From Campylobacterota bacterium (GTDB lineage Bacteria; Campylobacterota; Campylobacteria; Campylobacterales; Sulfurimonadaceae), in assembly GCA_023379705.1 (NCBI GenBank), contig JAMCPS010000178.1:1-32188 (forward strand): a stretch of 32,188 nt of DNA. Reading direction: 5' to 3'. The notes under the pieces are model-generated. The model did no database searches. It had not been told where the DNA came from and worked only from the letters and a program-made list of their open reading frames with translations. Shown here in pieces: positions 1-32,188 of the stretch (position 1 is its first letter; the number at the start of each line of letters is the position of its first letter). A program made the position numbers and the translations under genes.

Positions 1-942
1 TCGAATCTCGCTTTTTATTTTCAAGAGCATTATCCGCAGGCAAAAGTGGTCGTTTTAGATCTCTTTCGTTCCAATCTAACCCTCTCTAACGGCAATCTCA
101 AAAGTTTCGGCCATTTCAAAAATCTCATCGGATTTACGGGTGAAGTGATCAGCGGTGACATCAACGATCAAGCACTTCTTGCAAAACTTGCTGCCGGATA
201 CAAATTTGACTATATTTTTCACGAAGCGGCGATTTCGGATACGACAGCGTTAGAGCAAGATCTGATGATTCAGACCAATGTGAATGCCTTTAAAGATTTG
301 TTGGACATGGCAGTAGTGCATGATGCCAACATGATTTATGCCTCTTCGGGTGCCACATACGGTGATGCCCCCTCACCGCAAAGAGTAGGGCGTGAAGCTC
401 CCCAAAATGTGTATGGGTTTTCAAAACTGATGATGGACCATTTAGCGCGTGACTATGCGCAAAAGTTTAAAAATATTTCGATTGTGGGATTGCGCTATTT
501 TAATGTGTATGGACCACATGAATTTTTCAAAAATAAAACAGCCTCGATGGTAGTACAGTTTGGTCATCAGCTACTCAGCGGTAAAAATCCGAAGCTGTTT
601 GAAAATTCGGACAAAATTTTGCGTGATTTTATTTACATAGAGGACATTGTCCAAGCTAATATTTTGGCGATGCATCCTAAAGAGTCGGGAGTATTTAATG
701 TTGGTACGGGAAAGGCTCGATCTTTTCAATCGATGGTCGATATTTTGCAGCATGAATTGGGAACTGCATACCCATGCGAATACATCCCTAACCCGTATAT
801 CGGACGCTATCAGTTCCACACCGAAGCCGATATTGAAAGTACGGTAGGAGTATTAGGTTATGCACCTCGATTTGAATTTGAAGACGGTATAAGAGCGTAT
901 GCTCCTGAAATAAAGAGACTCTTTGAAGAGGAACTTTCATGA
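1..942 (+). CDS. hldD: ADP-L-glycero-D-manno-heptose 6-epimerase, 5' end cut by window edge
   Basis: HldD epimerises ADP-D-glycero-D-manno-heptose to the L-glycero form, the last step in making the heptose donor for the LPS inner core. The reading frame is open from base 1 (SNLAFYFQEHYPQAKVVVLD...), so the GTG at 46 in the ORF track is an artefact and the gene begins outside the window. The missing part is roughly the first 20 residues with the Rossmann GxxGxxG. Visible SDR-family signs are EAAISDT, the YASSGATYG strand and the YGFSKLMMD active-site YxxxK. GLRYFNVYGPHE and RDFIYIEDIV are typical of HldD. It overlaps hldE by 4 nt (ATGA), which implies translational coupling. Identity is secure from the family pattern and the hldE neighbour; only the N-terminus is unseen. 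Confidence 0.95.
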   Translation, partial: SNLAFYFQEHYPQAKVVVLDLFRSNLTLSNGNLKSFGHFKNLIGFTGEVISGDINDQALLAKLAAGYKFDYIFHEAAISDTTALEQDLMIQTNVNAFKDLLDMAVVHDANMIYASSGATYGDAPSPQRVGREAPQNVYGFSKLMMDHLARDYAQKFKNISIVGLRYFNVYGPHEFFKNKTASMVVQFGHQLLSGKNPKLFENSDKILRDFIYIEDIVQANILAMHPKESGVFNVGTGKARSFQSMVDILQHELGTAYPCEYIPNPYIGRYQFHTEADIESTVGVLGYAPRFEFEDGIRAYAPEIKRLFEEELS

Positions 943-2372
943 ACGCTCTTAAAGAGACACAGCCTCATATCCTCGTTATCGGTGATTTGATGATTGACCA
1001 TTATTTGTGGGGTGGATGTGAACGTATCTCCCCTGAAGCTCCGGTACAAGTAGTTGACATTGCACGTGAAACGACTGTTTTGGGTGGTGCGGGAAACGTT
1101 GTCAATAATCTTGTTACATTGGGTGCACGTGTCAGTGTGGCAGGGGTAATCGGTGATGATGACAATGGGATTGAACTCAAAGAGATGCTTTTGTCTTTGG
1201 GTGCTTCATGTGAAGGGCTTATCGTTCAGAAGGAGCGTAAAACATCCAAAAAGAGTCGTATTATCGCCTCTAATCAGCAAATTCTCCGTTACGACAAAGA
1301 ATCCAAAGAACCTATCGCTCAAGTGAGCGCAGAGAATTTGATCAATTACGTTGCTAAGGTTGTCGATGGGTGCGATATGGTAATTCTCTCCGATTATGGA
1401 AAAGGGGTTGTTAGCGAGGCGGTTGCTCAAGGAATCATTGCTCACGCGAAGGCTAAGGGAAAAAAAGTTCTGGTAGATCCAAAGGGGAAAGATTATCGCA
1501 AATATAGTGGTGCGTATTTACTTACCCCGAATAAAAAAGAGGCTTCTGAGGCGACCGGCATTGCTATTAAAGATGACGCTTCGTTGCGTGAGGCATTGTT
1601 GTTGCTTAAAAACACATGCGATTTGCAATGCTCGATGATTACCCTCTCTGAAGATGGAATCGCTATCTACGATGAAACCATGCGTCGTTATCCTACGGTC
1701 GCCAAAGAAGTTTTTGATGTAACGGGTGCCGGAGATACGGTGATTGCCTCGCTTTCCTTTGCCCTTTCGTGTGGACTCTCAATTGATGAAGCTGCCCCTT
1801 TTGCCAATCATGCGGCGGCAGTGGTTGTGGGTAAGATCGGATCGGCGACGGTAACTTTGGATGAGATTGAGACGTATGAATCGAGTTTGCACCAAAGCAG
1901 TTCCGATGCACATATCAAATCGCAAGAGGAAATTACAGCGATTGTGCAGCGATTGAAGCGTGAGGGGAAGCGTGTTGTCTTTACCAATGGCTGTTTTGAT
2001 ATTCTCCATGTGGGGCATGTGAAATATCTCCAAGAAGCGAAAAGCTATGGGGATGTTTTGATTGTAGGGCTCAATTCTGACAGTTCGGTGCGAGAGCTCA
2101 AGGGGCCTACTCGACCTGTAAATCCGCAAGAAGATCGTGCGTATATTTTAGCGGCACTGGAATCGGTCGATTATGTGGTGATGTTTAGCGATGAAACTCC
2201 GTATGAACTTATTAAGAATATTGCTCCTGATATTTTAGTCAAGGGCGGGGACTATGAAGGAAAATCGGTTGTTGGAGCGCAATTTGCTGGAGAACTTCGA
2301 TTGGTGCAGTTTGTGGATGGCAAAAGTACAACAGCGACAATATCACGTATTAATAAAGGGACAACATGCTAA
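939..2372 (+). CDS. hldE: Bifunctional heptose-7-phosphate kinase / heptose-1-phosphate adenylyltransferase
   Basis: HldE carries out two cytoplasmic steps of ADP-heptose synthesis: phosphorylation of D-glycero-D-manno-heptose 7-phosphate at C1, and later adenylylation of the 1-phosphate. Residues ~1-315 form a ribokinase/PfkB-fold kinase (GGAGNVVNNL near the N-terminus, DVTGAGDTVIA as the catalytic Asp/anion-hole motif). Residues ~335-477 form a nucleotidyltransferase domain with the HxGH signature (FTNGCFDILHVGHVKYL). At 477 aa it has the usual length of the fused enzyme. The ATG start is supported by GAGGAA just upstream, inside the end of hldD. The gene overlaps hldD by 4 nt and the following OMP gene by 7 nt, so the three are probably one transcript. 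Confidence 0.97.
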   Translation: MNALKETQPHILVIGDLMIDHYLWGGCERISPEAPVQVVDIARETTVLGGAGNVVNNLVTLGARVSVAGVIGDDDNGIELKEMLLSLGASCEGLIVQKERKTSKKSRIIASNQQILRYDKESKEPIAQVSAENLINYVAKVVDGCDMVILSDYGKGVVSEAVAQGIIAHAKAKGKKVLVDPKGKDYRKYSGAYLLTPNKKEASEATGIAIKDDASLREALLLLKNTCDLQCSMITLSEDGIAIYDETMRRYPTVAKEVFDVTGAGDTVIASLSFALSCGLSIDEAAPFANHAAAVVVGKIGSATVTLDEIETYESSLHQSSSDAHIKSQEEITAIVQRLKREGKRVVFTNGCFDILHVGHVKYLQEAKSYGDVLIVGLNSDSSVRELKGPTRPVNPQEDRAYILAALESVDYVVMFSDETPYELIKNIAPDILVKGGDYEGKSVVGAQFAGELRLVQFVDGKSTTATISRINKGTTC

Positions 2373-2950
2373 AAAAACTATTATTAAGTGTTTTGATCAG
2401 CAGTGCGGCATTTGCGGCACATCAAGTAGAAGTTAATGTAAATGATAAAGAAGTAGAAGGGCAGATTCGTCTGGACATGGGGCGTATGGGGGATATGGAG
2501 CATACCTACATGGGAGCGCGCTTTTTAAACGGTGATAATAATAACAGCCAAACCATTACGGATATTAATCCGTTGATGGAAGTCTCTTTTATGGTACAAA
2601 ATGATGTCAGGGGAGTTCGAGGGTTAAAAGTAGGTTTGGGTATCAAAGGAGAACACACCAAGATTGATGGTCGTGGGTATGCTGCTATTCCTTTGGGTAT
2701 TGAAGCAGAGTTAAAGCTGCCCCTTAACTCGCCGATTGCTTTTTACCTAGGGGGGTCATTGTATTATGCTCCTTCCGCTCTTTGTTTTAGAGATGGAGAC
2801 GATTATCTCGAAACCCGTATTCATGTAGATGCTCAGCCGATTGATAATGCACGTATCGAAGTGGGGTATCGTAAAATCGATACGGATTTAAAAAATCGCA
2901 GTGTCACCTATAACGATGCCTTTTATTTTGGACTTAGATTAGATTTTTAG
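2366..2950 (+). CDS. YfaZ-like outer-membrane beta-barrel protein
   Basis: This 194-aa exported protein has a clear signal peptide (MLKKLLLSVLISSAAFAA) with a signal peptidase I site near residue 18. The mature part has alternating hydrophobic/polar strands and ends in phenylalanine (YFGLRLDF), the typical C-terminal signal for BamA-dependent outer-membrane insertion. Its pattern resembles the YfaZ family of small outer-membrane proteins, whose function is not well defined. The start is set by AAAGGG about 6 nt upstream and overlaps the hldE stop by 7 nt. Co-transcription with heptose genes suggests an outer-membrane role but does not prove a link to LPS. Its 3' end overlaps the convergent waaF by 17 nt. 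The family assignment is from memory of the pattern; the membrane topology is the safer part. Confidence 0.75.
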   Translation: MLKKLLLSVLISSAAFAAHQVEVNVNDKEVEGQIRLDMGRMGDMEHTYMGARFLNGDNNNSQTITDINPLMEVSFMVQNDVRGVRGLKVGLGIKGEHTKIDGRGYAAIPLGIEAELKLPLNSPIAFYLGGSLYYAPSALCFRDGDDYLETRIHVDAQPIDNARIEVGYRKIDTDLKNRSVTYNDAFYFGLRLDF

Positions 2951-3893
2951 CCGCCTCTATCACCTCGGCTGAGGTGATACTTGTCATACATTCATGATGT
3001 CCTAACGGACATTCGCGCTTCATACATGGAGCACAATCCATATTGTGTCGGACAATACAGCTTTTTTCATTCATCCACTGTGACGTTTCTAGATGACGTG
3101 TTGGACCAAAGATGGCGACCGTTGGTACTTGATACGCCGCAGCAACGTGCATCGGACCACTGTCGTTGGTGATGAACATATTCAATCCGCCAATCTTCGC
3201 ACACAATTGCTCTACAGAGGTTTTCCCTGCCATATTCGAAACCGTTATCCCTGTTAGTTGTGACTCGATGTCATTGGCCATCTCTACTTCACCGGGACCG
3301 CCAAAAATAACAATCTCATGGGTAGTGGCAAATGCCCTTGCTACTTGTGCAAATTTTTCAGGATACCATCGTTTGGCACTGCCATAGGTTGCCCCCGGAT
3401 TGATTCCAAGGGTAGGACGCTCGTAGTGATGTGCGGGAATATGAAGCTGAAGTTTGGCAATATGAAGTGGTTGTTCACTCAAAGCTTGTGCAATATCACG
3501 ATACTGTTCAACCAGATGGGACGGGTGTGAAGGTTTAATCGAATGTGTAAGGAAAAATTGTGAATGCCAGCTTTGTCTACCTGTGGTTATAGGAGTGCCA
3601 CTGTAAAAAAGGATAAGGGAAGAGTGAAGCTGGTTACGAAAGGTAATCGCCATATCATGAGCTCCCAGTTCTTTGGCAAAACGGTAAGTATTGAGAAAGC
3701 GATTCCCTCTTTTTTTAGTTTCATCGACATAGAAACGTATGCATTGGGGATGATGCTTGAGCGCTTCAATGCTGATATAGGAACCGACCATTGTTAGTTT
3801 GGCGTTGGGATAAGCGACACAAAGTGCTTCAATAGCGGGAGTCGTCATTACGGCATCGCCGAGCCAGTTGGGGAGGATAAGGAGAATAGTCAC
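2934..3893 (-). CDS. waaF: ADP-heptose:LPS heptosyltransferase II
   Basis: WaaF adds the second heptose to the LPS inner core from ADP-heptose at the cytoplasmic face of the inner membrane. The protein is a GT9 enzyme with N-terminal LLILPNWLGDAVMTTP and donor-site motifs NPGATYGSAKRWYPE and TNDSGPMHVAAA. The C-terminal Cys-rich stretch CAPCMKRECPLGHHECM is characteristic of WaaF. The ORF-track start at 3941 is too early. I choose GTG at 3893, which has TAAGG about 6 nt upstream and gives the canonical N-terminus in a 319-aa protein. It lies 1 nt after the stop of the upstream glycosidase-like gene, implying co-transcription. The 3' end overlaps the convergent OMP gene by 17 nt and contains a stem-loop. 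Confidence 0.93.
   Translation of the reverse strand: MTILLILPNWLGDAVMTTPAIEALCVAYPNAKLTMVGSYISIEALKHHPQCIRFYVDETKKRGNRFLNTYRFAKELGAHDMAITFRNQLHSSLILFYSGTPITTGRQSWHSQFFLTHSIKPSHPSHLVEQYRDIAQALSEQPLHIAKLQLHIPAHHYERPTLGINPGATYGSAKRWYPEKFAQVARAFATTHEIVIFGGPGEVEMANDIESQLTGITVSNMAGKTSVEQLCAKIGGLNMFITNDSGPMHVAAAYQVPTVAIFGPTRHLETSQWMNEKSCIVRHNMDCAPCMKRECPLGHHECMTSITSAEVIEAAKNLI
2958..2979. other. Perfect 9-bp stem-loop at the convergent yfaZ/waaF junction
   Basis: TATCACCTC-GGCT-GAGGTGATA is a perfect 9-bp stem with a 4-nt loop. It starts 8 nt after the yfaZ-like stop and lies inside the last codons of waaF (SAEVIEA). No T-run follows on either strand, so it is not a classical intrinsic terminator. 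It could still slow polymerase or protect 3' ends of either mRNA. The coding constraint on waaF makes chance partly possible. Confidence 0.5.
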
Positions 3894-3894
3894 G

Positions 3895-5064
3895 TTAAGC
3901 CTTATAGGTATAGATCGGGGTTGAGGTAAGGCTCCAGGCAATATGCAAAGTTCCTCTTGGAGTAGAACAGATTAAGCTATGGTTGTTTCCGCTTTCTTGG
4001 TAACTGCTAAATTTAGCATCACAAAGATGAGAAAATATTGTTTTATAGGCATCAAAAGCAGTGCGTTTTCGGATGGTGCCTTCTCGGTTATCGATGAGTC
4101 CGTATCCGGGTGCGATGAGCTGATGCCAGTAAACACACGCTACTTTTTGGGTGGCAAACGCGAGTAAGTGATAACGGACCATATACATAGCGTAATCCTC
4201 TTCGCTAACACACTCATGCTCGCTGGTTGGAGCATAGGGCGCGGTGTTTTTGATCGGCCAATTGGTTTCGGTGATGATCAGCTCATTAGCCGTTTTAAAA
4301 CTCAGACGTATCAACGCATCGATCAGATTGATTTTACCCATGAGATTAAATCCCATTTGGCTGTTTTCAGGAGCACCGCGTCTGTCAACATACAAAAGCG
4401 TCCCTAGAGCATCAAAATAGATCTCTTTGAGATTAAAAAGGGTATGAGTGGTAAAGTGCAGTTCAAAATCGATGACATTCGAGCCGATAAATTTTAGATT
4501 GGGGAAAGATTCTTTTTTTAATTTGTAGGCAATGGCATAAAAGTTTAGGTATTCGTTAACGCTGAAAAATCCCCACTTGGCACGGTTGATAGTAGAACCG
4601 ATAACATAGGTATTGCAAACATTTTCAAGAGCCGTAAAAATTTGGGTTAAATGTTTTTTAGTAAGCGTGTGATTCGTGATGTGTTGACGGTCTTGTAAAA
4701 TGGCAACGGTGATATGGTGCTCTTGGAACGATCGGATAAACGCAATGTATTCATCCAAGCGATCCATTTCCCAAAGGGGAATACGAATAAGAAGTTTTTT
4801 GACACCCAGCTCATTGATCAAGTCTAGAGAGAGGGAAGCCTCCTTGTTCAGATTGACTCCCATCCCAAAAAAATCTGCACCCGTTATTTTTTTGCGCGGA
4901 AGAAACAAGGTAACAACAAAAGCGATGGGTAAAACAATCAACGCAATTAAAAAAGTTTTAATAAGTGAGGGTAGGGCACTGCGGCGCATTTTGCGTTTAA
5001 GTTTCTTGTCACGAATAATGCTAGGCTGATCGGAATAGTGATCCCAAGAAAACGGTTCATTCAT
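3895..5064 (-). CDS. Membrane-anchored glycoside-hydrolase-like TIM-barrel protein
   Basis: This 389-aa protein has a basic cytoplasmic N-terminus (KKLKRKMRR), one membrane segment at ~32-55 and a large, probably periplasmic, domain. That domain looks like a TIM-barrel glycosidase: ELGVKKLLIRIPLWE, then LIITETNW around residue 266, whose Glu sits at the expected strand-7 nucleophile position. At the likely strand-4 position, where clan A glycosidases carry Asn-Glu, the sequence reads VIGSTINRAKWG (~155-165) with no Glu, so catalysis is uncertain. It is adjacent to waaF and inside an LPS cluster, suggesting glycan processing or binding. No precise family or substrate can be named. The ATG has no visible ribosome-binding site but sits just after a TATAAT box (see promoter). 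Confidence 0.65.
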   Translation of the reverse strand: MNEPFSWDHYSDQPSIIRDKKLKRKMRRSALPSLIKTFLIALIVLPIAFVVTLFLPRKKITGADFFGMGVNLNKEASLSLDLINELGVKKLLIRIPLWEMDRLDEYIAFIRSFQEHHITVAILQDRQHITNHTLTKKHLTQIFTALENVCNTYVIGSTINRAKWGFFSVNEYLNFYAIAYKLKKESFPNLKFIGSNVIDFELHFTTHTLFNLKEIYFDALGTLLYVDRRGAPENSQMGFNLMGKINLIDALIRLSFKTANELIITETNWPIKNTAPYAPTSEHECVSEEDYAMYMVRYHLLAFATQKVACVYWHQLIAPGYGLIDNREGTIRKRTAFDAYKTIFSHLCDAKFSSYQESGNNHSLICSTPRGTLHIAWSLTSTPIYTYKA

Positions 5065-5070
5065 GGTGAG

Positions 5071-5076
5071 ATTATA
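5071..5076 (-). promoter_or_regulatory. Putative -10 box giving a leaderless transcript of the glycosidase-like gene
   Basis: Read on the minus strand, TATAAT is followed by CTCACC and then the ATG at 5064. The normal distance to the start site would place transcription initiation at or next to the A of ATG. No GGAG-like sequence precedes the ATG, so translation would be leaderless. The -35 region is not recognisable. Confidence 0.45.
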
Positions 5077-5087
5077 GCGTTATTGGG

Positions 5088-5093
5088 TAAAAT
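5088..5093 (+). promoter_or_regulatory. Putative -10 box for the GT9 gene
   Basis: TAAAAT lies 26 bp before the chosen ATG at 5119, in the short divergent gap with the minus-strand glycosidase-like gene. No clear -35 is present. This is positional inference only. Confidence 0.35.
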
Positions 5094-5118
5094 TACTCTA
5101 TTAAAGCAGGGGCTGGCG

Positions 5119-6090
5119 ATGAATATACTTGTAGTACGAAATGACAAACTGGGTGATTTTATCACAGCATTGCCAACATTGTATGTTCTCAAACATTACA
5201 ATGCCAATAATCGGATCATTGCATTGGTAGCACCTCTCAATCGCAAGCTGGCCCAGTCGTGTGATTTTATCGATGAGGTGATTGTGGATGAGGGTAAAGA
5301 TATTTTAGAACTTGCATTTGAGATTAAAAAAGCCAATATTGATGCATCGATTACCCTCTTTTCAAACACGCGTGTTGCATTGGCGCAGTGGATAGCCCGT
5401 ATTCCTATTCGCATTGCACCCGCTACCAAAATCGCACAGATTTTTTACAACCGCCGTATCAAGCAACGCCGTAGTCGGGTGGAAATGGCAGAATTCGAAT
5501 ACAACCTGCAATTGACCAAAGCGCTGTTTGGGGATATTTCACTTGATTTTCCCCAACCTCTTTTAAATTTTTCGGATGATAACTTTCAAAATTTTTGTGC
5601 TGACTATGGAGTTACAAAACCGATTGTGGCTTTTCATCCGGGATTCGGAGGTTCATCGGATGCGAACTGGACTTTGAACGAATACATGGACTTGATATCG
5701 ATTGCGACAGAAAATGAGGCCATTGATGTTGTGATGACGTTTGGGCCTGATGAAGAAAAGCTTTACTATGAGGCAAAAAGCTTTTTGGGCGAGAGCAGGG
5801 TGATTTTATACCGATCACAGGGGAGTGTTGTAGATTTTGCAGCACTGCTGAGCCGATTTAAACTGTTTGTGAGTACCTCGACGGGGACCTATCATCTAGC
5901 CAGTGCCAGCGGGTGTGAGACATTTACATTTTTTGGAGATTCAAAGTTTGCATCTGCGGCACGGTGGAAAAGTATTGGCGAAGAGAATAAGCAACATCAT
6001 TTTATGATCCCTCTTGATCCGACAGGACGCGCAGAGATGTTTGAGAAAGTCAAACGGGAGTTGAAAAGTTTCCTTTTAAAAGGTTTTTGA
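5119..6090 (+). CDS. GT9 family heptosyltransferase-like protein
   Basis: This GT9-fold transferase probably adds a heptose or another sugar to the LPS core from a nucleotide-activated donor at the inner membrane. The N-terminus MNILVVRNDKLGDFITALPTL matches the heptosyltransferase pattern, with AFHPGFGGSSDANW and FVSTSTGTYHLASASG as donor-site motifs. The ORF-track start at 5038 would reach into the divergent gene; the ATG at 5119 has AGGGG upstream and gives a normal 323-aa protein. It lacks the WaaF Cys-rich tail, so it is not a second WaaF; a WaaC or WaaQ-like role cannot be separated from sequence alone. Its 3' end overlaps the convergent kinase gene by 41 nt. Confidence 0.82.
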   Translation: MNILVVRNDKLGDFITALPTLYVLKHYNANNRIIALVAPLNRKLAQSCDFIDEVIVDEGKDILELAFEIKKANIDASITLFSNTRVALAQWIARIPIRIAPATKIAQIFYNRRIKQRRSRVEMAEFEYNLQLTKALFGDISLDFPQPLLNFSDDNFQNFCADYGVTKPIVAFHPGFGGSSDANWTLNEYMDLISIATENEAIDVVMTFGPDEEKLYYEAKSFLGESRVILYRSQGSVVDFAALLSRFKLFVSTSTGTYHLASASGCETFTFFGDSKFASAARWKSIGEENKQHHFMIPLDPTGRAEMFEKVKRELKSFLLKGF

Positions 6091-6817
6091 GCCTCTTTTT
6101 GAAATTCTTGATGCTCTTGTTGGCATCATTATGCTTTTTCATCTCTGCAATGGTTACTGCCACATTAAATCCGCTCAGGCGTGCATATTCACGTCCCATA
6201 ATTTCAAGTTCCTCATCACTTGCCCACAGTTTGTTAAAGTTTTCACATCCTTCCAAAGGTGTTATAGGGCGAAATTCCATGCGGTTGATATCGACAATAC
6301 TGAACTGATACCCTGACGAAGTTCGTTTGATGAGAATGTTTCCAGGTGAGTAGTCCAGATGCCATACCCCTTTTTGGTGAAGGTTATAGGTATAGGCCGC
6401 AAAAGCTTTAAAGATTTCTTCTCTATCTTCCAGTGGTTCTAGCAAAGGGGTGCGAACGGTGAAGTCATATTCAAAATACTCAGCAATAAAAAAACTCTTT
6501 CCCAGCAGACCCGATTCATAAAATTCGATTAGAGCAATGGGCTTGGGGGTTGAAATTCCAAGCTCTTCAAGCCGAAGAGCATTATGATACGATTTATATG
6601 CTTTACTCTTGCGAAAATAGGTATAAACGATACGGTTAAGCAGATGAGGTACTTTGAACGATTTGACGACGGTCTTTATGCCATCTAGTTCAATGATTTT
6701 GAGTTCATTTCGGGCTTTATGGATACTGTGATCATCTCCCGCAAAAATCTTTCGTATCGATTCGAACGAGGGCTTGAGAGATTGATAACGTGAGGGGTAT
6801 TCGCACAGAACGCTCAT
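6050..6817 (-). CDS. WaaP/Kdo-kinase-like lipopolysaccharide core kinase
   Basis: This 255-aa protein is an eukaryotic-like kinase fold of the lipopolysaccharide kinase (Kdo/WaaP) family, which phosphorylates Kdo or heptose in the inner core at the cytoplasmic side. Visible signs are TVVKSFKVP with the ATP-binding Lys, the catalytic loop HLDYSPGNIL (HxDxxxxN) and IVDINRMEF in place of DFG. A basic C-terminal tail (KKRLKNLLKG) may contact the membrane. The ATG has AAAGG 5 nt upstream. It is divergent from the deacetylase gene and overlaps the GT9 gene tail to tail by 41 nt. The family is clear; the exact acceptor (Kdo versus heptose) is not. Confidence 0.8.
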   Translation of the reverse strand: MSVLCEYPSRYQSLKPSFESIRKIFAGDDHSIHKARNELKIIELDGIKTVVKSFKVPHLLNRIVYTYFRKSKAYKSYHNALRLEELGISTPKPIALIEFYESGLLGKSFFIAEYFEYDFTVRTPLLEPLEDREEIFKAFAAYTYNLHQKGVWHLDYSPGNILIKRTSSGYQFSIVDINRMEFRPITPLEGCENFNKLWASDEELEIMGREYARLSGFNVAVTIAEMKKHNDANKSIKNFKKRLKNLLKGNFSTPV

Positions 6818-6855
6818 GGTAACCTTTGAGTAAGTGAGGGTATGGTATGATACTT

Positions 6856-6861
6856 TATAAT
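6856..6861 (+). promoter_or_regulatory. Putative -10 box for the deacetylase-GT2-GT4 block
   Basis: TATAAT lies 27 bp upstream of the deacetylase ATG at 6889, in the 71-bp divergent gap with the kinase gene. AGAGG sits 8 nt before the ATG. The same gap probably holds the kinase promoter on the other strand (TATAAA or TATCAT candidates). Confidence 0.5.
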
Positions 6862-6888
6862 TCCTGAAAGGCGAGAGAGGTTCGTAGT

Positions 6889-7620
6889 ATGCTAACAGTG
6901 GTGATGTACCATCATATTAACAGTGATGACCTGCCTCTTTCGAATTCAGATGTGATGATGAAGGCACATCTGGAGCTTATCAGTGAGCGCTATACGACTA
7001 TTTTTCCGGGCGAACCTATTACGAGCCGTTCGATTTGTTTAACGTTTGATGATGCCTATTACGATTTTTACTGCTACGTTTTTCCATTGCTTAAAAAATA
7101 CAATCTGAAAGCTCTTTTAGCGGTTCCATCCGCTTTTATTTTGGATGATACGGATATTGATCCGATACAGCGATTATCTCTAAAACATGAGGATATCTAT
7201 AAAAGCTATATAGATTTTGCTCCTTTTTGTACTTATATAGAGCTAAGGGAAATGGTTCAAAGCGGTCATGTTGAAATTGCATCCCATTCGATGCATCATG
7301 TGAATTTGACCCAAGAGAGTATTGATCTGGAAAAGGAAATTTTTGGATCCAAAGTGATGCTAGAAGACAAACTCGGATGTCGCATTGATTCGTTTGTTCT
7401 CCCTTTTGGTAAATACAATGATGCCGCTGTTTCCTTGGCACAGGAACATTATTCGTATGTTTTTAGAATCGGGAATGCCCTCAATCCTTCATGGGATGGA
7501 ATCGGCGGATTGATTTACCGCATTAAGGGTGATGGACTTAAACGCCCTTGCTCTCTTTTTAACCCGCTTAAGCAGTTTTCTTTTTGGTTTAAAACTATGA
7601 TTAAATGGATAAAAAGTTGA
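6889..7620 (+). CDS. Polysaccharide deacetylase (NodB-type, carbohydrate esterase 4)
   Basis: CE4 enzymes are metal-dependent deacetylases of N- or O-acetylated sugars. Here the likely target is a glycan intermediate of the LPS locus. Seen directly: an N-terminal TVVMYHHI strand, CLTFDDAYYDFY with the catalytic/metal Asp pair (TFDD), the metal-binding HSMHH (HSxxH), and FVLPFGKYND as the later RxPxG/Y-like motif, here with Leu-Pro-Phe-Gly. No signal peptide is evident, so it may act in the cytoplasm. The 243-aa protein is short but complete for the family. Its TGA overlaps the next gene's ATG by 1 nt (ATGA-type junction), implying translational coupling with the GT2 gene. Confidence 0.82.
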   Translation: MLTVVMYHHINSDDLPLSNSDVMMKAHLELISERYTTIFPGEPITSRSICLTFDDAYYDFYCYVFPLLKKYNLKALLAVPSAFILDDTDIDPIQRLSLKHEDIYKSYIDFAPFCTYIELREMVQSGHVEIASHSMHHVNLTQESIDLEKEIFGSKVMLEDKLGCRIDSFVLPFGKYNDAAVSLAQEHYSYVFRIGNALNPSWDGIGGLIYRIKGDGLKRPCSLFNPLKQFSFWFKTMIKWIKS

Positions 7621-8381
7621 TGATGAATGTTTCAGCCGTAATGATCGTTAAAAATGGAGCACGAACCATTCGCCGTACATTGGAAAGCCTCAAAGAGTTT
7701 GATGATGTGGTTGTTTATGATAACGGATCGGTGGATCAAACGCTGAGCATAGCACGAGAGTATCCGAATGTTCATTTGATCGAAGGAAACTTCGATGGTT
7801 TCGGAACGACGAAAAATCGTGCGGCAAGTTTTGCCAAGCATGATTGGATTTTGATTATCGACAGTGATGAGGTAGTGGATAAAGAACTTTTGCATGCACT
7901 GAAAACAAAACCACTAAATTCTCAGACAATTTACATCGTCAACTTTTTAGCATTTTACAAAGACATACAGATCAAGCACTGCGGCTGGAACAATCAAAAA
8001 ATACGTCGCCTGTACAATAAGACAGTAACACGATTCAATGACAATGCCGTCCATGAAAACATTATCGACGAGGGGATGAAAAAAGAGCCAATTGAGGGAA
8101 ATATGAAGCACTACAGCTACATGAGTATTTCCGATTTTATTGTCAAATTGGATCGCTATTCAACTCTCTTTGCGAACGATAACGTCGGTAAAAAATCCTC
8201 GTCTCCACTAAAGGCTTTTTTTAATGGCCTTTATTCATTTTTGCGTACCTATATCCTCAAACGAGGTTTTTTAGACGGATATGCAGGGCTGATTATCTCT
8301 TTTTCACACATGGCGACCAATTTTTACAAATACATCAAGCTTTATGAGATGAATTTGGAGCAAAAGAGTAAACGTGGGTAA
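7620..8381 (+). CDS. GT2 family glycosyltransferase, LPS core WaaE/LgtF-like
   Basis: This GT-A fold transferase resembles the small beta-glucosyltransferases that modify the first heptose of LPS cores. Its features are VSAVMIVKNGARTI at the N-terminus, VVVYDNGSVDQT as the nucleotide-binding strand, WILIIDSDEVVD as the metal-binding DxD, and RRLYNKTVTRFNDNAVHENI, typical of the family. The ORF track starts at 7605, but ATG 7620 (overlapping the previous stop) or ATG 7623 fits better; I report 7620 (253 aa). No membrane segment is clear. It overlaps the next gene by 8 nt. The fold is certain; the sugar and acceptor are inferred. Confidence 0.83.
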   Translation: MMNVSAVMIVKNGARTIRRTLESLKEFDDVVVYDNGSVDQTLSIAREYPNVHLIEGNFDGFGTTKNRAASFAKHDWILIIDSDEVVDKELLHALKTKPLNSQTIYIVNFLAFYKDIQIKHCGWNNQKIRRLYNKTVTRFNDNAVHENIIDEGMKKEPIEGNMKHYSYMSISDFIVKLDRYSTLFANDNVGKKSSSPLKAFFNGLYSFLRTYILKRGFLDGYAGLIISFSHMATNFYKYIKLYEMNLEQKSKRG

Positions 8382-9477
8382 AAAGATTTGTGAGCTATGT
8401 CTCTCTCCTGATTTAGGGGGACTTGAACTTTACATGATGCGCGCTTCATGTTATTTGAGTGAGCATGGTGAGTGTATTAGCGTGATCAATGAAAAAGGGA
8501 AGTTGAGAAGTTATTATGACGATACACAGTATCGTTATTACACATTGAGACGTCGAAATGTTTTATTCTCGTGGATTACAGCCCGTCAAGTTGCTCGAAT
8601 TTTAGATGAAGAAGCTATTGATGTTCTGCATATACACTGGACAAAAGATCTTCCGACAGCCATTATTGCAAAACTACTGTCTAAATCTAAACCCAAAGTA
8701 GTACAGTCTCGCCACATGACAATGACGCGCTTCAAGGATGATTTTTATCATCGTTTTTTATATCGAAATCTCGACTTGATGCTTGCCGTTACGCATCAAG
8801 TAAAAGCTCAAATTGAAAAATTCATTCCAGCTTCCATCTGTCCCAAAGTCGAAACACTTTATATAGGTGCCGAACAGCCAGTTATTATTTCTGAAGAAGA
8901 AAGAAAAGAGCGTCGGGAACAGCTTGGATTGGCGGATTCATTTACAGTGGGAATTGTCGGACGTATTGAACCGCAAAAAGGTCAGTGGATTGTCATTGAT
9001 GCAATCGAAAAACTTATCAAGCGAGGAATCGATGTACGAGCACTGATTATAGGCCATGCTATGAGTGAAGAATACCTAAGTACGCTTCAAAAAGATATTG
9101 TGATGCGAGGATTAAAAGACCGTATTATTTTTACCGGATTTACACTTGAAGCACAGGCCATGATGCAACTGTGTGATGTGATGGTCCTCGGAACCGAGAA
9201 CGAAACTTTTGGATTGGTGCTTATTGAAGCTATGATGTGCGGTGTCTGTGTCGTGGGTAGTGATAGTGGCGGACCGTTAGAGATTATTGATGATAATATG
9301 AATGGATTGTTGTTTAAAACATTTGATCTACAAGATCTGGCATTGAAGCTTACTCAACTGCAGCAAAATGAGAGTTTACGAAAAACGTTGGCCATGGTAG
9401 GAAAAGAAAAAGCACTGGAAAAATTTGAGAGTACAAAACAGTTTATTTCACTGAAAAATAGCCTTGAAAGTATCTAA
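8374..9477 (+). CDS. GT4 family glycosyltransferase
   Basis: This 367-aa GT-B transferase uses a nucleotide-sugar donor. It has the N-terminal acceptor-side pattern PDLGGLELYMMRAS and the C-terminal donor domain VGIVGRIEPQKGQW. It also has the diagnostic retaining EX7E motif in ENETFGLVLIEAMMCG, followed by GGPLEII. The start is GTG at 8374, overlapping the GT2 gene by 8 nt. It is the last gene of the plus-strand deacetylase-GT2-GT4 block and ends only 3 nt from the stop of the convergent DUF1919 gene. It likely extends the LPS core or O-chain; the sugar cannot be read from sequence. Confidence 0.87.
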   Translation: MGKKICELCLSPDLGGLELYMMRASCYLSEHGECISVINEKGKLRSYYDDTQYRYYTLRRRNVLFSWITARQVARILDEEAIDVLHIHWTKDLPTAIIAKLLSKSKPKVVQSRHMTMTRFKDDFYHRFLYRNLDLMLAVTHQVKAQIEKFIPASICPKVETLYIGAEQPVIISEEERKERREQLGLADSFTVGIVGRIEPQKGQWIVIDAIEKLIKRGIDVRALIIGHAMSEEYLSTLQKDIVMRGLKDRIIFTGFTLEAQAMMQLCDVMVLGTENETFGLVLIEAMMCGVCVVGSDSGGPLEIIDDNMNGLLFKTFDLQDLALKLTQLQQNESLRKTLAMVGKEKALEKFESTKQFISLKNSLESI

Positions 9478-9480
9478 TAG

Positions 9481-10113
9481 TTAGAGGCTATTCAACAACG
9501 CCGGAAGATTGTATTCGTTTTCAGAGTGTTTCCATTCATCCCTTACGTTTTCCATACTGTTAAATTTTGGGAGATAAACAACGTTTTGACATCCAGGATA
9601 TGGCTTGGCGGTAAAACATATTTTGTGCCGATACGGGAGGGTGTCGAATTGCCGAATCATCTCATCTGTCGCCCCTTCACTGTCGCTAAATTTGAATAAT
9701 AATTTATTGTAATTTATACGTCTCACTTTTTCCTCCCACTTTAGTTTAGCATCTTCTTTATCTTTATAATGGAGAAAATGGAGCTCTATTCCCTCACCAA
9801 TGATCCCTATGGGATAAGGTAGTCCGAAATGACCTCGTTTTTTCAATATCTCGATGTGTTTGGAATCTTGATGCGGTATAAAGGATATTGTTTGAAGTAT
9901 CTTTGGAGAAAAATTGTGTAGTAAACGAAGATAGTCATCACTGAAGATGAAAAGATTGACAAAGGGTGATTGGTAAGGAAGGTTAAATTTTTTATAGATA
10001 AATGTTCCCCAACAGTTGTTGGATATAATCGAAAAATTGGTTTGGTGCAACCAAAAACGATTGTAACTTCCTTTGAGCCATTTTTCTATTCGTCGTCCCA
10101 GTGCTATCCGCAT
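9481..10113 (-). CDS. DUF1919 family protein, likely polysaccharide biosynthesis
   Basis: The 210-aa protein carries the pattern FSIISNNCWGTFIYKKFNLPYQSPFVNLFI, which I recognise as DUF1919. This family is often found in capsule or exopolysaccharide clusters and has no proven reaction. GLPYPIGIIGEGIELHFLHY and the C-terminal KICFTAKPYP and NVVYLPKF are further conserved-looking blocks. There is no signal peptide or membrane segment. The start at 10113 has AAGGAG about 12 nt upstream, a slightly long spacing. It follows the GT2 gene by 3 nt, so it is the last gene of the long minus-strand rhamnose/transferase run. A transferase-like role on the glycan is likely but unproven. Confidence 0.72.
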   Translation of the reverse strand: MRIALGRRIEKWLKGSYNRFWLHQTNFSIISNNCWGTFIYKKFNLPYQSPFVNLFIFSDDYLRLLHNFSPKILQTISFIPHQDSKHIEILKKRGHFGLPYPIGIIGEGIELHFLHYKDKEDAKLKWEEKVRRINYNKLLFKFSDSEGATDEMIRQFDTLPYRHKICFTAKPYPGCQNVVYLPKFNSMENVRDEWKHSENEYNLPALLNSL

Positions 10114-10116
10114 TGA

Positions 10117-10959
10117 TTATTCATCTCCTTTGTATTGATTCAGTCCCTTTTTACAGTAAGAGTTATTGCCTTTTGAATGCATAATTGCAACTGTTTGTTC
10201 GGAAATCTCCGGATTGAAATTTTTAGGATGGTCGAGATGAACCATATTGGCTGCGTTGCGACACGATTTCATCTGTACATGGATCAATCGCATTCGTCGC
10301 TCAATATCACTATCCTCGCCGGTTGTCGGAAGAGTGAAGTCTTCATCAAAACCGTTGATTCGTATCATATCGCTTTTGTGACACGAAAAATTACATCCGA
10401 CGATATGGCTATTTTTACGTGAGAATCGGTTGATAAGATGGAGTAGAGGATGATGTGAGCCCAGATAGATTCCCTCTTCGTAATGTTTGACGTTATCACG
10501 TTTGAGAGCTAAAAAATTCCAAAGATAGGTCGATTCGTATTGTTTTAGAGACATTTTTCCTGTACGAAGTAATGTACTGAAATATTTGCCAGGTTCTGAA
10601 CGACGTCCACACAAGACATGATTGGTCTCTTGTAGTTTTAAATGCTCTTCAATGAACTCAGGATACGGAATGCAGTCGCCATCGATGAAGATAAGATACT
10701 CCCCAATAGCAGAAGCTATGGCACGGTTGAGTGCTCTGTTTTTACGCCATCCAATATCAGGCTGGGAAAGATGAAGGAGATTCGTAAAACGTTTACTTTG
10801 AGTAGAGAGATATTCTGTCATTTCCCTGGAATCACCATCTTCAGAGACAATAATTTGATCAGAAGGATAGGTTTGATCTATAAGGCTATCTAGAATCAAA
10901 CCGAGAGCTTCGGTATCTTTGTAGACTGAAATAATAATGGTTGATTTAGGATAAGACAT
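10117..10959 (-). CDS. GT2 family glycosyltransferase (GT-A, chondroitin-synthase-like C-terminus)
   Basis: This 280-aa inverting GT-A transferase shows IIISVYKDTEALGLILDSL, the QIIVSEDGDS nucleotide strand, GWRKNRALNRAIASA, and EYLIFIDGDCIPYPEF with the metal-binding DGD. VGCNFSCHKSDMIRINGFDEDF followed by GEDSDIERRM matches the C-terminal galactosyltransferase-type half in which the second acidic motif is the catalytic base. The start at 10959 has GGAG 5-6 nt upstream, and a TATAAT lies upstream again. It is followed closely by the DUF1919 gene. The linkage and sugar are unknown. Confidence 0.85.
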   Translation of the reverse strand: MSYPKSTIIISVYKDTEALGLILDSLIDQTYPSDQIIVSEDGDSREMTEYLSTQSKRFTNLLHLSQPDIGWRKNRALNRAIASAIGEYLIFIDGDCIPYPEFIEEHLKLQETNHVLCGRRSEPGKYFSTLLRTGKMSLKQYESTYLWNFLALKRDNVKHYEEGIYLGSHHPLLHLINRFSRKNSHIVGCNFSCHKSDMIRINGFDEDFTLPTTGEDSDIERRMRLIHVQMKSCRNAANMVHLDHPKNFNPEISEQTVAIMHSKGNNSYCKKGLNQYKGDE

Positions 10960-10982
10960 TCACTCTCCGACAATTGGTTAGT

Positions 10983-10988
10983 ATTATA
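10983..10988 (-). promoter_or_regulatory. Putative -10 box for the GT2-DUF1919 pair
   Basis: TATAAT on the minus strand lies 23 bp before the GT2 ATG, in the 45-bp AT-rich gap after the GT32 gene. It suggests an internal promoter within the long minus-strand run. Confidence 0.4.
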
Positions 10989-11004
10989 TATAAAAATTAT
11001 TTAT

Positions 11005-11778
11005 TCATGATTTTAACAATTCTTCTTTTTTTGCATGCGTCCATTTTCCTCTTGGTTTATCAATGTACTGAAAATATTCATTCGTAAAGCTACCTTGCAC
11101 GCAAGTGATACGGTTGTGTCTATGATTGACTACTTGATCTCCAATAGCTTTGTTCAATACGGTAGGGCCTGTTAAATCATACACGCCTTCTCCAATGTTC
11201 TTTTTTTCTATATTGTCGATAATAATGCTTATTGATTTTTCTAAATGGGAGTTGTTTTTTGAGGAGGCGATAAAGTAGTTACTGTAATTGTGTTTTGTCA
11301 TTAAAAATAACTCTGTATACTCCGACTTAATAATTTTAGACAGCGGCCATACTGCATGTGCGTCGATGTCCATATAGACGCCACCATAATAGTTCAAGAC
11401 AAAAAGTCTCCATAAATCAGCTTGGGAAGCTCCGTCGGTGAGTTGCTCAAAAGCATCTGAGACTTGCTTAGAGGAATGTGTTCTCATAAAGTCTAAACGA
11501 TCTTCAGTGCTGACGTAGCGATATTCCCAATCCAGTGACATGAGGCGGTTAAACAAATAGTTTACATAAACGGGTAAACTTACATTATTGGTATAGTTGG
11601 TCTGCCAAATGATTTTTGTGATATTGCTGGATGTTTTAGAGGAAAAGAAAGCATGGCTTTCTGTCGGAATGGTAAAACGTTTTTTAGGAAAAATAAAATG
11701 AAAAAGATAGGAAAACGCTTTAATCAATGCTCCTAATAATTTGGCAAGTCGATTAATAATAATGGGTCCGATATGCAC
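11005..11778 (-). CDS. GT32-type glycosyltransferase with DXD motif
   Basis: This protein belongs to the Och1/capsule-type DXD sugar transferases. Key motifs are KIIWQTNYT near residue 60, DLWRLFVLNYYGGVYMDIDAHAV with the metal-binding DxD, and a late TGPTVLNKAIGD block. Residues ~8-30 (NRLAKLLGALIKAFSYLFHFIF) are hydrophobic and may attach it to the membrane. The start is GTG at 11778, supported by AAGGAAAAAA directly upstream. The gene is 48 nt downstream of the O-antigen ligase gene on the same strand and probably shares its transcript. Acceptor and sugar are unknown; AT content seems somewhat higher than in its neighbours. Confidence 0.82.
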   Translation of the reverse strand: MHIGPIIINRLAKLLGALIKAFSYLFHFIFPKKRFTIPTESHAFFSSKTSSNITKIIWQTNYTNNVSLPVYVNYLFNRLMSLDWEYRYVSTEDRLDFMRTHSSKQVSDAFEQLTDGASQADLWRLFVLNYYGGVYMDIDAHAVWPLSKIIKSEYTELFLMTKHNYSNYFIASSKNNSHLEKSISIIIDNIEKKNIGEGVYDLTGPTVLNKAIGDQVVNHRHNRITCVQGSFTNEYFQYIDKPRGKWTHAKKEELLKS

Positions 11779-11826
11779 TTTTTTCCTTAGTAATGTTAAT
11801 GATAAAATTGTACTCTAACACTTCTT

Positions 11827-13068
11827 TTAAATCTCTTGCGGTCCATTGGATACAGATTGGGAAGCCAGTGAGATACTGGTGATAAATATGAACAAAATGA
11901 TTGGAAACTGCAATATCCATAACGGTTCGGCGATATTCCCTACGACAAAGACGGTGAGGCTGAGTTTGCTGAATTCATTGAGTTGTGGATCTTTAATCTT
12001 CACTCGAAACAGTTCAATGTGCAACCATAGCATTAAGGCAAATCCTATCAGCCCGGTCTGCGCTAAAATCATCAGATATTGGTTGTGAAAATGGCTGTCC
12101 GAACACCATGCGATTGTTTCTTTGGTAAATCCGTGTTCATTCGTTTGGAGCGCTTCACGAGAGGCGAGACGGTAGTCACCAATCCCTGCACCTAACAGCG
12201 GATGCTCTCGTACAATGTCATACGTGACGATCCAAAACGCGGCACGCAGTCCCCATGACGAATTGTAGTTTCCTTTTTGAAATTTTTGTGTGTCCTCTAT
12301 CCCTTGATCAATACGGAGTTTAAACAGATCAATGGTTGAATATGCTCCAACAAAAAGTGTTACACAAAGCAGGGTAAAAATAAAAAATGATTTGATGGTT
12401 AATCGATAGTGGATGACAACAGCAACCCCTATTGCAACAAAAAGAGCCAACTGCCCTGTTCGTCCGGTTGATATCATCAGATTCCCCGTCGATGTCACAA
12501 AGAAAATGAACATAGGGAGTTTACTGCGCCAGGTATAGCGTTGGGAAAGCAAACGTGACAGTAGAATAATCGAGGTGGTAGCCAAAAAGATGCTGTAGTG
12601 GATGTGGCTCATAAAAGGGGCAGGGTATTGGGGGGTGCGATCTTTGAATGTCCACCACTCAAAATAGATCCCGTACGCGATGATCTCGCTGATAAACATC
12701 CCTCCCAAAAAGGCGGTGATGATACCGGGGAGCCATTCGCGTTTGAGCGTTACGGCGAGGATAGGGATAATGATCCAGTAGCCGTATAGTCGAAGCTGGT
12801 TGAGACCATCGCTTTTATCTTCAGACCACAGCAGCGAGAGAGCCAATAGCGCAATAAATACTCCCATCGCCCAAAAGACGTGGTTTTGCTTGATTTGTGA
12901 CCATCCATTTTTGTAATCGCGGCCAAGTAAAAAAAGGGCGATAAACCAAATGATGAAAAAACTCACCGCCGCACGGGAGAGGGGAAAGGTAAAGGCGAAT
13001 AGTAATGAGGAAAAGTAGAATGTAAATTCAATTTTATTATCAAATTTTAGTATAAAATAATTAAGCAT
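11827..13068 (-). CDS. waaL: O-antigen ligase family polytopic membrane protein
   Basis: Members of the Wzy_C/O-antigen ligase family join O-polysaccharide to lipid A-core on the periplasmic face, or polymerise O-units. The 413-aa protein has about ten hydrophobic segments, a large periplasmic loop before the last segments with GAGIGDYRLASREAL, and the family motif SDSHFHNQYLMILAQTGLIGF. It overlaps rmlB by 8 nt. The position at the end of a rhamnose operon in a core-LPS cluster favours ligase over Wzy polymerase, but the two share a fold and cannot be separated by sequence reading alone. The start ATG has only a weak ribosome-binding site inside the rmlB end. Confidence 0.75.
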   Translation of the reverse strand: MLNYFILKFDNKIEFTFYFSSLLFAFTFPLSRAAVSFFIIWFIALFLLGRDYKNGWSQIKQNHVFWAMGVFIALLALSLLWSEDKSDGLNQLRLYGYWIIIPILAVTLKREWLPGIITAFLGGMFISEIIAYGIYFEWWTFKDRTPQYPAPFMSHIHYSIFLATTSIILLSRLLSQRYTWRSKLPMFIFFVTSTGNLMISTGRTGQLALFVAIGVAVVIHYRLTIKSFFIFTLLCVTLFVGAYSTIDLFKLRIDQGIEDTQKFQKGNYNSSWGLRAAFWIVTYDIVREHPLLGAGIGDYRLASREALQTNEHGFTKETIAWCSDSHFHNQYLMILAQTGLIGFALMLWLHIELFRVKIKDPQLNEFSKLSLTVFVVGNIAEPLWILQFPIILFIFITSISLASQSVSNGPQEI

Positions 13069-14074
13069 CTTTTTTTAAATACCATTGAATTGTTTTTACG
13101 ATACCTGTATCAAAGTTTTCATCAGCTTTCCATCCAAGCTCGGTTTCAATCTTGGTAGCATCAATGGCATAGCGGCGATCATGCCCAGCACGGTCTTCAA
13201 CGTAAGTAATTTGTTTGTTATAACTTTTGCCATCTGATTTAGATTTCATGCTATCTAGCAAGTTGCAGATAGTCTCAACGATTTGATTGTTATTACGCTC
13301 GTTACGTCCGCCAATGTTGTAGACTTCACCGCTTCGCCCACTATGGTAGACGAGATCAATCCCTTTGCAGTGATCGAGCACATAGAGCCAGTCACGGATA
13401 TTTTTACCATCACCGTAGATAGGAATGTTTTCACCGGCTAGTGCTTTTCGGATAATCGTGGGGATCAATTTCTCATCGTGTTGTTTTGGACCATAGTTGT
13501 TGGAGCAATTGGTAATGACGGTGTTCATTCCATAGGTGTGGTGATAACTGCGGACAATCATGTCACTGCCTGCTTTTGAAGCGCTGTAGGGGCTGTTGGG
13601 TGCATATGCAGTTTCTTCGGTAAAAAGCCCTGTTTCTCCGAGCGTTCCATACACTTCATCCGTACTGATATGATGAAATCGGCATCCTTCATAACCTGTC
13701 TTGTAGACAAACGGTTTTTCCATCCATGCTTTATAGGCAATATCAATAAGAGTAAAGCTTCCGTTAACATTGGTTTGGACAAACACCCCGGGATTTTTGA
13801 TGCTGTTATCAACATGACTCTCAGCAGCGAAATGAATCACGCCACGAATGTCGTATTGAAAAAAAAGAGATTCAACCAAAGGACGATCGCAAATATCTCC
13901 TTGAACAAAGATATGACGATCATCTTGTGGTGCATCAGATAGATTGGACATATCACCTGCATAAGTGAGTAGATCCAAATTTATAAGACGAACATCAGAA
14001 TATTTGTTTAAAAAATAGGGAACAAAATTACTCCCGATAAATCCGGCACATCCGGTGACTAAAATGGTTTTCAT
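13061..14074 (-). CDS. rmlB: dTDP-glucose 4,6-dehydratase
   Basis: RmlB converts dTDP-glucose to dTDP-4-keto-6-deoxyglucose, step two of dTDP-L-rhamnose synthesis. It is an extended SDR with VTGCAGFIGSNFVPYF at the N-terminus, HFAAESHVDNSI, HISTDEVYGTLGE and the catalytic YSASKAGSD (YxxxK), then NCSNNYGPKQ and RDWLYVLDHC. The ORF-track start at 14122 is too early; ATG 14074 (337 aa) starts exactly at the Rossmann strand and overlaps the rmlD stop by 4 nt. The order rmlA-C-D-B with overlapping ends points to one operon. Confidence 0.96.
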   Translation of the reverse strand: MKTILVTGCAGFIGSNFVPYFLNKYSDVRLINLDLLTYAGDMSNLSDAPQDDRHIFVQGDICDRPLVESLFFQYDIRGVIHFAAESHVDNSIKNPGVFVQTNVNGSFTLIDIAYKAWMEKPFVYKTGYEGCRFHHISTDEVYGTLGETGLFTEETAYAPNSPYSASKAGSDMIVRSYHHTYGMNTVITNCSNNYGPKQHDEKLIPTIIRKALAGENIPIYGDGKNIRDWLYVLDHCKGIDLVYHSGRSGEVYNIGGRNERNNNQIVETICNLLDSMKSKSDGKSYNKQITYVEDRAGHDRRYAIDATKIETELGWKADENFDTGIVKTIQWYLKKDA

Positions 14075-14940
14075 TTGATTCCTCCTAATTCTTTTAAACA
14101 CTCTTTGAGAGAATCTCTCCAATAGGGAATAGTTATTTCAAAGTTATTTTTGATTTTTGATTTATTCAATAAACTGTAATGGGGTCGTGGTGCGGGAAGC
14201 GGATATTCTTCGGTCGTGATAGCATTTACCTTGCAGTTTATGTTGGTAAGTTCAAAGATTATTTGAGCAAAGTCATACCAGCTTGCCACACCTTCATTAC
14301 TGTAATGATAAATTTCGGGTGCTTCATTATTGATTTTTGGTAGAATATCTAGAATCGTTTTAGCTAAATCGCGCGCATACGTAGGGGTTCCCACTTGATC
14401 AAAGATGACGCCAAGCGTATCTTTCTCTTTGCCTAAACGAAGCATCGTTTTGACAAAGTTAGATCCGAATGATGAGTAAACCCATGAGGTACGGATGATG
14501 ATACTGTTTTTAGGGGCAACATCCAAAATTGCGTTTTCTCCATCCCCTTTGGTTCGCCCATAAACCCCCTGTGGGTCGGTAGGATCTATTTCGATATAAG
14601 GACAGTAGTTTTGGCCATTAAAAACATAATCCGTAGATATATGGATAAATGCCATGTTTTTCTTTTTTGCAATTTTAGCAAGGAGAGAAACGGCACGATG
14701 GTTGATGGTATTGGCAAGTTCTATCTCATTTTCTGCTTTGTCCACAGCGGTATAAGCAGCACAGTTGATAATGACATCAAAAGTTTTATCGTCAAAGTAG
14801 TCTTCTAATTTACATAAATTACTGAGATCCAGAGTGTTTCGATCAACAAAAGTGAATTCATGTTGAGTGTATGAGCTGCTTATCTCTTTGATCTCACTAC
14901 CTAATTGTCCATTTTCACCAGTAACGAGAATTTTAGACAT
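14071..14940 (-). CDS. rmlD: dTDP-4-dehydrorhamnose reductase
   Basis: RmlD performs the last, NAD(P)H-dependent reduction to dTDP-L-rhamnose. It has the SDR signs KILVTGENGQLGSEI, INCAAYTAVDKAENE and HISTDYVFNGQ, the catalytic YGRTKGDGE (YxxxK) and IIRTSWVYSSFGSNFV. The ORF-track start at 15033 runs into rmlC; ATG 14940 gives a canonical 289-aa protein and overlaps rmlC by 8 nt. Downstream it overlaps rmlB by 4 nt. Confidence 0.96.
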   Translation of the reverse strand: MSKILVTGENGQLGSEIKEISSSYTQHEFTFVDRNTLDLSNLCKLEDYFDDKTFDVIINCAAYTAVDKAENEIELANTINHRAVSLLAKIAKKKNMAFIHISTDYVFNGQNYCPYIEIDPTDPQGVYGRTKGDGENAILDVAPKNSIIIRTSWVYSSFGSNFVKTMLRLGKEKDTLGVIFDQVGTPTYARDLAKTILDILPKINNEAPEIYHYSNEGVASWYDFAQIIFELTNINCKVNAITTEEYPLPAPRPHYSLLNKSKIKNNFEITIPYWRDSLKECLKELGGIK

Positions 14941-15505
14941 AGAGGCTTTCACTATAGTCAAAATGGTCAGCATCTGCGAATAGGGGCTGCTTAGTATCTT
15001 TGGCAGAAAGTTGTAGCTTAGACAGTTCTGCAATCCAATCGATATTTAAAGCAGGGTCATCAAATGCAATTCCACGGTCACATTCTGGAGAATAATAATT
15101 ATCGACTTTGTAGGCAAAAGTGCAGGTTTCGCTAAGTACTACGAACCCATGAGCAAAACCACGCGGTATAAACATCTGGCGTTTATTCTCGCCACTTAAA
15201 CGTACGGCGACATGTTGACCAAAAGTCGGTGAACCTTCTCGTATATCAACCGCTACATCAAGCACTTCTCCCTCGATAATACGGACCAGTTTACTTTGCG
15301 CATGTGGAGGGAGCTGATAGTGCAGACCTCGTAGGACTCCATAACTTGATTTACTTTCATTGTCTTGACAGAAGGGTACTGTGAAACCTAAAAATGCTTC
15401 GAGCTTATCGGCACGAAAAGTTTCAACGAAATATCCACGCTCATCGCCGTGGACCATTGGATCAATAAGGATAACGTCGGGTATGGAAGTGCGGGTAAAT
15501 GTCAT
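14933..15505 (-). CDS. rmlC: dTDP-4-dehydrorhamnose 3,5-epimerase
   Basis: RmlC epimerises C3 and C5 of dTDP-4-keto-6-deoxyglucose. The cupin fold shows RGYFVETFRAD, the substrate-binding SSYGVLRGLHYQ with the catalytic His, LVRIIEGEVLDVAVDIR and MFIPRGFAHGFVVLSE. The 190-aa length is typical. Its ATG overlaps the rmlA stop by one base (TAATG), and its end overlaps rmlD by 8 nt, so translation is probably coupled through the operon. Confidence 0.96.
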   Translation of the reverse strand: MTFTRTSIPDVILIDPMVHGDERGYFVETFRADKLEAFLGFTVPFCQDNESKSSYGVLRGLHYQLPPHAQSKLVRIIEGEVLDVAVDIREGSPTFGQHVAVRLSGENKRQMFIPRGFAHGFVVLSETCTFAYKVDNYYSPECDRGIAFDDPALNIDWIAELSKLQLSAKDTKQPLFADADHFDYSESLYV

Positions 15506-16392
15506 TAGTTTATTTTACCTTCGTTTGCACGACGGATGAGGTATTGACCGTATTGATTTTTACTCAATGGTTTCGCTAATTCGAGCAGTTTTTCTTTGGT
15601 GATGTAACCCATCTCAAAAGCGATCTCTTCGAGACAGGCCACTTTGAGTCCCTGACGGTTTTCAATAGTCTGAATGAACATACTGGCTTCGAGCAGACTC
15701 TCGTGCGTACCGGTATCCAGCCATGCATAGCCACGCCCCATGAGTTCTACTTTGAGAGCGTTTTGTGCCAAATATTCTTGATTGACGGTAGTGATCTCTA
15801 ACTCTCCACGATCGGAGGGTTTAATGTTTTTGGCAATTTCGACAACACTGTTTGGATAAAAATACAGTCCGATAACGGCATAAGAGCTTTTGGGCTTCAG
15901 CGGTTTTTCTTCGATTGAGAGAACATTTCCCTCTTTATCAAACTCAGCAACACCATAACGTTCAGGATCTTTGACCCAGTAGCCAAATACGGTGGCTTTT
16001 TTCTCTTGGGTAACATTACGAACCGATTGCGCCAATAGTTTAGTCAGTCCATGGCCGTGGAAGATATTGTCTCCCAATACCAGACAAACATCATCATTAG
16101 CGACAAAATCAGCACCCAAGATAAAGGCTTGCGCCAGACCGTCGGGGCTAGGCTGTACGCAGTACTCAAAGCGCATCCCGATATCGCTTCCATCTCCTAA
16201 AAGTTCTTCAAAACGGGGTAAATCAGTAGGGGTAGAGATAATCAGTACTTCAGTAATCCCTGCGAGCATTAGAACAGAGAGGGGATAATAAACCATAGGC
16301 TTATCGTAAATGGGGACGAGTTGTTTGCTCACCCCTTTGGTGATCGGGTAGAGTCGCGTTCCGCTACCGCCGGCTAAAATGATCCCCTTCAT
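15505..16392 (-). CDS. rmlA: Glucose-1-phosphate thymidylyltransferase
   Basis: RmlA makes dTDP-glucose from glucose 1-phosphate and dTTP, opening the rhamnose pathway. The protein starts with the nucleotidyltransferase signature [21 protein letters not shown]. It contains [13 protein letters not shown] with the metal-binding Asp, [17 protein letters not shown] and [13 protein letters not shown]. Its 295-aa length is normal. The start has TTTTTGGAG about 5 nt upstream, and a TATAAT 31 bp upstream marks it as the first gene of the rmlACDB operon. Confidence 0.97.
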
Positions 16393-16422
16393 GATGCTCC
16401 AAAAACTGTTAATTGTAAAAAA

Positions 16423-16428
16423 ATTATA
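16423..16428 (-). promoter_or_regulatory. Putative -10 box of the rmlACDB operon
   Basis: On the minus strand TATAAT is preceded by TTAATA with an 18-bp spacer (4 of 6 matches to the -35 consensus) and lies 30 bp before the rmlA ATG. The 56-bp gap between the ispE-like remnant and rmlA holds nothing else that I can see. Confidence 0.55.
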
Positions 16429-16448
16429 GTGTAATTCTGCTTAGGGTA

Positions 16449-16982
16449 TTAATTATGGATAAAAAAGGGTACATCAGGGGTTATGGAGCTGCCTATTTTT
16501 GCCAATTCATCGGTAGTGAGTATGAGATTACATACCTCTTTAACTAAACCTATAAAGGCTGCCGCATCCGACGAGCTTCCGCCAAAACCGGCTGAGGGGG
16601 CAATACGTTTGGTTACTACTACCTTATGGGTAGAAAAATAGTCTAGAATATCTGAATCATTGGTAAAGTCGTTGAGGACTAGGTAGGCTTGGTAAATGGT
16701 GTTGGATTCCAAGGGGATATCATCACATCCCTCAAGGGTAAAACTTTCACATTTACAGGATACAAAGCTGATCGTATCGTACAATTCTTCTACGCGTATC
16801 CAACCGGAGAGACTTTTTACTCTTGCGTGGGCTTTGATACTGTATCCTGTATCTGTTTTCTCTATGTTGGAGTTTTTTCCAGTCGTATTCTTTGATGTAT
16901 GGTCATTTTGTTGATCCATCGAAGCAGGAAGAGTATCAATATCCCAATATCCACCCTCATCTCCACCGGCAAAACCACCCAT
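16449..16982 (-). pseudogene. Truncated, degraded ispE-like GHMP kinase fragment with an unrelated N-terminal head
   Basis: Residues ~48-177 resemble the first half of IspE (4-diphosphocytidyl-2-C-methylerythritol kinase): YSIKAHARV, then EELYDTISF, SNTIYQAY, PSAGFGGSSSDAAAF (GHMP phosphate loop) and IGSSITPDVPFFI. The ORF stops right after this block, so the whole C-terminal GHMP half is missing. About 20 residues of the usual NLFLK...GYH segment are also gone. The catalytic Lys in AK(V/L)N appears as Arg (HARVKS), and the phosphate loop GLGGGSS reads GFGGSSS. Residues 1-46 (MGGFAGGDEGGYWDIDTLPA...) are not IspE and I do not recognise them. I infer a non-functional remnant; a real ispE is expected elsewhere. 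The ATG has AGGA ~9 nt upstream, so it may still be translated after nfu. Confidence 0.65.
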
Positions 16983-17006
16983 TACTACGATCCTGTAATT
17001 GCTTAA

Positions 17007-17285
17007 TTAAATGACGTAAACTCTTATATTATTCGTTTCAAGCTGTCCATTCAAGATTCTTTGGATGGATGCGAGAGTTCCCCCTGAACTTTCACACGAT
17101 CCGCAAGCCCCTACATAGGAGATATAAATATCCGTTAATCCATTTGTTTCTTTAAGCTCAATAAAATCCAAATCTCCGCCATCTGCTTGCAGATATGCTC
17201 TAATTTTATCATCTATAATTTTATCAATAGCATTTATTTTTTGAACAATGCTCATACTATCAAATTCAATTTCAGTGTTTTCCAT
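17007..17285 (-). CDS. Short NifU C-terminal-domain (Nfu-type) iron-sulfur protein
   Basis: The 92-aa protein corresponds to the Nfu domain that binds a labile Fe-S cluster through a CxxC pair and passes it to apo-proteins. Seen directly: IVQKINAIDKIIDDKIRAYLQADGGDLDFIEL and VGACGSCESSGGTLASIQRIL with CxxC at ~61-64. The INAIDKIIDDKIR lead-in is more like the C-terminal part of full-length NifU of this phylum than a classic stand-alone Nfu. The loop after CxxC seems one residue shorter than usual. It may therefore be a free-standing paralogue or a duplicated NifU end. The ATG is preceded by GGGGA at ~9 nt and by a TATAAT. The ispE-like remnant follows on the same strand. Confidence 0.75.
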   Translation of the reverse strand: MENTEIEFDSMSIVQKINAIDKIIDDKIRAYLQADGGDLDFIELKETNGLTDIYISYVGACGSCESSGGTLASIQRILNGQLETNNIRVYVI

Positions 17286-17336
17286 AATAATATCCCCATT
17301 TTTTAAATTTATTGTGTCTAAATTCTTATTTCAAAA

Positions 17337-17342
17337 ATTATA
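17337..17342 (-). promoter_or_regulatory. Putative -10 box for the NifU-like gene
   Basis: TATAAT on the minus strand lies 51 bp before the ATG at 17285, giving a leader of ~45 nt. The 17286-17457 stretch is AT-rich; apart from this box I see no gene or repeat in it before the IS30 remnant. Confidence 0.4.
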
Positions 17343-17457
17343 CACTGTAAATATTTATCCTCACTATAGCAATGTTTATAGTCTAAAATGTTCAAGAATA
17401 TGTGATTATAGATGCTCTAATAACTCTTTTACAGCAGCTATGTCTTTGTCCAGTCGC

Positions 17458-17709
17458 CTATATAAATCGTGGCAGCGAGGACTTAACGAACACACCAATG
17501 GATTAATACGGGAATATATTCCGAAGAAGACAAAGTTTGAGACGATAAGTGATAAATTTATTGTAGACATACAAGAGAAACTAAACCATAGACCTCGAAA
17601 AATACTTGGCTATAAAACTCCGCATGAAGTGTTCTTTGCTAAAATTGCACAATGGATTGATGACTCGAAGCTACACTATAAAAATAACGTTGTTGCACTT
17701 GATTGTTGA
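17458..17709 (+). pseudogene. IS30-family transposase, C-terminal remnant
   Basis: The end of the 17248-17709 ORF reads YKSWQRGLNEHTNGLIREYIPKK, followed by IQEKLNHRPRKILGYKTPHEVF. This is the hallmark C-terminal part of IS30-family DDE transposases, including the catalytic Glu in the WQRGLNE block. Only about the last 82 codons remain; the upstream part of the ORF does not look like transposase, so the element lost its 5' three quarters. It ends in VALDC, a normal-looking terminus. It lies 26 bp from the 3' end of tRNA-Asn. No matching inverted-repeat pair or complete IS is visible, so it is immobile. Confidence 0.85.
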
Positions 17710-17735
17710 ATGGGCGTATGATTGTTTTAAAAGGG

Positions 17736-17810
17736 TGGCTCCGGATACTGGATTCGAACCAGTGACCAAGTGATTAACAGTCACCTACTCTACCGCTGAG
17801 CTAATCCGGA
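17736..17810 (-). tRNA. tRNA-Asn(GTT)
   Basis: The minus strand folds as a full cloverleaf. The 7-bp acceptor stem is TCCGGAT/ATCCGGA, the D-arm contains TAGCTCAGCGGTAGAG, and the anticodon loop CTGTTAAT has GTT. The T-arm is CTGGTTCGAATCCAG, and the discriminator G plus CCA is encoded. A perfect-consensus promoter sits upstream and an IS30 remnant lies just downstream of the 3' end. Confidence 0.98.
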
Positions 17811-17828
17811 ATGTTTTAAGAGGCCGTA

Positions 17829-17857
17829 ATTATAGTGGCCTTTAGCTGAATTGTCAA
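17829..17857 (-). promoter_or_regulatory. Consensus sigma-70 promoter of tRNA-Asn
   Basis: On the minus strand TTGACA (17857-17852), a 17-bp spacer and TATAAT (17834-17829) form a perfect promoter about 18 bp upstream of the mature tRNA 5' end. The -35 box overlaps the TGA stop of the radical SAM gene. Confidence 0.85.
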
Positions 17858-18807
17858 GTAGTTACAGTAGATTTCAGGCGTTTTCTTTGTGTATTTTGTT
17901 TTGGAAGATAAAAAAGGACATTAGAACGTTCAATATGGGTGATTTTATCCTCACTTATAAGCGTTTGAAGACGTTTTTTAGAATTCTCATCGAAAAGTGC
18001 TTCAATGTCTTCTTGGGTGAGGGGGCGTTTGTCTAGGGTGGTGAGTATCTCATCCGTGCTGTAACTGCTTGGTGTTGCTGTTGCGTGGGTACGTGATACG
18101 ATATGGATAGGCAAAGAGGGATCAAACGATTGAGAGATGGTATAGAGTTCTTGAAAATCTAATCCGCTAACGGCATAGGCAGGAGGACGATCAATGGTTC
18201 CGATGTCAATTCGGTCACATTTAAAGCGCATAAGTGCTTGGTTAAGTGCGCAGACCTCTTGAGCGGTGTCGTTGACTCCTCGGACAAAGAGAATCTCTAT
18301 AAAAAGTTTTCCTGTAAAAATATGAGAAAAACGGTCAATGGCTTGGATGATGGTTGCAATGTCGATTCCCTCTGCCGGGCGGTCGATTTTATGAAAAATA
18401 TCAGTAGTAGCGGCATCGAGAGAGAGCTTGACTTGGTCAAGTTTGAGTAGCGTATTAAATACTTTTTCATCGCTAAGGGATGCACTGTTAGAGAGAATGA
18501 GTGTCTTTTTATCCGCTTTTAGGATATTGATAGCATCTACGAGTTGATCAAGATAGGGATACATGGTCGGTTCGCCATTGGCAGTAAGGGTGATCACATC
18601 AATATTAGGATGTTGGGTCAGTGCCTGCGTTAAATCGGCGAGAATTGTTTCTACGGGAGTAATATCATGTTGATGGGTAATGGCCGGCAGTGGAGCAAGC
18701 TCGCAATAGAGACAATCAAAATTGCATTGTTTGGTGGAGGCAGAGAGGTCGATCCCTAATGATACACCAAAACGGCGTGAGTGGACGGGACCGAAGATGG
18801 TATTCAT
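17854..18807 (-). CDS. Radical SAM protein (COG0731-like)
   Basis: This 317-aa protein is a radical S-adenosylmethionine enzyme with the CX3CX2C cluster motif CNFDCLYC at residues ~28-35. The SAM-binding GGE-like motif appears as TLTANGEPTMYP. The N-terminal FGPVHSRRFGVSLGIDLS is typical of a widespread bacterial group related to the wyosine-enzyme COG. Bacteria do not make wyosine, so its substrate is not known. The C-terminal third contains a possible winged-helix-like stretch (SYSTDEILTTLDKRPLTQEDI). It follows hemE by 1 nt and probably ends the gyrA-flg-asd-hemE run; its stop overlaps the tRNA promoter. Confidence 0.85.
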   Translation of the reverse strand: MNTIFGPVHSRRFGVSLGIDLSASTKQCNFDCLYCELAPLPAITHQHDITPVETILADLTQALTQHPNIDVITLTANGEPTMYPYLDQLVDAINILKADKKTLILSNSASLSDEKVFNTLLKLDQVKLSLDAATTDIFHKIDRPAEGIDIATIIQAIDRFSHIFTGKLFIEILFVRGVNDTAQEVCALNQALMRFKCDRIDIGTIDRPPAYAVSGLDFQELYTISQSFDPSLPIHIVSRTHATATPSSYSTDEILTTLDKRPLTQEDIEALFDENSKKRLQTLISEDKITHIERSNVLFYLPKQNTQRKRLKSTVTT

Positions 18808-18808
18808 C

Positions 18809-19849
18809 TTATTTTTTACTTACTCTTTGACACTCACGAACAAAGTGTTGTGCATGCTCAACAGGAACATCGGGTAAGATGCCGTGCCCTAGGTTGAATA
18901 TATGACGTTTACCACCCATGATGTTATGAATCTCTTCTACGGATGCGGTGGTTTGTTCTTTTGAGTACAGACGGCAGGGCTCCATATTTCCTTGAAGGAC
19001 GTAACGATCCCCAAGTTTTTCTTTTGCCAATGCCATTGGAGTGCTCCAATCGACACCAAATACATCAAAGTTTCCGTAGACTTTATCTAAAAAGGCTGGA
19101 ACCCCTTTTGGGAACATAATGACAGGAATGTGCGGGTATTTTTCTTTTAAATACTCGGCAATTTCGACCATGTAGCTCCAAGAAAATTCATCGTATTTAG
19201 AAGGCTCGATAGCGGCTGCCCAACTGTCGAAAATCTGTACGACATCGATACCCGATTGGATTTGTTTTTCCATGTAAAGTTTGACAACTTCAGTCACTTT
19301 ACGCAAAATCTTATGTAAAAGCTCAGGATTGGAATACATCATTTTTTTACAAACATTGTAGGTTTTAGTTCCATGTCCCTCAATCATATACGTTGCCAAT
19401 GTCCAGGGTGCACCCGTAAAACCGATTAGCGCTTTGTGGTCACCGCGTGCATCGAGCTGTGAGCGTAAAATTCTGATGGTTTCGTAAACATAGGTTAGTT
19501 TTGAAGCTGCTTCATCTCCACCGATAAGAGCGTCTAAATCTTCCTCGTTTTTAACGGGGCTTTCAAAAACAGGGCCTTCACCATTAATAAAGTCAAGTTT
19601 CATTCCCATTTCATTGGGAACGACCAAAATATCACTAAAAAGGATTGCGGCATCAACGCCCACAATATCGAGAGGTTGAATCGTGACTTCAGCAGCCATA
19701 TCAGGCGCGTGGCAGAGGTTGAGAAAGTTGCCAGCACGACGACGAACTGCCATATATTCAGGGAGATAACGTCCTGCTTGGCGCATCATCCATACGGGTG
19801 TGTACGCAGTTTCTTTTCCAAAACATGCATCGACAAAAATTTTACTCAT
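18809..19849 (-). CDS. hemE: Uroporphyrinogen decarboxylase
   Basis: HemE decarboxylates uroporphyrinogen III to coproporphyrinogen III in cytoplasmic haem biosynthesis. The N-terminal signature [15 protein letters not shown] contains the substrate-binding Arg residues. [32 protein letters not shown] and IFDSWAAAI are further family motifs, with [16 protein letters not shown] near the end. The 346-aa length is normal. The start at 19849 overlaps the UPF0114 gene by 8 nt, and the radical SAM gene follows by 1 nt, so it is inside a tightly packed transcript. Confidence 0.97.
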
Positions 19850-20366
19850 GATGACCTACTTTGCTCAAGAAATAAAGACCTACAGCGACGGCTGTGATGG
19901 AGAGGGCAAGATATAAAAGATCCAATGCGCCAGTGAAAACAGTATGGCCTACTTTTTGGAAAAACCCAACGACTAGTACCATGACGATAACTTTGGATAT
20001 TTTGTCTTTGAGCTGATCGAGTGAATGAACCGCTAGGAGCTGGTTTTCTTTTCCATGTGCATCTTTTGCAGGATCAATATCGGAGATAAAGAGTTCATAC
20101 AGACCAAAAGAGAAAATGATCATAACCACACCAATGAGGTAGAGGTCCACCGCACCGATAATTCCGCCGACTACTTCTTCATGAAAGTGTTCTGGATGCA
20201 TGCCGTTAGCATAAACACGAATCACGTAAAGCATAGTGTGATAAATGTCAAAACTGGCAATGGTAAACAGTAAAACAGCACCAAGCAAGCCAAATACGAC
20301 AGCGAACAGGATAATTAAACGTGAACTCCAAATACCATTTTCAAATAAGTTTTCTAAAAATTTCAT
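19842..20366 (-). CDS. UPF0114 (YqhA-like) inner-membrane protein
   Basis: This 174-aa integral membrane protein has about four hydrophobic segments. Segment one is [20 protein letters not shown]; a charged loop [35 protein letters not shown] matches the UPF0114/YqhA pattern. No function is established for the family. The ORF-track start at 20393 is inside asd; I choose ATG 20366, 2 nt after the asd stop, with a full AAGGAG 7-8 nt upstream. It is co-directional with asd and hemE. Confidence 0.85.
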
Positions 20367-20368
20367 GA

Positions 20369-21397
20369 TTATGCTCCTTGCATCTCTACCCATTTTTGGG
20401 CGATTCGTACAGCATTGGTTGCAGCTCCTACACGAAGGTTATCGGCAACGACCCACATATGAAGGACATTGTCACGATACAGATCACTGCGAATGCGTCC
20501 GACAAAAGTTTCATTTTGATCCATGCACAGAGAGGGCATTGGATAAAGACTTTCGCTGGGTTCATCAAGAACAATAATATTCGGAGATTTACGTAAAAGT
20601 TCACGTGCTTCATTCGCATCTACCGCAGCGTCAAAAGTAAGGGTAAGGGTTTCCGCATGACCTCGAAGCGTTGGAATACGGACACATGTAGCGCTCACTT
20701 CGATCTCTTTGTGCATGATTTTTTGAGTTTCATTCACCATTTTGAGTTCTTCTTTGGTGTAGCCCGTGTCGGTAAAGGAATCGATTTGAGGAATGGCATT
20801 GAGAGCAATACGATGTGGAAATTTTTTAGGTTCTGTATCATCGAGTTTGAATGCAAAAAAGGCCTGCATTTGCTCAACAAGCTCTTCCATCGCAGTTTTT
20901 CCGGCACCGGATGTTGCTTGATAGGTGCTGACATCGATGCGTAGTAGATCGTATGCCGTATCAAGCGGTTTGAGCGCTTGTACCATTTGGATGGTTGAAC
21001 AGTTAGGATTTGCGATAATACCGCGATTTTTCCATTGAGCAATATCTTCAGGGTTTACTTCAGGAACAACAAGAGGAACATCGTCGTACATACGGAAGTG
21101 GCTGGTATTATCAATAACAACAGCACCTGCCGCTGCAGCATAAGGGGCAAACTCAGCTGATATGCTTCCGCCTGCACTAAAGAGGGCAATTTCTATACTT
21201 TCTTCGGTAAATACCGTTGCAGTCAGTTCTTGGATAACAAGATCTTGATCGTTAAAGGTAACCGTATTGCCGGCACTTCGTGCACTTGCGAGGGGAACAA
21301 TTTTGGCAAAAGGGAAATCGATTTCTTCTAATACACGTAAAATTTCTTCACCGACGGCTCCGGTTGCTCCGACAATCGCGACGTTATAAAGTTTCAT
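20369..21397 (-). CDS. asd: Aspartate-semialdehyde dehydrogenase
   Basis: Asd reduces aspartyl phosphate to aspartate semialdehyde, feeding lysine/diaminopimelate, threonine and methionine synthesis. The N-terminal NVAIVGATGAVGEEIL is the NADP-binding loop. NPNCSTIQM holds the catalytic Cys, TYQATSGAGKTAM is typical, and PTLRGHAETLT contains the active-site His/Arg region. ATG 21397 (342 aa) is preferred over the TTG at 21403 because GAGG lies ~10 nt before it. A TATAAT upstream suggests its own promoter even though flgR precedes it. The position after flgR matches the C. jejuni gene order. Confidence 0.97.
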   Translation of the reverse strand: MKLYNVAIVGATGAVGEEILRVLEEIDFPFAKIVPLASARSAGNTVTFNDQDLVIQELTATVFTEESIEIALFSAGGSISAEFAPYAAAAGAVVIDNTSHFRMYDDVPLVVPEVNPEDIAQWKNRGIIANPNCSTIQMVQALKPLDTAYDLLRIDVSTYQATSGAGKTAMEELVEQMQAFFAFKLDDTEPKKFPHRIALNAIPQIDSFTDTGYTKEELKMVNETQKIMHKEIEVSATCVRIPTLRGHAETLTLTFDAAVDANEARELLRKSPNIIVLDEPSESLYPMPSLCMDQNETFVGRIRSDLYRDNVLHMWVVADNLRVGAATNAVRIAQKWVEMQGA

Positions 21398-21429
21398 AGG
21401 CAAATTCCTCAGGTTATTATGGAAATGCG

Positions 21430-21435
21430 ATTATA
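21430..21435 (-). promoter_or_regulatory. Putative -10 box for asd
   Basis: TATAAT on the minus strand lies 33 bp upstream of the asd ATG, in the 60-bp gap after flgR, and would give a ~26-nt leader. No good -35 is visible. Confidence 0.5.
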
Positions 21436-21457
21436 TCGAATAGGGACTGTGAACTCT

Positions 21458-22612
21458 TTAAATTCTTCCAAATCCTCGTGCTTCTAAGAAAAGGTCTTCA
21501 ACTTGTATCGTGTCGCTGTCGCTTAATATAGCCGATCTTTCAACGACGGAGATAAGTTCTCGAATGTTGCCAGGCCATGTATAAAGTTCCAGGGCTTTTA
21601 TCGCATTGGTATCGAATGTTTTGAGGGCAAAGCCATATTGGCTACAGTTTTGCTGTAAAATTGCAGTGGCAATAGGGATGATTTCTTCTCGGCGTTCGCG
21701 CAGAGGAGGGATGCTTAGAGGAATCGTATTGAGGCGATAATAAAGATCTTCTCGAAATTTTCCATCGGTAATATTTTGCTGTAAATTTGCATTGGTTGCC
21801 GTGATGATACGAACATCTATTTTAGTACTTTTGGACGAACCAAGACGTCGAATTTCACGCTCTTGCAATACCCTTAAAAGTTTTGCTTGAAGTGCATAAG
21901 GCATTTCACCTATTTCGTCCAAGAAAAGTGTCCCTCCATTGGCCAGTTCAAATTGACCGATTTTTGTCTCTGTCGCATCGGTAAAAGAACCTTTTTCAAA
22001 TCCAAAAAGTTCGCTTTCAATCAAGTTTTCAGGGATGGCTGCCATATTGATAGCAATAAAAGGTTTGTCATTGCGAAGAGACTGTTTATGGACATGGCAG
22101 GCAAAGACTTCCTTTCCTACGCCGCTTTCTCCCAAAAGCATAATACTGGCATCAGTTTTAGCGGCTTTGTCGATATACGTTAGAAGTTTTTCCAAGGCGG
22201 GAGAGGTTCCAAGAAAGGCACCTAATTTAAGTGTGCATTTTGTCCCTTCTTTTTTGACTTTCTGCTGAACATTGGCACTGCGCTGTATTGCGGCGACAAG
22301 GGTTTCAATGGCAAAAGGTTTTAGCAAAAAGTCTTTGACCCCAAGCTGTATGGATTCGATTGCTCGCGTTAAAGTGGCATTGCCTGTTATAAAGATGACT
22401 TCGTATTTTCCATTTAAGCTTTTTACGAACTCAATACCGTCCATCCCCGGCATGTTGATGTCACTGATTATGAGATCGAAACTGTCATCGAGTTTTTTTA
22501 GGGCGTCTTTGGGGCTTTTAAACGTGTGAACATCGTATTGGCTGTAATCGCTCATCGCTATTTCAAGCGATTTACGCATATTGATATCATCTTCGACTAT
22601 CGCAATTTTCAT
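21458..22612 (-). CDS. flgR: Sigma-54-dependent NtrC-family response regulator, FlgR
   Basis: FlgR activates RpoN-dependent flagellar genes when phosphorylated by the kinase FlgS. The 384-aa protein has a receiver domain (EDD and Asp at ~51 in ISDINMPGMDG) and a sigma-54 AAA+ domain with Walker A GESGVGKE and Walker B GGTLFLDEIGEM. It ends shortly after WPGNIRELISVVER, with no Fis-type helix-turn-helix. Helicobacter FlgR is also known to lack this domain. The sigma-54-contacting GAFTGA loop reads GSFTDA. The start ATG 22612 follows AAGGG by 5 nt; the ORF-track GTG at 22618 is less likely. Placement gyrA-flgP-flgQ-flgR-asd supports FlgR rather than a nitrogen regulator. Confidence 0.88.
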   Translation of the reverse strand: MKIAIVEDDINMRKSLEIAMSDYSQYDVHTFKSPKDALKKLDDSFDLIISDINMPGMDGIEFVKSLNGKYEVIFITGNATLTRAIESIQLGVKDFLLKPFAIETLVAAIQRSANVQQKVKKEGTKCTLKLGAFLGTSPALEKLLTYIDKAAKTDASIMLLGESGVGKEVFACHVHKQSLRNDKPFIAINMAAIPENLIESELFGFEKGSFTDATETKIGQFELANGGTLFLDEIGEMPYALQAKLLRVLQEREIRRLGSSKSTKIDVRIITATNANLQQNITDGKFREDLYYRLNTIPLSIPPLRERREEIIPIATAILQQNCSQYGFALKTFDTNAIKALELYTWPGNIRELISVVERSAILSDSDTIQVEDLFLEARGFGRI

Positions 22613-22625
22613 GCACACCCTTGAG

Positions 22626-23030
22626 CTATTTTAATAGTGAAATTGTAACAGAATCATCATTAAAATCGACAACATAACACCGCGTAGGAAGAGTTATGGA
22701 ATCACTGGATACATGTGCATAATTGGAGATATTTTGGTGACTTTGAAGCTTAATCGTTTGTTGTGTGGCAAATTCTATAAATTCATCTTCATGGTTATTT
22801 AGAAGGGATTGAAGTCTTTGAGAGGGTTGACGAGGAAGAGATAAGCTCTCTTGTTTTGTTCCAAGACAAGGAGTCATGGATTTAGAAACACTTATCCGAT
22901 CAGAAACTAATATTGAATTTTGAGTTGTAAGACGGTATCCAATCAAATATTCATCGCCCATAAGGGCGGAAGTGATGATTAACGTGAAAACTGTGAGTAA
23001 GAAAGAACGATTTCGAGTTCCACTTCGCAT
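22626..23030 (-). CDS. flgQ: FlgQ-like flagellar motility protein
   Basis: The 134-aa protein begins with a basic N-terminus and hydrophobic export segment (RNRSFLLTVFTLIITSALM) cleaved near residue 25, so it is periplasmic or outer-membrane associated. The rest shows a weakly conserved pattern with two Cys (MTPCLGT, TRCYVVDF). It is named by position: in Campylobacter flgQ lies between flgP and flgR, and FlgQ is needed for FlgP stability and motility. Its start overlaps the flgP 3' end by 52 nt in another frame. The signal peptide begins at this ATG, so the long overlap seems real. Identity rests more on synteny than on sequence. Confidence 0.68.
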   Translation of the reverse strand: MRSGTRNRSFLLTVFTLIITSALMGDEYLIGYRLTTQNSILVSDRISVSKSMTPCLGTKQESLSLPRQPSQRLQSLLNNHEDEFIEFATQQTIKLQSHQNISNYAHVSSDSITLPTRCYVVDFNDDSVTISLLK

Positions 23031-23431
23031 AAACCATCTTTGAATGTTGTATCCATGACATTAGCACCACGAACCATTGCATCTACGGAAGTACGAACCG
23101 TTGAACGCTGCAACATCATGTTTTTGACCGAATCTTGCCCTTCTATGTGGACACCTTTGATTCGTTCGGCAATTTGACGGTAGCCATCAGCAAGTGCGGC
23201 ACGTTTAGCCAGAGCATAGGCTTGTGCCGGAGAGGCAGTAACCGTTGGTGCAACTCCCTGACCAAAGACAGTGATAACAAGCTCATGCGTAGAATCAAGG
23301 GAAGGTTCAACACAGTTACCTTCTGTTCCGCTGTAAACACAACGAACTTTTCCTGTTGAATCAGGGCTGAAAATCCCCGCTTGCAAGGTAGAGATACTTA
23401 AAAGCAAGGCCAAGGCTGCTGAATACTTCAT
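22979..23431 (-). CDS. flgP: FlgP-like LPP20-family flagellar basal-disk protein
   Basis: FlgP builds the outer-membrane basal disk around the flagellar motor in Campylobacter and is needed for motility. This 150-aa protein has a signal peptide (MKYSAALALLLSISTLQA) followed by the LPP20-type domain SPAQAYALAKRAALADGYRQIAERIKG. No Cys follows the signal segment (the first is at ~31), so the lipobox expected in Campylobacter FlgP is absent. AAGGAAA lies ~7 nt before the ATG. A weak TACTAT-like -10 may lie in the 49-bp gap after gyrA. Synteny gyrA-flgP-flgQ-flgR-asd supports the name. Confidence 0.78.
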   Translation of the reverse strand: MKYSAALALLLSISTLQAGIFSPDSTGKVRCVYSGTEGNCVEPSLDSTHELVITVFGQGVAPTVTASPAQAYALAKRAALADGYRQIAERIKGVHIEGQDSVKNMMLQRSTVRTSVDAMVRGANVMDTTFKDGLCEVELEIVLSYSQFSR

Positions 23432-23480
23432 GGTTGGTTTCCTTCAATAGGCTAAAATAGTATCTAACCTAAAGCAAGTA

Positions 23481-25973
23481 TTATTCCAAATTCAACGTTC
23501 CTTCGTTCTCTTCTGTAATTTCACCTTCATCCTCTTCATCCGCTTCTGTTTTTGGACAACGGGAAATGCTCTTGACATCGTCGCCTTTGATGATATAAAC
23601 ACCGCTGGTATTACGTCCCGATTTTGCAATGGTTTGCATATCAACACGGATCATTTTGCCCGCAACGGTGAGTGCCATCATGTCCATAGTCTCATCTACC
23701 ATGAGACAACCTACGACAGTTGTTCCTGTTTTTGCATTGAGTTTCATGGCGATGACACCTGAACCTGCACGGTTAGTGAGGCGATATTCTTCAGCGGTTG
23801 TACGCTTACCAATCCCTTTTTCACTTACCATAAGGATTTCTTGCTCATCGTTTTTGATGATGTTGGCATCGACGACAACGTCGCCTTCAACTTTGAATTT
23901 AATACCGCGAACACCGCGAGTGCTTCGACCTTGGTTGCGTGTTTTTTCGATTTCGAATTTAATACATTGTGCAAATTTCGTAACGATAAAGAGGTATTTT
24001 GTCTCTTCGTTTGCAATGTGTGCGGTGATGAGTGCATCGTCCTCATCCAGTACGATTGCGCGTACACCGTTACTTCGTACATTTGAAAACTCACTGAGTG
24101 CTGTTCGTTTTACAATCCCGTTTTGGGTAAAGAATACGAGTGATTTATTGTCATCAAAATCAGTGGTAGGAATGATGGATCGAATTTTCTCATCGGCTTC
24201 GAGATTGATGAGATTGACAACCGCTTTACCTTTAGCCGTACGTGAACCTTCTGGGATTTTGTATACTTTTAACCAGTGCAATTGCCCACGATCGGTGACA
24301 AACATGAGCGTATCATGAGTATTACACGTATAGAATTTCTCAATGAAGTCGTCATCGTAGGTGGTAACGGCAACTTTGCCTTTTCCTCCGCGGCGCTGTT
24401 TCTCATAAGATGCCAGCGGAACACGCTTGATGTAACCGCGATGACTGATGGTAACTACCATAGGCTCATTTGGAATCAAGTCTTCAATGTTGATGTCATC
24501 GTAATTGTCTTCGATATCCGTAACACGTGGAATATTAAATTGCTCAACGAGTTCAACAAACTCATCTTTGATGATTCCTTTGAGTACTTCTTCGCTGCGT
24601 AGTATGGATTCGAGATATTCGACATGCGCCAAGATCTCTTTGAGCTCATTTTCGATTTTATCACGCTCTAACCCCGTAAGACGCTGAAGACGCATGTCCA
24701 AAATGGCTTGTGCTTGGATAGGAGAGAATCCAAATTCGCTGATAAGACCTTCTTTGGCACTTTCACCGTCTTTGCTCGCACGGATAAGTTTGATAATGGC
24801 TTCGATATGATCAAGCGCTTTTTTCAAACCTTCTAAAATGTGGGCTCTCGCTTTTGCTTTCTCAAGATCAAAAATCGTACGACGGATAATAACGGTCTTG
24901 CGGTGATTGATGAAGTGGCCCAGCATTTCCAAAAGGGTAAAAATACGAGGTTCTTGATTGAAAACGGAGAGCATGATGATCCCAAAAGTCGTTTCCATAT
25001 TGGTCGATTTGTAGAGGTTGTTGAGAACGATTTCGCTCATGGCATCGCGTTTTAGTTCGATGACGACACGGATACCTTCGCGGTCGGATTCGTCACGAAT
25101 TTCGCTGATACCTTCAATAAATTTATCTTTGACCAAATCGGCGATGGTTTCAATCAAACGGGCTTTATTGACTTGGTATGGGAGTTCATCGATAACGATA
25201 ACGTCTTTGTTTGCTTTTTTCTCGATATGGGTTTTAGCACGAACACGAATACGGCCGCGACCGGTTTCGTAGGCATCTAAAATCCCTTTTTTCCCATAGA
25301 TGGTTCCACCTGTTGGAAAATCAGGTGCTTTGATAAACTGCATGATCTCGATGAGAGAAGCATTGGGATTGTCCATAAGATGAACCAATGCACTGAGCAC
25401 TTCATTGGGGTTATGAGGAGGAATATTGGTGGCCATACCAACCGCAATACCGCTCGAACCGTTTATAAGAAGATTGGGCACACGGGTAGGAAGAACTACA
25501 GGTTCTTGCGTTGTCCCATCATAGTTATCTACCATATTGACGGTATCTTTTTCAAGATCTTTGAGCAGTTCTCCGGCATAACGGGTCATACGTGCTTCCG
25601 TATAACGCATGGCTGCCGCATTGTCTCCATCGACGGAACCAAAGTTCCCCTGACCGTCAACAAGCGGTACACGCATCGCAAATGGCTGCGCCATACGAAC
25701 CAATGCATCATAAACAGAGGTATCACCGTGCGGGTGATACTGTCCGATGACATCCCCGATGATACGGGCTGATTTTTTGTATTTAGCACCAGCAGAGAGG
25801 TTAAGCTTATCCATCGCATAAAGAATACGGCGGTGAACCGGCTTGAGCCCATCACGCACATCTGGAAGTGCCCGTCCGATGATAACGCTCATGGAATAGT
25901 CAAGATAACTGCTCTTGAGTGTGTCTTCTATATTTATATCGTGAATTTCGCTGTTGTCTAGCAGATCGTTCAT
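23481..25973 (-). CDS. gyrA: DNA gyrase subunit A
   Basis: GyrA is the DNA-breaking subunit of gyrase, introducing negative supercoils with GyrB. The 830-aa protein has the N-terminal [21 protein letters not shown] block, the quinolone region [19 protein letters not shown], the catalytic Tyr at ~124 in [11 protein letters not shown] and the GyrA box QRRGGKG that begins the DNA-wrapping C-terminal beta-pinwheel. It closes with an acidic tail ([14 protein letters not shown]). The ORF-track start at 26018 is too early; ATG 25973 has GGGGA ~5 nt upstream. Thr in GDTSVYD is the normal residue in this phylum, so it is not evidence for resistance. Confidence 0.98.
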
Positions 25974-26006
25974 GCAGTCCCCGAAAAAGTGAAGATTAAG
26001 TCGCCG

Positions 26007-26012
26007 ATTATA
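26007..26012 (-). promoter_or_regulatory. Putative -10 box of gyrA
   Basis: TATAAT on the minus strand lies 33 bp before the gyrA ATG in the 177-bp divergent gap shared with amtB. A -35 is not obvious, as is usual in Campylobacterota. Confidence 0.55.
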
Positions 26013-26055
26013 ACTCAACGAGCCTTAAGTGATGATTTTGGATGAAAAATGGTAC

Positions 26056-26072
26056 TGATTAAATTTTAATCA
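26056..26072. promoter_or_regulatory. Palindrome upstream of amtB1 (putative operator, copy 1)
   Basis: TGATTAAATTTTAATCA is a perfect 8-1-8 inverted repeat. Its centre is 41 bp before a TAGAAT -10-like hexamer, and it lies 79 bp before the amtB start. The same sequence recurs before the second transporter at nearly the same spacing, which suggests a shared dimeric regulator. Confidence 0.65.
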
Positions 26073-26104
26073 TCCAAATAGAACTAATTACTTTGTTGCT
26101 CCTG

Positions 26105-26110
26105 TAGAAT
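26105..26110 (+). promoter_or_regulatory. Putative -10 box of the amtB-glnB operon
   Basis: TAGAAT (5 of 6 matches to TATAAT) lies 41 bp after the palindrome centre and 41 bp before the amtB ATG. I saw no GG-N10-GC sigma-54 site in this gap. Confidence 0.45.
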
Positions 26111-26150
26111 GGTGGCTGAGTTTTATAACACACACTTAAAAGGAGTAGAG

Positions 26151-27829
<1,679 letters not shown>

Positions 27830-27835
27830 TCGTAA

Positions 27836-27854
27836 CTGATTAAAATTTAATCAG
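27836..27854. promoter_or_regulatory. Palindrome upstream of amtB2 (putative operator, copy 2)
   Basis: CTGATTAAAATTTAATCAG is a perfect 9-1-9 inverted repeat sharing its 17-bp core, apart from the centre base, with the copy before amtB1. It begins 7 nt after the glnB stop. Its centre is 40 bp before a TATAAT box, almost identical to the 41 bp of copy 1. It lies between glnB and a terminator, so it could also fold in RNA, but the repeated promoter spacing favours a DNA-binding site. Confidence 0.65.
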
Positions 27855-27880
27855 AAGAAGAGGTCAACTTCTTTTTTTTT
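27855..27880 (+). terminator. Rho-independent terminator after glnB
   Basis: AAGAAG-AGGTCAA-CTTCTT forms a 6-bp stem followed by seven further T residues. It would end the amtB1-glnB transcript and separate it from the amtB2 promoter immediately downstream. The stem is short and AT-rich, so read-through is possible. Confidence 0.65.
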
Positions 27881-27884
27881 ACAC

Positions 27885-27890
27885 TATAAT
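27885..27890 (+). promoter_or_regulatory. Putative -10 box of amtB2
   Basis: A perfect TATAAT lies 4 nt after the terminator T-run and 36 bp before the amtB2 ATG, with palindrome copy 2 centred 40 bp upstream. It implies that amtB2 is transcribed separately from glnB. Confidence 0.6.
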
Positions 27891-27925
27891 GCACGCCTTT
27901 ATTTCATAGTTAAAGGTGCTGCTTT

Positions 27926-29104
27926 ATGGATACTGCGTACGTTATCGATACTCTTTTTACTCTTTTCTCTATCACCCTTATTATTTTGATGGTTCCCGGT
28001 TTTGCAATGCTTGAAGCAGGGCTTGTGCGTACTAAAAACGTTTCGAGTGTGTTAACTGTGAACGTAATGATTTACGCGGTAGCGTCTATGGCATTTATTT
28101 TGATCGGATATACGCTGGCTTTTGGTGAACTGCAAAGCATAACAATGAGCAAATGGGCATTTTTTATGTTCCAGATGGCCTTTGTCGGTAAAGCGATTAA
28201 TATCATGAGTGGTGGTGTCGGTGAGCGGGCCAAATTATTTCCATTAACCATCTTTACGGTAATTATGGGCGGATTTATTTATCCTGCCGCAGTCAATATC
28301 AGCTGGGGAAGCGATTGGCTCAAAGAAACCATTTTTGATTTGAATATGGTTGATTTAGCGGGTTCTACGGTTATTCACTCTACGGGTGGCTGGGCGTTAC
28401 TTGCGGCAATTTTGGTCATAGGGGCGCGTAAAGGTCGATACGTTCATAATCAAATGCGTGTAATTCCTGCTTCTAATATTCCACTTGTTGTTTTAGGTGC
28501 GATGTTATTATGGATTGGATGGTTTGGATTTAATGGCGGTTCAGTTGGTGGTATCTCTACTAAAGAGTTGGCTGACAGTGTCGCATTGACGATTTTCAAT
28601 ACCAATATTGCAGGTCTTGCAGGGGCAATTTCAGCAGGAATTTTGATTTATGTCCGTTACAAGCTTTTTGATATAACGATGATTCTTAACGGGGCTCTTG
28701 GCGGATTGGTTGCGGTAACGGCAGGGGCGCATTTATTTAGTATGTATGATGCGCTTGCGGTAGGATTTATTGGCGGAATTTTGGTTGTTTTAGCAGTTCC
28801 TTTGTTTGATAAAGCACACATTGATGATCCGGTTGGTGCCCTTTCGGTTCATTTGGTGAATGGTATTTGGGGAACACTGGCAGTAGGAATTTTTGCGGCA
28901 GACAGTGCGAAAAATATTACTTTTTTAAATCAACTCAAAGGTGTTGCAGAAATTGCAATTTTTGTTTTTACAGTGTCCTTTGCGATTATCTATCTTATTA
29001 ATAAAGTTTTTCCTTTTAGAGCAACCGATGAAGAGCAGGTGCAAGGTCTTGATGTCAGCGAATGCGGACTCGAAGCGTATCCTGAATTCAAAAGAGCTAT
29101 TTAG
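27926..29104 (+). CDS. Ammonium transporter, second divergent copy
   Basis: This 392-aa Amt/MEP/Rh protein has eleven hydrophobic segments and no signal sequence, and starts MDTAYVIDTLFTLFSITLIILMVPGFAMLEAGLVRTKN. Both pore His residues are present (STVIHSTGGWALL and GALSVHLVNGIWGTLAVG). The usual FAAIT...GA.AER stretch reads FVGKAINIMSGGVGERAKL, so the Phe-gate neighbourhood differs from AmtB1. The C-terminus is short. AAAGG lies 9 nt before the ATG. It is separated from glnB by a terminator and its own promoter, and shares the palindrome with amtB1, so the two may respond to the same signal. Ammonium transport is inferred; another sensing role is possible. Confidence 0.9.
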   Translation: MDTAYVIDTLFTLFSITLIILMVPGFAMLEAGLVRTKNVSSVLTVNVMIYAVASMAFILIGYTLAFGELQSITMSKWAFFMFQMAFVGKAINIMSGGVGERAKLFPLTIFTVIMGGFIYPAAVNISWGSDWLKETIFDLNMVDLAGSTVIHSTGGWALLAAILVIGARKGRYVHNQMRVIPASNIPLVVLGAMLLWIGWFGFNGGSVGGISTKELADSVALTIFNTNIAGLAGAISAGILIYVRYKLFDITMILNGALGGLVAVTAGAHLFSMYDALAVGFIGGILVVLAVPLFDKAHIDDPVGALSVHLVNGIWGTLAVGIFAADSAKNITFLNQLKGVAEIAIFVFTVSFAIIYLINKVFPFRATDEEQVQGLDVSECGLEAYPEFKRAI

Positions 29105-29115
29105 TAATCTCACGA

Positions 29116-29121
29116 TATAAT
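29116..29121 (+). promoter_or_regulatory. Putative -10 box for the phosphohexomutase-pyrC-regulator run
   Basis: TATAAT lies 26 bp before the ATG at 29148 in the 43-bp gap after amtB2. AAAAGGGA is the ribosome-binding site. No palindrome like that of the amt genes is present here. Confidence 0.5.
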
Positions 29122-29147
29122 TTTTCCAATGAATTAAAAGGGAAAAT

Positions 29148-30518
29148 ATGAGCATTTATCGTGAGTACGATATCCGAGGTATTTTTGAAAAAGAGCTCAA
29201 TGAAGCAACCATAACAAGATTGGGTGAGGCGTTGGCTCATGAGATAAAGCCCTTTGGCAATGTTGTCGCTGTAGGGTACGATGCACGTAGCCACTCTCCT
29301 GTTTTATTTGAATATTTAACAGCCGGTTTGAATGCCGGCGGTATGACGGTACTGGGTATGGGAATGGTGCTGACCCCCGTTAACTATTTTTGCAACTATC
29401 AATCTTTCGACGGTATTACTCCCTGCGCTTCTGTAATGATCACCGGTTCTCACAATCCTAGCGAATACAACGGTTTTAAAATAACCATTAACAAAAGCCC
29501 TTTTTTCGGTGAATCGATCTATGCTCTTGGTCGTAAAATCGATGCTATGCCTGCACCTGTACAATGTGACCGTAATGTCATAGAAATTGATGCATTAAGC
29601 CGCTACAAAGAGTACATGATCAGTGCCTTTTCCCATCTAAAAGGGATGAAAGAGCGTATTGTGTATGATTGTGGAAATGGGGTTGCCGGTTTGGCGATTG
29701 AAGATATTTTTCGTGAACTTGGGCTTAATGCAAAAGGGATTTATACTGATCCTGACGGAACATTTCCAAATCATCATCCAGATCCTAGCGAAGAGCATAA
29801 TTTAGAAGATATTAAAAAGCTTTTGGAAAAAGAAGGTGATATTGCCTTTGCGTATGATGGAGATGCCGATCGCATTGCGGTTTTGACGCATAAAAATAAC
29901 ATCAAAGGGGATATTATGGCCCTTTTGTATGCATTGAAAATGGATAAACCGACGGTCATCGGTGAGGTGAAATGTTCGCAAGTGATGTACGATACCCTAA
30001 GCGCGCGTGGTGCTACAGCGGTGATGTACAAAACGGGACACTCGAATCTCAAGGTCAGAATGAAAGAACTTGGTGCTCATTTGGCGTGTGAAGTCAGCGG
30101 GCATGTCTTTTTTGCGGATCGCTATTTTGGATACGATGATGCGATTTATGCCACACTGCGGATGTTGGAGTTGATTTGGCAAGGGGTTGATTTGGATGCC
30201 GAGATTGCGAAACTACCGCAAGTATTTTCAACTGAAGAGATAAAAGTCGCAACCACAGAGAGCGAAAAATTTGTGTTGATTGATAAGCTCAAAGAACTGC
30301 TCAAAAATCCGCCCGCTGATTTTCCTTCCATCGTTGAAATTATCCAAGTGGACGGTGTTCGGGTGATTTTTGAGAAAGGGTGGGGTTTGGTACGTGCAAG
30401 CAACACGACTCCCGTACTCGTAACCCGTTTTGAATCAACGGATAAAAATGAAGCTTTACGGTATGAAGAGGCACTTAATGCGCTGATACTGGAAGCTAAA
30501 AATAAACTCAAGGATTAA
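29148..30518 (+). CDS. Phosphomannomutase/phosphoglucomutase
   Basis: This alpha-D-phosphohexomutase interconverts hexose 6- and 1-phosphates, supplying glucose 1-phosphate (for RmlA) or mannose 1-phosphate for surface glycans. The 456-aa protein has an N-terminal [10 protein letters not shown], the phosphoserine loop [13 protein letters not shown], the metal-binding [11 protein letters not shown] (DxDxD) and GEVKCSQVM. The sugar-specificity loop is [20 protein letters not shown] (GEMSGH-like), and [14 protein letters not shown] binds phosphate near the end. The preference for mannose or glucose is not decided by sequence, so I give no symbol (manB/algC type). pyrC follows by 4 nt. Confidence 0.93.
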
Positions 30519-30522
30519 CTTT

Positions 30523-31530
30523 ATGAAAACACTTTCTTTAATGATGCCATTGGATATGCATTTGCACCTTCGTGATGAAGATATGCTTAAAATCGTAGCA
30601 CCTCTCACCTCCTATAGTTTTAGCGGGGCGATTGTCATGCCCAATCTTGTTCCTCCAGTAACGACAATCGAGGCGGTAAAAGCTTATCGGCATCGGATAA
30701 AAATGGCCATAGGAGGGGATGATTTTGAACCTTATATGACCCTTTTTTATCAACACTACAGTCGTGAGTTTTTAGAGAGTGCGCGTGACCATATTACGGC
30801 AGTTAAAATTTATCCCAGTGGTGCAACGACGAACTCTGAGGGGGGTGTAGTAAACTTTGACATTGAGCCGATGCGTGAGACATTGGAAGCAATGTCGGAT
30901 TTAGGGATCGTCTTGTGCGTACATGGTGAGACGATGGGATTTGTGATGGATCGCGAAGCGGAGTTTATGAGCGTTTACGAGATGCTTGCTGTTAATTTTC
31001 CAAAACTCAAAATTATTATGGAGCATATCACAACACGAGAAGCGGTAGAGACACTCGATAAATACGAAAATCTTTATGCCACCATTACCGTGCACCATTT
31101 GATGATTACGCTTGATGATGTAGCAGGAGGGATGTTACGTCCTCATCTCTTTTGTAAACCTATAGCCAAACGTCCACATGATAGAGACGCACTTTTAAAA
31201 ATCGCTCTTGCAGCGCATCCAAAAGTGATGTTCGGATCCGATTCCGCTCCCCATCCGAAACATAAAAAAGAGTCGTGCGGGTGTGGAGCAGGAGTCTTTA
31301 CGGCACCGATAGCTTTGCAGTTATTGTGTGAAATTTTTGAAGAGCATAATGCACTGGAAAATCTCCAGGCATTTGTCAGTGACAATGCACAGAGGATTTA
31401 CGGTGTTTGCCCCGAATATAAAGAGGTAGTATTGGTTAAGCGTGATTTTACCGTTCCCCAGATGTATGGCGAAGTTGTACCTATGAGAGCGGGTGAAATA
31501 TTAAAGTGGTCTATTGAGCGTGTCGATTAA
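30523..31530 (+). CDS. pyrC: Dihydroorotase
   Basis: PyrC cyclises N-carbamoyl-aspartate to dihydroorotate in pyrimidine synthesis. The 335-aa protein is of the short PyrC class: zinc ligands in [14 protein letters not shown] (His ~13 and ~15), the carboxylated Lys in [15 protein letters not shown], further metal His in CVHGETM and MEHITT, and the catalytic Asp region in [13 protein letters not shown]. The start has AAGGAT ~9 nt upstream. It is 4 nt after the phosphohexomutase gene, and its last codons overlap the response regulator by 17 nt. Confidence 0.96.
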
Positions 31531-32179
31531 ACTGCTGCTTTTGGAAGACGATCTTCTTTTTGGAGAATCGATTCAAGATGTTCTTGAAGAAGAAGGGTAT
31601 GCCGTGACACTCTGTCGTAACGGTCATGAAGCACTTGAAGCTACGTATGTTCAAAAATTTGACGGATATCTTTTGGATATTAATGTTCCTTTAGTAGATG
31701 GCTTATCCTTATTGCATTCATTGCGTACGGCAGACGATCAAACACCTGCGATGTTTCTCTCTTCCCATTGCGATATGGAAACGCTCTCAAATGCTTACGA
31801 AAATGGAGCAGATGACTATCTAAAAAAACCGTTTGATACGCAAGAACTGATCATGAGGCTGGGGGTGCTTTTGCGCCGAAGCAAGCCAAAGAATCAGCAT
31901 CAATCTCTTGGGTCATTGGTGCTGGATGAGTCACATAAGCGGATTTTAGTAAATCAAAATGAGATTACGCTTACTCCAAAAGAGTACCAATTGATGGCTT
32001 TGTTAATCCGAAATTCGGGTGAAGTGGTGACCAAAGAGATGATGATTGAAGAGCTGTGGAGTGCTTCGGAAATGATGAGTGAAGGGGCCATTCGCGTTTA
32101 TATCAATAGACTCAAACATCTCATAGGCAGTGCACAAATACATAACGTGCGTGGATTCGGGTATCGACTTGTTCCGTAG
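31514..32179 (+). CDS. OmpR-family response regulator
   Basis: This is a two-component transcription factor with a receiver domain ([13 protein letters not shown], phospho-acceptor Asp ~55 in [12 protein letters not shown], Lys in DDYLKKPFD) and a winged-helix DNA-binding domain ([32 protein letters not shown] ... [13 protein letters not shown]). At 221 aa it is complete. The start is not ATG: TTG 31514 or GTG 31520 both fit, and both overlap pyrC (by 17 or 11 nt). The cognate histidine kinase is not in the window but may follow immediately downstream. The target genes are unknown. Confidence 0.92.
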
Positions 32180-32188
32180 TGTAGAACT

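Follow-up and report, generated by a model that had tools for sequence, protein, structure and literature searches.

Pseudoenzymes are common. The described proteins that come closest in proposed role to the one studied here, XOL-1 and Gal3p, are eukaryotic and full-size. Both are relatives of the GHMP kinases and work without kinase activity (PMC11349215). Closest in sequence are the kinase IspE (4-diphosphocytidyl-2-C-methyl-D-erythritol kinase; PRK04181/TIGR00154; PDB 2v2q, 1oj4), in which Asp141 and Lys10 touch the methylerythritol group (PMC11541488), and a tagged form of this enzyme found in Sulfurovum (L005, L006, L008, G560, and others). We analyzed a 32,188-nucleotide stretch of DNA from a Campylobacterota bacterium of the Sulfurimonadaceae, here called the window, which contains an open reading frame (ORF) related to these proteins. 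Its residues 59–176 resemble the N-terminal half of IspE and its model resembles 2v2q, but it lacks the catalytic lysine, the Tyr–His substrate segment, and the C-terminal domain, has an altered GHMP loop, and contains an added N-terminal tag. Like XOL-1 and Gal3p, its product is a GHMP-kinase relative with a proposed non-kinase role; unlike them, it is bacterial, about half the size of IspE or less, and carries a conserved tag. The tagged Sulfurovum proteins share both tag and core with it and are its nearest neighbors in the tree, but they are full length, keep the checked catalytic motifs, and occupy a uvrD–truB–ispE slot. A further likeness, to NifU-domain (Nfu-type) proteins, belongs to the product of the neighboring gene and not to the ORF itself. 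A literature search with incomplete coverage returned nothing specific on IspE pseudokinases in these genera.

The ORF (16449–16982, reverse strand) starts with ATG and comprises 177 codons with no internal stop, and an AGGA lies about 9 nt 5′ of the start, in line with the original prediction of an intact reading frame with a ribosome-binding site. Residues 94–176 match Pfam GHMP_kinases_N (E = 4.5e-10), and residues 59–176 match NCBIfam IspE PRK04181 (E = 1.3e-28; profile positions 27–144 of 257), with a score below the curated equivalog cut-off (100.5 versus 191 bits). The proposed likeness to the N-terminal half of IspE thus holds, except for residues 1–45, which form a conserved extension foreign to IspE. 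The IspE-derived core, residues 46–177 (16452–16847, reverse strand), has an internal deletion where the K10/N12/Y25/H26 segment used to be (E. coli IspE numbering). The catalytic Lys10 is replaced by Arg (HAKVN to HARVK) and the CDP-ME contact Asn12 by Lys, and the segment with the CDP-ME contacts Tyr25–His26 is missing. The glycine-rich ATP loop reads GFGGSSS instead of the GLGGGSS of intact IspE (AGLGGGSSD to AGFGGSSSD). Both the Arg and the altered loop had been recognized beforehand and are confirmed by the alignment; the internal gap is real as well, but its size, put at about 20 residues, amounts to 14 residues net relative to tagged full-length relatives. As also anticipated, the entire C-terminal GHMP domain with its GSGS motif is gone, and no remnant of it was found in the 420 bp downstream. 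The catalytic Asp141 is retained (TPDVPFF), while the copy in genome G005 has Lys at the same place. The ORF lacks all tested defining features of IspE kinases except Asp141. Since parts that bind ATP and the substrate are missing, we infer that its product is unable to act as a CDP-ME kinase.

The remaining core is nevertheless predicted to fold. In an AlphaFold2 model built from a 10-sequence alignment (mean pLDDT 76.8), predicted pLDDT is about 90 over most of residues 41–177, with blocks of 76–94, and the predicted strands 46–57 and 60–75 join at the deletion site. The best Foldseek match of the model is IspE 2v2q (E = 1.9e-7; TM-score 0.54 by query length). Residues 1–37 have predicted pLDDT below 50, and the tag is predicted to be disordered.

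This tag (codons 1–16, MGGFAGGDEGGYWDID; 16935–16982, reverse strand) is a conserved feature that the original prediction did not see. Its pattern, MGGFxGGDEGGxWD, was detected in 23 of the 228 Sulfurimonadaceae genomes, while the reversed pattern, used as a control, has no match in the same set. Across the 23 copies this pattern is at least 90% identical, and no other stretch is as well conserved between full-length IspE and the shortest, 132-aa form. Third codon positions within it vary, which places the constraint at the protein level and rules out a DNA attachment site or an RNA element. The tag is shared with the nearest relatives of the ORF, the Sulfurovum-type IspE proteins, and its pattern is present in 20 of 78 Sulfurovum genomes.

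A complete ispE was sought near truB and smpB, as had been suggested, and is present in the window genome (2.3 Mb, 99.9% complete, 7.9% contamination) in the order truB–ispE–smpB. The ORF is only 41% identical to it; its closest intact relatives are of the Sulfurovum type. A quick tree search of 86 proteins, in which many branches are unsupported, groups the tagged Sulfurimonadaceae copies in a single clade (SH-aLRT 88), except for the very long-branched G131 copy, which falls outside. Tagged Sulfurovum IspE is placed next to this clade, and the canonical IspE of the same Sulfurimonadaceae lies far away (100). All tagged Sulfurovum proteins that could be read completely are full length (293–308 aa) and contain GGGSSD and GSGS; in three of them only the exact KVNIFLK string is missing, owing to X letters or to an exchange of V for I. 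Most of these genes have truB upstream. The tagged IspE is native to the truB–ispE slot of some Sulfurovum and a second copy in Sulfurimonadaceae, and the ORF is a horizontally acquired xenologue of it. Contamination of the assembly was ruled out as its source, since the order hemE, radical SAM gene, tRNA-Asn, nfu, and tagged gene recurs identically in two other genomes of the genus. A search for a phage or plasmid origin gave no viral or phage match and a single plasmid match, a Sulfurovum replicon on which truB adjoins the matching sequence. PADLOC defense-system families had no match to the ORF and no convincing one to its partners.

Within the genus of the window, the short form is present in 4 of 41 species, and full ispE is found in all four. 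Because these four Sulfuricurvum-type carriers keep an ordinary ispE, the second copy is free of duty in the MEP pathway. Canonical ispE was found in most of the 23 tagged genomes; the search had no match in G203 (88% complete) or G204 (79% complete). In another member of the family, G190 (94% complete), the search recovered a single ispE, the tagged copy of Sulfurovum type (G190:C15:7674–8435), possibly a replacement of the native gene.

The ORF belongs to a graded series of reductions, a point that the first reading of the sequence missed. In the 23 Sulfurimonadaceae genomes, tagged copies range from full length through 166–177 aa to 132–144 aa. In the full-length second copies of G046, G132, and G190 the catalytic motifs that were checked are intact, and these proteins may have remained kinases, whereas those in G098, G051, G084, and G201 are eroded. 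Short copies of 166–177 aa occur in the window genome (G000), G031, G005, G032, and G101, and further reduced forms measure 164 aa (G211), 141–144 aa (nine genomes), and 132 aa (G131). None of the reduced copies has a broken reading frame. Their internal junctions differ between G000/G031, G005, G032, G101, G211, and the 141–144 aa clade, and the same catalytic segment was thus cut in frame more than once. The GHMP loop is further lost in G032 and G101 and deleted in the 141–144 aa forms. Loss of the C-terminus in G000, G031, and G032 looks like one old event, since the sequence just past the stop is common to these three; the ends of the other reduced lineages differ.

Selection on the short form was estimated from the G000 and G031 copies, which carry an identical internal deletion and must therefore have diverged after it. 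Between them, dS is 0.88 and dN 0.123, giving a dN/dS of 0.139 (bootstrap 95% 0.08–0.22), so selection continued after truncation; pairs of 141–144 aa forms give values of about 0.09–0.33. By homology, loss of residues, and dN/dS, the ORF qualifies at the sequence level as a pseudoenzyme, i.e., a homologue of an enzyme with its catalytic residues gone and under purifying selection. We therefore favor, with a probability of roughly 0.8, the reading that it encodes a functional, non-catalytic, repurposed IspE-derived protein and is not a dead gene. This supports the repurposed small protein offered as one of two options in the original prediction, as the short protein recurs in relatives and is under purifying selection there. 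In the Sulfurimonadaceae, the Sulfurovum-type tagged IspE is a second copy, usually beside a small NifU-domain gene. Its kinase-specific parts have been lost repeatedly by deletion in frame, with the tag and part of the fold kept by purifying selection.

The neighboring gene, nfu (17007–17285, reverse strand), encodes a 92-aa protein that contains a NifU domain with a CxxC motif. It lies 24 bp upstream of the tagged ORF, whose start is 24 nt past the nfu stop, and the two are probably co-transcribed. In most fetched regions the tagged gene adjoins nfu, mostly on the same strand; the pair is divergent in G101 and convergent in G084. The cassette is adjoined by a tRNA-Asn(GTT) (17736–17810, reverse strand), an arrangement repeated in G031 and G032, and a remnant of an IS30-family transposase (17248–17709, forward strand; NCBIfam IS30 transposase E = 8.3e-18, below cut-off) lies between this tRNA and nfu. 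An IS30 transposase also adjoins nfu in G098 (L081). A common transposition for the two is unsupported, because blastn gave no nucleotide match. At four loci without the tagged gene (L164, L165, L166, L167), close nfu relatives are accompanied by hemerythrin, an LRV repeat protein, an FAD-NAD(P) disulfide reductase, and unnamed small proteins. No close homologue of the paired nfu was found in Sulfurovum, where matches were mostly to full-length NifU.

Two genes co-occur with the tag among the 228 Sulfurimonadaceae genomes. Close nfu homologues are present in 18 of 23 tagged and 4 of 205 untagged genomes (p = 1e-18), and a gene for a protein named here C in 19 and 5, respectively (p = 1e-19); without the nine-genome clade the values are about 5e-10 and 5e-11, all from Fisher tests that ignore shared ancestry. 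Protein C, which is often encoded beside the tagged gene, resembles XcbB/CpsF-type proteins (NCBIfam E = 8e-7, below cut-off). In G031, G032, G084, and G201 it is distant from the tagged gene or on another contig, so linkage alone does not explain the association. In Sulfurovum, protein C is found in 7 of 78 genomes, all seven among the 20 tagged ones (p = 3e-5; five of the seven are close relatives). It was not detectable in the window genome, G098, G101, or G211.

Protein C itself varies in size. Members of this CpsF-like hydrolase family (L079:5363–6076, reverse strand; L152:5428–5805, reverse strand; L279:1492–2148, forward strand) shrink from 237 to 123 aa. The GxSxG motif is kept in G005, G031, G032, G084, G156, and G582 and lost in G046, G597, G598, and the 123–129 aa forms. 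The nucleophile motif is dropped in genomes with the most-shrunken tagged IspE, a parallel erosion of two enzyme-derived proteins. In Sulfurovum, a 264-aa protein is encoded upstream of C (L279:614–1408, forward strand; equivalents in L280–L283); it weakly resembles the T7SS protein EssC (E = 6e-6), has no evident Walker A motif, and is a possible third pseudoenzyme of the module. In G131, adjacent genes of one cluster (L155:2569–5205) encode a zinc-ribbon thioredoxin, two unnamed small proteins, C, and the very divergent 132-aa tagged protein.

These associations point, tentatively, to an adaptor role, in which the tagged protein would dock onto a partner through its disordered tag and offer its core as a surface for binding. 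The Nfu-type protein and the eroded CpsF-like hydrolase would belong to the same module. Such a small-protein module of the tagged protein, the Nfu-type protein, and C might have a redox or Fe–S function. A broader version, which we regard as speculative to the same degree, is a module of co-occurring pseudoenzymes: the tagged IspE without kinase activity, the CpsF-like hydrolase without its nucleophile, and the Sulfurovum EssC/FtsK-like fragment without evident Walker A, together with the Nfu-type protein and thioredoxin. In this view, a short N-terminal tag would have served to recruit a core enzyme, which repeated deletions in frame would later have deprived of its catalytic activity, with all stages, from presumably active enzyme to 132-aa non-enzyme, found in living species.

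Alternatively, function could reside in the tag, for which the IspE remnant would be no more than a carrier or a platform for folding. The tag's standing as the best-conserved element at every length would fit this, as would the finding that in Sulfurovum, whose tagged IspE looks intact, only tagged genomes contain protein C. However, strong purifying selection acts on the core as well (dN/dS about 0.10–0.19; 0.10 between G000 and G031), which is hence not inert, and this explanation is rather unlikely. We consider it less probable still that the remnant regulates the MEP pathway by binding to canonical IspE or to CDP-ME, in a Gal3-like or prozyme-like manner. The ORF derives from IspE, all short forms of the window genus co-exist with canonical IspE, and there are precedents, both within the GHMP family (XOL-1 and Gal3p; PMC11349215) and in a dead paralogue that activates its own enzyme (PMC5201418). 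But the source IspE is foreign and shares only about 41% identity with the resident one, and the genes that accompany the ORF across genomes are nfu and the one for the CpsF-like protein rather than MEP genes. Regulation of canonical IspE is thus possible and less favored than the adaptor module.

A recent pseudogene, i.e., a truncated ispE duplicate or xenologue under neutral decay, was the other option of the original prediction and is now very improbable. Catalytic residues and the C-terminal domain are gone, a full ispE exists elsewhere in the genome, and the neighborhood contains an IS30 remnant and a tRNA, all of which decay could explain. However, the dN/dS check against relatives, named beforehand as the comparison bearing on decay, found the short form under purifying selection (0.14 over a dS of 0.88, after the deletion). 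Moreover, every reduced copy found has an open frame, tag and core are conserved, the fold is predicted to be intact, and no decayed C-terminal DNA is left. Finally, an accessory role in nitrogen fixation, suggested by the NifU domain of the neighbor and, in some genomes, by the presence of LRV, molybdate-transport-like, or hemerythrin genes close to nfu, is rejected as scarcely credible, as nifD is not associated with the tag (4 of 23 tagged versus 66 of 205 other genomes, p = 0.16, in the opposite direction) and was not found in the window genome.

To our knowledge, the stages by which an enzyme turns into a non-enzyme can rarely be observed. The related genomes analyzed here hold tagged proteins of full length whose motifs are intact, others of full length that are eroded, half-length forms, and forms of 132–144 aa. 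With this staged series and several in-frame removals of one catalytic segment, the question of whether there is a gain from losing catalysis becomes testable. The tag and its statistical partners, the Nfu-type protein and the eroded CpsF-like protein, would represent an uncharacterized small-protein system of sulfur-oxidizing Campylobacterota.
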